Notes under the pieces: model-generated
What the model was told of the DNA's origin: nothing
The model's database searches: none
The model's input: the letters and a program-made list of their open reading frames with translations, nothing else
Assembly (NCBI RefSeq): GCF_017301635.1
Contig: NZ_CP071091.1
Location: forward strand, 4,910,001 to 4,974,000
Direction of reading: 5' to 3'
Length of the DNA: 64,000 nt
Source of the DNA: Myxococcus landrumus
GTDB taxonomy: Bacteria > Myxococcota > Myxococcia > Myxococcales > Myxococcaceae
Made by a program: the position numbers and the translations under genes
Shown: piece after piece, positions 1-64,000 of the stretch
Layout of the letters: every line of letters starts with the position of its first letter
How positions within the stretch are numbered: the first letter of the stretch is position 1

Positions 1-357
1 GCCGATGAGCTCCGCCAGTGCGCGAGGCTCTACCATCTGCCCCAATGCAACGCCTGCCGAGAGGAGGACCCGAGGCTCCCTCTCTCGCCGAAGCAGGTCC
101 ATCAGCGCTTCGCCACGCTCCGCCCGGAAGACGCGGCTCCCAGTACCAAGCTGGCCCAGGATGTCCGCGCCGCGCCCCCGCTCTTTCGCGGAGGAGGCCC
201 CCAGAAGTTGCAGGGCGGCATCCAACACCTCACGCGTCCCCCGACGATGCAGTGTGCGGATGGCATCCCAGGCGCGCTCATCATCTTCGTCGCCCTCGAG
301 GGCCATCTGGATGAGTTCCTCGGTGCTTCCGTCTTCCCCCTGCCCTGGACGGCTCAT
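1..357 (-). CDS. HEAT-repeat protein, 5' part only
   Basis: The frame is open from an ATG at 357 down to the left edge of the window, 119 codons with no stop, so the 3' part lies outside. The visible protein has a short acidic N-terminus and then helical pairs such as LDAALQLLGASSAKERGRGA and PRVLLSAGVALGQ that look like HEAT/armadillo repeats. Such repeats normally act as protein-protein scaffolds. The start follows the DUF1993 stop by 26 bases on the same strand, so the two genes are probably cotranscribed. The exact role is unknown. The competing open frames on the plus strand are low-complexity shadows. Confidence 0.7.
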   Translation of the reverse strand, partial: MSRPGQGEDGSTEELIQMALEGDEDDERAWDAIRTLHRRGTREVLDAALQLLGASSAKERGRGADILGQLGTGSRVFRAERGEALMDLLRREREPRVLLSAGVALGQMVEPRALAELIG

Positions 358-383
358 GTTGCTCCTGTGTACTCCGAGACCGC

Positions 384-944
384 TCAGTTCGCCCCCCAGT
401 TGCCCAGGAAGTCGCCCATGGTGAGTCGCACACCTTGGTTGCGCAAAATGCTGTAGGCGCTGGTCACGTGATAGAAGAAATGGGGGATTGCGAATGCAAT
501 CAGAAACTGGTGGCCACTGGAGCGCATCGAGCCACGGCGGTGTTCGATGACAATCTCCCGTGCAAGGCCGGCTTCGAGGTCGCCTGGCGCGACTTCTCGG
601 AGAGAGGTGATCGTCGCATCGAGCCGCTGGTGCAGCTCCGCAATGCTCTTTGCATCGCTCGCGGCCGGCACCTGGGGCACACCCAGCAACTGCGCAATCG
701 CCAACCGGGCGCCCTCCGCGGCCCAGTGGACTTGGGCGGCGAGCGTATACATGTGCAGGTCATGTGGCGAGGCACTCGCAGCGTCGCGCATGGGCCCGTC
801 CGTGGCGAGTCGCGCATCCAGCAACGCCGCTTCACCGCCGCCACTGGCCACGACATGCTCTTCGGCCTTCGCCAACTGCGTCTTCAAGTTGGTCAGTCCG
901 CGGACGAACAGGCCCACGGATGAATCATAGGCATTCAAAGACAT
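384..944 (-). CDS. DUF1993 family protein
   Basis: This 186-residue soluble protein begins MSLNAYDSSVGLFVRGLTNL and contains the YTLAAQVHWAAEGARLA and FLIAFAIPHFFYHVTSAYSI segments. These fit the DUF1993 family, a four-helix DinB-like fold found in bacteria and fungi. The conserved His and Tyr near the C-terminus (HFFYHVTSAY) and the closing MGDFLG are family features as I recall them. No enzyme activity is established for the family. It has neither signal peptide nor membrane segment. It lies directly upstream of the HEAT-repeat gene on the same strand. Confidence 0.8.
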   Translation of the reverse strand: MSLNAYDSSVGLFVRGLTNLKTQLAKAEEHVVASGGGEAALLDARLATDGPMRDAASASPHDLHMYTLAAQVHWAAEGARLAIAQLLGVPQVPAASDAKSIAELHQRLDATITSLREVAPGDLEAGLAREIVIEHRRGSMRSSGHQFLIAFAIPHFFYHVTSAYSILRNQGVRLTMGDFLGNWGAN

Positions 945-1089
945 GGTCCATCCTTCACCGTGTCATGCGCCAGTGCCAACGGGTCCCGACCGGCGCGAAT
1001 TGTTGAGCGGCACTACTTACCGCACCTCATCCCTCTCAGCCAAACGGAGCGTACGTCCACCGATTTCCTCTGTGTGTTCGTCGCCCCCC

Positions 1090-1172
1090 GCTTCTGGCTC
1101 CCGACGCTTCAGGCCCGACTCGCCCACGGCCAGGAACTTCTCCCGCCACTCGCTCGGCACCAGGGAACCTGA
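1090..1172 (-). pseudogene. IS3-type orfA fragment
   Basis: On the minus strand a short stretch reads SEWREKFLAVGESGLKRREP, closely matching SEWREKFLAGAEANLKSREP in the truncated orfA at 15433-15646. It is the helix-turn-helix end of an IS3-type OrfA. No start, stop or partner orfB can be found, so it is debris. The rest of the 945-1262 interval shows no other gene. Confidence 0.55.
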
Positions 1173-1262
1173 CTGCGACGTCAACGCAGCAAATCAGGCG
1201 ATGCGCCGCGCATGACCTGGGCTCCTGGGTGACGCCTGGAGATTGCAATCAATTCGGGGGCC

Positions 1263-2123
1263 GTGCATTGGAACGTCGTGTCCTCCGCACCCGTCCTTGG
1301 ATTTGGTCGCTATCTCGGCACACCGCTCCAGCGCCTGGAGGTGGCGGGGCTCGTCCTCACGGAGAGCATCTATCCTCCCGGTGCCCTCCTTGCCCTCCAC
1401 CGTCACCGGCATGCGGGCTTCCGGCTCACGCTCGAAGGAGGCTTCACCGAGGTCCTGGAAGGACGTGCCCGGGAATGTCCGCCCAGGTCGGTGGTCTTCC
1501 AGGCCCCCGAGGTCGCCCACGAGCAGCGCATCACAGGTCGGCGCACCCGCACCTTCAACGTCGACTTCTCCGAGGCGGTCTGGCGGTCGCGCTACCCGCT
1601 CCTGTCCCGGCTGGACAGCCAGATGGAGCTCACCTCCGCGCGGATGTCCACGCTGAGCGCGCGCCTCTACCAGGAGTTCCACCGTGGGGATGACGTGGCG
1701 GCGCTGGCCATCGAAGGGCTGGTGCTGGAGCTGCTGGCCGAGGCAGTCCGCGCCACGACTCCCACGAAGGCGTCAGCCCCTCCCGCGTGGCTCGCGCGGG
1801 TCCGGGAGCTCCTCGATGAGGTCCAAGGTTCGCCTCCCACACTCGCGCAACTGGCTCGCGAAGCGGGGGTGAGCCCCACGCAGCTCGGCCGCGGCTTCCG
1901 CCAGTTCTTCCGGTGCACTCCCGCCGACCACCTCCGCCGCGCCCGACTGGAGCGCGCCAGCCGGGCGCTACGGGAGACAGCGCGCTCCCTCAGCGACATC
2001 GCGCTGGAAGCGGGCTACTGCGACCAGAGTCACATGACACGCGAATTCAGCCGCCGACTCCGCCTGACCCCGGCCGAGTACCGGCGGCTGCTCACGGGCC
2101 GCTCGTTTCGTCCAACGGGGTGA
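1263..2123 (+). CDS. AraC family transcriptional regulator
   Basis: The 286-residue protein has an N-terminal cupin-like sensor region (about 1-110, with PPGALLALHRHRHAGFRLTL) and a C-terminal AraC/XylS DNA-binding domain (about 180-280). The latter has two helix-turn-helix units: LAQLAREAGVSPTQLGRGFR, then SLSDIALEAGYCDQSHMTRE, and the usual RRLRLTPAEYRR ending. It should be a one-component regulator sensing a small ligand. The start is a GTG, with other in-frame GTG codons just downstream, so the N-terminus is uncertain by a few residues. The next gene, 46 bases downstream on the same strand, is a lipoprotein that may be its target or only a neighbour. Confidence 0.85.
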   Translation: MHWNVVSSAPVLGFGRYLGTPLQRLEVAGLVLTESIYPPGALLALHRHRHAGFRLTLEGGFTEVLEGRARECPPRSVVFQAPEVAHEQRITGRRTRTFNVDFSEAVWRSRYPLLSRLDSQMELTSARMSTLSARLYQEFHRGDDVAALAIEGLVLELLAEAVRATTPTKASAPPAWLARVRELLDEVQGSPPTLAQLAREAGVSPTQLGRGFRQFFRCTPADHLRRARLERASRALRETARSLSDIALEAGYCDQSHMTREFSRRLRLTPAEYRRLLTGRSFRPTG

Positions 2124-2169
2124 GTTCCGTCCAAGACGTCCTCACTCGACAGGGTACAGCTTCATCGCC

Positions 2170-3429
2170 ATGACTTCCGACATCCTCGACTCCCCCATCC
2201 CCGTTCGCTCCCGGCTCTCCGCCACCCGGCGTGGGGGCACCCTCCTGGCCCTCATCGCCACGCTGGGGCTGGCGTCGTCCGGCTGCGCATCACAGCAGAA
2301 GGTCCCCGCCGCTCCCGCGCCGGCCGTCACCCGGGTGGATGCCGGGCGCACGCACTGGGTGCTGCGTCCCTCCGAGGCGTATGACGCCCTCTGCCTGCTG
2401 AACCTGCTCCGAGGCGACGCGTTCTACACACAGTTCTATCCCGAGGAGTTCCAGCGCTTTTCCGCCCTCCTCGAGCCCCAGGAGAAGGCAGCGCTCGAGC
2501 ACCTCACCGAGCGGCTGGGGAAACGAGCCGGGAAGATGGTGGGTCCCCACCTGTCGCTCGTCTTCTCCGTCGCGAGCCCCATCACCGTGGACGACCTGAC
2601 CAGGACGGTCTCGGATGAGGCCGCGTGGAAGGCGATGCGCCGGGACTTCGCGGCGACGAGCTACGGCAAGGACTTCGACTTCACCGCGATGGAGGACGTG
2701 CGCCAGGACCTGGGCGTGCTGTTCGCATTCCTTGAGCGCATCGGCTTCTCCCGCATCTGGCACGCGGAGTACTTGCCCCAGGTCGAGCAGGCCATCGCGC
2801 AGCTCGGTGCGCAGGTGGCCTCCCATGATGTGGTGGGCTGGGACGAGGACATCCTCGGCCGGGCGCTCCACGTGGAGGAGCTGAACGCCCACGTCCTGAA
2901 GTTCGTCAAACCCCACGGCATCCGGGTGACGGGCTGGAACTTCCTCACCGACCGCACCTACCCGCTGAGTGTCACGGTGAAGACCGCGGTGCACGAGTTG
3001 CTCCACCCCCCGTTCAAGCGCGAGGGCATCATCGACGCGCGGTTGACGGCCCTGGAGGCGGACCCCTACTTCCAGCGACTGGTGCGCGAGCACAACCCCG
3101 CGTTCGGCTACACCACCGCGAAGGGGCTCACGGAGGAGGACTGCGCCGAGGCCATCGACGTGTTCGTCAGCGAGCGCGAGGGCCTGCTCCGCGCGAGGGA
3201 TGGCAAGCCGCTCACGGGCGCCGCCTTCTTCCGCGACCACGACGACGGAATGCACGTGCTGGCCTACGTGCTCTACGAGGAGCTGCGTCGCGCGGACTTC
3301 TCCCAGGGGATGAAGTACGAGGACTTCCTGCTGAAGCTGTTCGACACGGGAGTGCTCGTGCCGGGGAAGCTGGAGCAGCGATTCCGGTCCTACACCGGCA
3401 CCTATCCCGTGAAGGCGTTGAAGGAATAG
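2170..3429 (+). CDS. putative zinc-peptidase-like lipoprotein
   Basis: This 419-residue protein starts with a basic stretch, a hydrophobic segment (residues 24-37) and a Cys at 39 in ASSGC, suggesting an exported, probably lipidated protein with a weak lipobox. The rest is soluble. A motif HELLH (His275, Glu276, His279) has the HExxH form of zinc peptidases, followed by acidic helices (EEDCAEAIDVFVSE) that could supply a third ligand. I recognise no named family, so the peptidase assignment rests on the HExxH motif and the secretion signal. The protein is full length and codon use matches its neighbours. Confidence 0.55.
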   Translation: MTSDILDSPIPVRSRLSATRRGGTLLALIATLGLASSGCASQQKVPAAPAPAVTRVDAGRTHWVLRPSEAYDALCLLNLLRGDAFYTQFYPEEFQRFSALLEPQEKAALEHLTERLGKRAGKMVGPHLSLVFSVASPITVDDLTRTVSDEAAWKAMRRDFAATSYGKDFDFTAMEDVRQDLGVLFAFLERIGFSRIWHAEYLPQVEQAIAQLGAQVASHDVVGWDEDILGRALHVEELNAHVLKFVKPHGIRVTGWNFLTDRTYPLSVTVKTAVHELLHPPFKREGIIDARLTALEADPYFQRLVREHNPAFGYTTAKGLTEEDCAEAIDVFVSEREGLLRARDGKPLTGAAFFRDHDDGMHVLAYVLYEELRRADFSQGMKYEDFLLKLFDTGVLVPGKLEQRFRSYTGTYPVKALKE

Positions 3430-3653
3430 CTCCTCGGAAGCGGGCCGCACCAGACGCCGCGGTCACTCGTTGAGCCAGGACAGGCACGCCGACCGGGCGT
3501 GAGCGCGTTGGCATGCGGGGCGTCGACCTGGCGAGTGCTCCGCGGACGACCTGGATGAAGGGCCCTGCCACTCCGCGGAGCCCATGTGTTCAAGCCCCTG
3601 CCCCCCAAGGCGCTTTCTTCACGGCGATGGAGCGGGCGCGCGGGTCCCACCAG
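3430..3653. repeat. intergenic stretch with a tRNA-array tail module
   Basis: No gene is seen here. Bases 3590-3632 (CAAGCCCCTGCCCCCCAAGG and on) match the trailer of the tRNA array at 4563-4605 and a further copy near 12864-12905. The shared pattern is TTAAGCC-CTGAAT-CCAAGGG followed by a T-run and a CGATG. It is therefore one member of the dispersed repeat family described in the findings. Confidence 0.45.
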
Positions 3654-3678
3654 CACCGCCCGAATTAATCGGGCGGTG
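3654..3678. promoter_or_regulatory. inverted repeat upstream of the 49-residue peptide gene
   Basis: Ten-base arms CACCGCCCGA and TCGGGCGGTG flank a five-base AT centre. The arms are fully complementary. The hairpin lies 51 bases before the peptide start codon. It could be an operator, a terminator of upstream transcription or a processing site; there is no T-run to favour a terminator on the plus strand. Confidence 0.5.
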
Positions 3679-3729
3679 TCAGGGACGAGAATCACTCACC
3701 GTAGAGTTCCCCAGAAAGGAGCGGCGACC

Positions 3730-3879
3730 ATGACGATGCAGACGAATCCGGTGAAGCGCAGCTATCGCAACAACCTCTGGAACCAGTTCAACGCCGCCTC
3801 CTGCTCGCGCGTGAGCGACGGCTCGAACTGCATCGTGGGATTCGGCCTGATTCTCGGCCATCCGCCCGTACCCTGCTGA
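3730..3879 (+). CDS. small orphan peptide, 49 residues
   Basis: The frame runs from ATG 3730 to TGA 3877-3879, preceded by AGGAGCG at a good ribosome-binding distance. The product begins MTMQTNPVKRSYRNNLWNQF and ends with three Cys residues (25, 35, 49) in a hydrophobic, Gly- and Pro-containing tail. It has no recognised family. A second locus at 22976 encodes a clearly related start (KRSYRN-LW then AAS), and about 50 bases of upstream sequence are also conserved (GTCAGGGACGA and on). Conservation in the reading frame plus a strong terminator right after the stop suggest a real gene. A leader-plus-Cys-core shape would fit a modified peptide precursor or a small toxin, but no modifying enzyme is adjacent. 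Confidence 0.55.
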   Translation: MTMQTNPVKRSYRNNLWNQFNAASCSRVSDGSNCIVGFGLILGHPPVPC

Positions 3880-3916
3880 CGCTCGCGTGCCTTCATCGGC
3901 GCGCCAAGCCACGCAG

Positions 3917-3950
3917 AGGCCGGGCTCCCATCCAGGGGACCCGGCCTTTC
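3917..3950 (+). terminator. rho-independent terminator after the peptide gene
   Basis: Stem arms AGGCCGGG and CCCGGCCT enclose an inner TCCC/GGGGA pairing and a small loop, followed by TTTC. It separates the peptide gene from the tRNA array. Confidence 0.7.
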
Positions 3951-3975
3951 GGCTTTCCGGGCCCCCGACTCCTCC

Positions 3976-4061
3976 GGGGACGTAGAGCGTTAGGGGAGAC
4001 GCACGGGCCTGTAGAGCCCGAGCCCGAAAGGGCCCGCTGGGTTCAACTCCCAGCGTCCCCA
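3976..4061 (+). tRNA. tRNA-Tyr (GTA)
   Basis: The 7-bp acceptor stem pairs GGGGACG (3976-3982) with CGTCCCC (4054-4060), discriminator A4061. The anticodon loop is CTGTAGA between CGGGC and GCCCG, giving anticodon GTA. A long variable arm (class II, as expected of bacterial tRNA-Tyr) and a T arm CTGGG-TTCAACT-CCCAG follow. CCA is not encoded. It is the first of five tRNA genes on the same strand. Confidence 0.9.
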
Positions 4062-4106
4062 TGCAGCACGAGCGGGGCTCGCCACACTCCGCTTCACAAC
4101 ACCTCA

Positions 4107-4177
4107 CGGGGTATCGCTCAAGGGTAGGGCACTCGTCTGATACGCGAGAAATCTCGGTTCGAGTCCGAGTACCCCGA
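4107..4177 (+). tRNA. tRNA-Ile (GAT), atypical
   Basis: Acceptor CGGGGTA (4107-4113) pairs with TACCCCG (4170-4176), discriminator A4177. The anticodon stem is CTCGT/GCGAG with loop CTGATAC, so the anticodon is GAT. The T arm CTCGG-TTCGAGT-CCGAG is regular. The variable loop is only four bases, and the body is unlike the usual tRNA-Ile found in rRNA operons. At 71 nt without CCA it looks like a mobile-element or phage type tRNA. Confidence 0.8.
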
Positions 4178-4234
4178 CTTTCACACGCCCACTGACGGCT
4201 GAATCGTCGTGGTGAACTCAGGCCAGGTAGCAGC

Positions 4235-4305
4235 GCGGGCGTCGTCCAGCGGCAGGATGCTGGTTTCCCAGACCAGCGACACGGGTTCGAATCCCGTCAC
4301 CCGCT
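4235..4305 (+). tRNA. tRNA-Gly (CCC), atypical
   Basis: Acceptor GCGGGCG pairs with CACCCGC except for one C-A mismatch at the sixth pair. The anticodon loop TTCCCAG sits between CTGGT and ACCAG, giving CCC. The T arm ACGGG-TTCGAAT-CCCGT is canonical. The acceptor mismatch suggests relaxed selection or recent origin. No CCA is encoded. Confidence 0.8.
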
Positions 4306-4318
4306 TCATCCCTCTCAC

Positions 4319-4390
4319 ACCGGAGTCGTCTAACCAGCAGGATGGCGGACTCTGACTCCGCAGGTGCAGGTGCAAAGCCTGCCTCCGGTT
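4319..4390 (+). tRNA. tRNA-Gln (CTG), atypical T loop
   Basis: The acceptor pair ACCGGAG/CTCCGGT is perfect. The anticodon loop CTCTGAC between GCGGA and TCCGC gives CTG. The T stem GCAGG/CCTGC holds loop TGCAAAG, where G replaces the usual T at position 55. Spacing from the Gly gene is only 13 bases. CCA is not encoded. Confidence 0.8.
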
Positions 4391-4413
4391 CTTTCCCTTT
4401 TCACGCAACACAT

Positions 4414-4485
<72 letters not shown>

Positions 4486-4532
4486 CTGATTGAAGGTTCA
4501 AGCAACTTGGCTGAGCCTTCAGTGTTAACACG

Positions 4533-4560
4533 GGCCTCGCGATGAAAATCGCGGGGCCTT
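4533..4560 (+). terminator. terminator-like hairpin after the tRNA array
   Basis: Arms GGCCTCGCGAT (4533-4543) and ATCGCGGGGCC (4548-4558) pair over 11 bases with one T-G around a GAAA tetraloop, then TT. A weaker 9-bp hairpin lies just before it (4491-4520). Together they probably end the array transcript. Confidence 0.6.
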
Positions 4561-4717
4561 CGTGCTTAAGCCCCTGAATCCCAAGGGATTTTTCCTCACA
4601 GCGATGTAGAGAGCACTCTCTGCTCCCCGCCGCGCAGAGCGAGACACCGTACCCGTCCGGATTTGGGCGTCGAAGAGTTGAGTGAGTTGGGACACCTCCA
4701 TGCGTTCAGGGTGAGCG

Positions 4718-5074
4718 ATGGAGGAGCAGATGAAGAGACACTTGGGAGCCGACGCATGGCGGCGGCTGGTGTTGGAGCTGGAGGAGAGCGGGCAGACGCA
4801 CAAGGAGTTCGCGGCGGCGAAAGCCATCTCGGTGAGCACGATCCAGTTCTGGTTGTACAAGCTGCGCAGAGAGGCCGTGCGAGCGAGCGCTCCTCCCGTG
4901 CTGCTGCCAGTAGAGGTAGTAGACTCGACCGCGCTTTCAGCGCGGCGGGGAGGGGCCTCCGCATGCGGCCCACCGGCCTTGCTGGAAGCCGCGCTCCCCT
5001 CGGGAGTCGTGTTGCGCTTCCCAGCGGGGACGGACATTGCGTACCTGCGTGCGGTCCTGGCGGGGCTGGGTTGA
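4718..5074 (+). CDS. tnpA: IS66 accessory protein TnpA
   Basis: The 118-residue protein carries an N-terminal helix-turn-helix-like region with the pattern HKEFAAAKAISVSTIQFWLY, typical of IS66 TnpA, and ends with SGVVLRFPAG followed by YLRAVL. IS66 elements need TnpA and TnpB beside the DDE transposase TnpC, although their biochemical roles are unclear. The ATG follows GGGTGAGCG. The stop lies one base before the GTG start of tnpB, suggesting translational coupling. Confidence 0.9.
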   Translation: MEEQMKRHLGADAWRRLVLELEESGQTHKEFAAAKAISVSTIQFWLYKLRREAVRASAPPVLLPVEVVDSTALSARRGGASACGPPALLEAALPSGVVLRFPAGTDIAYLRAVLAGLG

Positions 5075-5075
5075 C

Positions 5076-5465
5076 GTGCTCCTGCTGCCGCGTGCCGTCC
5101 GCATCCACCTGGCCGCTGAGCCGGTGGACATGCGCAAGTCCATCGATGGCCTCTTCGTCCACGTGCAACGAGTCCTGGTGGCGGACGCGTACTCCGGCCA
5201 CCTCTTCGTCTTTGTCAGCAAGCGGCGAGACAAGGTGAAAGTGCTGGCCTGGGACGGCGGAGGATTCCTGCTTCTGTACAAGCGACTGGAGGCGGGCCGC
5301 TTCCGGATGCCTGACGTCGCGCACGACGCCACGTCGGTGCAGCTGGACTCCACGCAGTTGGCCATGTTGCTCGACGGCATCGACGTCTCTCGGGTACGTC
5401 GGCCGGTCCAATGGCAGCCGCCCGAGCAGCCAGCCGAGTCCCAGGGCACCACGGCTCGGCGGTGA
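5076..5465 (+). CDS. tnpB: IS66 accessory protein TnpB
   Basis: The product matches IS66 Orf2: PVDMRKSIDGL, then SGHLFVFVSKRRDKVKVLAW, then LYKRLEAGRFRMP. I chose the GTG at 5076 (VLLLPRAVRIHLA) because family members start with a similar hydrophobic strand and it sits directly after the tnpA stop; an in-frame ATG at 5037 inside tnpA is the alternative. The gene is 129 codons, slightly longer than usual because of a Pro/Gln-rich tail. Confidence 0.88.
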   Translation: MLLLPRAVRIHLAAEPVDMRKSIDGLFVHVQRVLVADAYSGHLFVFVSKRRDKVKVLAWDGGGFLLLYKRLEAGRFRMPDVAHDATSVQLDSTQLAMLLDGIDVSRVRRPVQWQPPEQPAESQGTTARR

Positions 5466-5478
5466 GTACCTGGGTGGC

Positions 5479-6954
5479 ATGGCTCGCGAGTTGCCAATGG
5501 ACCACCACTGCCCGTGGCGCGAGGAAGCCGAAGAGCTTCGTGAGCGACTGACGACTCTCGAGCAGCAGGTCGCGACGCTCACCCGCACCGTCTTCGGCAA
5601 GAAGTCGGAGAAGCTACCGCCGCCCGCGGAGGAGCTGCGCAAAGAGGCTCCGCGCGACGAGAAAGCCCAGGCGGAGGCCGCGCTCCTGAAGCGTCGCGAG
5701 CGTGCGGGCGTGAAGAAGGAGCTGCCGTCGCGCACTGTCTTCCACCCAGTCCCCCGCGAGCACCAGCGGTGCCCCCGCTGCCACGGGACAGACTTCCACG
5801 CGCTGAGGCCGGGCCGGCCGAGCGTCCTGTATGAGTACATCCCGGGCCGCTTTGAGAAGCAGGTGCACGTACGAGAAACCCTCGTCTGCGCGTGTGGCGA
5901 GAGTCTCGTGACGGCCATGGGGCCACCCCGCGTCGCCGAGAAGACGGGCTACGGCTCCGGTTTCATCGCCCACCTCGTCACTTCGAAGTGCGCCGACTCC
6001 CTGCCTCTGCACCGACTTGAGAAGGCTCTCGCGCGTGAGGGACTCCCGGTGGCCCGCAGCACCATGACGGACCTCTTCCACCGCGCCGCCACGGAGCTGG
6101 CTCCTGTCTCCGATTGCCTGCTCAAGAAGGTGGCCACGCAGCAGGTGGTGCAGGCAGACGAAACGCCCCTGAAGGTGCAGGCCCCGGAGAAGACGAGGAC
6201 GGGCTACCTCTGGACGTTCCTCTCGGAGGAGGAGTCCTCGCACGACTCTCTCATCGCCTACTGCTTCAGCCCTACCCGCGCTGGCACCACGCCCATGGAG
6301 GTCCTCGGGGACAGCCATGGCTGTCTCGTGGTGGACGCGTACACCGGCTACAACCGGGTGACGACGCCAGACGGCCGCACGCGCGTCGGGTGCTGGGCCC
6401 ATGTCCGCCGCCGCTTCTTCGAGGCTCGTCCCCATCCGGCCGCGCAAGAGATGCTGAAGCTCATCCTCCAGCTCTACCGGGTGGAGGCCGCCGTGAAGGA
6501 GGCGGGACTGGCAGGGACTTCCTCCCACCTGGCCATGCGCAAGGAGCAGTCTTCCCAGGCGCTGGCCGCAATCCGCTCCTGGCTCGAGGAGAATCAGCCT
6601 TTGCACCCACCTCGCGGCCCGCTGGGCACGGCGATTTCCTACACGCTTGGTCAATGGGACGCGCTCACGCGCTTTGTCGATGACGTGCGGCTCCCCTTGG
6701 ACAACAACGCCTCGGAGCGAGCCCTGCGCGTCGCGGCCCTCGGACGGAAGAACTTTCTGTTTGTCGGACATGACCGCGCGGGCCGCAACCTCGCGGGTCT
6801 CTACTCGCTCGTCGCCACCTGCTCGGCGAACGGCATCAATCCGCGCGAGTACCTCTCCGACGTCTTGCTTCGCGTGCAGTACCACCCGGCAAGCCGCCTG
6901 GATGAACTCCTGCCAGGTCCCTGGGGTCGTCGCCTCGCCGCGAACACCTCCTGA
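5479..6954 (+). CDS. tnpC: IS66 transposase TnpC
   Basis: This 491-residue DDE transposase has an N-terminal coiled coil (LRERLTTLEQQVATLTRTVF), the IS66 signature FGKKSEKL, a zinc-binding region with paired Cys (CPRC and CACG) and the catalytic core. The acidic residues lie in VQADETPLK, VVDAYTGY and NNASERALR. The C-terminal extension is present, so the protein appears full length and potentially active. The start at 5479 or ATG 5497 (MDHHCPWREE) cannot be separated by the sequence alone. Confidence 0.93.
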   Translation: MARELPMDHHCPWREEAEELRERLTTLEQQVATLTRTVFGKKSEKLPPPAEELRKEAPRDEKAQAEAALLKRRERAGVKKELPSRTVFHPVPREHQRCPRCHGTDFHALRPGRPSVLYEYIPGRFEKQVHVRETLVCACGESLVTAMGPPRVAEKTGYGSGFIAHLVTSKCADSLPLHRLEKALAREGLPVARSTMTDLFHRAATELAPVSDCLLKKVATQQVVQADETPLKVQAPEKTRTGYLWTFLSEEESSHDSLIAYCFSPTRAGTTPMEVLGDSHGCLVVDAYTGYNRVTTPDGRTRVGCWAHVRRRFFEARPHPAAQEMLKLILQLYRVEAAVKEAGLAGTSSHLAMRKEQSSQALAAIRSWLEENQPLHPPRGPLGTAISYTLGQWDALTRFVDDVRLPLDNNASERALRVAALGRKNFLFVGHDRAGRNLAGLYSLVATCSANGINPREYLSDVLLRVQYHPASRLDELLPGPWGRRLAANTS

Positions 6955-6998
6955 AGTACGCGGCGGACCCGCATCCCCTCCGAGAGCGTCACCACGAC

Positions 6999-7139
6999 AC
7001 TGACCCTGGCCCTGGGCGGGACTCGTCCCTCCTCAGGACAGCCAAACCCGGACGGGTACGAGCGCGTTACCCGTCCACTGACCCTCGCATGGGGCGGGAC
7101 TCGTCATTCCTCAGGACAGCCAAACCCGGACGGGTACGA
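6999..7139 (+). repeat. tandem duplication of the IS66 right end
   Basis: Two copies of about 63 bases (6999-7061 and 7077-7139) each run from ACTGACCCT through GGCGGGACTCGT to the terminal repeat CGGACGGGTAC. Only the outer copy abuts the 8-bp target duplication, so it is the end used in the last transposition. The inner copy is a spare terminus. Confidence 0.85.
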
Positions 7140-7145
7140 GACACC

Positions 7146-7280
7146 CGCCGTCTTCGCCTCCAAATGGCCTGTCGAAACCTCTCTTCTTCCCAATCTGGGG
7201 AGAGAGTGGCCGAGAGTGGTTAACAGGTCCTGTTGAACGCCGGGGCAGGCCAGTCTGACAGTTCAGGGATTTCGATGTCG
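7146..7280 (+). repeat. degenerate tRNA-Ser/Leu-like segment, tail of the tRNA array
   Basis: Bases 7196-7245 begin GGGGAGAGAGTGGCCGAGAG and continue GTGGTTAACAGGTCC. This resembles the acceptor and D arm of a class II tRNA, but no matching 3' acceptor strand or T arm follows. Related segments lie at 13003-13075 and 59104-59165. It is best read as a decayed sixth tRNA of the array, cut off from it by the IS66 insertion. Confidence 0.45.
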
Positions 7281-7832
7281 TACCTTCCAGGGTTACGCAT
7301 CTTCCCTCTTTCAGAATGCCAAAACGAGCGACTTGTTAACCGAGAGAGTGAAAACTCGGCCAGATATTACTGAGTGCTCACGATTTTCACAGACGCCGCT
7401 GGCCTGCCTGGGCTCTTCGGACCATCTGGACAGGGAGGAGGGCGGGTAGTGCTCCGGATGCATCTGCGTTCGACATCTCGAGCTTCGAGCCCATCGGTTT
7501 CACAGACGCAAGCCCTCAGCGGATAGGGGCGCCCGTACTTGTGACAACTTCGCTGCAGCGACGGGACGGAAGCCATCCACGGCTGGAGCACTGACCTGAT
7601 TGCTCCTCATGAACTCTTGGGCATGCGACAAGCTACATGAAGGACCCTAGTCACGATTTCGTCGCGGAGCCGAAGCGCGCTGAGTCGTCCCTCAGACTGC
7701 ATGGGCTGCGCGTGTCGACCGGCGCAACTCTGTCCCCACGGCTCCCTCCACCCCTGCGCTGACCGCAACTTTTCAGCCTGCGCCACACCCGCGCTCCTCC
7801 TGCGGGGCGCTACCGCACCCAAACGGGCAGCA
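7281..7832. other. no gene recognised
   Basis: The stretch has stops in all frames or only shadow-like open frames without ribosome-binding sites. Bases 7335-7366 hold a weak hairpin (CCGAGAGAG...CTCGG). I see no transposase or tRNA similarity beyond position 7280. Confidence 0.4.
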
Positions 7833-8801
7833 CTAATCCTCATCAGTAAATGCAGGCTCATCGAAGTACGGGATTGTCGCCACAGGGAGAAGTCTTTCTC
7901 CCTGGTAGTTGCCATACTTGTCGAGATGGTCATTATGCCAACCCGCATCAGTTTGATAGTGCTGCGGCTTGAACTTCCAAATTCGCACTTTATGCCTCAA
8001 TAGGCTCGACCAGTCCGAACCACGACCAGTAGTCTCGAACCAATTAAATGCCTTGGAACCGCGCTGTGCTGCATCAATAGCCCGAAGCCTGTTGTAGATG
8101 TATTTCGCAAAATCGTGCCGAATGCGCTGCTTCGGCTTCATTCCCCGCTGTTTCGGCTCTCGCTTCTCATGCATTTTGTTCCCATAGGAGCCAGCGGCAC
8201 CGATCATCAAGTCACATATCTGAATCCGAGGCACCTGACTGCTTCTGTGATAAGTAAGACGAACATCCAAGTCAGGACGATCAAGAATGCGCGGCAGGTC
8301 TTGCGCAAACTGCGCAAGTCGATCCTGGTGCTTCTGGCTTGAGTGATTGTCTAGGCGAACAAGAATTTCATTCCTCTGTCCGTGTGGACTGCGTGGAAGG
8401 AATTTGAGCCCGAACGCATGCTTCAAGAACTGATAACAAAGCTTATACTGCACATCGAGCGGAGAGGCTGCATCTTCGGACGAGTTTGATGGTATGCGAA
8501 CGTATGCGCGGTCGTAGAACATCTGGCGGAACGCAACTTCTCCGCGCTCAATTGCATCGAATAGACAATCGACCAACTCCTGGTAAAATTGCCGATTATC
8601 AGGGCCAAGCGAACTCCACTTCGCTTCGTCTTTCTTCACACCAAACTTTGCAAACACTCGACGCAACTGAGTGTCCAACCGGTCCACGTCAGATGACGTT
8701 CCGAAGATGCCCCCGTAGAAGCACCAGTAGCGCTTGAGTTCGGCCGGACTCGCTGCCCCCTGAGTCCAGGCCTCATCGACGAAAATCTCGTAGGTGGGCA
8801 T
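7833..8801 (-). CDS. DUF3800 domain protein
   Basis: The protein starts MPTYEIFVDEAWTQG, the strand-Asp-Glu opening typical of DUF3800, a predicted RNase H-like nuclease domain. Later it has EAKWSSL, LVRLDNHSS and a run ending LTYHRSSQVPRIQICDLMIGA, matching the family's second acidic strand and final QICD motif. DUF3800 proteins often lie in defence or mobile regions. I prefer ATG 8801 over the upstream codon at 8852, since the family begins at the acidic strand. GC content is clearly lower than the neighbours, suggesting transfer. It stands alone, with no partner gene. Confidence 0.75.
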   Translation of the reverse strand: MPTYEIFVDEAWTQGAASPAELKRYWCFYGGIFGTSSDVDRLDTQLRRVFAKFGVKKDEAKWSSLGPDNRQFYQELVDCLFDAIERGEVAFRQMFYDRAYVRIPSNSSEDAASPLDVQYKLCYQFLKHAFGLKFLPRSPHGQRNEILVRLDNHSSQKHQDRLAQFAQDLPRILDRPDLDVRLTYHRSSQVPRIQICDLMIGAAGSYGNKMHEKREPKQRGMKPKQRIRHDFAKYIYNRLRAIDAAQRGSKAFNWFETTGRGSDWSSLLRHKVRIWKFKPQHYQTDAGWHNDHLDKYGNYQGERLLPVATIPYFDEPAFTDED

Positions 8802-8852
8802 AAATAAAAGAACCCTGGCTCCTTTCTCCCTCTCGGGAAGCGCCGCGCACAA

Positions 8853-9094
8853 CGTGCGAAGCTCGGGAACCAGAGTTCACTAAGAGTAGGATAATTGGTC
8901 CATAGTCAGGGCACAAGCCCCCACAGGATTCAGAGCGCCTCACCCTTCCAAATCACCAACAATTTCAGTTGGATAGGAGGTCACAAATAGAATGGCGCGG
9001 CGTGCATGCGATGGGGCGACGGCTACACTCCTGAGCCCTCGCCCAAGGCGCTGAAGATGCGCTCCCTGCGAGCGACCCAGCTCGCACAGATACT
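8853..9094. other. no gene recognised
   Basis: This AT-richer spacer upstream of the DUF3800 gene probably contains its promoter. No clear -35/-10 pair, repeat or open frame with support was found. Confidence 0.35.
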
Positions 9095-9240
9095 CTACTG
9101 TCGTTGTCCAATTCGACAGGTCTTCCGCACTTCTGCGTAGGGTGCGGCGAGCGTCTCGGTGGGCATCATGGGAGCCATCGCGAAGCGAGTGCAGCCGGGG
9201 ATAGGCCAGTCCTCCACTGCCAAGGGGACACCGATAAGGG
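9095..9240 (-). pseudogene. C-terminal fragment of an unidentified gene
   Basis: The minus-strand frame ending at 9095 reads PLAVEDWPIPGCTRFAMAPM and then EVRKTCRIGQRQ before its stop. The composition is protein-like, but the family is not recognised. The upstream part is cut exactly at 9241, where a short mobile element with inverted ends begins, so the gene was probably interrupted and its 5' part lost. Confidence 0.4.
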
Positions 9241-9665
9241 TGGAGACGATCTTGAAAAGGCGCGGCGTTCTGATCGCGTGAGCCAGGATCGCGGGAAGAG
9301 AGACGGCCGGCAAAGCGATCACGCGAGCGCGACGCTTGCCGGCCGTCAGTGTTGCAGAAGGGTTGACTCAGGCAGCGTCGAGCTCCTGGTCTGAGCGGCG
9401 AGACTTGCCGGTGATGCGGACGAGCAAGCCCTTGTGCACGAGACGGTCTGCGATGGCGGATGGAGAGGCGCTTTAAGGGTCATTCACCCGGCGCCCCGGA
9501 TGGCCTCCTGAGCGCTCAGCGTTTTCCCTCGAGAAATCCGGCGTGGCCCAATCCTTCCCTGTCGCTAGTTTTCAGCACCGCGAGCGCCCCTGCGCGGCCC
9601 TCCAATCCCGCGCTTCTCCGCGCTCGGGTGGTTCGAAGACCCGCGCTTCTTGAAGGTCGTCTCCA
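9241..9665 (-). mobile_element. short inverted-end element, copy M1 (425 bp)
   Basis: The ends are imperfect inverted repeats starting TGGAGACGATCTT (left) and TGGAGACGACCTT (right, complement), followed by the related AAAAGGCGCGG and AAGAAGCGCGG. On the minus strand the interior encodes IADRLVHKGLLVRITGKSRR and a stop, resembling the C-terminus of an IS21-type IstB ATPase. Copies M2 (15002-15432), M3 (17581-17801) and M4 (19006-19259) share the ends; M3 and M4 lack about 200 internal bases. I see no target duplication. Confidence 0.7.
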
Positions 9666-9904
9666 TCCCGACTTCGAGACAATGTGGCTCCTCCCGCTGG
9701 GCGGCCTGGCTGCCTCCATGTCGCCCGTCTCACTCACTCCACCTGCCAGCCTTGAGCCGACTCCCTCCTGTCGCCAATTTCGCGACCACAGAGAGCCTCC
9801 GCTCGCTTCGCTCGCTCTGGCACGGACGCACACCACCTGCCATCACCCTTGGAGACCCGGTCCTCGGTGATTTCGGTGGAAGGGGATCTCTCCGCGGTCG
9901 GTGA
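9666..9904. other. no gene recognised
   Basis: The sequence between M1 and the IS256 fragment is probably insertion-sequence debris. It contains GCGAGCGAAGCGAGCGGAGG on the minus strand. No frame can be assigned to a family. Confidence 0.3.
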
Positions 9905-10290
9905 CGACATCGACATGGAGACGCCCTTCACGTACGCGCTGGTAATCGCCTCGTCGAGCTCCTCGCTGCGCCGCTTGTAGTGACCCAGCACGGCTCCCGC
10001 CGCTCCGCTGGCTCTCGTCCGGGGCACAGCCACTTCAAGGTGCCCCATGGACGTCAGCAGACCTCGCAGGTAGCTGCCGTTGCGTTGGTCCTTGCGCCCC
10101 GCCACCTGTTGCCAGCGCCCACCAGGCCTCGAATCTCCTCCTCCAGCAGCATCTCCAGCGTCATGCGGATGGCTCCCAGGAAGAGGGCTCGCACGTCAGT
10201 GCGCACCTCCTCGTGCGAGGGCGCGGCAAAGTCTGTATCGTCCACGGCGGGGAACTTCTCGGCCTCCTCGCCAAAGGAGGACCGTCTCGG
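9905..10290 (-). pseudogene. IS256-family transposase N-terminal fragment
   Basis: Two minus-strand frames join into one mutator-type transposase. The first has EEVRTDVRALFLGAIRMTLE and LLEEEIRGLVGAG, the second RKDQRNGSYLRGLLTSMGHL, then VAVPRTR and LDEAITSAYVKGVS. A frameshift lies near 10100, and the sequence stops matching after AYVKGVS, before the DDE core. The start is also missing (stop codons near 10300). It is a dead remnant. Confidence 0.75.
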
Positions 10291-10460
10291 TTGGTTTCAC
10301 CGAGGAGCGTCCCTCTTTTCCGCTCGCCCCTGCTCGACATCTACACACTTATCGGGACACGATCCAGAGAGGTATTGAGGCGTCTGAGCCGGGCGCAATT
10401 CCGACCTCTATCAAAGGGAAAAGAGGACCCAGCGGCTCGTCATGCGCATCGCTCACGTCA

Positions 10461-10490
10461 TGACGCACATTTTGACGCACTCATGACGCA
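10461..10490. repeat. three direct TGACGCA repeats
   Basis: TGACGCA occurs at 10461, 10473 and 10484, a spacing of 12 and 11 bases, close to one helical turn. This could be a protein-binding cluster. It lies between the IS256 debris and the 3' end of the 10610 gene, with no obvious promoter. Nothing else is recognised in 10291-10609. Confidence 0.35.
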
Positions 10491-10609
10491 GCGACCGAAT
10501 TTGGGGGAGGCACACCCATCGCACGCTCGGAGGCGTGCTCTCGGATTCGCCTGTCCCGGTGCTGCGGCGCGGGCGATGGTGCTGGGCCCGGCATCCGCCG
10601 GAGCCTCTG

Positions 10610-11848
10610 TCACAGCGCCGCAGCGACGGCCCGGCGGTCCGCTCGCGCCGTGGGGGCCAGGAAGCTCTCGAGCTCCTGGTCGAGGCAGACCGTTCGAACG
10701 GCACGCAGTATGTCCTGTTGCACCGGGGTGTCCGCCGCGAAGCCGTCCGCAAACAGCCGCTCCCAGCGCTGGACGGCGCCACAGCGCATGAACCTGAGCA
10801 TGTATTCATCGAAGGTCAGGCGTATGCGATGAAGCGACCGTTCGGAGTAGTTCCAGTGATACAGCGGATAGAGGTCCAGGGACGCCATATCGATGAAGGT
10901 TGGGTATTCGCCGTAGACGAGCACCCGGTACTTTCCCTCGGGGCGCCCGTTCAGCCGACTGTCTCCGAGGTATTTGGCGACGAGAGACTCCTTGCGCCAG
11001 AACAGGTCCATATAGCCGGAGATGCGTGAGTCCGCGAACAGGCCGTCTCTGCGCCACGAGAGGACGGTCCCGTCGAGCTGCCGATAGAAGTTCAGCACAC
11101 CCGCCGGTACGGGATGACCGAGAATCAGGTGCGCAGCGATCATCTCGCTCGACATCGGCGCGCCGCCATCCACGAGCAGCCGCCCCTTCCCGGGCCTTTC
11201 CGGTCGCATCCATGCTCGGCCGGCCACGGCCTGTGCGAGTTCGGCGTGCCAGTCGACCCCCGGCGAGGTCGCCACCAGGAGCCCGGCGACCTCTCGCTCG
11301 AGCGCTTCGAATGATCCGGTCAGTCCGAGCTCGCGGCGAGCGTCCTCGGCGACGAGTAGCGGCCATAACGGCGCCCCGGCGCAACGAATCGCCAGCGCGA
11401 GGTACTCCTCCAGCCGAAACGGCAGCGTCCAGCGCTTCGTGTCCAGCGCGAGCACGAGCTCATAGCTGCCCTCCACGAATCGCGCGCACGTGTGCACATA
11501 GTGCCCACGATGCGAGGTGCACGCGAGCGGGAGCAGTCCTTCGCGAAGCAGCGGGTCCTGCGTCGGGTGCGCGACGTGCCGGACCAGCGCGTCCACCAGC
11601 GCCTTGATCGCCTGGAGCTGAATCTGACCGCCGGGCCAGCGCAGTCGCATGCGATTGACGGCGACGAGGCCGTCGCGCAGGTCGTCGGGCAGCGCGGGCA
11701 GAAGGTCGCGCAGCGCCTGCAGATCGGCACGCGAGACCTTCTTCGGCGGGAGGTACTCACAGCCGGCCACCGCCGCGAGCGCGACTCCCGGCGGCGGGCC
11801 GAGGCCCGAGGGACCACGAAGCGCGGTAAGTAGATCGTTCAGTGACAT
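10610..11848 (-). CDS. uncharacterised 412-residue protein
   Basis: A cytosolic protein without signal peptide or membrane segment. The N-terminal half is helical and leucine-rich (LQALRDLLPALPDDLRDGLV, then LQAIKALVDALVRHV); the C-terminal half is richer in aromatics (VLNFYRQLDGT, YPLYHWNYSERSLHRIRL). The segment with VPAGVLNFYRQLDGTVLSW faintly recalls SUKH/SMI1-KNR4 immunity proteins, which I cannot confirm. It stands between IS256 and IS3 remnants, which suits an accessory gene. Codon use is high-GC and the frame is clean over its whole length. Confidence 0.6.
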   Translation of the reverse strand: MSLNDLLTALRGPSGLGPPPGVALAAVAGCEYLPPKKVSRADLQALRDLLPALPDDLRDGLVAVNRMRLRWPGGQIQLQAIKALVDALVRHVAHPTQDPLLREGLLPLACTSHRGHYVHTCARFVEGSYELVLALDTKRWTLPFRLEEYLALAIRCAGAPLWPLLVAEDARRELGLTGSFEALEREVAGLLVATSPGVDWHAELAQAVAGRAWMRPERPGKGRLLVDGGAPMSSEMIAAHLILGHPVPAGVLNFYRQLDGTVLSWRRDGLFADSRISGYMDLFWRKESLVAKYLGDSRLNGRPEGKYRVLVYGEYPTFIDMASLDLYPLYHWNYSERSLHRIRLTFDEYMLRFMRCGAVQRWERLFADGFAADTPVQQDILRAVRTVCLDQELESFLAPTARADRRAVAAAL

Positions 11849-11974
11849 CGAAGCGAGATTGTGTGCGTGCTGGCCGTGGTGGGGTCAAGTCCCAAGGCGA
11901 ACGCATCATGCGTCACTGAAACTAAAGGAATTCGCGTGCGAGGGGTCGGTGGCGAAGGGTGAGACACCATGCTC

Positions 11975-12073
11975 GCCCAGCCCCCCAAGTCAGCCCAGTG
12001 GAGTATGCGCAAGCGGCCTCACAGCGGAAGTTGGCTGCACAAACCACCTGTCCACCGACTCGGGGCAATCTCA
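11975..12073 (+). mobile_element. 3' end remnant of an IS3 element
   Basis: The plus strand reads VSPVEYAQAASQRKLAA, the C-terminus of an IS3 OrfB (compare VSPAEFEKTASQVPLAA in the element at 23054-24301). It is followed by the terminal repeat CACCTGTCCACC, ending in CA at 12073. It abuts an oppositely oriented orfB fragment, so one IS3 appears to have inserted into another. The short spacer 11849-11974 has no gene. Confidence 0.65.
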
Positions 12074-12261
12074 CCATACGTGCCCCGGCTCTCCTGGTGC
12101 ACGGCGACCACCTCGACACTGAGTGCCCTGTCACTCTTCTTGCGCTCGGACTCGGGCCGTTTCGCCCAAGCGTAATAGCCACTGCGAGAGATGCCCAGGT
12201 GACGACAAAGAGAGGCAACTGGAATGAGGGGCTTCTTCGCGTGGATGAAGCAGAACTTCAC
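12074..12261 (-). pseudogene. IS3 orfB, N-terminal fragment
   Basis: It starts at GTG 12261, overlapping the orfA stop as GTGA, and reads KKPLIPVASLCRHLGISRSG, then YYAWAKRPES and VHQESRGTYG. It ends where the second IS3 copy begins. The integrase DDE core is absent, so it is non-functional. Confidence 0.75.
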
Positions 12262-12581
12262 TTCAGCGCCTTCGCGAAGAAGGCCGCTGCATTTTTTAGT
12301 ATCTCCCGCTCCAGCCGCAGCTCGCGGTTCTCCTTGCGCAGCCGGGCCAGTTCCTCGCGTTCCGCTGTCGTCAACGCACCCGGCTTGCCCTCGCCTCTGT
12401 CCGTCTTCGTCTGCTCCCGCCACAGCCGCAGTGCCGACTGCGTCAGATCCAGGTCGCGGGCGACCTGCGGGAGGGACTTGCCCTCCACCAGTACCAGCCT
12501 CACTGCGCCAGCCTTGAACTCCGCCGAGAACTCACGACGCGGCCTCCGGGGCTTCTTCTGCTTCTCTTCGTTCGCGGACAT
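12258..12581 (-). CDS. IS3-family OrfA
   Basis: The 107-residue protein has the helix-turn-helix part FSAEFKAGAVRLVLVEGKSL, PQVARDLDLTQSALRLW, and the leucine-zipper tail ELARLRKENRELRLEREILK ending NAAAFFAK. These are the DNA-binding and oligomerisation parts of the IS3 OrfAB transposase. It is intact, but its orfB is broken, so it may only act as a repressor or not at all. Confidence 0.85.
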   Translation of the reverse strand: MSANEEKQKKPRRPRREFSAEFKAGAVRLVLVEGKSLPQVARDLDLTQSALRLWREQTKTDRGEGKPGALTTAEREELARLRKENRELRLEREILKNAAAFFAKALK

Positions 12582-12723
12582 CCCGTGCTCCTTCCATCAC
12601 ATCTCGGGTGTTCACGGAACTGGGCTACTCCCAGGCTCTCGCTCAAGGGTTGGAAGTTCGTAGCGACTCAATGGCCCCCGAGAGTTCCCGACTTCACGTA
12701 ACCCCAGGATGCGTCTCGTGTTT

Positions 12724-13090
12724 CCCGTCGCAATCTCGAGAGAGACGCCGAGAACAAGTTCGCGCAGGCCTTCGTTCGCGGAGCTGATTGAAAGGGCCTG
12801 CAAACTGGCCGTGCCCCTTCGGTTAACACGAGTCGCGCGATGGCCCGCACCAGACACGCGCGTTTAAGCCTCTGAATTACAAGGGGTTTTGCCCTGCGAC
12901 GATTCAGAAGACACTCTCTCCGCGCTGCGACTCAGAACGCGATTGCCCATCGATTCGGCTGCGGATTGGGCTTTCTGGGGCTCTCTTTGGCCGAATCTGG
13001 GGAGAGAGGAACCGAGAGCGGTTAACAGGCGCTGTTAACCGTTGGGGCAGCGGTTAACACAATTCCCTGAGAGTCCAATTTCTCCGCTCT
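12724..13090 (+). repeat. second copy of the tRNA-array tail (degenerate)
   Basis: The segment contains in order: GAGACGCCGAGAACAAGTTC (12737), GGAGCTGATTGAAAGG (12776), TTAACACGAGTCGCGCGAT (12823), TTTAAGCCTCTGAATTACAA (12864), CACTCTCTCCGCG (12912), and GGGGAGAGAGGAACCGAGAG (13003) leading to CGGTTAACAG-GCG-CTGTTAACCG and a third CGGTTAAC. All but the first element occur in the same order around the tRNA array (4478-4612, 7150-7250), where IS66 now splits them. A tRNA-like fold can be drawn for 13003-13075, but there is no canonical T arm. Confidence 0.5.
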
Positions 13091-13642
13091 AGGGTTTCCA
13101 GGAGGGCCGCTCTCTCTGTTTTCCGGTTTCACCCCTTACATGCGTTGCAGGCTTCCGCAGGGAGTCGCAAGGCGGTGACGGGGCCCCTCCAGAGGGCCGG
13201 CCAGCGCGCTCCTGCCCTGCGTCCCCGGCGGCCCCAACTCCCGCAGCACCACCGATCCTCGCGCGGCCCCGAGGACGACCACTCCCAGCGGGGTCCTCTG
13301 CGACTCGGGCCTCCCATACCCAAGGCCCGCATTGGCAGTCCGTGAAGGGCGGGGTGGGTGGCGACGACCATCAAGGGCATCCGCAAGGCGAGCGGCGTCC
13401 ACGTGACCCTCGTCTACCACCACATCGTGCGGGCCAGGACACGCGCATGACGTAGCTCGTGCCCGGAGCGCGCACGTCACTCGACTGATGTCGGAGTCTG
13501 GAACGAAATGCGCGACACACAGCGCGACAGCTTGCATGTCTTTTTCCAGTACCTCTAGCCAGACACGAGCAGCGCCGCGGAAGCCGCTCAATACCAACAA
13601 CGCCGGTTTCAGTCCCATGCGCTTCCAGCAATGATGTCGGCG
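13091..13642. other. no gene recognised
   Basis: About 550 bases with only low-complexity overlapping frames. The plus strand at 13350-13440 reads VATTIKGIRKASGVHVTLVY, which is protein-like but has no start. It may be a fragment of an unidentified gene. Confidence 0.3.
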
Positions 13643-13659
13643 ACTGGCGCAACGCCAGT
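13643..13659. promoter_or_regulatory. inverted repeat before the metzincin gene
   Basis: ACTGGCG and CGCCAGT flank CAA, 20 bases before the ATG at 13680. The position just upstream of the ribosome-binding site (AAAGGA) suits an operator or a translation-control hairpin. Confidence 0.45.
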
Positions 13660-13679
13660 CATTGACACAAAGGACAACC

Positions 13680-14930
13680 ATGTCACAACTTCATAAGTGT
13701 CTGCTGACAGCCACCCTGGCTTTCCTTGGATTGAGCGCCTGTGGCGACGTGTCCCCTCCGGACGCGGAACAGAGCAGCACCCGCCAAGCTGAGATGGTGG
13801 CAGCGGCTGTGCCTCTCCCGCTCCCAGTCGGCTGCCTCCTGACCTCACTGGATACAGACGGTGACGGTATCTGTGACATCGTGGAGGCTACGTTGAGAAC
13901 CGATCCCAACAAGGCTGACACGGATGGGGATGGCCTCAGCGACTACGTAGAGACGTTCGGCTTCGGCGGCTTGGATTTGAGTGCCCTCGGCGCCAACGCG
14001 CGCAAGAAGGACATCTTCGTGGAGGTGGACTATTACCCCAACCTCAGACCCAGCCAGGCCACGCTGGACAAGGTCATCACGGCTTTCGCCAGCGCGCCGG
14101 TGAGCAATCCGGATGGGTCTACAGGCATCGCGCTGCACCTGTTGCTGGATCAGCAGATCGCCGCCGCGGACGCGGACATGAACCTGAGCCCCGTGTGGAC
14201 GGAATTCGACGTCATCAAGAGGAAGTACTTCGCCGCCGCCCGCGCGCCCTACTTTCACTACGCGGTGTTCGCGCACCAGTACGACGGGAACTTCTCCAGC
14301 GGTATCTCGCGCGGCCTCCCCGCGCAGGACTTCCTGTTGACGTTGGGCTCTTTCAATGGCACCGAGCAACAGCAGGCCGGCACCTTCATGCACGAACTGG
14401 GGCACAACCTGGGCCTGCGCCACGGTGGCAATGACGAGGCCAACTACAAGCCCAACTACCTGAGCATCATGAACTACGAATACCAGTTCTATGGATTCGA
14501 ACTGGGCGGCACGTTCGGCGCGCTCGACTATTCGCGTGTGCAGGTGGCTTCCGTCAGCGAGGCGGCCGTCTATGAGCTCACCGCATTCGCGGCCGTCGCC
14601 CCGAGCACCGAGTCGGACCTGGCTAGATACTTCGGGCTGCGCTTCAACGGCGTCCAGGTGGCGATGTTCTCTGCAACCGACTTCGTCGACTTCAACAACA
14701 GCCGCAAATACGACTTCGATACCTATGCGTTGGACTTCAACCGCAACGGCGTCGCGACGGATGTGTTCCCCATGTCGCAGAACGACTGGGCGGCTCTGAT
14801 CTATGACGGCGGCGAGATTGGCTTCGGCACGCCGGGCATGTCCCGGCATCTGGACCGAGAGGAGCGCTTCCTCGTTCCCCCCGAGAAGATGGAGCCCTGT
14901 CTCCCCGGGGATCCGGACCGCGCCCCGTAA
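13680..14930 (+). CDS. metzincin-type zinc metallopeptidase lipoprotein
   Basis: The start ATG 13680 follows AAAGGACAACC and gives a clean lipoprotein signal (MSQLHKCLLTATLAFLGLSA then Cys21). Residues 57-90 carry two thrombospondin type 3-like calcium loops (DTDGDGICD and DTDGDGLSD). The catalytic motif HELGHNLGLRH (His238, Glu239, His242, His248) has the HExxHxxGxxH form of metzincins, and SIMNYE near 264 is the Met-turn. The 416-residue protein should act outside the cell as a calcium-stabilised protease, fitting a predatory lifestyle. A longer start at 13662 would spoil the signal peptide. Confidence 0.85.
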   Translation: MSQLHKCLLTATLAFLGLSACGDVSPPDAEQSSTRQAEMVAAAVPLPLPVGCLLTSLDTDGDGICDIVEATLRTDPNKADTDGDGLSDYVETFGFGGLDLSALGANARKKDIFVEVDYYPNLRPSQATLDKVITAFASAPVSNPDGSTGIALHLLLDQQIAAADADMNLSPVWTEFDVIKRKYFAAARAPYFHYAVFAHQYDGNFSSGISRGLPAQDFLLTLGSFNGTEQQQAGTFMHELGHNLGLRHGGNDEANYKPNYLSIMNYEYQFYGFELGGTFGALDYSRVQVASVSEAAVYELTAFAAVAPSTESDLARYFGLRFNGVQVAMFSATDFVDFNNSRKYDFDTYALDFNRNGVATDVFPMSQNDWAALIYDGGEIGFGTPGMSRHLDREERFLVPPEKMEPCLPGDPDRAP

Positions 14931-15001
14931 GTCCGCCTCCCGTCTCTGAAGAGTCGAATCCCACCGCCAGGGCCGGCTGAACGGGCCCCGGCGGGCGTGG
15001 C

Positions 15002-15432
15002 TGGAGACGATCATCAAAAGGCGCGGCGTTTTGATCGCGTGAGCCAGGATCGCAGGAAGAGAGACGACCGGCAGAGCGATCACGAGAGCGCGACGCTTGC
15101 CGACTGCCAGTGTTGCGGCGGGGTTCAATCAGGCCGCGTCGAGTTCTTGGGCCTGGTCGGAGCGGCGAGACTTGCCGGTGATGCGGCCGAGCAATCCCTT
15201 GTGCACGCGACGGCCCGCGATGGCGGATGGAGAGGCGATTCAAGGGCCATTCACCCGGCGCCCCGGATGGCCTCCTGAGCGCTCAGCTCTACCGCTCGAG
15301 AAATCCGGCACGGCCCAAGCATTCCCTGTCGCTCGTTTTCGGCACCGCGAGCGCCCCTGCGCGGCCCTCCAATCCCGCGCTTCTCCGCGCTCGGGTGGTT
15401 CGAAGACCCGCGCTTCTTGAAGGTCGTCTCCA
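15002..15432 (-). mobile_element. short inverted-end element, copy M2 (431 bp)
   Basis: Ends TGGAGACGATCATCAAAAGG and, as complement on the right, TGGAGACGACCTTCAAGAAG. The minus strand inside encodes GRRVHKGLLGRITGKSRRSD and a stop, the same IstB-like C-terminus as M1. The element interrupts an IS3-type orfA at 15433. Confidence 0.7.
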
Positions 15433-15646
15433 GCTCGGGCTCGCGGCTCTTGAGGTTCGCCTCAGCACCCGCCAGGAACTTCTCCCGCCATTCACTCAGC
15501 ACTGCCGCGGTGACGCCTAACTCCCTCGTGAGTGCGTCGAGCTCCTCGCCCTTGAGCAGACGGAGGACAGCCTCCTTCTTCCGCTTCGCGGAGAACCGAC
15601 CGCGCTCCGCCGTCCTGTCCTGCTTCTGTTGCTTCTTCACATCCAC
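15433..15646 (-). pseudogene. IS3-type orfA truncated by element M2
   Basis: Starting at GTG 15646, the product reads RFSAKRKKEAVLRLLKGEEL, DALTRELGVTAAVLSEW, REKFLAGAEANLKSREPE, an OrfA of the type that pairs with an IS3 integrase. It is cut at 15432/15433 by M2, losing its tail, and no orfB follows. A 28-residue relative survives at 1090-1172. Confidence 0.75.
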
Positions 15647-16141
15647 CTCACGAGGGGAAACTCTCCCCTGAGAGGGGTCTCAAGAAATCCCGGGGCGAAG
15701 GAGTGCACAGCGAGGCGGGTCGCCTCTACGACGCTGGCCGCCCCCATCGCCATGCAGCGTGCTTCGAGATGTACAGCCAGCGGGCGAGGGACAACCAGGG
15801 CCCGTAGCGCTGGCGATTGAGATACCCGCTCGCCTGGCGATCCACCGTGCCGCGCCAACCAAGGCCAGCCCAATGTGCGCTCTTGCCCAGGCCCTCGCAT
15901 GTCCACAGGGACCGCCAGGACGGTACTTCCGTCGCCGAGCTGCCCCAGCGGCGGGTACAGGTAGTATGCATATAATGACGCGTTCGCCGACGCACGCGTG
16001 GCATTTGACCTGAATTTCCGGTAGCCACAGATGGCTGCAGCACACACGGATGCGCTTCGGACGTACGAACCTTGTACGCCATTGACCGGCAGGCCCCAGA
16101 CGCCTCTTCGGGGGCCTGCACCCAGTTGGCACTCTCAGAGC
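15647..16141. other. no gene assigned
   Basis: The minus strand has one open frame (to about 16047) with a protein-like stretch LYPPLGQLGDGSTVLAVPVD, but no ribosome-binding site and no recognisable family. It could be a gene remnant. Inverted repeat CTCCCCTGAGAGGGG lies at 15663. Confidence 0.3.
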
Positions 16142-16678
16142 TCACGATACGGGGAAGCCACCCTCGCGAGCAGAGAGGATGCGGGCCCACGGCTCGTCGA
16201 TGTCCTCGAGCCCCAGTACGGCGACGACGTTGTCAAGCATTCCAGCACCGAACCAGCGCCGCACGGCGTCGTCATTGCCAAGCATCTGCCGAACGATATC
16301 AACCTGCTTTGCGTAACATCGGCGTACAGCCTCTCCCACAAGCGTCTCACCCACCGCACAGTTGGCCTGCATGAGGAAGCGCAGGATTGTCCGATCTGCG
16401 ACGAGAGTGGCGTAAGCCCTGCGCACATTATCGAACGCACCCCCGCCATCCCTCATGTCTCGCGAGTGCGAGACCAAGGTGTCGGCCATGACAACGGAGA
16501 CATGGTCAACCGCCGCCACGAAGAGCGCTTCCTTGTTCGAGTACAGGCGATAGAGATACGGCTGAGAAATGCCAACCAACTCGGCAATCTCGTGGGTCGT
16601 CGTGCCGTAGAAGCCCTTCTCCGCGAAGCACTTGATCGCAGCGGCCACGACGGCCCGACGTCGCTCATCGCTCTTCAT
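16142..16678 (-). CDS. TetR family transcriptional repressor
   Basis: The N-terminal domain has the TetR helix-turn-helix pattern RRAVVAAAIKCFAEKGFYGT, TTHEIAELVGISQPYLY, RLYSNKEALFVAAVDHV. The C-terminal ligand and dimer domain is about 130 residues. I chose ATG 16678; an upstream GTG at 16699 adds seven residues. It lies 33 bases after the SnoaL-like gene and presumably represses that operon by binding the 26-bp palindrome at 17197-17222, which overlaps the promoter. Confidence 0.9.
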   Translation of the reverse strand: MKSDERRRAVVAAAIKCFAEKGFYGTTTHEIAELVGISQPYLYRLYSNKEALFVAAVDHVSVVMADTLVSHSRDMRDGGGAFDNVRRAYATLVADRTILRFLMQANCAVGETLVGEAVRRCYAKQVDIVRQMLGNDDAVRRWFGAGMLDNVVAVLGLEDIDEPWARILSAREGGFPVS

Positions 16679-16711
16679 ACGTGCGACGTGAGCCTTCACA
16701 AACGAGTTCCA

Positions 16712-17185
16712 TCATCCGCCAAAAGTTACGCCGAGGCTAGGACCGGACGCAACGTTCGTGGGAGTGAGCGCTTCGATGGCCACGAGCGGATTCCAGTAGT
16801 CGAGGTAGTGGGTGATCCGCGCATCCGCATCGGTTCGGACGACCGAAATGCACTTCTGCTCGTATGGCTTGCCGGTCGTCCGCGCAGTGCCCATCGAGCG
16901 GAACTCGGCAATCACGAGACTGGGGTCAACCGTGTCGTGGAAGACCAAGTCGACGAACTGTACGTCGAAGGTCTTGGGGAAGTTGCTCATGTGCGCGAGC
17001 AGCGCGTCGCGCCCCGTCACCCTTGCCGGTACCCCGGCGGGAGCGAACGGGAACTCAAGGACCGCATCCGGGGCGAACAGGCTCACCCACTCCTCGGTGC
17101 GCCCTGCAGCCGTAAGACGCAGGTGCTCGGCGACCGCGTGCTGAGCCGCAGCTCGGTGTTTCGTGACGTCTTCGTTTGAGCTCAC
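16712..17185 (-). CDS. SnoaL-like / NTF2-fold protein
   Basis: The 157-residue protein starts at GTG 17185 and shows the NTF2-like layout: HLRLTAAGRTEEWVSLFAPD, AVLEFPFAPAGVPARVTGRD, then AEFRSMGTARTTGKPYEQKC and the tail ITHYLDYWNP. Such proteins are small isomerases, hydrolases or ligand binders acting on hydrophobic compounds; the substrate is unknown here. It is the first gene of a two-gene operon with the TetR regulator, suggesting that it helps remove or convert the inducing compound. Confidence 0.8.
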   Translation of the reverse strand: MSSNEDVTKHRAAAQHAVAEHLRLTAAGRTEEWVSLFAPDAVLEFPFAPAGVPARVTGRDALLAHMSNFPKTFDVQFVDLVFHDTVDPSLVIAEFRSMGTARTTGKPYEQKCISVVRTDADARITHYLDYWNPLVAIEALTPTNVASGPSLGVTFGG

Positions 17186-17196
17186 GCTCGACTCCG

Positions 17197-17244
17197 CTAG
17201 TTAGTGGTCGACCAATAACTAGTCCCGCAGTGTGGTCCCGTCAA
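17197..17244 (-). promoter_or_regulatory. promoter and TetR-type operator of the SnoaL-like operon
   Basis: On the minus strand TTGACG (complement of 17239-17244) and TAGTTA (complement of 17216-17221) are separated by exactly 17 bases, a good sigma-70-type promoter. A 26-bp palindrome (17197-17222, half-site CTAGTTAGTGGTC, one mismatch) covers the -10 box, the usual place for a TetR repressor. Confidence 0.75.
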
Positions 17245-17580
17245 GCCGTCCTCAATCAAAATCCGGTCGCTGGGACATCCGGACATCGAGGAGAGAGACA
17301 CACACTAGGCAGGTGCACGCGTGTGGCTGTGATGTGGGGCTACCACTGCGGGGGTTGGACTGCCGACGTCTCCTCCTCCGCGACACACCCGAACGTCCAA
17401 GACCGCTGGGGATGACGGAGGGGAAGCGCCATGTTGGGCAGGGTGCCCCTCCGGCGGTTCCCATTTCTAGCCCAGGTCACCACCAAGACATGGGGCTGGC
17501 TGTACGACCAGGCCCCTCTCACGAGGGGTCCGTCCGCTGGCCGCGGCTTATGCGCGAGGCGGGACAGCCAGCCCCGAGCC
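17245..17580. other. no gene recognised
   Basis: Only a short plus-strand string RLMREAGQPAP (near 17545) recalls the RLMREAGL motif of IS3 OrfB; the rest has no assignable frame. Confidence 0.3.
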
Positions 17581-17801
17581 TGGAGACGATCTTCAAAAGG
17601 CGCGGCGTTTTGATCGCATGAGCCAGGATCGCAGGAAGAGAGACGGCCGGCAGCGCGATCACGGGCGCGCGACGCTTGCCGGCGGGCAGTGTTGCGGCGG
17701 GGATGAATCAGGCCGCGTCGAGTTCTCCTGTCGCTTGTTTTCAGCACCGCGAGCGCCCCTGCGCGGCCCTCCAATCCCGCGCTTCTTGAAGGTCGTCTCC
17801 A
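17581..17801 (-). mobile_element. short inverted-end element, copy M3 (221 bp)
   Basis: The shortest form of the element: the same ends as M1/M2, with the IstB-like region deleted between TCGAGTTCTCCTGTCGCT and its equivalent. It therefore looks like a non-autonomous MITE-type derivative. Confidence 0.7.
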
Positions 17802-18367
17802 CTTCGACCTCATTGCCGCCGACGGTCGCCGGATTCAGGCAAAAGCGCGAACAGCGCTCTCGCAACCACAATTCGAGCATGAGCCTAGCCTGAACTTCGA
17901 CCTCTGCCTCTGTATCTGGCTCACGAAGGATCATCTGCATGTCCTCAGGGCGTGGGAAGTGACGCCTCAGGCCCTGCGGGCATCCGGTCGGTGCTCCAGC
18001 AAGGGTGACCCCATGCTCACCGAGCCACAGCTCAGGCGCGGCGGAACCGGCATTACAGAAGTCACTACGGCGGTTGCCAGGGTGTGGCTGTGAGGCTGTT
18101 CACTCGGTCCCCTACTCTGTAGCCGAGTCAGATGAGCGAGTCCGCATCATCGAAGAATGAGTGCAGAATCTACGCGCGTTGAAACCAAGACCGTCTCTAG
18201 AGCGCCGTTCATGTTGATAACTCAATGACTTTGATCGATTGCGGGAGGGAAGCGAGCCCGGGACGACCGTCGAAACGACGCCCTGACACAGGCTCGTCGC
18301 GGTGAACGGAATGGCGCCGTTGGGTGGCGCAGCTCGACAAACGAGTCTCCTCGCGTATCATCCATCG
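17802..18367. other. no complete gene; fragment truncated by M3
   Basis: The minus strand from 17940 to 17802 reads MQMILREPDTEAEVEVQARL, then MLELWLRERCSRFCLNP, and runs into M3. It looks like a real protein tail or head cut by the element, family unknown. The remaining bases to 18367 hold no recognised feature. Confidence 0.35.
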
Positions 18368-19000
18368 ATGAGCGATAATCCGGTCTCGGACCGATACCAT
18401 GCTTGCATCGCGCCCCTCGCGGCTTCCTCGGTGGCGAAAGCGGGTCGGTGCGTGCTGTCGTATGGCCACAATGGCGCCGAGCTCGCCCGCGTACGACAGA
18501 CTCTGATACTGCCCGCGGCACTCGAGCGCTTCTACGAGCAGGCTGATTTCATGCAGATCCGATGGCGCTTGCAACAAGGCGCCGCAATCGAGTTCCTCGA
18601 CCGCGAGATCGACATCGTTGGGGGAGAGGCGAACATCCTCCCTGTTTCCACATGCGTCGACGGCATCGACGGCCGACGTGGAGCGGAACTGCTCGACCCG
18701 TACGGCTCCTTTCCGGAGGCGCGTGAGTTGCTCGACCGCCTCGCGCCCTTCGATTACTGCGAGGGCGAGTTCGCGGTCTGCCTCGAAATGGAATCGGGCC
18801 GGGTCCTCGACCGGCTGTATTTCGTGCCACTCGACGGAGTCGGAGAGATCCGGCCGCTGCCCGTGGGCGTCGCGGACTATCTGCAGCGCGGCTTTGCCAT
18901 GCGATTCATACACCACTGGGTCGAGGCAGCACTCTTCGACAGTCCTGACTGGACGGCGTTCTCGAAGCACTATCTCGCGCAGGTCTTCGGTTCGAAGTAG
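18368..19000 (+). CDS. uncharacterised protein, possibly SUKH-like
   Basis: The 210-residue soluble protein starts at ATG 18368 (MSDNPVSDRYHACIAP). The segment LPAALERFYEQADFMQIRW, the central GEFAVCLEMESGRVLDRLYF and the late GVADYLQRGFAMRFIHHW have the order seen in SUKH/SMI1-KNR4 domain proteins, often immunity proteins of polymorphic toxins. This is pattern resemblance only. No toxin gene is adjacent. Element M4 starts six bases after its stop, so its original downstream neighbour is gone. The ATG at 18302 would add 22 residues without a ribosome-binding site. Confidence 0.5.
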   Translation: MSDNPVSDRYHACIAPLAASSVAKAGRCVLSYGHNGAELARVRQTLILPAALERFYEQADFMQIRWRLQQGAAIEFLDREIDIVGGEANILPVSTCVDGIDGRRGAELLDPYGSFPEARELLDRLAPFDYCEGEFAVCLEMESGRVLDRLYFVPLDGVGEIRPLPVGVADYLQRGFAMRFIHHWVEAALFDSPDWTAFSKHYLAQVFGSK

Positions 19001-19005
19001 GCGAC

Positions 19006-19259
19006 TGGAGACGACCTTCAAGAAGCGCGGGGCTTCGAGCCACTCGGGCGTGGAGAAGCGAGGGATTGGAGGGCCACGCAGGGGCGCTCGCGGTGCCGAA
19101 AACGAGCGACAGGAGAACTCGACGCGGCCTGATTCATCCCCGCCGCAACACTGCCCGCCGGCAAGCGTCGCGCTCTCGTGACCGCGCTGCCGGCGGTCTC
19201 TCTTCCTGCGATTCTGGCTCACGCGATCAAAACGCTGCGCCTTTTCAAGATCGTCTCCA
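19006..19259 (+). mobile_element. short inverted-end element, copy M4 (254 bp)
   Basis: Opposite orientation to M1-M3: it begins TGGAGACGACCTTCAAGAAG and ends with the complement of TGGAGACGATCTTGAAAAGG. Like M3 it lacks the IstB-like interior. Confidence 0.7.
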
Positions 19260-19411
19260 CTCCGGGTCGCGAAACAAGAGAAGAGGCTCAGAGGTGCAGT
19301 CGTGAACAAGGCGTCACCTCTCTTTGGCAGAAGCAGGGAGCAACCCACGCCGTCCACTCGTATCGGCACCAGCCATGGGCACGTCGAGCGGAACGACAGG
19401 TTTTGGGTGAC

Positions 19412-21286
19412 TCAGAATTGGCCCGACATCCCCATCATGGCCCCGCCCTCGGGGAGCAGCGAGATGGACATCCGAGGCACTTCGCGAGGTGCGCGGCCGG
19501 AGCTCCAGGCTTCGAGGACATGCTCGGCAGGTGACCGTTGCAGGAAGGCGTCCAGCAGGAAGCTCGTCCCAGCAATCATGAAGGCCGGCCCTGCCAGCCG
19601 ATTGAGGGCGCGACCATAGTTCTCCGGCAACGGGGGCTTCACGTCCTCCATCCACACCGTGAGGGCAGCACCTGTGGCGAGGACGAAGGCACCCGTCAAC
19701 TTGAGAGCAAACCTGTTGCGCTCCTCGGTGACCGCGATGCTCCGGAGGCGCTCTTCGGTGCGCGCAACCACCAAGGCGTGGTCCTCCTGAGTCAAGAGCG
19801 CCCGCCGATATTCCGCTTCCACCTCCTCCCCCTCCGTGCTGCTCAGCAGCGACCATGTCCCGGCCCCAAGGAGGAGCGCGCTTGCCCCCAGATAGCTCCA
19901 GCTCGCGGCCTTGTACCCGCCCGCCCTCAGGTTGAGCCCTCCCGCGAGACCCATTGCCGCGCCACCCGTGAGCCGGAGCGCACCTTCGACGTGTCTGCTC
20001 TGGCGCTGCTGTCGTCCCAGTTGCCCCAGCAGCAAGCCCATGCGGTCACCGTCCTCGCGCGAGATGCCGTACACGGGAGTGGGGGTCGCCGCTTGTGCAC
20101 CGCGGAAGTCAGCAAGCGCCCGGGGGCCAAACGGCTGAGCGAAGAGCATGCGCAGTGGGTCCGTGATCCCCCGCGCCTCCAGCACGCGCTCGACAGAGAC
20201 GAGTGAGGAGAGGGTCCCCTGTTCCGCAGGCAACCCGAAGCGCTCGGAGCTCCCATCCGCGAGCACCCGCTCGACGCTCCCACCGCGAATGGCCTGGGGC
20301 AGGCGCAAGTGGACACGATGGCCCGCCTCGCTGTGGCTGTCTATCCAGCGCAGCCCCTCCGCATCCCGCACAACGAGCCGGACGGGCTCTGTCTCACCCA
20401 CATCGAGCACCGCGCCGGTCACGACCCCGGACTCCATCAGATGGACCTGGTTGTCGCCCGAGGGGCCTCGGGCAAACACATGCGGGCGGAAGGCGGGATT
20501 CTTCACTTCGTGGCTGGCGGTCTCCACGAAGGCAGCCAGCTCTTCGTAGGAGACCGCCCCGTCCCCGTCCCCGTCCGCCGCGCCGAGCAACCCCGAGCGG
20601 ACCGCATGACTGAAGATTCCAGACTGGAGCTCCGACCACTCATACACCTCCGCCTCCGCGCTCGTGGAGAGGAGCACCCCGACATTCTGGAGCCTGCGCC
20701 CCATGGCCTCCGCGGAGTCCACGGGCGTGGCGTAGCGCCGGCCGCCGGGCTTGCGCGGGTTGAGCATGAAGAACGAGTTGCAACTGTCGAGGACCACGTG
20801 GGCCCGTTGAACCGGAATCTTGGACAGCGCCTCCTCGAGCGCGTCGGACGTAAAGGCGCCATCTGCAAGCTCAAGGAAGCCCTTTCCTTGCTCGACATCT
20901 CCGTGACCAGCGAAGAGGAAGTACAGCTCACTCTCCCGTCCCTGGCGCGTGTTCTCTCGGACGCGCCGCGAGATGTCCTCGAAGGCCTCCTGAAGCCGTG
21001 CGAGGGTGGGTGGCTCCGCCCGCTGCCGCACCTCCGGAAACAGCCGCGCGGTGTCCTTGTCGAGTTCCGTGAGCACGCGCACATATGCCCCCGGGGCGAG
21101 CACCCGAAAGACGGTGTCGTACTTGGCAGCATCATCGTCCGCGAACTGGAGCCGGGGGCGTCCGAGGGTGGCACTCGCGTTGTTGCCGACAATCAAGACG
21201 AAGCGCTCGCGCGTTTCGGCCCAACAGAGCATGGGGAGGAGGAGCAACGTGTACGTGAGCGACTTCATGGCCGTGGAGAGATTCAT
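19412..21286 (-). CDS. exported caspase-like (C14) protein
   Basis: The 624-residue protein has an N-terminal signal peptide (LTYTLLLLPMLCWAE) and a caspase-fold peptidase domain (about 25-270). The catalytic dyad is visible as His128 in FLFAGHGD and Cys169 in VLDSCNS. DGDGDGAVSYEEL (near 235) is an EF-hand-like loop. The C-terminal third has two or three hydrophobic segments (LGASALLLGAGTWSL, LTGAFVLATGAALTV), so it is likely anchored in the envelope. The start ATG overlaps the anti-sigma stop as ATGA. As the third gene of an ECF-sigma operon, it is presumably made under the sigma factor's own control. Confidence 0.85.
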   Translation of the reverse strand: MNLSTAMKSLTYTLLLLPMLCWAETRERFVLIVGNNASATLGRPRLQFADDDAAKYDTVFRVLAPGAYVRVLTELDKDTARLFPEVRQRAEPPTLARLQEAFEDISRRVRENTRQGRESELYFLFAGHGDVEQGKGFLELADGAFTSDALEEALSKIPVQRAHVVLDSCNSFFMLNPRKPGGRRYATPVDSAEAMGRRLQNVGVLLSTSAEAEVYEWSELQSGIFSHAVRSGLLGAADGDGDGAVSYEELAAFVETASHEVKNPAFRPHVFARGPSGDNQVHLMESGVVTGAVLDVGETEPVRLVVRDAEGLRWIDSHSEAGHRVHLRLPQAIRGGSVERVLADGSSERFGLPAEQGTLSSLVSVERVLEARGITDPLRMLFAQPFGPRALADFRGAQAATPTPVYGISREDGDRMGLLLGQLGRQQRQSRHVEGALRLTGGAAMGLAGGLNLRAGGYKAASWSYLGASALLLGAGTWSLLSSTEGEEVEAEYRRALLTQEDHALVVARTEERLRSIAVTEERNRFALKLTGAFVLATGAALTVWMEDVKPPLPENYGRALNRLAGPAFMIAGTSFLLDAFLQRSPAEHVLEAWSSGRAPREVPRMSISLLPEGGAMMGMSGQF

Positions 21287-22104
21287 GGCGCTTTCTCGAG
21301 CATCAACGTCCAGTGGGTGAGTGCGGCCTCCGGCCAACGCGCGCGGAGGAGTGGTTCCAGGTTCGGGCTCTTCTCGAGCGCCTCCATGTCGAGGACGCGG
21401 AGGGGCTCGGACGTCACCAGCGCAAAGACTTGCAAGGGGCCCAACGCGGGCTGGTCGAGCAGCACCGCCTCCGGCATGGGGGTGTCGCGTACCGAGGGCG
21501 ACAGCTCGACCGAGCGAGGGTCCTCCCCCGGCGTGAGGTACGCGGGGTAGAGCCAGTGAAGCTCGCCGGCTGCGTCCCTGGCGAAGAGGAGGAGAAAAGC
21601 GGGCGTCTCGCCCAGGTTGCGGAAGCGCGCGAAGAGCGGGGTCGACGGCGAGAGGACCGCTCCGGGACGAAGCAGCACGGGTGGACTGCCGGCGGAGAGC
21701 AGGTCCACTCCCACATACCGGTGGAGTGGTGCAACGAATTGCCCGCCCCGCGCGGCGAACTGCGTTCGGCGGGGAGAGAACTCCTGCACCGCATATCCAC
21801 ACAAGACGCCTGTCACCGCCAGGCATGCCGTGGCGAGTCCTGCGCGCCAGCCCGGTGGCCACCAGGCCATGGGGTGACGGAGGGGCTTGTCCTTGAGACG
21901 GGCCATGAGGGCTTGGACGTCGCGCTCATCCACGGGAGGCGGTGGCGCGCTCAGGCGGGCCACCAACTGCTTCTGTGCGTTCAGCTCTCGGCGGCAGGAT
22001 GCGCAGCCGGACAGGTGTCCTTCGAGCCATCGGGAACGATGGAGGGTGCTCTCGCCCTCCAGCCATTCCAGCAGCTCCATGGGGTCGGGACAGGGGGCGC
22101 TCAT
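21283..22104 (-). CDS. zinc-finger anti-sigma factor with C-terminal DUF4384-like domain
   Basis: The N-terminus has the zf-HC2 motif HLSGCASC (His30, Cys34, Cys37), the anti-sigma zinc-binding site. One membrane segment follows (about 86-106, WRAGLATACLAVTGVLCGYA) and then a periplasmic domain with VGVDLLSAG, TPLFARFRNLGETPAFLLLF and ELHWLYPAYL, resembling DUF4384. The protein probably holds the ECF sigma factor at the membrane and releases it on an envelope signal. Overlaps of ATGA on both sides couple it to the sigma and caspase genes. Confidence 0.85.
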   Translation of the reverse strand: MSAPCPDPMELLEWLEGESTLHRSRWLEGHLSGCASCRRELNAQKQLVARLSAPPPPVDERDVQALMARLKDKPLRHPMAWWPPGWRAGLATACLAVTGVLCGYAVQEFSPRRTQFAARGGQFVAPLHRYVGVDLLSAGSPPVLLRPGAVLSPSTPLFARFRNLGETPAFLLLFARDAAGELHWLYPAYLTPGEDPRSVELSPSVRDTPMPEAVLLDQPALGPLQVFALVTSEPLRVLDMEALEKSPNLEPLLRARWPEAALTHWTLMLEKAP

Positions 22105-22691
22105 TCGCCATCCTCCTGGGTGTGCGCGCGCAGTTGGCGGATGCCGAGAAACACGCGCGAGCGGACGGTGCTGACAGGCACATCGAGGATCCGTGCAATC
22201 TCGGGGTAGTCGAGCCCCTGGCTGAATCGAAGCAGCACGGCCTCCTTCAGCTTGGGAGACAGCTCATGCAGGGCCACCAGGGTGCGGCGGCGGCGCTCGA
22301 CGTCGAGGAGGGTGTCGAGGGGGGAGTGCGCAGTGACGCCCTCCTCCTGTGTGAGGTGCCGCGTCCGGCGCACGCGGTCGCGATACTGATTGCGACAGAG
22401 GTTGCGCACCACCGTGTAGAGATAGACGGAGAAGGGACGCGCTGGCCGGAACTCCCGGCGCGCATGCCAGACCTTGAGCAGGGCCTCTTGCGCGGTCTCC
22501 GCCCCCGCGGCGGCGTCGCCCAGATAGCGGGTCGCGAACTGCTGAACCTGCGCCAGGTGCCGCCGGACGAGCGCCGCGAAGGCGTCCTCTGCCCCCGCGC
22601 TGGCCAGGAGCATCAGCTCCGCGTCAGTGCGCTCCTCGACCGGCCTGTCTGGAGGCGGCAAGACGAACATTCTTGGATTTCGCTCGGACAT
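22101..22691 (-). CDS. ECF-type RNA polymerase sigma factor
   Basis: The 196-residue protein contains sigma region 2 (AFAALVRRHLAQVQQFATRY, AAAGAETAQEALLKVW, PFSVYLYTVVRNLCRNQYRD) and region 4 (LSPKLKEAVLLRFSQGLDYP, EIARILDVPVSTVRSRV). I chose ATG 22691 (MSERNPRMFV); a longer frame from 22784 adds an improbable basic extension. It heads the sigma/anti-sigma/caspase operon. The upstream interval 22692-22814 should hold its promoter. Confidence 0.9.
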   Translation of the reverse strand: MSERNPRMFVLPPPDRPVEERTDAELMLLASAGAEDAFAALVRRHLAQVQQFATRYLGDAAAGAETAQEALLKVWHARREFRPARPFSVYLYTVVRNLCRNQYRDRVRRTRHLTQEEGVTAHSPLDTLLDVERRRRTLVALHELSPKLKEAVLLRFSQGLDYPEIARILDVPVSTVRSRVFLGIRQLRAHTQEDGE

Positions 22692-22814
22692 CGGCAGGAG
22701 AACACCGTAGAGCGAAGTCCGTTGAGTCCCTAGATGCGGATTTCTCCATGAGGGAGAGGGGCTGCGCCACCGGAGCGCCGCCATCAGACCGCAGGTGTCT
22801 CACCGGGGCAGGTT

Positions 22815-22975
22815 GGGTCTAGAGAGACGCCGAGAACAAGTTCGCGCAGGCCTTCGTTCACGGAGGCCCCTGGGTCGCGCACCACACCCCATGCGAAGCC
22901 CAGGAGGAGAATCGCGCCGCGTCAGGGACGAAATTCCATCACCGCAAGTCCCCGGAGAAACGAGCGGCGCCCCTG
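22815..22975 (+). repeat. tRNA-array-family repeat and conserved leader of the peptide gene
   Basis: AGAGACGCCGAGAACAAGTT at 22820 is repeated at 12736 and, degenerate, at 58986. From 22921 the sequence GTCAGGGACGA-ATTC-ATCACCG matches the leader of the peptide gene at 3679-3729 (GTCAGGGACGAGAATCACTC). Confidence 0.55.
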
Positions 22976-23056
22976 ATGACGTTGACGGTGCGGACGAGCC
23001 CAATGAAGCGCAGCTATCGCAACAGCCTCTGGCACCCGCTTGACGCCGCCTCCTGA
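22976..23056 (+). pseudogene. second copy of the small peptide gene, truncated by IS3
   Basis: The frame ATG 22976 to TGA 23054-23056 reads MTLTVRTSPMKRSYRNSLWH and ends DAAS. It aligns with the first 24 residues of the peptide at 3730. The homology stops exactly at the IS3 boundary (TG at 23054), and the stop codon is supplied by the insertion sequence, so the Cys-containing tail has been lost. Confidence 0.6.
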
Positions 23057-24301
23057 GCCTCCCCCGGTTTTGTGGACACCTGAGATGAGGTGACCGAAGG
23101 ATGTCCACGACGATGCCGAGACGCGAGCGCAGGACGTACACGCCCGAGTTCAAAGCCCGGGCTGTGAACATGGTGCTGGAAGAGGGCAAGTCCCGGGCGC
23201 AGGTGGCCAAGGACCTGGACCTGACTCGTAGCGCGCTGGAGGCCTGGATGAGGCAGTCGCGAACGGACGCGGGCCAGGGGCCGTCCGGGGCGCTGACGAC
23301 GGGTGAGCGCCCAGTTGCGCCGCGAGGTGCGCCAGCTGCGGATGGAGCGGGAGATACTAAAAAACGCGGCGGCCTTCTTCGCCAAGGAGAGCACGTGAGG
23401 TTCACGGCCATCCAGGAGGAGAAGGCGAACTACCCGGTGGCGATGCTGTGCCGTGTGCTGGAGGTGTCCCGAGCGGGCTACTACGCCTGGGAGGGACGTG
23501 AAGCGTCGGCACGCCAGAAGGCCAATGCGGCGCTCGGGGAGCGAATCCAGCAGGTCCATCAGGACAGTCGCCGCACCTATGGTAGCCCACGCGTCCAGGC
23601 CGAGCTGAAGGCCCAGGGGCTGCCCGTGGGCCGGCACCGCGTGGCCCGGCTCATGCGCGAGGCAGGGCTCCGCGCTCGTCGACGCAGACGGTTCGTGCAC
23701 ACCACGGACTCCAAGCACGGCCTCCCGGTAGCGCCCAACGTGCTGGCTCGCGACTTCAATCCACCAAGGCCCGACCGGACGTGGGCGACGGACATCACGT
23801 ACGTGCCCACGCGAGAGGGCTGGCTCTACCTGGCAGTGGTGCTGGACCTCTTCAGTCGGCGCGTCATCGGCTGGGCCATGGACCGCTGCATCGACCGGCA
23901 CCTGGTGCTTTCGGCTCTCGACATGGCGCTCAAAGGTCGCTGTCCCCCAGCGGGACTGCTGCACCATTCGGATAGGGGCAGCCAATACGCCAGTGAGGAC
24001 TACCAGCGAGCGCTGGCCGCCCACGGCATCCGGTGCAGCATGAGCCGCAAGGGCAACTGCTGGGACAACGCCGTGGTGGAGAGCTTCTTCTCCACGCTGA
24101 AGACAGAATTGGTGCACGAAGCGGACTTCTCGACGCGCGAGGCGGCGAAGGGTGGCTTGCTCGAGTTCATCGAGGTGTTCTACAACCGCAAGCGGCGGCA
24201 CTCCTCACTTGGCTACGTCAGTCCCGCCGAGTTCGAGAAGACCGCCTCGCAGGTGCCGTTGGCTGCTTAACCCACCTGTCCACAGAACCCGGGCAAGCTC
24301 A
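23054..24301 (+). mobile_element. IS3-family insertion sequence (1248 bp)
   Basis: Ends begin TGAGCCTCCCCCGGTTTTGT on the left and, as complement, TGAGCTTGCCCGGGTTCTGT on the right, both starting with TG as in IS3 elements and reaching GTGGACA. No target duplication is seen: the left flank is the peptide-gene copy, the right flank is an IS66 tnpC interior. The flanks are unrelated, so a deletion or recombination next to the element is likely. Confidence 0.85.
23101..24270 (+). CDS. IS3 transposase, OrfA-OrfB in one frame
   Basis: Residues 1-68 are OrfA helix-turn-helix (YTPEFKARAVNMVLEEGKSR, AQVAKDLDLTRSALEAWM). From about residue 100 onward it is OrfB, with HTH_21 (RRTYGSPRVQAELKAQG) and the rve integrase core carrying Asp in WATDITYVPT, Asp in HHSDRGSQY and Glu in NAVVESFFSTLK. 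In normal IS3 elements the two frames differ by -1. Here two bases seem missing after GGTGAGCGC (near 23310), so the zipper region is read out of frame and fuses OrfA directly to OrfB. The true zipper (VRQLRMEREILKNAAAFFAK) survives in another frame. Activity is doubtful. Confidence 0.85.
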   Translation: MSTTMPRRERRTYTPEFKARAVNMVLEEGKSRAQVAKDLDLTRSALEAWMRQSRTDAGQGPSGALTTGERPVAPRGAPAADGAGDTKKRGGLLRQGEHVRFTAIQEEKANYPVAMLCRVLEVSRAGYYAWEGREASARQKANAALGERIQQVHQDSRRTYGSPRVQAELKAQGLPVGRHRVARLMREAGLRARRRRRFVHTTDSKHGLPVAPNVLARDFNPPRPDRTWATDITYVPTREGWLYLAVVLDLFSRRVIGWAMDRCIDRHLVLSALDMALKGRCPPAGLLHHSDRGSQYASEDYQRALAAHGIRCSMSRKGNCWDNAVVESFFSTLKTELVHEADFSTREAAKGGLLEFIEVFYNRKRRHSSLGYVSPAEFEKTASQVPLAA

Positions 24302-24887
24302 TGGTGCTGCGAGCCACCGGGAGTCCCTCACGCGCGAGTGCCTTCTCCAGTCGGTGCAGTGGCAGGGAGTCGGCGCATTTCGAAGTGACGAGGTGGGCGA
24401 TGAAGCCAGAGCCGTAGCCCGTCTTCTCTGCGACGCGGGGTGGCCCCATGGCCGTCACGACACTCTCGCCACACGCGCAGCCGAGGGTTTCTCGTACGTG
24501 CACCTGCTTCTCGAAGTGGCCCGGGATGTACTCATACAGGACGCTCGGCCGGCCCGGCCCCAGCGGGTGGAAGTCCGTCCCGTTGCAGCGGGGGCACCGC
24601 TGGTGCTCGCGGAGGACTGGGTGGAAGACAGTGCGCGACGGCAGCTCCCTCTTCACGCCAGCACGCTCGCGACGCTTCAGGAGCGCGGCCTGCGCCTGAG
24701 CCTTCTCCTCTCGAGGAGCCTCCTTGCGCAGCTCCTCCGCGGGCGGAGGTAGCTTCTCGGACTTCTTGCCAAAGACGGTGCGGGTGAGCGTCGCGACTTG
24801 CTGCTCGAGAGTCGTCAGTCGCTCACGAAGCTCTTCGGCTTCCTCGCGCCACGGGCAGTGGTGGTCCATTGGCAACTCGCGAGCCAT
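24302..24887 (-). pseudogene. IS66 tnpC, N-terminal fragment
   Basis: It matches TnpC from MARELPMDHHCPWREE through the zinc region (CPRC, CACG) to LARSTM-like VARSTM, and then runs into IS3 sequence. All three catalytic acidic residues are lost. Confidence 0.85.
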
Positions 24888-24900
24888 GCCACCCAGGTAC

Positions 24901-25290
24901 TCACCATCGAGCCGTGGTGCCCTGGGACTCGGCTGGCTGCCCGGGCGGCTGCCATTGGAGCGGCCGACGTACTCGCGAGACGTCGATGCCGTCGAGCAAC
25001 ATGGCCAACTGCGTGGAGTCCAGTTGCACCGACGTGGCGTCGTGCGCGACGTCAGGCATCCGGAAGCGGCCCGCCTCCAGTCGCTTGTACAGAAGCAGGA
25101 AGCCTCCGCCGTCCCACGCCAGCACCTTCACCTTGTCCCGCCGTTTGCTGACGAAGACGAAGAGGTGACCGGAGTACTCGTCGGCCACCAGGACTCGTTG
25201 CACGTGGACGAAGAGGCCATCGATGGACTTGCGCATGTCCACCGGCTCAGCGGCCAGGTGGATGCGGACGGCACGCGGCAGCAGGAGCAC
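24901..25290 (-). CDS. tnpB: IS66 accessory protein TnpB, second copy
   Basis: Nearly identical to the first TnpB (PVDMRKSIDGL, SGHLFVFVSKRRDKVKVLAW), with EYSGH for AYSGH and PLQWQPPGQ near the end. The start is GTG 25290, next to the tnpA stop. Intact, but in a broken element. Confidence 0.85.
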   Translation of the reverse strand: MLLLPRAVRIHLAAEPVDMRKSIDGLFVHVQRVLVADEYSGHLFVFVSKRRDKVKVLAWDGGGFLLLYKRLEAGRFRMPDVAHDATSVQLDSTQLAMLLDGIDVSRVRRPLQWQPPGQPAESQGTTARW

Positions 25291-25291
25291 G

Positions 25292-25645
25292 TCAACCCAA
25301 CCCCGCCAGGACCGCACGCAGGTACGCAACGTCCGTCCCCGCTGGGAAGCGCAACACGACTCCCGAGGGGAGCGCGGCTTCCAGCAAGGCCGGTGGGCCG
25401 CATGCTGAGGCCCCTCTCCGCCGCGCTGAAAGCGCGGTCGAGTCTACTACCTCTACTGGCAGCAGCACGGGAGGAGCGCTCGCTCGCATGGCCTCTCTCC
25501 TCAGCTTGTACAACCAGAACTGGAGCGTGCTCACTGAGACGCCCTTCGCCGCGGCGAACTCCTTGTGCGTCTGCTCACTCTCCTCCAGCTCAAACACCAG
25601 CCGCCATGTATCGGCTCCCAGATGTCGCTTCATCTGCTCCTCCAT
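25292..25645 (-). CDS. tnpA: IS66 accessory protein TnpA, second copy
   Basis: MEEQMKRHLGADTWRLVFEL aligns with the first TnpA but lacks one Arg. The rest, including HKEFAAAKGVSVSTLQFWLY, is conserved. The start at 25645 is chosen by comparison with the intact element. Confidence 0.85.
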   Translation of the reverse strand: MEEQMKRHLGADTWRLVFELEESEQTHKEFAAAKGVSVSTLQFWLYKLRREAMRASAPPVLLPVEVVDSTALSARRRGASACGPPALLEAALPSGVVLRFPAGTDVAYLRAVLAGLG

Positions 25646-25796
25646 CGCGCCCCTTGAACGCATGGAGGTGTCCCAACTCACTCAACTCCCCGACACCCAG
25701 ATCCGGACGGGTACACGCGAGCGGCGCAAGCCCAGTCCCTAGCTTTGGAGCTAAGTGTCAGAAAATCGCACGCAAGCCCATTGGAGTTGCTCGAAA

Positions 25797-26405
25797 TTAT
25801 CGACCCGCTTGCCTTGCAGCCCTCGCAATCCAGTTCGGAAAGTTGTTGTAGCCGTCATCGGATACCCAGTCGTAAACTTCAAATAGGGACGAAAGAACTG
25901 GCCTGGTCCCTGGAGCAAGGAAAGGGGCGACGTACGGCGAGATCGGATCGGCATCTTCGTATGGCGTCCAGCCGTTATCGCCATTGACGAAAGGAGTCAT
26001 TGTCTTTTTGGTGTCGCTACCGCCATAGCCCAGATAATCGAAAGGGTTCGGACCAGCATTATCCGGCCCATTTTTCGGGTCCTTGAGTTGGTGAATGCGG
26101 ATACCGACCACCCCCTTCCCAAGCTCAATGCTACGGAAAATCTCGTAATGGACCCAATGCCGAGCGTACGTCTCAGCACCGATCAGCACGCACGTCACAG
26201 AAGACCCTGGCAGCCCCTTATTAATCGCTCGCTTGACGGCCAATTTCCCCTCTGTCTTTGCTAGCTCCGAGAGAGAGCCGTCGAAATATCCAGCTGCTTG
26301 GTACCCGAACTTTGTAACATAGTGGTTCTTAATCTGCTGTACGCGCATAATATCGCGTTGGAAATGGAAGCTGAAGAACACGAATCGTCCGGTAGAATCC
26401 GCCAC
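25797..26405 (-). CDS. ThsB-like TIR domain protein (MTH538 type)
   Basis: The GTG at 26405 has an excellent ribosome-binding site (AGGAGGAG, four bases before it), so the longer frame from 26441 is rejected. The 202-residue product opens GRFVFFSFHFQRDIMRVQQI, the MTH538/DUF1863 TIR-like signature, followed by SSVTCVLIGAETYARHWVHY then Glu88, the equivalent of the TIR catalytic glutamate. ThsB proteins of Thoeris systems have this form and make an NAD-derived signal on phage infection. GC is visibly lower than in neighbours. It sits between the broken IS66 and the SLOG gene, 195 bases from it, and may be a separate acquisition. Confidence 0.8.
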   Translation of the reverse strand: MADSTGRFVFFSFHFQRDIMRVQQIKNHYVTKFGYQAAGYFDGSLSELAKTEGKLAVKRAINKGLPGSSVTCVLIGAETYARHWVHYEIFRSIELGKGVVGIRIHQLKDPKNGPDNAGPNPFDYLGYGGSDTKKTMTPFVNGDNGWTPYEDADPISPYVAPFLAPGTRPVLSSLFEVYDWVSDDGYNNFPNWIARAARQAGR

Positions 26406-26600
26406 GCGACTCCTCCTAGATACGCGAACTACATTTGACAATACTCAGCAGGCAGATGCTTTTCTTACTCGGCGATGCCTTGGTTCAGCGACCTAGCTCC
26501 ACATGCAGCCAACCATGTGTTCGGCCTCCGCTCCGTTGCCGTGCACGAATTAGCGCCAAACAGCGACCAAGCCGCTGTTGTCAGCTATCCCTGCCTCCGT
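26406..26600. other. spacer with no gene seen
   Basis: It presumably contains the promoter of the ThsB-like gene. No terminator of the SLOG operon was recognised. Confidence 0.3.
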
Positions 26601-27242
26601 TCAAGGCCCCCTAAGCGGGGGCAGGCCTGCTGGAGGTGGAGTCGAGCCTGCGGCCCTGCTCAGCAGCCTCCTAAAAAGAGATGCATACGCGGCGTCAAAC
26701 TTCAGCCCAACATCCTTAACACCCCAAGGTTCACGGTCGAATATGACGCGGGCGGCTGCCCCCGTTGAAGCCACCGCGAGAAGGGCAGCCTTAGGGTGGT
26801 GCCGCCGGAACAACTCAAACTCTTCCTCAACACCATCCATTCCTCCGATGAACACCCCAGCCCGGAAGTCCTCGCTGCCAATCATCTGTTCGCGCATGCG
26901 CAATAGGCTGGAAGAACGATCCACCCCTGGAGGGGTCCAGATGATATGGCGAAACCTCAGGGAACTGGGAGGGATGACGCTCTGGAAGAACGCAGACTGA
27001 TAGATGTAGACGCGGTCCGCAGCCCCGAGCCTCTCGGCGGCAAGGTGGACCAGGGGGGAAATGGCTGGATGCCCGCCAAATACGAGCCGGTCCGTCGGAA
27101 GCACCACCACAGTGAGCGCGGCGACTGCCTCCCGGATGCCGAGGATGTTCGCGGTAGAGAGGTAGACCTGACCGCGGCCTGGCAGGGGAACGCTCGCCGA
27201 GAGGAAGATGGGCCCCAAAGAATGCGCTACCGTGTCAGCCAC
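26601..27242 (-). CDS. SLOG-like nucleotide-binding protein
   Basis: The 213-residue protein begins at GTG 27242 and reads SLGPIFLSASVPLPGRGQVY, then IREAVAALTVVVLPTDRLVF and GGHPAISPLVHLAAE (Gly56-Ile61). A Rossmann-like strand followed by GG-x-PAI is typical of SLOG-superfamily sensors, which bind nucleotide-derived ligands in conflict systems, as in ThsA of Thoeris. No effector domain is attached. The gene overlaps the preceding TIR gene by 16 bases, implying a shared transcript and probably a shared function: a TIR product could be the ligand. Confidence 0.7.
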   Translation of the reverse strand: MADTVAHSLGPIFLSASVPLPGRGQVYLSTANILGIREAVAALTVVVLPTDRLVFGGHPAISPLVHLAAERLGAADRVYIYQSAFFQSVIPPSSLRFRHIIWTPPGVDRSSSLLRMREQMIGSEDFRAGVFIGGMDGVEEEFELFRRHHPKAALLAVASTGAAARVIFDREPWGVKDVGLKFDAAYASLFRRLLSRAAGSTPPPAGLPPLRGP

Positions 27243-28435
27243 GTTAGCACCTCTGTGACAGCCAGGGACTTGGTGGGAAGGCTCTTATTGAGCCACTCCA
27301 GGTGCGCTGCCTTCTTGGGCCACATCCCTAGCGGGTCGTAGATGATGCACCCCTGGGATGGATGGGTTCCGCACTTCAAGCAGTCGTCCTCGATTTGCTG
27401 CAGCAGGGTGGTCTCCGGATGGCCCACGACCGGGAGGACGTACGTAGCCCCCTTGGAGGGATGTTGCACCTCGAGGAGTCCCGAGGGTTGGACGACCACC
27501 TCCACCCCGTGCCACTCAAGTTGCTTACAGAACTCGGTGATGACCCGGGTCTTTCGGCTCGCCAGGGAGCGGGCTCGCGTCCCCTCGGCCAGGGCCACGA
27601 CTTCCTCCATCCGGGTGCCAAGGAGGGTCGATCCCGGATCGCTTGCCGTGCCCTGAAAGTCCTTGGCCTCCAGATACACTGGCTCGCACAGTTCCGTCCC
27701 GAGCACCCGCTTGTGCGGCGGAGGCCAGATGAGCTGAAGCACACCGAGGCCCAGGTTGTGGGCACGGGCGACCTCCTGCTCCACCCATTTGCTGGTGAAG
27801 GCATGAGGAGTGTCCAGCAAGATGAGGAGATCGGTGTCTCCCATCCTGTCCCACAGCATGGGCTGGAACTCGTCACCCCGCTGGATGCTGTGTGTGTCTA
27901 GGAAGACCTCGAACGAACGCGCCTCTAGTGCGTGATGGAGCTGGAGCGCAACGCCGCGCGACTCGTCTCGCTTATAACTGATGAAGACCAGTCGGCGAGA
28001 GCGCATCAGCCCCAATTCCTCCGTGAGCCGGGCCACGGGGTGCTGCAGAGCCAGGTCGCCAGGGACCAGCTCCATTCCGTTGATCGGAGCCAGCGCCGCA
28101 GGCACTTGCGTGCTGTATCCCAACAGTGTCGGGACCACAGGTAGGACGAAGCGCCCCTCTGCTCGGAGTTGCGCTACGATCCGAGTGGCCTCTACGCTTT
28201 GATGTGGCCCGCCGAAGTACACGGCGGCCACGGGCAGGAACGGGGCTCGCTCGTTGTGGAAGTTGGTCTCGTTAAGCGTCCGGAGCGTAGTCTTCGGGTC
28301 CAGCCCCAGCATCGTCATCTGGCGCTCAAGGGTGGCCAGGAGCGTGGCCGAGTAGCCCCCCCCGGGGACGTACTGGCGCTCCGGCTCGAGCAGCACCACC
28401 TGATAGCAATGCGAAGTACCCATGGAGCCTACCAT
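27227..28435 (-). CDS. TIR domain protein with flanking unknown domains
   Basis: 402 residues. Residues 1-140 form an alpha/beta region (PVAAVYFGGPHQSVEATRIV, FVLPVVPTLLGY) seen in some TIR proteins. The TIR domain covers about 147-255: RRLVFISYKRDESRGVALQL, VFLDTHSIQRGDEF, LLILLDTP, SKWVEQE with the likely catalytic Glu221. The C-terminal 145 residues (CKQLEWHGVEVVVQPSG on) are unrecognised. The ATG lies three bases after the stop of the upstream ThsB-like gene. Expected activity is NAD cleavage or cyclisation. Confidence 0.8.
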   Translation of the reverse strand: MVGSMGTSHCYQVVLLEPERQYVPGGGYSATLLATLERQMTMLGLDPKTTLRTLNETNFHNERAPFLPVAAVYFGGPHQSVEATRIVAQLRAEGRFVLPVVPTLLGYSTQVPAALAPINGMELVPGDLALQHPVARLTEELGLMRSRRLVFISYKRDESRGVALQLHHALEARSFEVFLDTHSIQRGDEFQPMLWDRMGDTDLLILLDTPHAFTSKWVEQEVARAHNLGLGVLQLIWPPPHKRVLGTELCEPVYLEAKDFQGTASDPGSTLLGTRMEEVVALAEGTRARSLASRKTRVITEFCKQLEWHGVEVVVQPSGLLEVQHPSKGATYVLPVVGHPETTLLQQIEDDCLKCGTHPSQGCIIYDPLGMWPKKAAHLEWLNKSLPTKSLAVTEVLTWLTR

Positions 28436-28438
28436 GCC

Positions 28439-28831
28439 TCAGCCCAGCCTGTCTCGCAGCACCCGGGCGAGGGCATTGGGCTCGAATGTGACCTCCGGCT
28501 CGGCCCTTATCTCCCGGGGCAGGCCGCCAAGCGTTCCGGGGAGGCGGACGGGGATAATGACCTTGTGGAGCGACTGCGCCACCGAAACCTCGTAGTCGAC
28601 CCACTTGCGACTATGGCTCGTGTCTCCCACGAGCACGAGGACTGCGGCGGCCCCCTGGATGAGCGGCCGCAAGTGGTTGCGGATTTCCTCTTCACCATGC
28701 TGCCGGACATCGGCGCGCTCGCAGGTGACCACGATGTTGGAGCCCAGTCGCTGCCCTTCAATCCAGCCCGCGACCCTGTCCTTGTGGGATTTCTCCTCAT
28801 AGCAGTAGCTGATGAAGACGGATTGCGGCAT
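28439..28831 (-). CDS. short TIR-like protein (ThsB type)
   Basis: The 130-residue stand-alone domain begins MPQSVFISYCYEEKSHKDRV, continues AAAVLVLVGDTSHSRKWVDY and has Glu81 right after it, the expected catalytic glutamate. The C-terminal tail is short. The ribosome-binding site GGGGAGG stands six bases before the ATG. It leads the minus-strand operon (ThsB-like, TIR, SLOG) and faces the plus-strand operon across 71 bases. Confidence 0.8.
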   Translation of the reverse strand: MPQSVFISYCYEEKSHKDRVAGWIEGQRLGSNIVVTCERADVRQHGEEEIRNHLRPLIQGAAAVLVLVGDTSHSRKWVDYEVSVAQSLHKVIIPVRLPGTLGGLPREIRAEPEVTFEPNALARVLRDRLG

Positions 28832-28902
28832 CGTCGGCCTCCCCGTAAGGATTCATTCTTCACGGTCAGTGTACCAGAACAACTGCTCTCGGGGAGGCCG
28901 CC
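28832..28902. promoter_or_regulatory. divergent promoter region of the two TIR operons
   Basis: 71 bases separate the two start codons. Both starts are preceded by the same ribosome-binding block, so the region is bounded by an inverted repeat (GGCCTCCCCG ... CGGGGAGGCC). Both operons must be transcribed from within or across this segment, suggesting coordinated control. No clear -35/-10 pair was identified. Confidence 0.5.
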
Positions 28903-29298
28903 ATGTCGACGGAACTCATTACCAAGCGCGCGGAGATCCTCCAGGGCATCATCACCCGGATGGCGCAGAACTCCTTCACCATCAAAGGGTGGGCTGTCAC
29001 CATCATCGCGGCGCTGCTGGCCTTCGCGAACAAAGACACAGAGCGGCACTTCGCGCTCCTCGCGATCTATCCATCGGTAGTGTTCTGGGGACTGGATGCC
29101 TATTACGTCATGAAGGAGCGTCATTTCCGGGCACTGCCGATGCAGCCCTCAACTTCGGGAGAGGAGCTCGATTTCACCTTGCCTGGTCGTGCTTGGTGGC
29201 GCTTTCTCTGGGACTATGCCTACGCCCTGCTCGCGCCGACGGTCGCGCTGCTCTATGTCGTTTCGCTGTTCGTCACGTGGCTGGTGGTTTGCACCTGA
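28903..29298 (+). CDS. small membrane protein of the TIR island
   Basis: 131 residues with three predicted membrane segments: WAVTIIAALLAFA (about 30-42), FALLAIYPSVVFWGLDAYYV (about 50-69) and LLAPTVALLYVVSLFVTWLV (about 108-128). The region QNSFTIKGWAVTIIAALLAF followed by FWGLDAYYVMKERHFRAL resembles a family of small membrane proteins that accompany TIR and SLOG-type systems (SLATT-like); this is from memory. In such systems the membrane protein is a candidate pore effector. The ribosome-binding site is GGGGAGG. Confidence 0.6.
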   Translation: MSTELITKRAEILQGIITRMAQNSFTIKGWAVTIIAALLAFANKDTERHFALLAIYPSVVFWGLDAYYVMKERHFRALPMQPSTSGEELDFTLPGRAWWRFLWDYAYALLAPTVALLYVVSLFVTWLVVCT

Positions 29299-29435
29299 GT
29301 CCCAAGACGGGAACGGAACCAGGCCGGGCTACGGGTCTAATGGTCCAGTGGCCCCAACAGATGCTTTCGGGGTGCGCTAGGACCCGGGCTCAGCTGAATG
29401 ACAAAGGAGGCGCCGCCCTCCCTTGGCGCACGGTA

Positions 29436-30668
29436 ATGTGCGGCAACAGGACCATGAATTTCCCGAGAGTCTTCATCAGCTACTCAGCGAAGGAACCTGC
29501 GGGCGAACGGTTGCGGGATGATCTTGCACGGCGCCTGAGGGAGGCTCGCTACCACGTCCTCCTGGATACGGACGAGGTGCGCCTGAGCCAGGACTGGCGC
29601 TCCACGCTTAACGCCTGGATTGGCGGGTGTGATGCCGCAGTGCTGTTATTGTCAGCGGAGGCCCTGAAGTCGACCTACGTCGCCTACGAGGTCAGCCTGC
29701 TGTCCTACAGGCATACCAGCGAGCGGGGCCGGTTCAAACTCATCCCCGTCTATCTACCACCCGTGACAATGGAGCAGGTGGATTGCAGTCCGCTCGCGCC
29801 TGCGCGTGTCGCGGACATTCAGTCTATCCGCGCGACCACCCCCGAGGACGAAGCCATCCAGCAGATCCTCAACCACCTTAAGGAGCATGTACCCTTCTCG
29901 TCCGTCGCAGAACGACATGCCCGGCGACTTGGCGGCATGCTTTCCCAGGTACATGCCGTGGATCTGGAAGCTGCTGTCCACAGAATGGGCTCAGAGATGG
30001 AACCCTGGACGCCCGGGCTGGAGCTCCCTATGAAAGTCGCGCTGGGCCTCAGGGCCGCCGGGCTTGAGAAAGCCACTCTGGGTGTCAGGGTGTTCCGCTC
30101 ACGCCTGCCGGGGGTAGCAACCCTCGAAGAGGTGATGACTCTCATCGCGACCTCCTGGGTCGACTGCCGCTCCTCCTCCGAGATTGGCAAGTGCGAGGCG
30201 AAGTCGGGAATGCTCGCACTCAACGGTGATGACTCCCGCACCGCGTGGCTCTATGTCGTGGGTGCGTGCGATATGCCAGTGAACGACTCCTGGCGGGTCG
30301 TGAAGGTGGACGGAGTAGTTGGTGACGGCGGCCTCGACGAGTTGAAGCGGATGGTGCGCTCCGCGCTGGCCTTCAAGCTGAACGTACCTCCCGAGAAGGT
30401 CGATGAGACTGTGCGTGACCTCATCGAGAGCCAGGATCCTGTATTCGTGACCATGCGGCTGTCAGTTCTGACGCAGACAACGCTAACCGAGCTGCGCGCG
30501 GAATTCCCCGACATCACTTTCTTCTTCCTGACGAGCGGCGAGCGACTCTCCGATGAGCTGGCAAACCAGGTGGGCATCACCGTGCTGCACCCATTGCTCG
30601 AGCCAGGGATAGAGCAACCATTTTGGCAGCTCTACGACAAGAAGCTCTCGATTCTGAAGAAGCCCTGA
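29436..30668 (+). CDS. TIR domain protein, N-terminal TIR plus unknown C-terminal domain
   Basis: Residues 8-140 are a TIR domain: RVFISYSAKEPAGERLRDDL, YHVLLDTDEVRLSQDWRSTL, DAAVLLLSAEALKSTYVAYE with Glu85 as likely catalytic residue. The remaining 270 residues form an unrecognised alpha/beta region (LPMKVALGLRAAGLEKATLG, ITFFFLTSGERLSDEL) that may be the adaptor seen in MoxR/vWA ternary systems. I start it at ATG 29436; ATG 29454 (MNFPRVF) is the alternative. A 12-codon mini-frame (29398-29436) ends TAATG on this start, with an AGGAGG at 29405. A long upstream frame from 28812 is a shadow of the membrane-protein gene. Confidence 0.8.
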   Translation: MCGNRTMNFPRVFISYSAKEPAGERLRDDLARRLREARYHVLLDTDEVRLSQDWRSTLNAWIGGCDAAVLLLSAEALKSTYVAYEVSLLSYRHTSERGRFKLIPVYLPPVTMEQVDCSPLAPARVADIQSIRATTPEDEAIQQILNHLKEHVPFSSVAERHARRLGGMLSQVHAVDLEAAVHRMGSEMEPWTPGLELPMKVALGLRAAGLEKATLGVRVFRSRLPGVATLEEVMTLIATSWVDCRSSSEIGKCEAKSGMLALNGDDSRTAWLYVVGACDMPVNDSWRVVKVDGVVGDGGLDELKRMVRSALAFKLNVPPEKVDETVRDLIESQDPVFVTMRLSVLTQTTLTELRAEFPDITFFFLTSGERLSDELANQVGITVLHPLLEPGIEQPFWQLYDKKLSILKKP

Positions 30669-30681
30669 GGAACATCAGGAC

Positions 30682-31626
30682 ATGTCCAAAGCATCCACCC
30701 TCAAATATCACAAGCTCTTCGCTCCCGAGACCGTCGAGCCCCCTCGCAAACCCCATGTTCAGACAGGCGACCAGCGCCAGGCCGTCACCTACGTCTACTC
30801 GGAGGACATCATCCTTCGAGTCAACATCGCGCTCGCGACAGTGCGACCGCTGTTGGTGCGCGGTCCTTCCGGCACGGGAAAGAGCTCCCTCGCCCGGAGC
30901 GTGGCGCAGGTGCTCGGGTGGCGGTACTACGAGACCGTCATCACCTCGCGGACCCAGGCGAGGGATCTGCTCTGGCAGGTAGACCTGCTGAGCCGCCTTC
31001 ATGACGCCCAGACCCGGCGAAGGTTCGAAGTGGACCAGGAGCGCTATGTAACCCCCGGGGCGTTGTGGTGGGCCTTCGACGAGGCGAGCGCCAGGGCCCA
31101 GCGACTTCGCGGTGCCCGGGGTTCATCGAGTGCCATTGACCCCAATCTGGGCGGTGCGCACTCGCGGGCGGTGGTCCTCCTGGATGAGATAGACAAGGCG
31201 GACCCGGACACTCCCAACAACCTCCTCGTGCCACTAGGTTCGCTTCAGTTCCAGGTTGAGGAGACGGGTCGGCTCGTGGAGACGACCCCGGACAAGGCGC
31301 CCCTCATCATCATCACCACGAACGATGAACGAGAGTTGCCCCTCGCCTTCCTGCGGCGATGCATCGAGCTTCCACTTGAATACCCGACGAGTGAGCGGCT
31401 GGTGGAGATCGGCCGCGCCCAACTTCATTCTCTGGATGAGGGACTGCTCCAATCTGTAGCCCAGGCCCTACTGCCCACACAGGGCCAGCCCAACGTCAGC
31501 GCCGCTGAGTATGTTGATGCGCTCCGGGCGTGTGTGAGCCTGAAGCTTGCTCCCCATGATGACGCTTTCAAGCAACTACTGGCATCCACCGTCTGGAAGC
31601 ATGGGCGCAAGGAGCCTCGCAAGTGA
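30682..31626 (+). CDS. MoxR-type AAA+ ATPase
   Basis: The 314-residue ATPase shows Walker A GPSGTGKSS (61-69), Walker B VVLLDEID (164-171), sensor 1 ITTNDERELP (211-220) and an arginine finger in FLRRC (223-227). The insert before Walker B and the absence of extra domains fit the MoxR/AAA_5 group. These act with vWA-domain proteins as remodelling chaperones, and in bacterial ternary conflict systems they are proposed to control release of an effector. The gene follows the TIR gene by 13 bases and overlaps the vWA-like gene by GTGA. Confidence 0.88.
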   Translation: MSKASTLKYHKLFAPETVEPPRKPHVQTGDQRQAVTYVYSEDIILRVNIALATVRPLLVRGPSGTGKSSLARSVAQVLGWRYYETVITSRTQARDLLWQVDLLSRLHDAQTRRRFEVDQERYVTPGALWWAFDEASARAQRLRGARGSSSAIDPNLGGAHSRAVVLLDEIDKADPDTPNNLLVPLGSLQFQVEETGRLVETTPDKAPLIIITTNDERELPLAFLRRCIELPLEYPTSERLVEIGRAQLHSLDEGLLQSVAQALLPTQGQPNVSAAEYVDALRACVSLKLAPHDDAFKQLLASTVWKHGRKEPRK

Positions 31627-32603
31627 GGCGTGACCACTCGTCGAGCCTGGCGGACCTGGCCCACGCCCTGGCCCGATTGCAACCCGCAGACGAAGCGACT
31701 CGATCAGCCATCGCGGCCATCGTTCTGCCCCGAGAACAGGTAGACGAGACGCGCGCCCCGCTAGAAGCCGGGTCGATTCCACTTCCGGAACCGGCGCCTG
31801 TTGCCATGAGCCCATTCCTGCCGCCACCACCGTCTCCCCCCCTTCGTCAGCACGACTCGGCCGGAGATGAACAAGAGGACGTTCCGGTGGTCGTGACCCG
31901 ACTCCGGCGGCCGAGTCCCTCTGTGCCAAAGTGGGTCGAGAAAGAGCCTTCGTTCTTGGCCGCCTCACACCCTGAAATCCCCGCCCCGGAGCCCGCGCCA
32001 TTGCTGGAAGCCGGGCGCTCGCGGGCAACGCTCTCAGCAATGCTGTCGACGCATGGCGAAGACCAGCTCAACTTCGAAGCAGTCATTCTGCGCATCGGCA
32101 GGGGACAAGCATTGGGAATTCCCCTTCCGTTGCGTGGTGTCCCCACGCTCTCGCGTGGGGTACAACTGCTTGTGGACCGAGGTGAGGCCATGCTCCCCTT
32201 TCATCGCGACGCAACGCACCTGGAGCACAGGCTCGCCCAGCTCGTCGGAGCGGGACTGGAGCTGCTCCACTTCGCAGCGTGCCCAGCTCGTGGGTGCGGG
32301 AAGGGAGCCCGACACCAGTGGAGCCCCTACGGCCCCAAGCATTTCCCCCGTCCGGGGACGCGAGTTCTGTGTGTGACGGATCTAGGGCTCGGCGCGGCGC
32401 CGGGGGGCGAGATTCCCGCTACCCGGGAAGAATGGTGGCGCTTCGCGATGATGCTTCGCCGGGCGGGATGCTCGGTGGGCGTGCTGCTCCCCTATCCATC
32501 TGAACGTTGGCCATCGGAGCTGTCCCGAGTCATGGAGCTGTTCTCCTGGGACCGGACTCTGACAGTTTCACGCGCCATGCAAGGCCTTCCGCAGAGGCGC
32601 TGA
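31623..32603 (+). CDS. vWA-like partner protein with degraded MIDAS
   Basis: 326 residues. The N-terminal 30 are helical (LADLAHALARLQPADEATRS), followed by a long Pro/Ser-rich linker to about 130. The C-terminal domain (about 150-320) has the strand order of a vWA fold: RGVQLLVDRGEAMLPF, LELLHFAACP, TRVLCVTDLGLG, CSVGVLLPYP. The metal site DxSxS is replaced by DRGEA (Asp185), though an Asp remains at 253. It thus looks like a divergent vWA protein partnering the MoxR ATPase, as in SAV_2336-type systems. GTGA overlap upstream and a four-base gap downstream show tight coupling. Confidence 0.65.
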   Translation: MRRDHSSSLADLAHALARLQPADEATRSAIAAIVLPREQVDETRAPLEAGSIPLPEPAPVAMSPFLPPPPSPPLRQHDSAGDEQEDVPVVVTRLRRPSPSVPKWVEKEPSFLAASHPEIPAPEPAPLLEAGRSRATLSAMLSTHGEDQLNFEAVILRIGRGQALGIPLPLRGVPTLSRGVQLLVDRGEAMLPFHRDATHLEHRLAQLVGAGLELLHFAACPARGCGKGARHQWSPYGPKHFPRPGTRVLCVTDLGLGAAPGGEIPATREEWWRFAMMLRRAGCSVGVLLPYPSERWPSELSRVMELFSWDRTLTVSRAMQGLPQRR

Positions 32604-32607
32604 GCCC

Positions 32608-35600
32608 ATGGGTTCCCTCGTCGCAGCCCGCCACCTCGTCGAACAGGTCGCGTCCCAGGCGCCTCTCTCCGTGGAACTCGCCTGCCTCGCATCATTCGCA
32701 GTCCGTGTGGACCCACCGCTCCTGCGGCAACTGAGGCTGGAGCTGCTCCCAGAGAGCTCGCCCGCCGTGGAAGCAGACCTCTGGCTGGGCAGCCTCGTCA
32801 CCTTCCGAGGCCCCGACGGATTCGTCTTTGCGCCCGGGGTCGGAGCCGTCCTCCGCGAGCGGCTCGCCACCGGGAACCCCGAGCGCTACGAGCAGGCGTG
32901 GAACATCACCCAACACGCACACAAGTCGTGGCTCTCCCCTGCGCTGCGCCTGGAAGAGAATCTCAACTATGCACAGTCCAGTCCAGACCCGGAAGTCTTC
33001 GCGCGCGCGCGGAGGCTGCTGCGCCAAGCGGTGGCCGAGCTGGCCCGAAACCCGTCCGTGGTGGCCCCATGGGCCGCCGGCGCGACGACACGACTCTCCT
33101 CCGACCTGATGGATATGGAAGAGGGACGAATGCTCGCTATGGCCGCCCGGGCACATCTCCCGGGAAGCCTGCTGCCCCCGTCGCCGCCCTCCGGCCCCCT
33201 CCCTGCGTGGATGCACCGGCTCTCACTCGAGAGGATGGAGCGCATCAAACTCGGCGTGAGGATGTCCCCTCATACCATCGAGATCGTGGAGCGGACCAAG
33301 CCGCATGACGAGGTCATCGAACTGCCACGGACAAACCCGCTGGTCGTGGAGGTGGCCACGAATAACAAGCACAGCGCACGCCCCAGGCCTCGACACGTAT
33401 TCATCGACGGATTCGATTCCGACCGGCGAAACTGGGGGTGGTGCTACCGCATCCGCGAGTCGCTGAGACAGAACGCACATCAAACCTTCATGCGCAATGA
33501 GCCAGAATATCGAAGAGACCCCGCCGGTGACTCAATCGATGAAATCATCGAAAAGTGTGACGCTTGGGTCATTGTCATCTCCCTCGATTCGGATCGTGCG
33601 CGGAATGCCATGTGGGAGCAAATGAGGAGGCTGAGGAATCGGTCAGCCCCGAAGCGCGAAAGGTTCACGCTCGTTCTGGTACATGTACTCCCAGAGAATG
33701 CTGCTGCACCAGAAACACCCAATTGGCCTAGCTTCATGCAATGGGAGCAGGTCCAGATTGAAGCTAGAACCGGGAGAGAGCACCACGTCATTCGTCGGAT
33801 CATTGAAGTCATCGAGGCGCCACGCAAAGACGCGACACGTTGGAGAAGATTCGATTTCGCGCAGTCGGGTCCTATGCGGATTCCACTGACGTCCGGAGCG
33901 TTGAGGCTGCGCACACTGCTGGGGGACGAGTACGTCATCGAACCCGCCATGGCTCTCGGATTGAAGCCCGTGCCACGTCCCGTGGACAACTTTGTCGTTC
34001 ATCCGCGAGCGCTCGACACATTGCTGCAGAAAGTCTCGTCGCAGTCCTCCCTCATCACTATTTCAGGTCGCGCAGGCACCGGAAAGACCCAGCTCGTCCG
34101 ACGGTTCCTCGACGCGGCGGCACCGGCCTTTCCGCATGGACGATACGTACTTGCCCCCCTCCAGTCGGGAGCCCGCCCAACCGTGTACTCCATCGCCTGG
34201 GAGGTGGTACGAACCCTTGCCCCTGAGAGTGAGCGGCCAAGTGAAGACGTCCTCCAGCGCTACCATTCTCTGACGTCTGAGCGGGAAATCGCGCTGGTAC
34301 TGGAAGACGTCGATCAGTGGGAGGGGAGCCCTCGGCAGCTTGTAAGAAAGCTCAACGCCTTGCGACCGTATCGCCGAGGCACACTCCTCGTCATCACGTC
34401 ACGCGCCCCCATCGAAGGTCTCAACGCACCAAGGGTGGAGCTCGAAGAGCTCGACGCAAAGGTCGCCATGGACCTGTTGCTAAAAGTGGCACCAGAAGCC
34501 AAAGCGCACGCCACGGAGCTACTGGAAATCCTGGGCCGTCTTCCGACGGCACTGCATGAAGTCGGAGTCGCAATCTCCCAGCTACCCTCGGACTTCGACC
34601 TCGCCCGATACGTGGAGCTCTTGCGACTAGCATCCATCCTGACCGTCTTCCCATCCACCTTCGACCGTCACGCCGCCGCCACAGTTCTGACGGAGGGCAT
34701 CGCAAGCCCTTCGATTCCGAGTTCCAAGGAAGCCGCTTCACTGGCAGGCGAGTTGATCCAGGCCGGCCTGATGAAGCCCGTGGAGCACGGAAGATACGCG
34801 CTGTGGAGACCGATACGGCACGCAGCAGAATACAGGTCTGGTGAACTGCTGTCTCATGAGGCAACCTTTCGCTACAGCGCTTACTACCTGGGCATGGCCG
34901 TGGCCCTCCATGACCAGTACTCACGAAAGGGGCGCGCACGCTCGGAGGCTATTGCTACCTTCGATACAGAGTCGGCGAACATCGTCCGCGCCGTCGAGTG
35001 GTTCTTTCCGCCAATGCCGGTGGCGAGCCCAGCGCGGACCACGCTTGACATGACTGCTTCGTTGCGAGCCGTCGCCCCGACACTGTTGAGACTACGTCGA
35101 CCACCAGCGGAACGAGAGCAATGGTTCCAGACAGCCGGGCACCAGAGCCCCGAGGATCCATTGCTCTTGCTCGAAGTGGCTATCGCCCAGGCGGAACTTG
35201 GACGTACGGAAGAGGCGGTGGAGACATGTGAGCGCGCGCGTGCACTGGTGTCCCATCCTTCGGATGCCGCGGACATCCTCGTCAAGCTGGCTCGGTTCCA
35301 GCTCGACCTGGGCAGCCGCTCGGAAGCTCAGTCGACGTTGCTTCTCATTCTGGATGAGGGAAAGGATTCCAGCGCGATCAGGGCAGAGTTCCGCTATGTC
35401 ACATCGCGCCTTCTCTTCCTGGCTGGTAGAAACGTTGAAGCCGAGCCCCTGCTGAGAGAAGCCCATGCACTGGCCACGGAAGCAGGTGACATCCGGCTCG
35501 AAATAGATGCCCGACTTGGACTCGCGCTCATCGCTGTGGAACGGACCGAACTGAACCGGGCAGCAGCTCTTTGTGAAGAAGCGCTCGAATTCGCCCGCTC

Positions 35601-36357
35601 CTGGCGCGATGACCGGGGAGTTGCCCTGGCGGCCTGGGAGCTTGGCAAGGTGCGTCTCCGCCAGAGAATCCGCGAGCGTGCCAGGGAATTGCTGCAAACC
35701 CTCGTAGACTACTACCGCACCATCGGGCATGCACGGGCCGAGCAAGCGGCACGAGAACGCAAGGAACTCCTGCGCCCGAGCGGTCCCCTGGAGGCCAGTC
35801 CTCCCTCGGCAGAGCCCAAGGCCATCGCGGAGATTTTCCAAAAACACATAGAACTGATCGTGCACCATTTGAGGTTCGACCTTCAATGCAGCCACGAGAC
35901 AGCCCTTGACTCAGCTGTCGACGCCATCTTTTCCTATCTCAGAAGCCCCGAGAGATACGACCCCAAGGGGACTCGCATCGAGACCTATCTCGTTCAGACG
36001 GCCAGGCGCAAAGCTCTTGATCGAATTAGGTCCGAGTCCGCGCGAACCCGACGTGAGCAGGATTTCGCCGATCTAATTGGACTCGAGGCGACGAGCCCTA
36101 ATGAGAACCTGGAAGTCACGGTGGAGGCAAGGAGGGTCTCGGACGTTCTGACGACACATAGTGCGTTGAGCAACCCAAATGACCTCGCCACCCTGCGATT
36201 GCTGCTTCAGGGAGAGAACTCCACCGAGACACTCGCGAAGGCGATGGGGCTCGATGGTCTCTCCAAAGAGAAGATGAGACTGGAAGTGAAGCGCCAACGA
36301 GATCGGATCATGAAGCACCTGCAGCGCTTGGGAGAGATGGGCTCTGACGATTCTTGA
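32608..36357 (+). CDS. TIR-like / STAND NTPase / TPR / sigma-70-like fusion protein
   Basis: 1249 residues in one clean frame. About 1-210: helical domain with RQLRLELLPESSPAVEADLW, LGSLV and LRLEENLNYAQ, resembling N-termini in MoxR/vWA ternary systems. About 260-400: TIR-like (RPRHVFIDGFDSDRRNW, CDAWVIVISLDSDRARNAMW). About 470-790: STAND/NB-ARC NTPase, Walker A GRAGTGKT (487-494), Walker B LVLEDVDQW (Glu566, Asp567). About 840-1055: TPR array. About 1075-1249: sigma-70-like, region 2 DAIFSYLRSPERYDPKGTRI and ETYLVQTARRKALDRIRSES, then a region-4-like end ETLAKAMGLDGLSKEKM. The role would be NTP-gated sensing linked to transcription or to NAD signalling. Last gene of the operon. Confidence 0.8.
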   Translation: MGSLVAARHLVEQVASQAPLSVELACLASFAVRVDPPLLRQLRLELLPESSPAVEADLWLGSLVTFRGPDGFVFAPGVGAVLRERLATGNPERYEQAWNITQHAHKSWLSPALRLEENLNYAQSSPDPEVFARARRLLRQAVAELARNPSVVAPWAAGATTRLSSDLMDMEEGRMLAMAARAHLPGSLLPPSPPSGPLPAWMHRLSLERMERIKLGVRMSPHTIEIVERTKPHDEVIELPRTNPLVVEVATNNKHSARPRPRHVFIDGFDSDRRNWGWCYRIRESLRQNAHQTFMRNEPEYRRDPAGDSIDEIIEKCDAWVIVISLDSDRARNAMWEQMRRLRNRSAPKRERFTLVLVHVLPENAAAPETPNWPSFMQWEQVQIEARTGREHHVIRRIIEVIEAPRKDATRWRRFDFAQSGPMRIPLTSGALRLRTLLGDEYVIEPAMALGLKPVPRPVDNFVVHPRALDTLLQKVSSQSSLITISGRAGTGKTQLVRRFLDAAAPAFPHGRYVLAPLQSGARPTVYSIAWEVVRTLAPESERPSEDVLQRYHSLTSEREIALVLEDVDQWEGSPRQLVRKLNALRPYRRGTLLVITSRAPIEGLNAPRVELEELDAKVAMDLLLKVAPEAKAHATELLEILGRLPTALHEVGVAISQLPSDFDLARYVELLRLASILTVFPSTFDRHAAATVLTEGIASPSIPSSKEAASLAGELIQAGLMKPVEHGRYALWRPIRHAAEYRSGELLSHEATFRYSAYYLGMAVALHDQYSRKGRARSEAIATFDTESANIVRAVEWFFPPMPVASPARTTLDMTASLRAVAPTLLRLRRPPAEREQWFQTAGHQSPEDPLLLLEVAIAQAELGRTEEAVETCERARALVSHPSDAADILVKLARFQLDLGSRSEAQSTLLLILDEGKDSSAIRAEFRYVTSRLLFLAGRNVEAEPLLREAHALATEAGDIRLEIDARLGLALIAVERTELNRAAALCEEALEFARSWRDDRGVALAAWELGKVRLRQRIRERARELLQTLVDYYRTIGHARAEQAARERKELLRPSGPLEASPPSAEPKAIAEIFQKHIELIVHHLRFDLQCSHETALDSAVDAIFSYLRSPERYDPKGTRIETYLVQTARRKALDRIRSESARTRREQDFADLIGLEATSPNENLEVTVEARRVSDVLTTHSALSNPNDLATLRLLLQGENSTETLAKAMGLDGLSKEKMRLEVKRQRDRIMKHLQRLGEMGSDDS

Positions 36358-36654
36358 CTTGATGCAATGGGAGCCTGCCTCTCAGCAACGAACTCCAGTA
36401 GCTATGTGGATTCGCCTCCGTCAAATCGGTTCTTCCGCACCTCGTGTGGTTCCCTCCAAAGGTGAAAAGTAGGAAGTCCCTCGTTCGTCCCATGGAAGCC
36501 GTACAGCGGCGTCACTTGGCCGGGGAGCCGCTGCTGAGAATTAATCGCACACAGGGACTCGCTCGGGGACAGTGCGCAAATACGCCGCCGCCGAAGTCTT
36601 TCCCGAGCGCGCGGCGCGCGTTCCCAGACCAAGCATCCTCGCCCCCCCTATCTG
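36358..36654. other. no gene recognised
   Basis: Downstream of the STAND gene no terminator hairpin or gene is evident. The sequence leads into the ISL3 remnant. Confidence 0.35.
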
Positions 36655-37275
36655 GCGTGCTTGACGCGACGGCAAGTCGCAGGGGGTGAGAACGCCCGCG
36701 AGCTCTGGCGGGAGATTCGCACCCAAGGCTTTCGTGGAACCTCTCGGTAGATCCACCGTTGGATTCAGCAGCGACGGACCGTTCGGCCTCGCTCAGGAGC
36801 GCGCGGATATCCTGGCGGCAACTGGTGGTCGAATCGCATGCGCCCCGACGCGATCTCCTCGCCGAAGCAATTGGCATGGCTGTGCGTGAAGAAGCCCTCG
36901 GAGTTGACCTCCGCGGAGACCGCGACGATGGCTCGCATCGAGCTGGGCGAGGAATAATCGCATGTCGTCGCATTGGCCCGGCGGTTCTGCGAACTCGTGC
37001 GCTCGAGGGGCGTTTCACAGCGCGCAAGGCCAAGGCGGTCTTGTAGGCGCTTCAACGCGTGGTTGGGCGAGGCGCGTGCGTGCGGGGTACGCGCGGTGGA
37101 AACGTTTGTGGAGGGACTCGAACAGGACGGCGATGCCGTCCGGGCCGCCCTGACCCCTCCCTGGAGCAACACCCAAGCAGAGGGCCAAATCACGAAGCTC
37201 AAGCTGCTCAAGCGTCAGATGTATGGCCGCGCCAACTTCGACCTACTGCGTCGTCGAGTGCTGCTCACCGTTTGA
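36655..37275 (+). pseudogene. ISL3-family transposase, decayed 3' part
   Basis: The frames contain NARELWREIRTQGFRGTSR, then ARRFCELVRSRGVSQRARP and finally VETFVEGLEQDGDAVRAALT, PPWSNTQAEGQITKLKLLKR, QMYGRANFDLLRRRVL. The last is the conserved C-terminus of ISL3 transposases. Internal stops and frameshifts near 36750 and 36957 inactivate it, and the N-terminal half is missing. Confidence 0.75.
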
Positions 37276-37304
37276 ACCTACGGTCCACACGAAGTGCGGG
37301 AGAG

Positions 37305-37326
37305 CCACGGAACTGGGCTACTCCCA
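37305..37326. mobile_element. solo IS3 terminus
   Basis: CACGGAACTGGGCTACTCCC then A is identical to the 5' terminus of the IS3 element ending at 12633. No transposase accompanies it, so it marks a lost insertion. Confidence 0.55.
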
Positions 37327-37418
37327 CTCGCGGTGCGCACCGCGCGGTTGGACCGATTTTGCAAGCCCATTGACGGAGCTGTCCTCCAGCGCCTGGAGGC
37401 GAGGCGCCCCGCCCCTTG

Positions 37419-37520
37419 CAGGAGGCGAATGAGGCGTGGCCGCAGCACTACGACTCCAGCCGCTACCACGGCATCAACCTCAACAGCCTCTTCTTCCTGG
37501 GCACGAAGGCGACTGCGTCG
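37419..37520 (+). pseudogene. fragment resembling an amidoligase gene
   Basis: The plus strand reads QEANEAWPQHYDSSRYHGIN and LNSLFFLGTKATA. The pattern RYxGxNLxxLxxxGT recalls amidoligase-fold enzymes (NxxxLxxxGTxEFR), but the frame dissolves after that, with the EFR part missing. It runs into the 3' end of the kinase gene on the other strand. Confidence 0.35.
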
Positions 37521-37552
37521 TCCGCGCGCTGGCTCGAGACAGTCTCCGTCGC

Positions 37553-40384
37553 TCAGGGCCTGGACGGGGCGTGCTGCTTCAGCCACTGAGCGGCCCGCTC
37601 CGCGTCCGCCTTCCGGTCCACGCGGCTCCAGTAGTCGCGGGCCTGGGTGGCCAGCTCGATGGCGCGCGCCCTGTCTCCGTGGGAGTCCCAGAGCGCGCGT
37701 GCCAGCGGGAATTGAACCCGCGCCCTCTCATTGACCAAGGTCAGCTTCAGGGCGCCCTCGAGGAAAGGCACGGCCTCGGCGGGCTTGCCCTCGGCCAGAC
37801 AGAGCCGGCCCATCCCCAGCAGGGGCCACAGGCGCCCCAGATCGTCCGGCGCCAGAGCCTTGTCCTGAAAGGCCATGGCGCGCGTGAACTTCTCCCGCGC
37901 CTCCGCGTGGCGCCCCAGCTCCACCAGCGCCTCGCCCTGGTCCGTGAGCGCCCAGGCGACGAGCGGGCTCTCGGGGCCCAGCAGCTTCAGGTTCAGCTCC
38001 AGCACACGCGCGTAGGCCTCGAGCGCCTCCTCGGCCCTCCCCATGTCGCGGAGCACGTGGCCTCGCGCGCTGAGCGAGTCGGCCACGGACGGATGCTCGG
38101 AGCCCAGCACCTTCTGCTTCAGCGCCAGGGCGCGCGTCTGGGCCTCGAGCGCCTCCTCGAACCGGCCCATCTCCTGGAGCGTGGTGCCCAGGTCCCTGAG
38201 GGACTCGGCCACCCGTGGGTGCTCCGGGCCCAACACCTTCTTCCGCAGCTCCAGCGAGAGGGTATGGGCCTTGAGCGCCTCGTCCACCCGGCCCATGCTC
38301 TGGAACAGCAGGCCCAGGTTGTGGAGCGTGGAGGCCACCTCCCAGTGCTCGGGGCCCCACACCTTCTTCCTCAGCGCCAGGGCGTGCTCGAACGCCTGCC
38401 GTGCCTGCTCGTGCTTGCCCACGGCCATGAGGATGGTGCCCTCGCTGTTGGAGGCAAAGGCGCGGATGCGGTCATCGTCCGCCAGCTCCACCATGCTCTG
38501 CGCCATGGGCACCATCTGCAGCGCGTCGTGCGGCCGCCTCAGGCGGTTGCCCGTCACCCAGACCAGGGAGTTCGAGGCCTGTGCCAGCGTATAGGCGTCC
38601 CTGCCACGGGCCGCCACCACCATGGACTCGCGCAGGCCTTCCACGGTGGCTCGGTAGTCACCTACCCCTTCCCTCATCCATGCCATGAGGTAGAGGGTCT
38701 GTGCCTCCAGCGAAGCGTGGCCTGCCGCCTTCACCTGGGGAAGCAGGGAGTTCGCCAGCGCGAGCCCCTCCTGGACACGGTGGGTATCCAGCAGCACCCG
38801 CAAGGCGTCGACCTGCTGCTGGAGCGCCTCCACCTTCCCGCGCACCACCGGGTCCTCCGGCGGCGGCACCGCGGCGGTGAGCGCCTTGGCGTCCTGGCAG
38901 TAATCCAGAGGCGGCAGGGCCTGCACCACCTCCACCGCCTTGCTCACCAGGGGGGTGTCTGGACTCTGGGACAACAGCTCGGTGAGCGCGCGCAGTTGGC
39001 CGCGCCTGCGCTCCAGGCAGGCCTCCTCCAGCACCAGCAGCCCCGAGTTCTTCGGGCGCCCCTCCTGGCTCGCGCTCAGGCACAGCGCGGTGCGATGCCT
39101 CACCCAGGCTCCCGCATAGGCCTCCAGCCCCTGCACCACCCGCTCGGCGGTGGCCCGCGCGGAGGGTGCCCCCGTGGCGACAAACCCCTGCTCCAGCCGG
39201 GCCCTGACCGCCGCATCCCAGACTCCGCTCAGCCGCAGCTCCATGCGACCACACCCCTGCTCCTGCGGGCGAGCCCACACCCACAAGGCCAGCCCCGCCG
39301 CCGCCCCCGCCGCGCCGACCAGGGCCCAGCGCGAGGGCCTCGCCCGCCGCTTCTTCTCCGGGTCGTCCGCCAGCGCGTGCAGCAGCGCCTTCATGGAGGC
39401 AGGACGCTTCGCCGAATCGGCGCTCAGCCCCTGGAGGAGCGTGCGCGTCACCCACGCGGGGACCTGCGAGCCCTCCGGCGGCTCCACCCTGCCCGCGCGC
39501 TGAGCCGCGCGCAGTTCCGCCACGGTGTTGCCCTGGAAGGGGAGCTGGCCGTACAGCCCCTCATAGAGGGACACGCAGAAGGCATACAGGTCGCTGCGCG
39601 CGTCTCCCCGTTGGCCTCGGAACTGCTCGTCCGCCATGTAGCTCGGCGTCCCCATCCACTGGCTCGAGCGCGTGGTCAGCGGCGCGAGCGCCACGGCCGG
39701 CTGCGCGGGGAGGAGTTGCGCGGGGACCTCGCGCGGCTCGTCCACCGAGACGGACTCGAGCCAGGCCAGGCCGAAGTCCGTCACCCGTGCCCGCCCGTCC
39801 TGGCCCACCAGGACATTGTCCGGCTTGAAGTCATGGTGGATGAGGCCCGCTTCGTGGGCGGCGGCCAGCCCCTGCCCTGCTGCCAGGTACTGCGCCAGCA
39901 CCTCGCCCCACGGGCGCCCCTGCTGCCATCGGCGCAGCGTCTGCCCCTCCACATACTCCATGGCGATGAAGAGCGCGCCGTCCTCCAAGGTCCCCGCGTC
40001 GTACACCGCCACCACCTGGGGGTGGCTCAGGCGGGCCATCGCCTGTGCCTCGCGCACGAACCGGGCCTGCTCCTCGTCGCGGCGGCTCTCTCCTCCGCTC
40101 CAGGGTCGCAGCAGCTTGAGCGCCACGCGCCGATCCAGCCGCGCATCATACACGCTCAGGACCACCCCCATGCTGCCCTGGCCCAGCGTGCCCAGCACCG
40201 TGTAGCGACCCAGCAGCGTGTAGCCGGGCTCGAGGGGTGGAGCCTTCGTGGGATCCCCTTCATAAGGCCAGGTGGCGGGCACCCCGTCTTCGAGCCTGGG
40301 CAGCGACTCCCCGTCGCGGGAAGGGACCTGGACCTCCTCGGCATGCCCGCCGGGAGCGCTCTTCTCCCGATGCTCGTTCCTCAT
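37553..40384 (-). CDS. Ser/Thr protein kinase with membrane anchor and TPR tail
   Basis: 943 residues. The kinase domain (about 60-340) has the glycine loop GTLGQGSMGVV, Lys90 in VALK, the catalytic loop HHDFKPDN (Asp185, with His in place of the usual Arg), DFG at 203-205 and GTPSYMADE in place of the usual APE. One membrane segment follows (WALVGAAGAAAGLALWVWA). The C-terminal region has a long array of tetratricopeptide repeats of the kinesin-light-chain kind (ALALRKKVWGPEHWEVASTL, SLELRKKVLGPEHPRVAESL). The Arg-lacking HxD suggests an RD-independent kinase. It faces the exported-protein cluster and may sense its output or state. Confidence 0.9.
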   Translation of the reverse strand: MRNEHREKSAPGGHAEEVQVPSRDGESLPRLEDGVPATWPYEGDPTKAPPLEPGYTLLGRYTVLGTLGQGSMGVVLSVYDARLDRRVALKLLRPWSGGESRRDEEQARFVREAQAMARLSHPQVVAVYDAGTLEDGALFIAMEYVEGQTLRRWQQGRPWGEVLAQYLAAGQGLAAAHEAGLIHHDFKPDNVLVGQDGRARVTDFGLAWLESVSVDEPREVPAQLLPAQPAVALAPLTTRSSQWMGTPSYMADEQFRGQRGDARSDLYAFCVSLYEGLYGQLPFQGNTVAELRAAQRAGRVEPPEGSQVPAWVTRTLLQGLSADSAKRPASMKALLHALADDPEKKRRARPSRWALVGAAGAAAGLALWVWARPQEQGCGRMELRLSGVWDAAVRARLEQGFVATGAPSARATAERVVQGLEAYAGAWVRHRTALCLSASQEGRPKNSGLLVLEEACLERRRGQLRALTELLSQSPDTPLVSKAVEVVQALPPLDYCQDAKALTAAVPPPEDPVVRGKVEALQQQVDALRVLLDTHRVQEGLALANSLLPQVKAAGHASLEAQTLYLMAWMREGVGDYRATVEGLRESMVVAARGRDAYTLAQASNSLVWVTGNRLRRPHDALQMVPMAQSMVELADDDRIRAFASNSEGTILMAVGKHEQARQAFEHALALRKKVWGPEHWEVASTLHNLGLLFQSMGRVDEALKAHTLSLELRKKVLGPEHPRVAESLRDLGTTLQEMGRFEEALEAQTRALALKQKVLGSEHPSVADSLSARGHVLRDMGRAEEALEAYARVLELNLKLLGPESPLVAWALTDQGEALVELGRHAEAREKFTRAMAFQDKALAPDDLGRLWPLLGMGRLCLAEGKPAEAVPFLEGALKLTLVNERARVQFPLARALWDSHGDRARAIELATQARDYWSRVDRKADAERAAQWLKQHAPSRP

Positions 40385-40492
40385 GGCCGCCTCTCCCCGT
40401 GCATGCTGCTCCCTCCCCAGCCGGTCGGCGGCGTGGCGCGGATACTACTGGACCCAGGCGCAGGGACCGATGACGCGTCCGGCGGCTCGGGT

Positions 40493-40508
40493 GGTAACCG
40501 TTGTTACC
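40493..40508. promoter_or_regulatory. palindromic operator candidate GGTAAC-CGTT-GTTACC
   Basis: Six-base perfect arms around CGTT, 109 bases upstream of the kinase start. A related site at 40663-40680 reads, on the complement, GGTAACGACTGTTGTCAC. The two sites share GGTAAC and GTTGT and lie between the divergent genes, so one factor may control both. Confidence 0.5.
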
Positions 40509-40662
40509 ATGGCGCGGCTTTGACACGCGGGAGACCCGTGCCTTGAGCCCGCTTCGAGGGGGCTGACCCACGCGTCCGCCGCGCTCAGGGCCTCTGGAGT
40601 GTCACGGCACTGGAAACGGATGTGATCACGCCGAGGGCCCTCCCTGGGCACACGCGTTATCA

Positions 40663-40680
40663 GTGACAACAGTCGTTACC
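40663..40680. promoter_or_regulatory. second GGTAAC-type site
   Basis: GTGACAACAGTCGTTACC, similar to the palindrome at 40493 in inverted orientation. It is 70-87 bases upstream of the sigma-54 promoter, a typical distance for an enhancer-binding site. Confidence 0.45.
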
Positions 40681-40749
40681 AGGGCTCTGGAAGAAGCCAA
40701 CCCCAGGAAATCAAAGGGCTCAGCGGAGATAGCGCCCTCCCAGCGAGGG

Positions 40750-40765
40750 TGGCGCGCTGCGTGCA
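40750..40765 (+). promoter_or_regulatory. sigma-54 (-24/-12) promoter
   Basis: TGGCGCGCTGCGTGCA matches the consensus TGGCACG-N4-TTGCW at 10 of its 12 defined positions, with GG and GC separated by exactly ten bases. The start codon at 40807 is 41 bases downstream. The FHA-sigma-54 activator encoded at 50452, at the other end of the cluster, is the obvious candidate to drive it. Confidence 0.7.
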
Positions 40766-40806
40766 CAAAGGCCGCGCGCCGTAACCATTCACTGGAGAGG
40801 CCCCAC

Positions 40807-41994
40807 ATGATGAAGGCAGTATCCAAGGCCCTGGCGCTCCTGGCGCTCACTGCGTCCACCTTCGCGTCCGCGCAGGATTACCAAGACACCACGCCGTATG
40901 TCGTTGACTCGGCGAAGTACCCATACACCCTCTATCCGTCCAACACCCAGTTGGACGACAAGACGCCGTGGGAGACGCAGGTCCTCCCGTTCAACCCGAG
41001 CAGCACATACACGCCGCCGGAGCAGGACGCCGTCGTCCAGGGCGAGTCGCAGATGCTCAACGCGCCCGTCTATCTCGACATGAATGACGGCATGAGGCAC
41101 CTGCAGTACGGCCAGAAGACCATTCCGGAGGCCACCACGCAGAACGTGCCGCCGCCGACGGAGACGGTGCCGACGCAGGACCCGTCCGGGCTGCGCTCCG
41201 CGGGGCTGGGGGCGGCGCTCACCGGGCCCATCACCAAGAGCTACCAGCGCACCGAGCTGTTCGGTAACAACATCTTCGGCGCTGGCTACAACGTCAGCGC
41301 GGCCATCACCGCGACGCCCGCCACCAGCACCACGGAGAAGAAGCAGGAGGCGTTCACCGAGGGCCGGGTCCACGGCACCGCCTTCAACATCCCGAAGGAG
41401 CTGGTGCGCGGTCGCGCCACCGTTTGCGGGCAGCAGGGTGGCTGCAACAGCGGCAGCGCGGCGCTGTACGCCATGAGCTCGATGATCTGGAGCACCAACC
41501 TCACCGGCAACTTCGCGACGACCCCAATCAACTGGAGCCGGTCCTTCTTCTCCGTGTCCAAGACGTTCATGGTCGGCCCTGTCCCGCTCACCGTGAAGGC
41601 CTCGCTGACGGGCGGCGTGACGATGCGCGTGAATGGCCAGGTGAACCCCCTGCTCGCCGCAGTCACCGGCACCGTGGGCGGCTTCGCCAACGTGGTGGCC
41701 TCCGCGGCGGTGAACGTCGCCATCGCCAGCTTTGGCGTGACCGGCTCCCTGCAGCTCATCAACGCCTCGGTGGCGCCCCAGGCCAGCCTCGACTGGGGCC
41801 TCTGCATGGCTTCCTGGCAGCTCAAGGCGCCCCTCAACCTGAACGCGCTCTCGGGCACGCTGACGGGCTTCGTGAAGATCAAGCTCCTGTTCTTCAACAA
41901 GACCTGGAACGTCATCATCGCGAACTGGTCCGGCATCGTGAGGAACCTCGTCCTGTACAACGCCTCCGGCACCCTCTCGGCCTCGGGCTGCTAG
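40807..41994 (+). CDS. exported protein of unknown function
   Basis: Starts MMKAVSKALALLALTASTFA with a signal peptidase I site near ASAQ, preceded by GGAGAGG. The mature 375 residues have an N-terminal Pro/Thr-rich part and a beta-rich C-terminal part (PLTVKASLTGGVTMRVNGQV, ASLDWGLCMASWQLKAPLNL) with four Cys, two of them in CGQQGGC. It looks like a secreted or surface beta-structure protein. No family is recognised. It is the first gene after the sigma-54 promoter and probably heads the exported-protein operon. An upstream frame start at 40663 is not credible. Confidence 0.75.
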   Translation: MMKAVSKALALLALTASTFASAQDYQDTTPYVVDSAKYPYTLYPSNTQLDDKTPWETQVLPFNPSSTYTPPEQDAVVQGESQMLNAPVYLDMNDGMRHLQYGQKTIPEATTQNVPPPTETVPTQDPSGLRSAGLGAALTGPITKSYQRTELFGNNIFGAGYNVSAAITATPATSTTEKKQEAFTEGRVHGTAFNIPKELVRGRATVCGQQGGCNSGSAALYAMSSMIWSTNLTGNFATTPINWSRSFFSVSKTFMVGPVPLTVKASLTGGVTMRVNGQVNPLLAAVTGTVGGFANVVASAAVNVAIASFGVTGSLQLINASVAPQASLDWGLCMASWQLKAPLNLNALSGTLTGFVKIKLLFFNKTWNVIIANWSGIVRNLVLYNASGTLSASGC

Positions 41995-42159
41995 CCGGGC
42001 TGCCCCCGTCACCGCGCGGCCGCGCCCCGGAGGCGCTGGCCGCGCGCGAGGCGGGATGACCGGGCACTGGCTCCTCGACTGAGCAATCGGCCGAGGAGAC
42101 CGGGCCCACCCTTCCAACCAGAACTGAAGCGGCCAAGGCCGCTGACTCGGGAGTTTCCC

Positions 42160-44145
42160 ATGCGCAAGTCGGTGAACGTGGGCGGCAAGCCCTTCAGCAA
42201 GGTCCTCGGGGTGGGGCTCCCCCTCGTTCTCGTGAGCCTGCTGGGGCTCTGGGGGTGGGCATCCCGGTCCGCCGCGGTGGCCCCCTCGGAGACGTCGCGG
42301 TCCCCCCAGGGCGCTCCCGCGGTGACGGGCCTGTCGCCGCAGTCCCAGGGCGCATCTCCCAGGCCCTTGGCGGGGACGCGGGCGTGGATCCCCGGGGCAC
42401 TCTACCGCTACGCCCTGAACGCCGAGCAGAAGATCTCCTTCCGTCCCACCCAGCCTGGCGCGCAGGTGCTGCCCGGCATGAGGTTCATCCTCCGGGGCGA
42501 GTGGACCGTGGGGATCGTCTCAGCGGAGGCCGAGCGCTTCGACGCGCGGGTGAGCCTGCAGCTCTCCTCGCTGACGGTGGAGGTGGGCGACAATGGCCCT
42601 GTCGCCCCCAACGTCCAGCAAAACCTCACCACGGCGTTGCAGCTCCCCTTCTTCCTCACGCACGACGCGAGCGGTCGGGTGACGCTCACGCACTTCGAGA
42701 AGGCGGCCGACCCGCTCGTGCGAGGCATCCTCCGGTCCATCGTGGCGAGCTCCCAGTTCGTCGTGGTCGGAGCGCCGGGCGCCACCTGGACGGCGGAGGA
42801 GTTCGACACCACGGGGCGGTACAGCGCCGGATACCAGCGCCTGGAGCCGAGCCGCTTCGAGAAGCGCAAGCTGTCCTACTCCCACGTGGCGTTCCCGCAG
42901 GGGCTCGAGCCGCTGGGCGGGCAGGTCCGCATCGACGTGAGCGCCCGAAGCACCTTCGCGCTGGAGAAGGATCTCTGGACGAGCTCGCTCGATGCCCAGG
43001 AGCGGGTGGAGGTGGAGGCGGGACAGACCATGCCCCCCACCACCTATGAGTCTTCTCTGAGCCTGAGCCTGCTGGAGCGCCGCGTGGACCCGACGTTGAT
43101 GGGCGCATTCTTGGCGCGCCGGGCCTCGCTGAGCTCCGCCGCCATGTCCGCCTTCCAGGGCATGGAGCAGGACCCGATGGACCAGTACCGCCAGGTGCTC
43201 GGCGGCAAGGACTTCGACACGCTCATCAAGGAGCTGCGCGCGCTCCCGGAGGAGCCCACGGCTCGTGACGAGGTGCGCTCCATTGCCCTGGAGCGGCTGC
43301 GCGCGCTCTTCATGCTCCACCCCTCCGAGGCCGCGAAGGTCCCCGACACCATCCGCGCGGGCATGGACCCCCTCGCGGCCAGCCCCATGCTCGGCGCGCT
43401 CTCCGCGGCCAGCACCCCCGAGGCCATTCGGGCCCTGGCGGAGGTCACGGGTGATCGCTCCATCCCCCAGGACATCCGCATGGACTCAGTGGCCGCGCTG
43501 GGCGTGGCGAAGGACCCCACGGCGGAGGGCCTCGAGGCCCTTCGCGGCGTGGCGGGCGAAGAGGACGGGATGCTGCGCGACACGGCCAGTCTGGCGCTCG
43601 GCAACGCCGCGGCCCAGTTGACCGACACCGACCCCAAGGGCGCGGAGAACCTGGTCGGCGAGCTCACCCGTGGCTATCGCTCCGCCTCCACCGCGGAGGC
43701 GCAGGTGGGGGCGCTCAACAGCCTGGGCAACACCCGCTCGCCGAGCGCGCTCGCCACGCTGGAGGACGCGCTCCAGTCGCAGGATCCCCGGGTGCGCCAG
43801 GCCGCGCTCAATGCGCTGCGCATCATCCAGGACCCTCGCGCTGACCAGCTCCTCTCCATGCATCTTCTCAAGGACCCAGCCCCGGAGGTCCGCCAGGCCG
43901 CCGTCTTCGCCAGCAACTTCCGGCCCCTGGCGCCCCTGCTGCCCGCCCTGGCGCAGGCGCTGCGCATGGACCCCGCGGACGGGGTGAGGAACGAGGTGAT
44001 CCACCTGCTGGGTGACCAGCGTGCCCTGGTGCCTGAGGCCCTGCCCTTGTTGGCCTGGGCCAGCCAGCACGACGCGAACCCGGACCTCCGACATGCGGCC
44101 GCGGTCTTCGTCAACACGCCCACGACGCGCAGCTCCTCTCCGTAA
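42160..44145 (+). CDS. membrane-anchored vitellogenin/HEAT-repeat-like protein
   Basis: 661 residues. An N-terminal anchor (VLGVGLPLVLVSLLGLWGWA, about 15-34) is followed by a beta-rich region (ALYRYALNAEQKISFRP, FILRGEWTVGIVSAEAERFD) that resembles the lipid-transport N-terminus of vitellogenins, and then by HEAT repeats from about 370 (DSVAALGVAKDPTAEGLEAL, QVGALNSLGNTRSPSALATL, DPRVRQAALNALRIIQDPRA). Such two-part proteins occur in myxobacteria beside Hint or subtilase genes. The function could be binding of a lipid or partner protein at the envelope. It belongs to the same run of genes as its neighbours. Confidence 0.7.
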   Translation: MRKSVNVGGKPFSKVLGVGLPLVLVSLLGLWGWASRSAAVAPSETSRSPQGAPAVTGLSPQSQGASPRPLAGTRAWIPGALYRYALNAEQKISFRPTQPGAQVLPGMRFILRGEWTVGIVSAEAERFDARVSLQLSSLTVEVGDNGPVAPNVQQNLTTALQLPFFLTHDASGRVTLTHFEKAADPLVRGILRSIVASSQFVVVGAPGATWTAEEFDTTGRYSAGYQRLEPSRFEKRKLSYSHVAFPQGLEPLGGQVRIDVSARSTFALEKDLWTSSLDAQERVEVEAGQTMPPTTYESSLSLSLLERRVDPTLMGAFLARRASLSSAAMSAFQGMEQDPMDQYRQVLGGKDFDTLIKELRALPEEPTARDEVRSIALERLRALFMLHPSEAAKVPDTIRAGMDPLAASPMLGALSAASTPEAIRALAEVTGDRSIPQDIRMDSVAALGVAKDPTAEGLEALRGVAGEEDGMLRDTASLALGNAAAQLTDTDPKGAENLVGELTRGYRSASTAEAQVGALNSLGNTRSPSALATLEDALQSQDPRVRQAALNALRIIQDPRADQLLSMHLLKDPAPEVRQAAVFASNFRPLAPLLPALAQALRMDPADGVRNEVIHLLGDQRALVPEALPLLAWASQHDANPDLRHAAAVFVNTPTTRSSSP

Positions 44146-44204
44146 CGAACACTCACCGGCCTTCCGCGCCGCATGGCGCGGCATGAACAAGCAAGGACAT
44201 TCCG

Positions 44205-45311
44205 ATGTCGCGAAAGATCTGCGGGGCCATGGCCCTAGTGGTGGCGATGGTGTTGCCAATACAAGTGCAGGCGCAGCCGCTCCTGCTGGGGCGATGCACC
44301 ATCGACAACCTGTCGACGAGTGACATGGCGAAGCAGCGAGTCGAGTGGGCTCGCAAGTGCGCGCTGAACCAGAACGTCGGGCACCCGGGGGCTGCGTTCA
44401 ACACGGGCCTGAGCTCCGCGAGCGGTGGGACGCTGAAGGACTATCTGGAGGCGGACCTGGAGCGGAACTCGGTGGGAGAGGGCTCGTTCGCGGGCTCGAA
44501 CTTCCAGGTGAACAACGCGGCCATGTTCGCGCTCTTCAACTCGGGCCCCACCTACCAGGCGGTGGACACCGACGGCTACCAGCAGTGGTCACGCGACTCG
44601 TGGCGGAGGAAGGGCCGCCCGCTCTACCCCACCTTCGGCACGACGGCCGACATCGCCGATGGGGACAACCGCCAGCTCTTCCCTCACAAGGAGCTGGCGA
44701 ACTGCGGGCTCTACTTCGACAAGGAGAGCACCGAGCCGGCCTTCACCGCCTTCTATGTGAACGGCTACTGCGAGTCGGCCTGCTACACCGCCGAGCAGAA
44801 GATCCTCTTCGCCGATGGCGCCCTCCCCATCCGCGAGGCGATGGAGGCGCTGCGTGAGGACCTGATGACGCTGACGCCGGACTCCACGTTCGATGCGCTC
44901 CGGCTCCAGCCGAACCTCACCTACAGCTACACGCGAGAGCTCCGGGACGCGGAGCACACGCTCCTCGTCATCACCGCCCGGTCTGGCGGACAGCTCCGCC
45001 TCACCCTCGAGCACCCGGTCATCACCGGCGAGGGCCGCATTGTGCAGGCGCAGACCCTCAAGGTGGGCGACGCGTTGGTGAAGGCCGACGGCACCCTGGA
45101 TTCCATCGTGGACATCCTGAAGACCCCCTTCTTCGGCAAGGTCTACAACCTCGCGCCGGTGACGACGGATCGGGTGTCCAACATCCTCGTGGCCCAGGGC
45201 TACCTGGTGGGCTCCGTGCGGTTCCAGAACGACGAGGTGGGCTACCTCAACCGCATCATCCTCTACCGGAGCATTCCCGCCGACGTGCTCCCCCAGGTGG
45301 AGAGCCCATGA
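44205..45311 (+). CDS. secreted Hint (hedgehog/intein)-domain protein
   Basis: 368 residues with a signal peptide (MSRKICGAMALVVAMVLPIQ, VQAQ). Residues 25-190 are a Cys-containing domain of unknown type. From Cys193 the protein has Hint features: ESACYTAEQKILFADGALPI (block A with nucleophilic Cys), QLRLTLEHPVITGEG (block B His270), VKVGDALV-like LKVGDALVKADG, and GKVYNL followed by NILVAQGYLVGS. The terminal His-Asn of inteins is missing, as in hedgehog-type Hint domains that cleave and may attach a lipid to the N-terminal part. The stop overlaps the next start as ATGA. Confidence 0.75.
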   Translation: MSRKICGAMALVVAMVLPIQVQAQPLLLGRCTIDNLSTSDMAKQRVEWARKCALNQNVGHPGAAFNTGLSSASGGTLKDYLEADLERNSVGEGSFAGSNFQVNNAAMFALFNSGPTYQAVDTDGYQQWSRDSWRRKGRPLYPTFGTTADIADGDNRQLFPHKELANCGLYFDKESTEPAFTAFYVNGYCESACYTAEQKILFADGALPIREAMEALREDLMTLTPDSTFDALRLQPNLTYSYTRELRDAEHTLLVITARSGGQLRLTLEHPVITGEGRIVQAQTLKVGDALVKADGTLDSIVDILKTPFFGKVYNLAPVTTDRVSNILVAQGYLVGSVRFQNDEVGYLNRIILYRSIPADVLPQVESP

Positions 45312-46096
45312 AGCGCCCTCTCTACCCGTTCGTCGCCGCGGGGCTCGCGGGGGTGGTGCTCATCGCCGCTGCGCTCGACGGCGCGGAGGACACCGCCCCC
45401 GTGACGGCGGCTCCTGCGCAGGTCTCTCCCGCCCCCACCCCGCTGGCTCGTGACACGGCGCCGGAGTCCACCCCCGCGCCTCGCCCGTCCTCCCTGTCCG
45501 CGGCACCGGCGGCGGCCCCGGGAGACGATGGAGAGCCCGGCGAGTTCACCACCACCACCGACCGGGTCAAGGCGGAGATCTTCAAGACGGAGCCGGAGCT
45601 GGCTCGGTTCGACTCCTTCCGCGAGCATGTCCTCCTCGATTCCAACGGCCGTGAGGACTACGAGGCGCTGCTCGCCGACACGCGGATGCATGAGCAGCTG
45701 CGCCGGGCGCTGAGCACCTCGACGAAGGCCGAGGAGACGCTGGAGTCCAGCTTCAAGCGCCTGATGCAGATCGACTACCTGCGCGAGGCGCTGGCCTGGA
45801 GGCAGAACCCGGCGCGCGCGCAGTTGGTGTCCACGGTCGAGCGCATCATCCTGGAGGACTCGTTCACCGCGGAGCTGTCGCTGGACGCCAGGCGCTCGAT
45901 GGCCGCGACCCGGATGGAGCTCTTCGAAATCTTCGCGGACCAAGAGCCCGCGCGAGCGAGTGCCCTGGTCGAAGCCACGAAGGGAACGCCGCTCGAGAAG
46001 CTGGTGCAGCACTTCGCCGCGCGCAACCAGCGTCGGCTGGCGAAGGAGCGAGAGCTGAGCGTCCAGGCACAGGCGCGCCGTGGCGTGACGCCCTGA
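45308..46096 (+). CDS. exported partner protein of unknown function
   Basis: 262 residues: an N-terminal membrane anchor or signal (FVAAGLAGVVLIAAALDG), an Ala/Pro/Thr-rich linker to about 75, and a helical, charged domain (RVKAEIFKTEPELARFDSF, LRRALSTSTKAEETLESSFK, ERIILEDSFTAELSLDARRS). No family is recognised. ATGA overlap with the Hint gene makes joint translation and joint function likely. Confidence 0.7.
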   Translation: MKRPLYPFVAAGLAGVVLIAAALDGAEDTAPVTAAPAQVSPAPTPLARDTAPESTPAPRPSSLSAAPAAAPGDDGEPGEFTTTTDRVKAEIFKTEPELARFDSFREHVLLDSNGREDYEALLADTRMHEQLRRALSTSTKAEETLESSFKRLMQIDYLREALAWRQNPARAQLVSTVERIILEDSFTAELSLDARRSMAATRMELFEIFADQEPARASALVEATKGTPLEKLVQHFAARNQRRLAKERELSVQAQARRGVTP

Positions 46097-46136
46097 GGGG
46101 CCGCGCCATCCACTCATCGGTTGAAAGGGAGAGCAG

Positions 46137-47669
46137 ATGCGAAGCGTGAAGAGCTTGAGCAGGTGTATCACCCTGGGCCTCATCCTGGCCTCGGTGGGGG
46201 TGCTCGCCGCGCCGCCTCAGAAGTCAGGGCCGGGCCGGTTGATGCGGGCCGACAACCCCGTGACGGGCGAGTACCTGGTGGTGCTGAAGGAGAAGCCCGG
46301 GCGCGGTCTGTCGAGCATGACGGCGAAGGCGGGCGCACTGGCCAGGCAGTACGGTGCGCGCGTCCTCACCACCCATGAGACGGCCTTCCGTGGCTTCCTC
46401 GTCTCCGCCAGCGAGGAGCAGGCCCAGGCGCTCGCCGAGGCGCCTCAGGTGGAATACGTCCTGGAGAATGGCATCGTCCAACCCTCGGGCATCCAGAGCC
46501 CCGCGGACTGGAACCTGGATCGGATCGACCAGGAAACCCTCCCCCTGGACAACAGCTACCTGGCCGAGGACGCGACAGGCGTCAATGTCTACATCATCGA
46601 CTCGGGCATCCGGGCGTCACACCTGGAGTTCGAGGGGCGCGCCCAGCTCGAGTTCAACGCGGTCCTCGACCAGCCTGGGAATGACGTCACCGGGCATGGC
46701 ACCGCCGTCGCGGGGATCATCGGTGGCAAGACACATGGCATCGCCAAGAAGGTCAACCTTCTCGCGGTGAAGGCGTTCAACGAGTTCGGGACGACCGTGG
46801 ATCGCCTGGTGACGGCGCTGGAGTGGGTGGCGAACAACGCCAGAACGCCGGCCATCGTCAACCTGAGCTTCACCGCCTCGAGCGAGATTCCGGCCATCGA
46901 TGCCGCCGTGGATGTCGTCGCGATGAACCCCGGGCTCGTCGTGGTGATCGCCGCGGGCAACGCGAACATCGACGCCTGCGGCTGTTCGCCGGCCCGCCTC
47001 CAGCCGGATGCGGTCCACCCCTTCCGGACGCGCATCATCACGGTGGGCGCGATCGACGAGAGCCAGACGCGCTGGGTGGGCATGACCAACGCGTCCAACA
47101 AGGGAGGGTGTCTGGACCTCTGGGCTCCGGGCGCGAACCTCCGCTCCGTGAGCTCGACCAGTGACACAGACTCGACCTTCTTCCCGCTCGAGGGGACCTC
47201 CTTCGCCGCGCCACACGTGAGCGGCGTGGCGGCCGTCCTGCTGGCCAACGGCGTCGCTCCCGCCGACATCCCCGCGCGACTCATCAACGACGCGAGCGTG
47301 GGGCAGGTGCAGCTGGACTTCGGTGACACGAGCTCACCCAACCTGCTGCTGTACAAGCGTCCTCACGCCACGCCCCTTGTCAATGGCACGGGCGTGAGCG
47401 TGTCCGACGTCGCGGGTGGCCGACAGAACTTCAAGCTGGACGTCCCCGCGGGCCGGCCCTCGGTGACGTTCTCCATCTCCGGGGGCACCGGGGACGCGGA
47501 CCTCTACATCCGCCACGGCAAGTTCCCGGAGCTACACGCCTACCAGTGCCGTCCGCTGCGCAAGGGCAACAACGAGACCTGCGTGGTGAACAACCCCGCG
47601 GGGGGTACCTGGCTCATCCAACTGGGAGCCTTCTCCACCTACGCCACCACCTTGAAGGGTCAATACTGA
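46137..47669 (+). CDS. S8 subtilisin-like serine protease with PPC domain
   Basis: 510 residues: signal peptide (ITLGLILASVGVLAA), an I9 propeptide (GEYLVVLKEKPGRGLSS to about 110) and the catalytic domain with Asp155 (YIIDSGI), His187 (GHGTAVAG), Asn in AAGN and Ser355 (GTSFAAPH). A C-terminal pre-peptidase domain (about 415-510, GDADLYIRHGKFP, WLIQLGAF) follows. It resembles proteinase K-type enzymes secreted by myxobacteria. The ribosome-binding site AAAGGGAGAG is strong. The stop overlaps the start of the RCC1 gene (TGATG). It might process the neighbouring exported proteins or digest prey. Confidence 0.93.
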   Translation: MRSVKSLSRCITLGLILASVGVLAAPPQKSGPGRLMRADNPVTGEYLVVLKEKPGRGLSSMTAKAGALARQYGARVLTTHETAFRGFLVSASEEQAQALAEAPQVEYVLENGIVQPSGIQSPADWNLDRIDQETLPLDNSYLAEDATGVNVYIIDSGIRASHLEFEGRAQLEFNAVLDQPGNDVTGHGTAVAGIIGGKTHGIAKKVNLLAVKAFNEFGTTVDRLVTALEWVANNARTPAIVNLSFTASSEIPAIDAAVDVVAMNPGLVVVIAAGNANIDACGCSPARLQPDAVHPFRTRIITVGAIDESQTRWVGMTNASNKGGCLDLWAPGANLRSVSSTSDTDSTFFPLEGTSFAAPHVSGVAAVLLANGVAPADIPARLINDASVGQVQLDFGDTSSPNLLLYKRPHATPLVNGTGVSVSDVAGGRQNFKLDVPAGRPSVTFSISGGTGDADLYIRHGKFPELHAYQCRPLRKGNNETCVVNNPAGGTWLIQLGAFSTYATTLKGQY

Positions 47670-50284
47670 TGAGGACACAAGCGATGAAGAGCTGGAACGT
47701 GTTGTGGACGTCGACCCTTGCGCTCGTGGTGGCGTGTGGTGTGCCCGCCGGCGAGGACGTGAGCGTGTCGAATGAGACGCTGGCCACCCAGGAGTCGGCG
47801 CTGTGCGTGGGAGTGAGCTTCGACTCGCTCGAGGTGGAGGGGGTGAGCTCCTTCGCGGGAGAGCTGGCGGGAGCAGGCTCCTGGGTGGTGGGCAACGGCG
47901 CCAACGCGGTGTACCTGGAGTACACCGTGGACGGCGTGGACCACGGCTTCGATGAGCGCGTCGGAGAGCAGGGGGAGTGGTTCTTCAGCGAGGCCGCGGC
48001 GGGACTCGGCTGTGGGGTGCATTCCTTCGTGGTGAAGGCCTCCCCGATGATCATCGACAGCAATGGCAACCGCGCCAAGTGCGGCATCTCCCGGGAGGTG
48101 CTCCGCAACTTCGTCCAGTTCTGCCCGAGCGTGAACCCGGGCGGCTACCACACGCTAGAGGTGAAGTCGGGCGGCAGCTTGTGGGCCTGGGGCTACAACT
48201 CCTCCGGCCAACTGGGCAACGGGCAGAGGACCCAGCGCAACGCGCCGACGCGGGTGAGGGGCTTGAACCAGGTCGTCTCCGCTTCGGCTGGAGCCGAGCA
48301 CTCGGTGGCGGTGAAAGAGGACGGGAGCGTGTGGACGTGGGGCTCCAACGCTTACGGCCAGCTCGGAGACGGCACCACCACGATGCGCGCGGTGCCTGTG
48401 CAGGTGCCGGAGCTGAGCGACGTCGTCGCGGTGGCGGCCGCCGGCTCACGGACGGTGGCGCTGAAGGCGGATGGGACCGTGTGGACCTGGGGAATCAACT
48501 CCTCGGGAGAGCTCGGGAACGGGACCACCAACAACAGCTTGTCCCCCATCCAGGTGCCCAACCTCAGCGGTGTCACCAGCATCGCCGCGGGCTTGTGGCA
48601 CACGTTGGCGGTGAAGAAGGACGGAAGCGCCTGGAGCTGGGGGAGCAACACCTACGGACAGCTCGGGGATGGGACCACCCTCAACAGGTTGAGGCCCGTG
48701 CTGGTGGCGAGCCTCACCGGCGTCCGCGCGCTCTCCGGAGGCATCGTCCACACGGCCGCCGTGAAGTGGGACGGCACGGCGTGGGGCTGGGGCTACAACA
48801 GCGCGGGTCAGCTGGGCAACGGGACGACCACCAACAGCTCCATCCCGGTGCAGGTGGCGGTGCTCACCCAAGCCGTCGAGATTGATGCGGGCGGTTATCA
48901 CACCCTGGCCAAGCGGCTGGATGGCACCTTGTATGCCTGGGGCGACAACTACTACGGCGCGCTGGGCACCGGGAACACCCTCAGCAGCTCCGTGCCGGTG
49001 CAGGTCCCGCTCGCGGGGGTGCGCTCGTTCGGCGCGGGCTACTACTCCTCCGTGGCCGAGCGGAAGAAGGTGAACATGTCCCAGGTGCACACCCTGTTTG
49101 CGTGGGGCTACAACACCAACGGCGAGCTCGGTGATGGGACCACCACCCAGCGCTCCTCCCCCGCGGCCGTCGTGGTCAGCGGAATCGTGAAGACCGCTGG
49201 CGGCAATGCTCACTCGGTGGCCCTGGGGGCCGGTGGGACGGTCTGGACCTGGGGCTACAATGCCCATGGCCAGCTCGGCAACGGGACGACCACCCAGGTC
49301 GTCACGCCCACGCAGATCCCGGGCCTGAGCGGCGTCATCGACGTGGAGGCGGGGGTCAACCACACGGTGGCGCTGAGCGCGGACGGAACCGTGGCCACCT
49401 GGGGCTACAACTCCTATGGCCAGCTCGGCGACGGGACGACCACCAACCAGCTCACACCGCAGTCCGTGCCGGCGCTGGACGGCGTCACCGCCATCGCCGC
49501 GGGCTCCACGCACACGGTGGCGCTGAAGGCGGATGGCACCGTGTGGGCCTGGGGCTCCAACCTCTACGGCCAGCTCGGAGACGGGACCTTCACCCATCGC
49601 TCCTCGCCGGTGCAGGTGCCGTCCCTCGAGAATGTCGTCTCCATCGCCGCGGGCTACTTCCACACGGTGGCGGTGAAGGCGGATGGCACCCTGTGGGTCT
49701 GGGGCTACGGCCCCCTCGGGCAGTTGGGCCTCGGGACGACCACCAACCACTCCGTGCCGATGCAGGTCCCCGGACTCGGTCATGCCATCGCCATCGCCGC
49801 GGGCGGCTACCACACGGTGGCGCTGCTGACGAGCGGCCAGGTGTGGACGTGGGGTTACAACGCCTCCGGCCAGCTCGGCGATGCGACGACCACCCAGCGC
49901 TTCTCGCCAGTGCAGGTCCCCGGCCTCACCAATGTCATCGCGCTCACCGCGGGGGGGTACTTCACGGCGGTGTTGAAGCGGGACGGCTCGGTGTGGGCCT
50001 TTGGCTACAACCCCAACGGCCAGCTCGGAGATGGGACGACGATCTCGCGCAGCACTCCCACCGCGACGCTCCTGACCTCCGTCGTGGACCTCTCCTCGGG
50101 CGACAACCACATGATGGGGCTGCGCAAGGACGCCTTCGTCCGGGCCTGCGGCTCCAACAGCGCCGGCCAGCTCGGCGACGGGACGACCACCCAGCGCCCG
50201 ACGCCGGTGCAGGTGACGAACCTCCCAGGTGATGGGAGCATCGTCATCCCAGGGGGCGGTGGCGTCGGCATGGGCCTTCACTGA
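47669..50284 (+). CDS. RCC1-repeat lipoprotein, 14 repeats
   Basis: 871 residues. The N-terminus is a lipoprotein signal (WNVLWTSTLALVVAC). Residues 40-155 form a Cys-containing beta domain. From about 160 there are 14 repeats of roughly 50 residues, each with WGYNSYGQLGDGTTT or a variant followed by HTVALKADGTVW. Fourteen copies suggest two seven-bladed propellers. A break after repeat six (AERKKVNMSQVH) marks an irregular joint. Bacterial RCC1 proteins of this type are surface or exported binding platforms. It is the last exported gene before the FHA regulator and is translationally linked to the subtilase gene. Confidence 0.9.
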   Translation: MRTQAMKSWNVLWTSTLALVVACGVPAGEDVSVSNETLATQESALCVGVSFDSLEVEGVSSFAGELAGAGSWVVGNGANAVYLEYTVDGVDHGFDERVGEQGEWFFSEAAAGLGCGVHSFVVKASPMIIDSNGNRAKCGISREVLRNFVQFCPSVNPGGYHTLEVKSGGSLWAWGYNSSGQLGNGQRTQRNAPTRVRGLNQVVSASAGAEHSVAVKEDGSVWTWGSNAYGQLGDGTTTMRAVPVQVPELSDVVAVAAAGSRTVALKADGTVWTWGINSSGELGNGTTNNSLSPIQVPNLSGVTSIAAGLWHTLAVKKDGSAWSWGSNTYGQLGDGTTLNRLRPVLVASLTGVRALSGGIVHTAAVKWDGTAWGWGYNSAGQLGNGTTTNSSIPVQVAVLTQAVEIDAGGYHTLAKRLDGTLYAWGDNYYGALGTGNTLSSSVPVQVPLAGVRSFGAGYYSSVAERKKVNMSQVHTLFAWGYNTNGELGDGTTTQRSSPAAVVVSGIVKTAGGNAHSVALGAGGTVWTWGYNAHGQLGNGTTTQVVTPTQIPGLSGVIDVEAGVNHTVALSADGTVATWGYNSYGQLGDGTTTNQLTPQSVPALDGVTAIAAGSTHTVALKADGTVWAWGSNLYGQLGDGTFTHRSSPVQVPSLENVVSIAAGYFHTVAVKADGTLWVWGYGPLGQLGLGTTTNHSVPMQVPGLGHAIAIAAGGYHTVALLTSGQVWTWGYNASGQLGDATTTQRFSPVQVPGLTNVIALTAGGYFTAVLKRDGSVWAFGYNPNGQLGDGTTISRSTPTATLLTSVVDLSSGDNHMMGLRKDAFVRACGSNSAGQLGDGTTTQRPTPVQVTNLPGDGSIVIPGGGGVGMGLH

Positions 50285-50451
50285 GGCTCCGACGGAGGCG
50301 CTCCTGGCTCGCCGCGCTGTCGAGCGCGCCAGGAGACGACCCTCGCAAAACTGGGATTTCAGCTTGCAGGATGTTTTCTTGGGTCGGCTCCGGGTGGTAG
50401 CGTCCCTCACTACCAGTGGTTCCGGCCCCGGATGACAAGAGCCCGTCGTCG

Positions 50452-51762
<1,311 letters not shown>

Positions 51763-51864
51763 CGCAGGGCGGGCGTGGCCCGGTTCCGTAGACAGGTGGG
51801 AAGGGCCCCTGGCATCGGGGCTCCTGCCTGGCGGCCGGGCGCGCGGGGCCCTCCCCGAGACGGG

Positions 51865-54800
51865 CTAATGCAACCTGGCCTGCAGTGACTTGACCCACGC
51901 CAGACGGCCGTTCCGCGTCCGGGCCTGCTCGAGTGCGGCGCGTGCGCCCGCGAGGTCCCCCGACGCGGCGAGCACGTGGCCGCGGAGGGCGAGGAGGCGC
52001 GGGTCCTCCGGCATGAAGGTCAGGGACTTGTCGATGGCGGCGCGCGCCCGGGCGAGGTCGGCCGCCAGCGGCGAGGGCCGCGCGAGCACGACCTCCGTCT
52101 CCAGGCGCCAGCCGTCGGGGCTGCTCGCATCGTCGGCCTTCATGAGCTGCGCGTACCGGTCCGCGGCGGCGAGGGCCGGCAGGGGGTCGAGCCCGCGGCC
52201 CGCCAGCCACGCCGCGCGGTGCAGCTCGACCTCCGCCATCCGGCCCCGCATCGCCGGGTAGACCCCGGCCTTCACCACCTTCTCGAGCAGCGGCCAGGCC
52301 CGGGCGAACTCGGGCCCGGGGTCCCGTCCCGCCAGCACCGCGGCCTGGACCTCGAGCACATCGAGCTCGGCGAGCTGGGCGGCGGCGACGATGTCGGTGT
52401 CGACGCGCGTCCGCAGCGTCGCGGCCCAGGGAGCCACCGCGGCCAGCGCGTCGCCGGGCCCCCGTCCCTCGAGGAGCACGGACTCGGCCCAGAGGACCGC
52501 AATCTGCACGCCGAAGCCGGCGAGCGCAGTCTGGCCCTCGCCCCTCGAGAAGGCCTCGCCGATGATGTGGGCCGCCTCCGCATAGCGCGCGTCGGCCGCC
52601 TCGCCGGCGGACCAGCGCCGGGTGGCGTCCTGGCGTATGGCCTGGGCGAGCATGATGCGCGAGACGATGGGGCGGTCTCCAATCTCCGCCACCCGGCGCG
52701 CCGCGACGAGCGCCGCCTCGATGTCCCCGGTCGAGTCGCCGCCGCGGATGCCGGTGGTCTCGGCGCGGTCCGCGTACATCTGCGAGAGCAGCGAGGGCGG
52801 GACACTCGACTCGGGAGAGAGCTCGCCCGCGCGCGTCGCCGCCGCGATGCCCTTCTCCCAGGCCCAGCCCACCTCGTAGTGAGCATCGCGCAGCTCGCGC
52901 GCGTAGTTGAGGCAGGCCCAGGCGAGCCGCTCCCATGCGGAGCGGTTCGAAGGCGCGGCCCGCGTCGCGGCATCGGCGGAGGTGACCGCGGCGAGGAGGC
53001 TCGGGCCCGGGTCGGTGCCGAGCATGCGTGCAATCCGCCCCTTCTCCGCGAAAATCTCGGAGCGCACGACCAGCAGGTCCGGCTCATTCGGGTCCAGGGC
53101 GAGCCCCTCGGCGAGGACCGCGAGCGCCGGGTCGAAGCGGTCGGCGCGGACCGGCTCGCGCTGCTGGCGGACCAGGCCCTCGTGCATGAGCGCCTGGGCG
53201 AGCAGGAGGCGGGGCCGGGGGGCGCTGCGTCCTATCTCCGCCGCGCGCCGGAGCGCCGGGAGGGCCTCGGCGAGGGGCGCGAGCGTCCCGTCATGGTCTC
53301 GCGTCTCGTAGACCTCGAGGGAGCGGCGCAGCCAGGCCTCGCCCTCGAGTGTGCTCGCCTCAAGCGGGTCGGCCCCGGCCTCGCGCGCCCCCCGGGCGAG
53401 CGCGGCGGCGTCGGCATGGCGCTCCTCCACGAGCGCGATGCGGGCCTCGAGGAGGTCGCGGTCGGCGCCGGTCGCGGCGGGGACGAGCCGCAGGCGCGCC
53501 ACGGCGGGCTCGCGGAAGCGCGCTCGGAGCGCGGCAATTCGGCCTTCCTTCCTCTTCGGGTCGTCGATGCGCGGGAGCTGAGCGCGCTCGCGCGCGTAGC
53601 GCTCGCCGTCGAGCAGGCCGAGCGCGAGCGCCGCCTCGGGGGGATGGAACCCGAGCGTCCACGCCCGCTCGAGCGCCTCGCGGGCCGGGGCGGCGTCATG
53701 GAGGAGCTGGAGGCCGCGGCCGATGGCGAAGGCCCGCGCGGCCGCTCCGGCGCTGCCGTCCACGCGCCGCAGCGCGTCCACGGAGGAGCGGATGGCCGCG
53801 TACACCGGCGAGAGGTCGTGCGCGGGCGACAGGTGCGCGATGCGCATCACGTTCTCCATGCGCTGCGCCTCGGCGCCCAGCCGCGCGGCCTCGAGCGCGT
53901 CCAGGCCCGCCCGCCGCTCGGCGAACGCAGCCCACGCCACGCCGAGCACCACCGCCGCCGCCGCCACGACGGCGGCGCGCGCCGCCACCGGGTTGCGCCG
54001 CGCCCACTTCGTGGCGCGGTAGGCGAGCGTCGGCGGCCGCGCCAGCACCGGCTCGCTGCGCAGGAAGCGGCCAAGGTCCTCGGCGAACGCGAGCGCCGAG
54101 GGGTAGCGCGCGGCCGGTTCCCTCTGCATCGCCCACGCGGCCACGAGCGCCAGCTCGCGGGGGACCGCGGCGCCGAGGGCCGGCGGCTCATCGGCGAGGA
54201 TGCGGCGGAGGAGGATCGCCGGCTCGGAGCGCCCCGACGCCTCGGCGAGCCCGTGGAACGGCGGGTGCCCGGCGAGCACCGCGTAGAGGGTGGCGCCGAG
54301 CGCATAGACGTCGGCGCGGAAGTCCACCGGGCCCGCGCTGGCGAGCTGCTCGGGCGCCATGTACTCGAGCGTGCCCGCCGGAAAGCCGGAGTGGGTGAGC
54401 CCGCTCTCTTCGCCGCGGGCGAGGCCGAAGTCCCCGAGCCTCGCCAGCGGCACGCCCGGCCCTTCCTCCACCAGCACGTTGTCGGGCTTCACGTCGCGGT
54501 GCACGAGCCCCTGGCGATGGGCGGCGTCGAGCCCGAGGGCCGCCTGGCGCACCAGCTCGACCCGAGTGGCGAGCGTGAGGCCCGCGGCGAGGTCCGCGAG
54601 CGTCTTGCCCTCGACGAGCTGGAGCACGAGGCACGCGCGGCCCTCCAGCGAGCCGACCGCGTGCACACGGACCACGTTCTCATGCTCCACTCGCGCCTGC
54701 AGCCGCGCCTCGAGGACGAGCCGCTCGGTCTCGCGCGGGTCGTCGCCGCGCAGGAACTTCACCGCCACCGCGCGCTCGAGCGTGGAGTCGAAGGCGCGGT

Positions 54801-54879
54801 GGACCAGGCCCATCCCGCCCGCCCCGAGCAGTCCCTTGAGCGCGACGCGCCCGTCCAGCGGCTGCAGCTCCACCGTCAT
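51865..54879 (-). CDS. Ser/Thr protein kinase with TPR-rich C-terminus
   Basis: 1004 residues. Kinase domain about 10-290: GLLGAGGMGLVHRAF, Lys41 (AVAVKFL), HRDVKPDN (Asp129), DFG 150-152, GTLEYMAPEQL. A membrane segment follows (AARAAVVAAAAVVLGVAWAA, about 330-350). The rest is helical with many tetratricopeptide-like pairs (ADLARARAAIDKSLTFMPED, PRLLALRGHVLAASGDLAGA). I start it at ATG 54879, overlapping the MocR stop as ATGA; a much longer frame reaching 56145 is a shadow of the MocR gene. Substrates are unknown. Confidence 0.9.
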   Translation of the reverse strand: MTVELQPLDGRVALKGLLGAGGMGLVHRAFDSTLERAVAVKFLRGDDPRETERLVLEARLQARVEHENVVRVHAVGSLEGRACLVLQLVEGKTLADLAAGLTLATRVELVRQAALGLDAAHRQGLVHRDVKPDNVLVEEGPGVPLARLGDFGLARGEESGLTHSGFPAGTLEYMAPEQLASAGPVDFRADVYALGATLYAVLAGHPPFHGLAEASGRSEPAILLRRILADEPPALGAAVPRELALVAAWAMQREPAARYPSALAFAEDLGRFLRSEPVLARPPTLAYRATKWARRNPVAARAAVVAAAAVVLGVAWAAFAERRAGLDALEAARLGAEAQRMENVMRIAHLSPAHDLSPVYAAIRSSVDALRRVDGSAGAAARAFAIGRGLQLLHDAAPAREALERAWTLGFHPPEAALALGLLDGERYARERAQLPRIDDPKRKEGRIAALRARFREPAVARLRLVPAATGADRDLLEARIALVEERHADAAALARGAREAGADPLEASTLEGEAWLRRSLEVYETRDHDGTLAPLAEALPALRRAAEIGRSAPRPRLLLAQALMHEGLVRQQREPVRADRFDPALAVLAEGLALDPNEPDLLVVRSEIFAEKGRIARMLGTDPGPSLLAAVTSADAATRAAPSNRSAWERLAWACLNYARELRDAHYEVGWAWEKGIAAATRAGELSPESSVPPSLLSQMYADRAETTGIRGGDSTGDIEAALVAARRVAEIGDRPIVSRIMLAQAIRQDATRRWSAGEAADARYAEAAHIIGEAFSRGEGQTALAGFGVQIAVLWAESVLLEGRGPGDALAAVAPWAATLRTRVDTDIVAAAQLAELDVLEVQAAVLAGRDPGPEFARAWPLLEKVVKAGVYPAMRGRMAEVELHRAAWLAGRGLDPLPALAAADRYAQLMKADDASSPDGWRLETEVVLARPSPLAADLARARAAIDKSLTFMPEDPRLLALRGHVLAASGDLAGARAALEQARTRNGRLAWVKSLQARLH

Positions 54880-56381
54880 TGCCCCTCCCGGAGGGACTCG
54901 GCCATCCGCCGCGCGACCTCGACCAGCTCCGCGTCGCCGTAGTTGGAGAACCCGATGCGCAGCCCCGGGATGGCGCCGCCGCCGAAGGCGAACTGCCGGC
55001 CGGCCTGGAAGGCGACCCCGCGCTCGAGGCCGCGCCGCGCCCAGGCGTCCACGTCCAGCCCCTCTCGCGTGCGGGCCCACAGGGCGAGGCCGCCCGTGGG
55101 CAGGTCGAAGGTGAGCGCGGCGCCGAGGTGCTCCGAGAGCGCGTTCGCGAGCACGTCGCGACGGTGGCGGTAGATGGGGTGCATGCGGTTGAGGTGGCGC
55201 TCGATCTCGCCGTCCTCGAGCAGCTCCGCCATCGCCCGCTCGAGCGCGGGGTCCCCGTGGCGGTCGAGCGCGTCGCGGGCGGAGCGCAGCTGCGCCACGA
55301 GCGGCGCGGGCGCGTGAACGAAGCCGAGGCGGAGCCCGGGGCTGAAGATTTTCGAGAGGGAGCCCACCAGCACCACCACGCCCGCGCGGTCCTCCGCGGC
55401 GAGCGGCGGGGGCAGCACTCCTTCGAACTGGAACTCGGCATCGTGCTCGGACTCCAGCACGGCGAACCGGTGGCGCGCCGCGAGGGCGAGCAGCCGCGCC
55501 CGGCGCTCCGGCGAGAGCGCGACCACCGAAGGGTACTGGCGCACCGGGGTGGTGAGCACCGCGCGCAGCCGCTCCGTCGAGAGGAGCCGCTCGAGGGTGT
55601 CCACGTCGAGCCCCTGCGCATCCACCGGCACCGGCAGGCAGCGCGCGCCGGCGCGGGCGCAGGCCTCCCACGCGTCCCGCGCGCCGAGCGCCTCGACCGC
55701 CACCGCGTCGCCCGGCCCGAGCAGGGCGTGGGCAACGAGGGCCAGCGGCAGCTGCCTGCCGCGGGTGACCACCAGGCACTCCGGTGCGGCGGCGACGCCG
55801 CGGGCCGCGCGCAGCGTGCGCGCGAGCGCCTCGCGCAAGGAGGGGTGGCCCTGCGGGTCGTCCACCGCGAGCGTGCCGCGCGGGTTCACGGTGAGCGCGC
55901 GGCGGTAGGCCCGCGCGAGCGCGGCGCCAGGCAGGAGGCGCGGGTCGGGGTTTCCGGTGGCGACGCGGAGCAGATTGCGGGCGGCGTCGGGCACCGCGGG
56001 GTCTGGGGGCCGGCGGAGGTCGAAGCCCATGCCGGCGCCTGTGAGCTCCGCCGCGGGCCCGGGCGGAGTCTCGGAGGCGCCCGGAAGGCGCCGCGGCGGC
56101 GTGGGTGCGACAGTGCTCCCCTCGCCCGGCGCCGCCACCAGCCATCCTTCGTCGGCGAGCTCGCGGTACGCGGCCATCACCGTGTTGCGGGACACGCCCA
56201 GTCCCTGCGCGAGCGTGCGGTAGCCCGGGAGCGCGTCGCCGGGCCGGAACCGGCCGCGATGAATCTCGGACATGAGCGCATGCGCAATCTGCAGGTAGAC
56301 CGGGCGGTTGGAGCGCGGGTCGAGGGTGATGGTGGGGATGCCGGGGGCCACGGCTGCTCCGGTTTCTGGCGGCGTGGCCAC
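54876..56381 (-). CDS. MocR/PdxR-type GntR regulator with aminotransferase domain
   Basis: 501 residues: an N-terminal GntR helix-turn-helix (RPVYLQIAHALMSEIHRGRF, RPGDALPGYRTLAQGLGVSR, NTVMAAYRELADEGWLV) and a fold-type I aminotransferase-like domain with a PLP lysine in GSLSKIFSPGLRLGF. MocR proteins regulate vitamin B6, GABA or amino-sugar genes. The start is likely GTG 56381, since the region before it is out of family. The unusual point is the ATGA overlap with a kinase gene. It is divergent from the lipoprotein at 56545. Confidence 0.88.
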   Translation of the reverse strand: MATPPETGAAVAPGIPTITLDPRSNRPVYLQIAHALMSEIHRGRFRPGDALPGYRTLAQGLGVSRNTVMAAYRELADEGWLVAAPGEGSTVAPTPPRRLPGASETPPGPAAELTGAGMGFDLRRPPDPAVPDAARNLLRVATGNPDPRLLPGAALARAYRRALTVNPRGTLAVDDPQGHPSLREALARTLRAARGVAAAPECLVVTRGRQLPLALVAHALLGPGDAVAVEALGARDAWEACARAGARCLPVPVDAQGLDVDTLERLLSTERLRAVLTTPVRQYPSVVALSPERRARLLALAARHRFAVLESEHDAEFQFEGVLPPPLAAEDRAGVVVLVGSLSKIFSPGLRLGFVHAPAPLVAQLRSARDALDRHGDPALERAMAELLEDGEIERHLNRMHPIYRHRRDVLANALSEHLGAALTFDLPTGGLALWARTREGLDVDAWARRGLERGVAFQAGRQFAFGGGAIPGLRIGFSNYGDAELVEVARRMAESLREGQ

Positions 56382-56544
56382 ACGATACGTCGCGGGCGGC
56401 CGCTTCGCTCGCGGTGGAGTGAAGGGGAGCCAGCCGCCTCCCCCCGCGCAGGGGTGGCCCAGCCGACTTGTCGCGAGTGCACCTCCCCCATGCCGCGGGC
56501 CAGGGGAATAGTCGGCCTCGATGTTCCTCTCAACCGGAGTCTCC

Positions 56545-58626
56545 ATGCCTCGCGCATCACCCCGCCCCTGCCGTGCACTCCTCCTGGTCTCGCTCGTGGT
56601 GCTTGCCGCGTGCGGTGGCGGGCCCACCGACGGGGCCGGCGATGGAGACGCAGACGGCGGCCGGGAAGTCGCCGGGGACGGAGGCGACGGGGGTGGAGCA
56701 GGCGGAGGCGACGGGGGTGGACGAGACGGCGGCGGCGGAGACGACGGCGGCGACGGGGGTGGACGAGACGGCGGCGGAGGAGATGACGGCGGCGACGGGG
56801 GTGGACCAGACGGCGGCGCAGGAGACGACGGCGGCGTGGCAGCGCCATCCGCGCCCACGAACCTCGTCGCGCGGGCCACGGGCTCCCAGGGCGTGGAGCT
56901 CACCTGGATGCCACCGTCGGGAGCCTTCACTGGCTTCGAGGTCGAGCGCTCCGTTGCGAGCGGCGGGCCCTTCGCGCGCATCGCGAGCCCACCGGCCTCG
57001 GCCCTGGGCTACGGCGATATGGGCCTCGCCACCGGGAGCACCTACTTCTACCGGGTGCGCGCGGTGAATGGCGCCAGCGCGTCGGCGTTCACCTCCGTCG
57101 TGGGTGTGAGCACGGCCGCGGCGGTGCCGCCCAACGCGCCAACCGGCCTCACCGGCGTGCAGGAGGTGGTGGCGTCCGCCAGCGTGGCGCGGCTCTCCTG
57201 GACCGACGCCGCGACCGACGAGACTGGCTACGAGGTGCAGCACTCCAGCGAGTTCATCTCCTGGGGCGCGACAGTCACGCTCCCCGCGGGCTCGACCGGC
57301 TGGGTACACGAGAGCCCGGTCTTCGCCACCAACCACTACCGCGTGCGGGCCGTGGGTGTCGCGGGCGCCTCCGCCTGGGTGCAGGTCTCCGTCTACAACG
57401 GCCCTATCGTCATCGGCACGCTCTGCCCGGCCACGGAGGGCACGTCGGCTTCCGCGCTGTCTCAGACCTCGCTCCGGCTCGGCTGGACCTGGAACATCTG
57501 CGGCGGCGTCACAATCGAGCGCGCGCAGTCCGCCACCGGCCCCTGGGCCGAGGTGGCCCGCTTGGGCAACTTCGTCTTCGGCGGGCCGCTCAACGGGACC
57601 TGGGATGACACGGGCCTCGTGCCGGGAACCCTCTACCACTACCGGTTCCGCACGCTCCCCCTCTTCGCCCCCACGCCCTCCGGGCCGCCGTGGTCGCCCT
57701 CTGGCTACACGGCGCCAGTCTCGGCAACGACGGTGCCGCCTGTCGTCATCGCCACACCCACCGGGCTCACCGCGACGGTCACCTCCGCCACGAGCGTGAG
57801 CCTCGCCTGGACCGACGTGGCCCAGGACGAGACGGGGTACTCCGTGGAGTACGCCACCGGGGCGGCGGGGCCCTTCACCGAGGCCTTCCGCCTCGGCGCC
57901 AACATGACCATGACGAGCGTGAGCGGCCTCACGCCCGCGACGGCTTATTGGATGCGCGTGCGCGCGGTGAAGGGGACGACGAGCTCCGCGCCCTCCAACG
58001 GAGTCTCGTTCACCACCGCGACCCGCGCCGTGCTGCGCACCACCGGTGACGCCACCGTGATGGAGAGCACCGCGCTGCTCGCCAACCAGAACGTGACCCT
58101 GCCCTCCGGACCGAATGATGTGGGCTGCTTCTTCACCTGGACCATCGGCCCGGGCGGGCAGGCCCTCTTCCACAACTGTGGTGGCTCGGCGCTCCGGTTC
58201 GACACGGCGGCGCTCTCGGGGAGGAACGTGCTCGTGGCGGCGCTCGTGATGTACCCCTGTGCCCTCGCCCCACACCCCGTGTCCGACGCGCGCTACCTGG
58301 TCCGGGCGCTTGCCGGGCCCTGGAGCCCGTCCACGGTGACCTTCAACACGCTGCCCCAGGTCTACACGACAGGCTCGTGGTGGCTGCCGGCGCCGACGGC
58401 CGGCGGCGCGCAGGCCTGGGACGTGACGACGGTCGTGAAGAACTGGGCGAGTGGGACCTGGCCGTCGAACGGCCTCTACGTGGGGCAGTCACCCATCACG
58501 GACCGCGTACCGAACTGGGGCGGGCAGACCTGGGACAACCAGAACCAGGTCACGAGCTACTGCAGCCTCGAGCAGACGGGCGGCTCCATCGACTACGTCC
58601 CGGCCCTGCACGTGGACTACCGGTAG
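56545..58626 (+). CDS. fibronectin type III / DNRLRE lipoprotein
   Basis: 693 residues. The lipoprotein signal (ALLLVSLVVLAAC) has a ribosome-binding GGAG five bases before ATG 56545, so the upstream ATG 56521 is not used. A Gly/Asp linker coded by three 42-bp repeats leads to at least three fibronectin type III domains (APTNLVARATGSQGVELTW, APTGLTGVQEVV, TPTGLTATVTSATSVSLAWT) and a C-terminal DNRLRE-like beta domain (LRTTGDATVMESTALLANQN, AWDVTTVVKNWASG). It should be an outer surface adhesion or carbohydrate-binding protein. Confidence 0.88.
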   Translation: MPRASPRPCRALLLVSLVVLAACGGGPTDGAGDGDADGGREVAGDGGDGGGAGGGDGGGRDGGGGDDGGDGGGRDGGGGDDGGDGGGPDGGAGDDGGVAAPSAPTNLVARATGSQGVELTWMPPSGAFTGFEVERSVASGGPFARIASPPASALGYGDMGLATGSTYFYRVRAVNGASASAFTSVVGVSTAAAVPPNAPTGLTGVQEVVASASVARLSWTDAATDETGYEVQHSSEFISWGATVTLPAGSTGWVHESPVFATNHYRVRAVGVAGASAWVQVSVYNGPIVIGTLCPATEGTSASALSQTSLRLGWTWNICGGVTIERAQSATGPWAEVARLGNFVFGGPLNGTWDDTGLVPGTLYHYRFRTLPLFAPTPSGPPWSPSGYTAPVSATTVPPVVIATPTGLTATVTSATSVSLAWTDVAQDETGYSVEYATGAAGPFTEAFRLGANMTMTSVSGLTPATAYWMRVRAVKGTTSSAPSNGVSFTTATRAVLRTTGDATVMESTALLANQNVTLPSGPNDVGCFFTWTIGPGGQALFHNCGGSALRFDTAALSGRNVLVAALVMYPCALAPHPVSDARYLVRALAGPWSPSTVTFNTLPQVYTTGSWWLPAPTAGGAQAWDVTTVVKNWASGTWPSNGLYVGQSPITDRVPNWGGQTWDNQNQVTSYCSLEQTGGSIDYVPALHVDYR
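56709..56834 (+). repeat. three tandem 42-bp repeats inside the lipoprotein gene
   Basis: Units at 56709, 56751 and 56793 start CGACGGGGGTGGAC and end GACGGCGG. Each codes for a 14-residue Gly/Asp linker unit (about DGGGRDGGGGDDGG). The repeat number may vary between strains. Confidence 0.85.
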
Positions 58627-58983
58627 GGGGATGGCCCCGGCGCCGACGCTTGCTCACGGCATGGAGGAGTCGACCGTGCCCGTCAGCCCTCCAAGCTGGA
58701 ACTCCCCATGGAAGGACACGCAATTGAAGTGGGTGCCCGAGGACTGACGGGAGAAGCAGGGACGGAAGGGCGGCTTCCGCATGCGCGACGCGACGCCCTC
58801 CCGCTGGAAGCAGCCCCCTGTGCCTCCCCATCACTCGGTCGCCGCATCCTGAGCGCGTCAAGGCGAGTGAGCGAGGCGCCCCCAGGAGCCAGAGGATTCT
58901 GGGTCACCCACCCGGCCCCTGCTGAAGCTCGCGTTCTGTCATTGAAGACCCAAGCCACGCCGTTTCTGTTGCACTCTCCAGGA
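58627..58983. other. no gene recognised
   Basis: No convincing frame or terminator; only short shadows. The region carries GTCGCCGCATCCTGAGCGCG, loosely repeated at 61061. Confidence 0.3.
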
Positions 58984-59175
58984 ATCGCCGAGAACGAGTT
59001 CGCACAGGGCGTCACTCGGGAGCTGATTGAAAGGCCCTGCAAACCCGCAGGGCCTTTTCAGTCAACACGAGTCGCGCGATAGATTGCACGAGACACGCCT
59101 GAAGAGAGAGGAACCGAGAGCAGTCAACAGGCGTGTCAACCGTTGGGGCAGCGTTAACACAATTCTTCGTCCCTT
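58984..59175 (+). repeat. third degenerate copy of the tRNA-array tail
   Basis: It contains ATCGCCGAGAACGAGTTCGC, GGGAGCTGATTGAAAGG, CAACACGAGTCGCGCGAT and GAGAGAGGAACCGAGAGC, leading to CCGTTGGGGCAGCG-TTAACACAATTC, in the same order as at 12724-13075 but with an internal deletion. The hairpin at 59030-59058 (AAAGGCCCTGC / GCAGGGCCTTTT) is a strong terminator. Confidence 0.5.
59030..59060 (+). terminator. rho-independent terminator within the repeat
   Basis: AAAGGCCCTGC (59030-59040) pairs with GCAGGGCCTTTT (59047-59058) around AAACCC. The near-identical hairpin at 62345 follows a real gene. Confidence 0.6.
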
Positions 59176-59531
59176 CCATACTTGCAGGCTTCCAAACTCA
59201 AGCGCAGAGCCGCATCCTCCACGTTGGCCACACAGCGCTCTTCCGTTCTGTTCGACCCGAGAGGTGGCACACTCCAGCGCCTTGGCGGTGGCGTGACACG
59301 ACACTCCACGCTCCACGGCAACCACCGCCAGCCCCCCGATAGGTGAGCGGGCAGCCACTCTTCACCGCCCACCGAAGCAGCGCCAGGCGCTGCCTCCTCT
59401 TCATCCGCTGCCTGGTTCCACGCGGTCATCGCGGGAAGGCCCAATGGGGATTCAGTCACCGCGTCGCGGGGCCGAATCCCCAGAGTCGTTTCAAGCAGAA
59501 GGTCCGGGCGTGAAGCGCGCGGACGCCTCGC
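59176..59531. other. no gene recognised
   Basis: The interval lies between the repeat copy and the 3' end of the astacin gene. No terminator for the astacin gene is evident. Confidence 0.3.
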
Positions 59532-60866
59532 TCACGGGAACCCGACGGTGAAGATGTTCGCGGCGCCCAGGTTGGAGGTATCGGTGTAGACCGTCACACC
59601 GGCGCCGCCGCCGCCCTCCGCTTCCCAGTACTTGGGGTAGCCGGGAGTGGGGGTGCCCAGGACCACGCCGTCGCCGGCGTCGATGGTGGAGAGACCCGTG
59701 CCAGCCATCTTCCACATGCGGAAGGTCTGCCAGGTGCCGGGAGCCGTGGACAGGGAGTCCACCGTCGTGCCGCCGCCGTTCGAGGCCTGGACGAAGTTGC
59801 CATTGACGGTCTGGAGCTGGACGAGGTCGCCGGTCTTCAGCTCATTGCCGTCCAGGTCGACCAACTGGAACCGCTCCCAGGGCCCCACGGCGACGCGATT
59901 GGCGTTCACGTTGGCGCCACCGCCGCCCTCGGCCACCACGTAGTGGCCACTGGAGGCACGAAGGGTGATGGTCCTCGAGTAGACGCGCGTAATGGTCACC
60001 ACATCGAGCGTGCTCAGCGCGTTGCCCTGCCCGACGGACTGTCCATTCCGGGCCTCGATGGTGGGCCGGCCGTTCTTCGAGCCCTGCATCGGGCCGTAGT
60101 GCATGATGGACCCGTAGTCGTAGGCAAAATAGTCGTCGTCATTGTTGTTGTTCTGCTGGAAGGCGTACGCCCCGCCCGGCACGATGTTCTCCCACCGGAT
60201 GATGACGTAGGTGTCCCGGTCCTGGCGGCTGTGCTCATGGTCGAGCCCCAGGACGTGTCCGAGCTCATGGATGACGGTGCCGGTGCTGCAGCTGCCATCC
60301 AGCCACGTCCCCTGCTCCCCGCCCTGGCGCCCATAGCTGGAATAACACCCGGTGCCTGACTGGATGCGAAGATAGTCAGGGTACTGCGCCGCGTTGGCCG
60401 CCGTGCGGAGCACGAACCGGATGTGGCTCCGGGAATGCCAGTGATTGATGCCGTCCTGGATTCGATTCTGGTTCGCGACGCCCGAGTCGATGATGTAGGG
60501 CACCACGGCGTTGGGCCAGCGGGAGTTCGGGTCGGTCTTGACGAGGCCCTGAGCTCGGGGGCCCGAGGACTCCAGCCCCAGGGCCTTCACCTCGCGCACG
60601 CGCGCCTCCATCTGCTTCACCGTTCCCAGGACCATGTCGCCCTCGAAGATGGCCAAGCCATCCACCTCGGCATAGGTCACCGGGACGTACTTCTCCCTCT
60701 CCACATTCCAGACATAGCCCTCGCGAAGCGGGGCTTCCGTCGGCACTCGGATCATCTCCGGGTCCAGGCTGGGACTCGGCGCCAGGTTCTCCTCGCCACA
60801 GGCGGTGAGCAGCAAGCTCGAAATGATAAGCAAGGCCAACGCCGACCTTGAGGGGTTTCGGGGCAT
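59532..60866 (-). CDS. astacin-type (M12A) metallopeptidase lipoprotein
   Basis: 444 residues. Lipoprotein signal (LALLIISSLLLTAC, Cys23). The catalytic domain has WPNAVVPYIIDSGV at its entry, as astacins do, and the zinc motif HELGHVLGLDHEHSR (His200, Glu201, His204, His210), with Met-turn SIMHY (Tyr257). The C-terminal region (about 305-444) is a fascin-like beta-trefoil (LRASSGHYVVAEGGGGANVN, LVQLQTVNGNFVQASNGGG). It should be a surface protease that binds sugar or protein ligands, useful in predation. Full length. Confidence 0.93.
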   Translation of the reverse strand: MPRNPSRSALALLIISSLLLTACGEENLAPSPSLDPEMIRVPTEAPLREGYVWNVEREKYVPVTYAEVDGLAIFEGDMVLGTVKQMEARVREVKALGLESSGPRAQGLVKTDPNSRWPNAVVPYIIDSGVANQNRIQDGINHWHSRSHIRFVLRTAANAAQYPDYLRIQSGTGCYSSYGRQGGEQGTWLDGSCSTGTVIHELGHVLGLDHEHSRQDRDTYVIIRWENIVPGGAYAFQQNNNNDDDYFAYDYGSIMHYGPMQGSKNGRPTIEARNGQSVGQGNALSTLDVVTITRVYSRTITLRASSGHYVVAEGGGGANVNANRVAVGPWERFQLVDLDGNELKTGDLVQLQTVNGNFVQASNGGGTTVDSLSTAPGTWQTFRMWKMAGTGLSTIDAGDGVVLGTPTPGYPKYWEAEGGGGAGVTVYTDTSNLGAANIFTVGFP

Positions 60867-61363
60867 GGTGTCTCCACTTCTCGTGAGTATTTCGCGGCGG
60901 GCGTATAGCAGAGTGCGCCTGGTGTTGTTGCAAGGATTCGACGTCGCACCGATGCCCCCGACGGGGTCAAAACTGACAGACCTGAGCTGCGGGTCAGATT
61001 CCGGATGTCAGGACTTGAAATCAGATGGCTCGCACTCCTGTGCCTATCCAATATTCGGTCGCTGCGTCATGCGCGCGTCAAGGCCGAGTCAAACGGGTGA
61101 GCGGCGTGGACAACGGGCTTGCTCTCGTGCCTGACGGGGCCGGCAGTCGCGCCCCGTCCAGTGGACTCAACATCCGCCAGGTTTCCGTGGACCACCCGCT
61201 CCACTCGACCGCCGGGAACTGAGGCGAACCACACGGGGTGCGGGAGAGCCAAAAGCTGGGGCCACTGCAACGGCGCGGTGATAACGTCCCGTTCGGTAGC
61301 GCACAGTTGCCGCCTGAGACCACCGAAATCGGCGCAGCCCCAACGGAAAAGGAAGACGTGGAC
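60867..61363. other. no gene recognised
   Basis: About 500 bases. The left part upstream of the astacin gene must hold its promoter. The string GGGGTCAAAACTGACAG at 60964 may be an insertion-sequence end, but no transposase is seen. No supported frame is present. Confidence 0.3.
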
Positions 61364-62296
61364 ATGAGTGGGATAGCGGACGCGGAATTCCTTCAGGGCG
61401 CGTTCATTCAGGAAGGCGTCAGCCCCACCCCCGGGGTTCTCATCGCGGCTTGCACCATTGGGGATGACTATGACGACCCCAAGAATCGTGTCGGCGTGAG
61501 AAGACAAGACTCATGGCTGGAGTTCGACCTGTCAGGGGAAGCAGTCCTCTCCGTGGATGCCACCGACGATGGTTGGGCTTACGTCCTCGGAGAGAACGGG
61601 ACGGTCGTGCGATTCAACTGGAAGGCGCCCAAAACCAAGGACAAGCTCAAGGCCTCCCGCACGCTCTTCCCCAATGAACCGGTCTATGACATCGGGCCGC
61701 TCCGTCGGCTTCGAGTGCTCGGAACGGACATCCTTTGTGCCGGCTCCGTGGGCCAGGTTTACTGTCTGCAGAACAAAGGCTTTGAGGCCCTGCCACGGTT
61801 GGTCATCGGTGGAGAAGACGTCACGATTGAAGACATCGCGGGCAAGAGCCGAAACGACTTCATCGCCGTGACTTCTGACGGTTACGCCGCCCATTTCAAT
61901 GGAACCGTCTGGAAGAAGTTGAAGCTGCCCATCCAGGAAAGCCTCAGCAGTATTTGTACGCTGGAACAGGGCTATGGCATGTGCGGTAATAACGGAACCA
62001 TCATCATTGGGAGCGGCACCCGGTGGCATGCCCTGCCGCCGCTGGATACGGAGCGCAGTTACTGGGGCATCGCCACTCACCAAGGGCGAATTTATGCCGC
62101 CCATCTGGCCGGCATCGACAAGGTATCCGGCCAAGAGGTCATCCCTCTCGAAATCAAGAAGAGCAAGAACCTGCAGTTCACAGTCCTGCGCAGCGCAAGG
62201 GACGGCGTCTGGTCATTCGCGGATCACACCATCGGGTGGATTCACGATGACCGGTGGCACACCGTCTGCAATGGACCTCCGACCTCTGAGCCATAG
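61364..62296 (+). CDS. uncharacterised protein, probable beta-propeller
   Basis: 310 residues, no signal peptide. ATG 61364 has AAAGGAAG about eight bases before it, better than the upstream start at 61238. Regular strand-loop units such as VLSVDATDDGWAYVLGENGT, VVRFNW, DILCAGSVGQVYCLQNKGFE, DFIAVTSDGYAAHFNGTVWK, YGMCGNNGTIIIGSGTRWHA, and WSFADHTIGWIHDDRWH look like blades of a WD/YVTN-like propeller. Proteins of this form occur near polymorphic toxins in myxobacteria, but no partner is adjacent. GC is slightly lower than around it. Confidence 0.65.
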   Translation: MSGIADAEFLQGAFIQEGVSPTPGVLIAACTIGDDYDDPKNRVGVRRQDSWLEFDLSGEAVLSVDATDDGWAYVLGENGTVVRFNWKAPKTKDKLKASRTLFPNEPVYDIGPLRRLRVLGTDILCAGSVGQVYCLQNKGFEALPRLVIGGEDVTIEDIAGKSRNDFIAVTSDGYAAHFNGTVWKKLKLPIQESLSSICTLEQGYGMCGNNGTIIIGSGTRWHALPPLDTERSYWGIATHQGRIYAAHLAGIDKVSGQEVIPLEIKKSKNLQFTVLRSARDGVWSFADHTIGWIHDDRWHTVCNGPPTSEP

Positions 62297-62344
62297 AGAG
62301 GTGGTGCCTCTCCAAACTCGCTAACTCATTCGGGGAGCGGATTG

Positions 62345-62373
62345 AAAGGCCCTGCAAACCAGCAGGGCCCTTT
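62345..62373 (+). terminator. rho-independent terminator after the propeller-like gene
   Basis: AAAGGCCCTGC and GCAGGGCCCTTT pair perfectly over 11 bases around AAACCA. It lies 48 bases after the stop. With the preceding GGAGCGGATTG and the following TTGACACGAGTC, it is also a fourth, short copy of the tRNA-array tail repeat. Confidence 0.75.
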
Positions 62374-62853
62374 CACTTGACACGAGTCTCGTGATGGATT
62401 GAGCCAGACACTCGTGCTGAATCTCTCATCTGGGCCTGCAGCCGCTTCCTCCGCCAGTCGCCTCCAGTGGAACGACCTGCTCGCCGACAGTCCATGGCAA
62501 CCGGCCACCTCCTCCGGCTCGGCCAGGAACCGGCACTTCTCCTCGGAGCTGAATCGCCCCGTCCTCCCAGACGCACACTGGAGCTTGCGGTTGTGCTGGC
62601 GTCACCTCCTCTCGAAGGTTTGACGCTTGGCCACGCCGTTCCCTCTCATAGCCCGTCGATTCGCGGTGGCGACTCGATGCATGTCATGGGCGCTGTGTCC
62701 ATGGCCCTTCAGTGCTCGTCGACTGGCAGCCGAGAGACGCTTGCCCATAGAGTGTTACGTGTCTTGCATTGAGTAGCACGGAATGGTGTCATTCATTCCA
62801 TGAGGGGGGTGGTCCATTCCGGGCTTCGTCCTGCTCCTCGGGGGAGACACGCA
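62374..62853. promoter_or_regulatory. gene-free interval with an inverted repeat at 62780-62799
   Basis: No gene is recognised. GGAATG (62780-62785) and CATTCC (62794-62799) form an inverted repeat, and GTCCATTCC follows at 62812. This lies 55 bases before the next start and may be an operator for that gene. Confidence 0.35.
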
Positions 62854-64000
62854 ATGCGAAGCCGTCTTGGAGTGCTGTGGTCGTGGGGTCTGGGCGTGAC
62901 GCTGGCCATGTCGCTGGGAGCGTGTGCAGTCGAGTCCCTCGATGAGAAGGTACGCCCGCTCGAGGATGGGGTGTCACAAGAGGGGGACGAGGCGCTGACA
63001 CGTGAGCGTCCGGAAGCCGCGTTGACATGGGACCCGTATGCGGACGCGGTGGCCTCGGGCACCACGGCGACGGTGCTCAACGCGAGCGCGGCGCTGGGTG
63101 CTCCGAATGGGCAAGCCGCGACGCTGCTGGGCGTGCTCAACACAGCGCTGGTCCTGGACCTGGGACAAGGCGAGGAAGGCACCGGCGACCTGCGCGTCTA
63201 CTACCAGGGACTGTCGCTTGCGCTGGTGGCCCAGGTGGACTTCCTGAAGGCGGATGGGACCTTCATCGGCTCCAGCTCGTTGCATCTGGTGGAGCTGGGC
63301 CTGGGGACCCATATCGCGGTGGCGACGTACCCGGGGAACGTGCCCTATCGCTACGTCCGCCTACGAGGCTCGGTGCTCGCGCTCTACCTGGTGGACGCCG
63401 TGGAGACATCGCTGCGGGCCGTCTGTGGTGACGGAGTGCTGAGCGGATTCGAAGTCTGTGACGACGGCAATCAACTCTCGGGAGACGGCTGCAACAGCGT
63501 CTGCCAGCTGGAGCCGGGCTACACCTGCACGGGAGTGCCGACAGTGTGTACCGACATCGACGAGTGCGCCGCCGGTACCGACAACTGCAATGAAAACGCC
63601 ACCTGCACCAACATCGGAGGCTCCTTCACCTGCGCCTGCAATGCGGGGTACGAGGGCGACGGCGTGACCTGCACCAACATCGACGAGTGCGCCACAAGCC
63701 CCTGCCTGAACGGTGGCACCTGCATCGACGGCGTGGGTAGCTACACCTGCAAGTGCGCGCCCACCTACGAGGGAAACAACTGCCAGTCTTGCTCCGGCAC
63801 CCTCGCGGACTGCAACGGGAACTCGTCCGACGGCTGCGAGGTGAACCTCCAGAGCGACGCCGCCAGTTGCGGCGCCTGCGGCATCGTGTGCTCGACGGGG
63901 CAGATCTGCTCGAACGCCGCCTGCCAGGCCCCTCCCACCGGCCAGGTCCCCGGCACGCCGGTCAGCTCCCCCGCGAACCACAACCCGCTGGCTCCGGCGG
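62854..64000 (+). CDS. DUF4215/EGF-repeat surface lipoprotein, 5' part only
   Basis: The frame opens at ATG 62854 and stays open to the right edge (382 codons). The signal [17 protein letters not shown] is lipoprotein-type. A beta domain follows (about 45-185), then a DUF4215-type Cys repeat ([35 protein letters not shown]), two EGF-like domains of the calcium-binding kind ([28 protein letters not shown]), and a second Cys-rich unit ([18 protein letters not shown]). Such proteins are large cell-surface lipoproteins of myxobacteria. The C-terminus is outside the window. Confidence 0.85.

Follow-up and report, generated by a model that had tools for sequence, protein, structure and literature searches.

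A STAND receptor-like protein ending in an ECF-like sigma module, encoded in a four-gene locus of Myxococcus landrumus

The window analysed here is a 64,000-nucleotide stretch of Myxococcus landrumus contig NZ_CP071091.1 (positions 4,910,001 to 4,974,000) and contains a set of four genes, all on the forward strand, with type III Thoeris genes adjoining it. Gene 1 (29454..30668, limits from our own gene caller) encodes a TIR protein (TIR_2, 2e-15, in the frame 28812-30668). Gene 2 (30682..31626) encodes a MoxR-like AAA ATPase, matched over cut-off by AAA_5 (5.1e-15) and bpMoxR (2.8e-8; 33.5 bits against a cut-off of 27), and an adjacent MoxR gene is a conserved neighbour. Gene 3 (31623..32603) shares 4 bp with gene 2 and stops 4 bp short of gene 4; it encodes a conserved partner (eight sequences, alignment A6) which is vWA-like by our own reading only, with no match in Pfam or NCBIfam and nothing meaningful among PDB sequences. 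Gene 4 (32608..36357) is the fusion gene. On gene content the set probably belongs to a conflict system. Alignment of the DNA upstream of three four-gene operons gave no clear common block. Genes in compared neighbourhoods were called with a simple caller of our own; it split L032 and overlooked the gene in L061.

The fusion gene starts with ATG and runs for 1249 codons with no internal stop, as the original prediction had described. Its product carries, from N- to C-terminus, a ternary-system domain, a TIR-like domain, a STAND NTPase, TPRs and an ECF-like sigma module. Full-length orthologues are present in two other genomes of the genus, G002 (64% identity) and G003 (50%), and two genes joined by a sequencing frameshift are ruled out for this reason. 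The 10.4-Mb genome has 58 Sigma70_r2 matches, and all except the fusion lie in frames of 728 codons or fewer. A whole-protein profile found none of the PDB sequences at 0.001. The codon model of the region scores the fusion gene low and transposase-like fragments, judged by eye, flank it, which together suggest a mobile island. An origin from phage or plasmid was rejected, since neither the fusion protein nor the sigma family had a match in viral contigs and tblastn of the 180-residue tail against phage and plasmid collections gave no match at E<=1e-3.

The N-terminal domain (residues 1-250, 32608..33357; alignments A3 and A7) is common to other four-gene systems, with 28-50% identity to six of them, and has no Pfam match and nothing meaningful among PDB sequences (best E 0.72). 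The TIR-like domain follows at about residues 263-400 (33394..33807). TIR_2 stays below its cut-off of 28 in the fusion protein itself (20.2 bits, E=8.5e-4) and below cut-off in both orthologues (4.3e-5 and 6.5e-6), and the proposed TIR-like assignment is upheld through a relative in genome G139, which has a clear TIR at the same place (3.9e-18, over cut-off). Glu337, the putative TIR glutamate, is invariant across the three orthologues (alignment A4). A three-sequence profile of this region, searched by sequence against structures, found no TIR at a useful E (plant RPP1 had 0.83). A single-sequence fold model of the region reached a pLDDT of 33 and was not used as evidence.

The STAND-type NTPase (residues 456-620, 33973..34467) is matched by AAA_16 (32.8 bits, cut-off 32.6) and AAA_22 (27.1, cut-off 27), both barely over. 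NB-ARC lies below its cut-off of 23.5 bits in the fusion protein (15.3) and above it in the G003 orthologue (35.1, 1.1e-8). Walker A (GRAGTGKT, residues 487-494, 34066..34089) and Walker B (LVLEDVD, residues 563-569, 34294..34314) are as plain as first described and their key residues are invariant in the three orthologues (alignment A5). TPRs occupy residues 841-1055 (35128..35772; TPR_19 over cut-off, TPR_12 below), giving the STAND arrangement of a Walker A/B NTPase with superstructure repeats C-terminal to it.

The last part of the protein (residues 1066-1249, 35803..36354) is an ECF-like sigma module by profiles, predicted model and fold matches in the PDB. Sigma region 2 (residues 1077-1144, 35836..36039) is recognised by PF04542 (Sigma70_r2, E=1.2e-7, 31.8 bits against a cut-off of 24), as expected of an ECF sigma factor. 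TIGR02937 (sigma70-ECF) covers residues 1072-1234 at 39.2 bits, below its cut-off of 42.9, when the whole protein is scanned, and reaches 44.4 bits, above it, with the 185-residue tail alone. A profile of the tail found the sigma factors RpoE (2q1z, 3e-6) and SigK (4nqw, 1.9e-4) in the PDB. Its AF2 model has a pLDDT of 87, and the top 19 Foldseek matches in the PDB are all sigma-factor entries, with probability up to 0.99, a best E of 0.089 (none at 0.001) and some titles that omit chain identity. Region 2 superposes on 2z2s_E (SigE-ChrR) with an rmsd of 1.7 over 72 residues (Z 9.2). The sigma region-2-like block in the original prediction is thus real, and the structural neighbours are sigma factors and not unrelated helical domains. 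The region-4-like end (residues 1164-1244, 36097..36339) has a long turn and VKRQRDR in its last helix; it has support from whole-domain matches, being spanned by TIGR02937 and by fold alignments reaching residue 184 of the tail, but its own profile found no sigma. Of the parts originally proposed for the fusion, the sigma-like, STAND, TPR and ternary-system N-terminal domains are all supported.

The residue at the region-2.2 position is I, V, C or L in all 36 family members of alignment A1 and is never Gln among the 28 sequences of alignment A2, so that the family lacks the region-2.2 Gln signature of ECF sigma factors. Among the genome's 58 Sigma70_r2 matches, 29 of the 30 with the best scores have Gln there, although taking the top scorers itself favours Gln. 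The most conserved part is the last helix, VKR..DR..K, in which V, K, R, D, R and K are invariant in 28 sequences, including some from other phyla. Both the family-wide lack of Gln and the conserved helix would suit a sigma-derived DNA-binding or polymerase-blocking domain that tethers the receptor to DNA or to RNA polymerase, repressing transcription and not starting it. We consider such a repressor improbable, as the fold retains region 2 and also, when the whole domain is aligned, region 4.

Most members of the tail family are standalone proteins of about 200 residues, which head a conserved operon with an M78 protease and a HerA-type ATPase. TIGR02937 matches 33 of 36 members at E<=0.001 and Sigma70_r2 matches 29 of 36 at E<=0.01; alignment A1 holds 36 of 38 references, omitting L034 (start wrongly called) and L071. 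The G139 relative aligns to fusion residues 1-1055 and ends where the TPRs end, without a sigma tail, and the tail is a modular gain behind the TPR region. The family is also fused to NACHT-HEAT-like proteins in genomes G054 and G151. A single clade of all five fused tails was rejected by a tree test (p-AU 0.014, for a group named post hoc), so the NACHT fusion appears to be a separate event, and more than one fusion seems to have taken place, involving different STAND scaffolds. The dN/dS of the tail is 0.40 between the fusion protein and its G002 orthologue and 0.50 between G054 and G151, where its constraint is weaker than that of the rest (0.50 vs 0.31); these values are signs of purifying selection on the tail. 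The N-terminal LHxR helix of the family is lost in the TIR-type fusions, and 37 of 46 family-conserved residues are retained, five of the nine misses falling in the lost N-terminal stretch. A decayed sigma gene, fused by chance and carried as a non-functional passenger, would fit the lost helix and the signs of a mobile island, but is very hard to reconcile with a tail kept in three species with most conserved residues in place and a dN/dS below 1, and with another fusion elsewhere; we give it hardly any credence.

An ECF-like motif, GTCG[AC]ACT[CT]-N13/14-CGAA, precedes the standalone relatives in 30 of 30 usable myxobacterial upstream regions (shuffles average 0.0), counted in the same sequences on which it was defined. 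The form with the shorter spacer can be written GTCGAACTC-N13-CGAA. These 30 regions derive from 66 found, reduced to 41 without near-copies and then by 10 from distant phyla and the fused L038; matches inside a gene (L058) and with a spacer of 11 (L093) were not counted. Read as an operator, for which GAAC/CGAA would serve equally well, the motif could again point to a repressor, but its boxes are -35/-10-like, at a fixed spacing of 13-14 bp and 81-96 bp before the start codon. The motif is absent from the window, and at the fused loci L032, L033, L038 and L129 its sole occurrences lie within the part of L038 and L129 that codes for sigma. A promoter common to fused and standalone forms was therefore rejected, and the search found no target promoter for the fused form. 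Allowing one mismatch, box GTCGAACT on its own occurs 67 times in the window against a shuffle mean of 45.1 (0 of 100 shuffles as high), an excess left without interpretation because the second box is missing. Genome-wide, with a spacer of 12-17 bp, the motif occurs 28 times and its reversed pattern 12 times, which leaves most of these matches uninformative. Five have exactly N13: three of them fall within coding sequence, and the other two are upstream of a gene and correctly oriented. The fusion's own genome also keeps a standalone sigma operon with the promoter motif, and the last helices of its standalone and fused forms, VKRHRDRL and VKRQRDRI respectively, are very similar. The fusion might cross-activate this operon.

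The combination of a receptor with a sigma-like module suggests a bacterial alarm receptor that possibly switches genes on itself. On balance we favour, with some reserve, the reading that the fusion is the STAND receptor of a four-gene TIR/MoxR/(vWA-like)/STAND conflict system with the ECF-like sigma module as its output. In the resting state, the ATP switch and TPRs would hold the sigma module in a closed form. A cue from infection or stress, relayed by the MoxR ternary partners or picked up by the TPRs, would lead to nucleotide exchange and oligomerisation, and the exposed sigma modules would recruit core RNA polymerase and turn on defence or developmental genes. The wider proposal is of an NLR-like prokaryotic receptor with a built-in sigma effector, in which recognition of an invader turns the receptor into a specificity subunit of RNA polymerase and which appears to have arisen by fusion more than once; this falls a little short of an even chance. 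Counted against a sigma output are the missing region-2.2 Gln, a region 4 unsupported by its own profile, the absence of the motif at fused loci, and the weaker tail constraint in the NACHT fusions. With their conserved promoter-like motif, the standalone relatives make the idea of a sigma output directly testable.

STAND proteins usually sense through their C-terminal end, and the sigma module may accordingly be bait and not output. As an integrated decoy it would attract phage proteins that take over or alter the host's sigma factor or RNA polymerase, and capture would trigger the receptor with the TIR-like domain as effector. The parts are ordered (TIR, NTPase, repeats, module) as in receptors whose effector is N-terminal, Glu337 and the adjoining Thoeris genes agree with this, and loss of the region-2.2 Gln would fit a mimic. 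However, the TIR is weak in the three sigma-bearing orthologues and intact in the sigma-less G139 relative, the opposite of what a TIR effector predicts (three sequences against one), and another four-gene system of the set bears an output type, with two GerE/LuxR HTHs (1.9e-28) at residues 1002-1052 and 1198-1248 of 1260. We therefore regard a decoy as unlikely.

The outputs known for bacterial STAND receptors are mostly a nuclease, protease, NADase or pore, or else an HTH. MalT and similar STAND regulators share with the fusion a STAND switch and a transcription output, which in them is via a LuxR-type HTH and not a sigma factor. The vWA-MoxR ternary conflict systems combine a MoxR gene, a partner and a variable third protein (Kaur et al. 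2020, PMC7159879), and the accessible description includes TIR, STAND-like and repeat parts as found here. They differ in that the variable end of the fusion is a sigma-like module and its vWA-like partner has no library match; the main text of that paper, as far as it was available, uses neither the word 'sigma' nor the term 'RNA polymerase'. A CARD-NLR-like system under a repressor is described in the available part of PMC13236601. No STAND protein with sigma regions 2 and 4 appeared in the literature covered, which is weak evidence of absence because coverage was partial and most subscription journals lay outside it. Among the described ECF sigma factors compared, in the sources available, no STAND extension was found. 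ECF42 likewise joins sigma regions 2 and 4 to a regulatory part including TPRs, but, in the accounts available, has about 200 TPR residues behind the sigma regions, whereas the fusion has about 1060 TIR-STAND-TPR residues in front, the order being TPR then sigma. The cyanobacterial SigR (r4_2*NB-ARC*TPR_MalT; PMC11119718, available part) also joins NB-ARC and TPR to a sigma-type HTH, but one of region-4 type only, without region 2 and at the opposite end. A sigma-type output has been proposed for conflict systems with TRADD-N proteins bearing an ECF-like HTH and for EACC2 loci with a separate ECF gene (PMC8195603, available part), in which the core is TRADD-N/caspase and the module is described as an ECF-like HTH. 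Type III-E CRISPR is likewise a defence system that ends in an ECF sigma factor, CASP-sigma, but, in the available text of PMC10028731, this is a separate protein sequestered by an inhibitor, Csx30, that undergoes cleavage. If the reading of the fusion is true, the sigma factor at the end of the receptor would couple detection and the reprogramming of RNA polymerase in one chain.

The fusion gene (32608-36357, forward strand) begins with ATG and stays open for 1249 codons, as the original prediction had it. Of the domains said to be fused in its product, the STAND NTPase, TPR and sigma parts are supported by a Pfam scan, with AAA_16 and AAA_22 barely above cut-off at about residues 468-595, TPR matches at residues 840-1036 and Sigma70_r2 above cut-off at residues 1077-1144 (E=1.2e-7), which bears out the proposed region-2-like block. 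The TIR part has a match below threshold in this protein (TIR_2, residues 277-377). The supposed region-4-like end falls within the span of TIGR02937, the general ECF model of NCBIfam (residues 1072-1234; 39.2 bits in the whole protein and 44.4 bits with the 185-aa tail scanned on its own, cut-off 42.9), but a profile built on region 4 from 16 sequences matches no sigma factor.

A whole-protein search (E<=1e-20) of 100 genomes, including the window's own genome of 10.4 Mb in a single contig, gave matches in 35. Full-length proteins occupy three of the 44 places listed (own genome; G002, 64% identity over residues 1-1249; G003, 50% over residues 1-1244). They are stop-free, which rules out a frameshift artefact, and align end to end. 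The C-terminal end alone is matched in 40 of the 44 places, and the match in G026 covers residues 12-252 only. Between the window and G002, identity is highest in the N-domain (80%), followed by the TPRs (68%), the NTPase (65%), the sigma tail (57%), the segment behind the NTPase (54%) and the TIR-like part (44%).

At E<=0.01, the profile of the sigma family, relatives of the tail that are mostly standalone proteins, matches PDB sequences of ECF sigma factors only (R. sphaeroides RpoE, 3e-6, profile positions 18-167; M. tuberculosis SigK, 1.9e-4, region 2). An AlphaFold2 model (28 sequences; pLDDT 87.1, pTM 0.51) has sigma-factor entries as its top 19 Foldseek PDB hits, whether free, bound to anti-sigma factors or within polymerase complexes; the best E is only 0.089, with probability up to 0.99. 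The whole-length rmsd of 13-21 would fit two domains placed differently relative to each other. VIA-align to 2z2s_E gives Z 9.2 and rmsd 1.7 over 72 residues; the tool warns that middling Z values are common among helical proteins. Support is weaker for region 4, with Sigma70_r4 matched by two and Sigma70_r4_2 by one of 36 family members. The region-2.2 glutamine of sigma factors contacts the polymerase clamp. An alignment shows Gln at this position in 29 of the 30 top-scoring sigma factors in the window's genome and His in the other; the window tail has Val and the 36 members have I (19), V (12), C (3) or L (2), with the adjacent acidic residue retained in 35. The residue at this position would count against canonical sigma function.

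By a simple Nei-Gojobori count, dN/dS of the tail is 0.40 between the window and G002 (dS 0.75). Forty-six residues are conserved across 85% or more of 32 standalone proteins; the window tail retains 37 of them, and five of the nine missing lie in an N-terminal stretch lost at fusion; standalone proteins, left out in turn, keep a median of 96%.

The family profile matches 61 of 195 Myxococcota genomes at E<=1e-8, or 56 without the five weakest matches (E 1.5e-9 to 9.1e-9), which were set apart because two resemble ordinary ECFs by eye and three have no BLAST match to the sigma queries. A member was called in 38 of 40 fetched loci, 35 standalone and three fused (L032, L033, L038); L068 (G026) has none and the gene in L061 was missed by the gene caller. 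An M78-type (ImmA/IrrE) gene lies downstream in 32 of the 35 standalone loci, and the sigma gene, as called, overlaps the next gene by 8-20 bp in 27. In L042, the one locus scanned, the downstream genes encode a protein of 125 aa whose HTH matches are sub-threshold, an M78 protease above cut-off, an unmatched protein of 393 aa and a HerA-type ATPase of 644 aa (DUF87, 1.6e-20). The family is also standalone, at 22-35% identity, in 11 distant loci (Anaerolineae and other Chloroflexi, Planctomycetales, Syntrophobacteraceae, Syntrophaceae, three Bacteroidetes-type bins and a Mycobacterium bin), most with the same downstream genes as judged from length and by eye. Eight have a 396-488-aa gene upstream; in L089, the one case examined, it has matches to type II DNA methyltransferase models, the strongest at 4e-41. 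This cross-phyla operon (L042:2101-7263 and L088-L098), in the order sigma-like, HTH-like, M78 protease, unmatched protein of ~400 aa and HerA-type ATPase, preceded in the distant loci by a DNA methyltransferase, looks like an undescribed defence system carrying its own sigma-like factor.

The promoter-like motif GTCG[AC]ACT[CT] - 13 bp (14 in two) - CGAA lies 81-96 bp upstream of the start codon of standalone family genes in all 30 usable, non-redundant myxobacterial upstream regions (shuffled mean 0.0), the same sequences on which it was defined, with shuffles as the sole control. Its flanks are 33-42% identical across 26 loci, in rows chosen so that the boxes are conserved. The GAAC core and spacing give it what we take to be an ECF-like look. 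None of 10 upstream regions from distant phyla has the motif at 13-14-bp spacing, nor does it occur in the window. A second N13 site in the window's genome (G000:C1:3388582-3388607, L162) lies 54 bp upstream of an acyltransferase-like gene that by eye is paralogous to the neighbour of the standalone sigma operon, the latter having matches to FeeM (E 4.7e-5) and Acetyltransf_5, both under cut-off; similar N13 sites occur in G003, G004, G005, G013 and G025 among the matches listed. The octamer GTCGAACT, with at most one mismatch, is commoner in the whole window than in shuffled sequence (67 vs 45.1).

Frames of more than 1000 codons with a family match occur in only five of the 195 Myxococcota genomes: the window's own, G002, G003, G054 and G151. 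In the last two, a tail of the sigma family ends NACHT proteins of 1130 and 1135 aa (L038:5649-9041, L129:3808-7215; NACHT 3.5e-13 and 8.9e-14, HEAT repeats sub-threshold), with Sigma70_r2 at 23.4 and 19.8 bits, just below the cut-off of 24. Between the two, dN/dS is 0.50 for the tail and 0.31 for the NACHT part. The gene upstream of the L038 fusion has a Schlafen/AlbA_2 match. In the tree, the NACHT tails are joined (100/99) by two standalone proteins from the genus that carries them, and the group next to them consists of the TIR-type tails (96/78); one branch (96/88) takes in all seven rows. A constraint that unites the five fused tails is rejected (p-AU 0.014), with the group picked once the data had been seen; two separate fusion events are therefore favoured, but not proven.

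The fusion gene is the fourth in a tight cluster, behind a TIR gene (29454-30668), a MoxR gene (30682-31626) and a conserved third gene (31623-32603) without useful library match, whose motif LLVD.GE.M resembles a degenerate vWA. On the opposite strand are genes with matches to the type III Thoeris proteins ThcA and ThcB4 (26601-28435; 204 bits, cut-off 110, and 323 bits, cut-off 220), and two ThsB-type TIR genes lie at 28439-28831 and 25797-26441. Under a codon model derived from the clear genes of the region, the stretch of ~25-37 kb has a low score, and in our reading it is flanked on both sides by transposase-like fragments. On the reverse strand, 19412-22670 contains an ECF sigma gene of the ordinary kind (Sigma70_r2 at ~22368-22571, 62.1 bits) followed by two genes that by eye resemble an anti-sigma factor and a larger partner.

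A search of 189 Myxococcota genomes with the neighbouring MoxR protein gives such genes in 10, the window's own included (E<=1e-25); in L210-L212 (G115, G116) the MoxR gene alone is recognised. The G139 counterpart of the fusion protein (1075 aa, 35% identity over window residues 1-1055) stops where the TPRs end. Its TIR is clear (3.9e-18) and its TPR matches are sub-threshold. The N-domain is joined to other C-terminal parts in G026, the second of two G136 systems, G154 and G156. In the other G136 system, the fourth protein (L207:4605-8387) combines the N-domain and a sub-threshold AAA part with two GerE/LuxR HTHs (1002-1052 and 1198-1248 of 1260 residues; 1.9e-28). The sigma tail thus appears to be a module that was gained. 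The main rival to an output role is that the tail serves as bait in the sensor position, with the TIR-like domain as effector. A STAND receptor with transcription as its output is most likely; output is favoured over bait because, in small numbers in both cases, gain of the sigma tail goes with a weak TIR (three proteins with sigma, one without) and a related four-gene system bears LuxR domains, which points to output.
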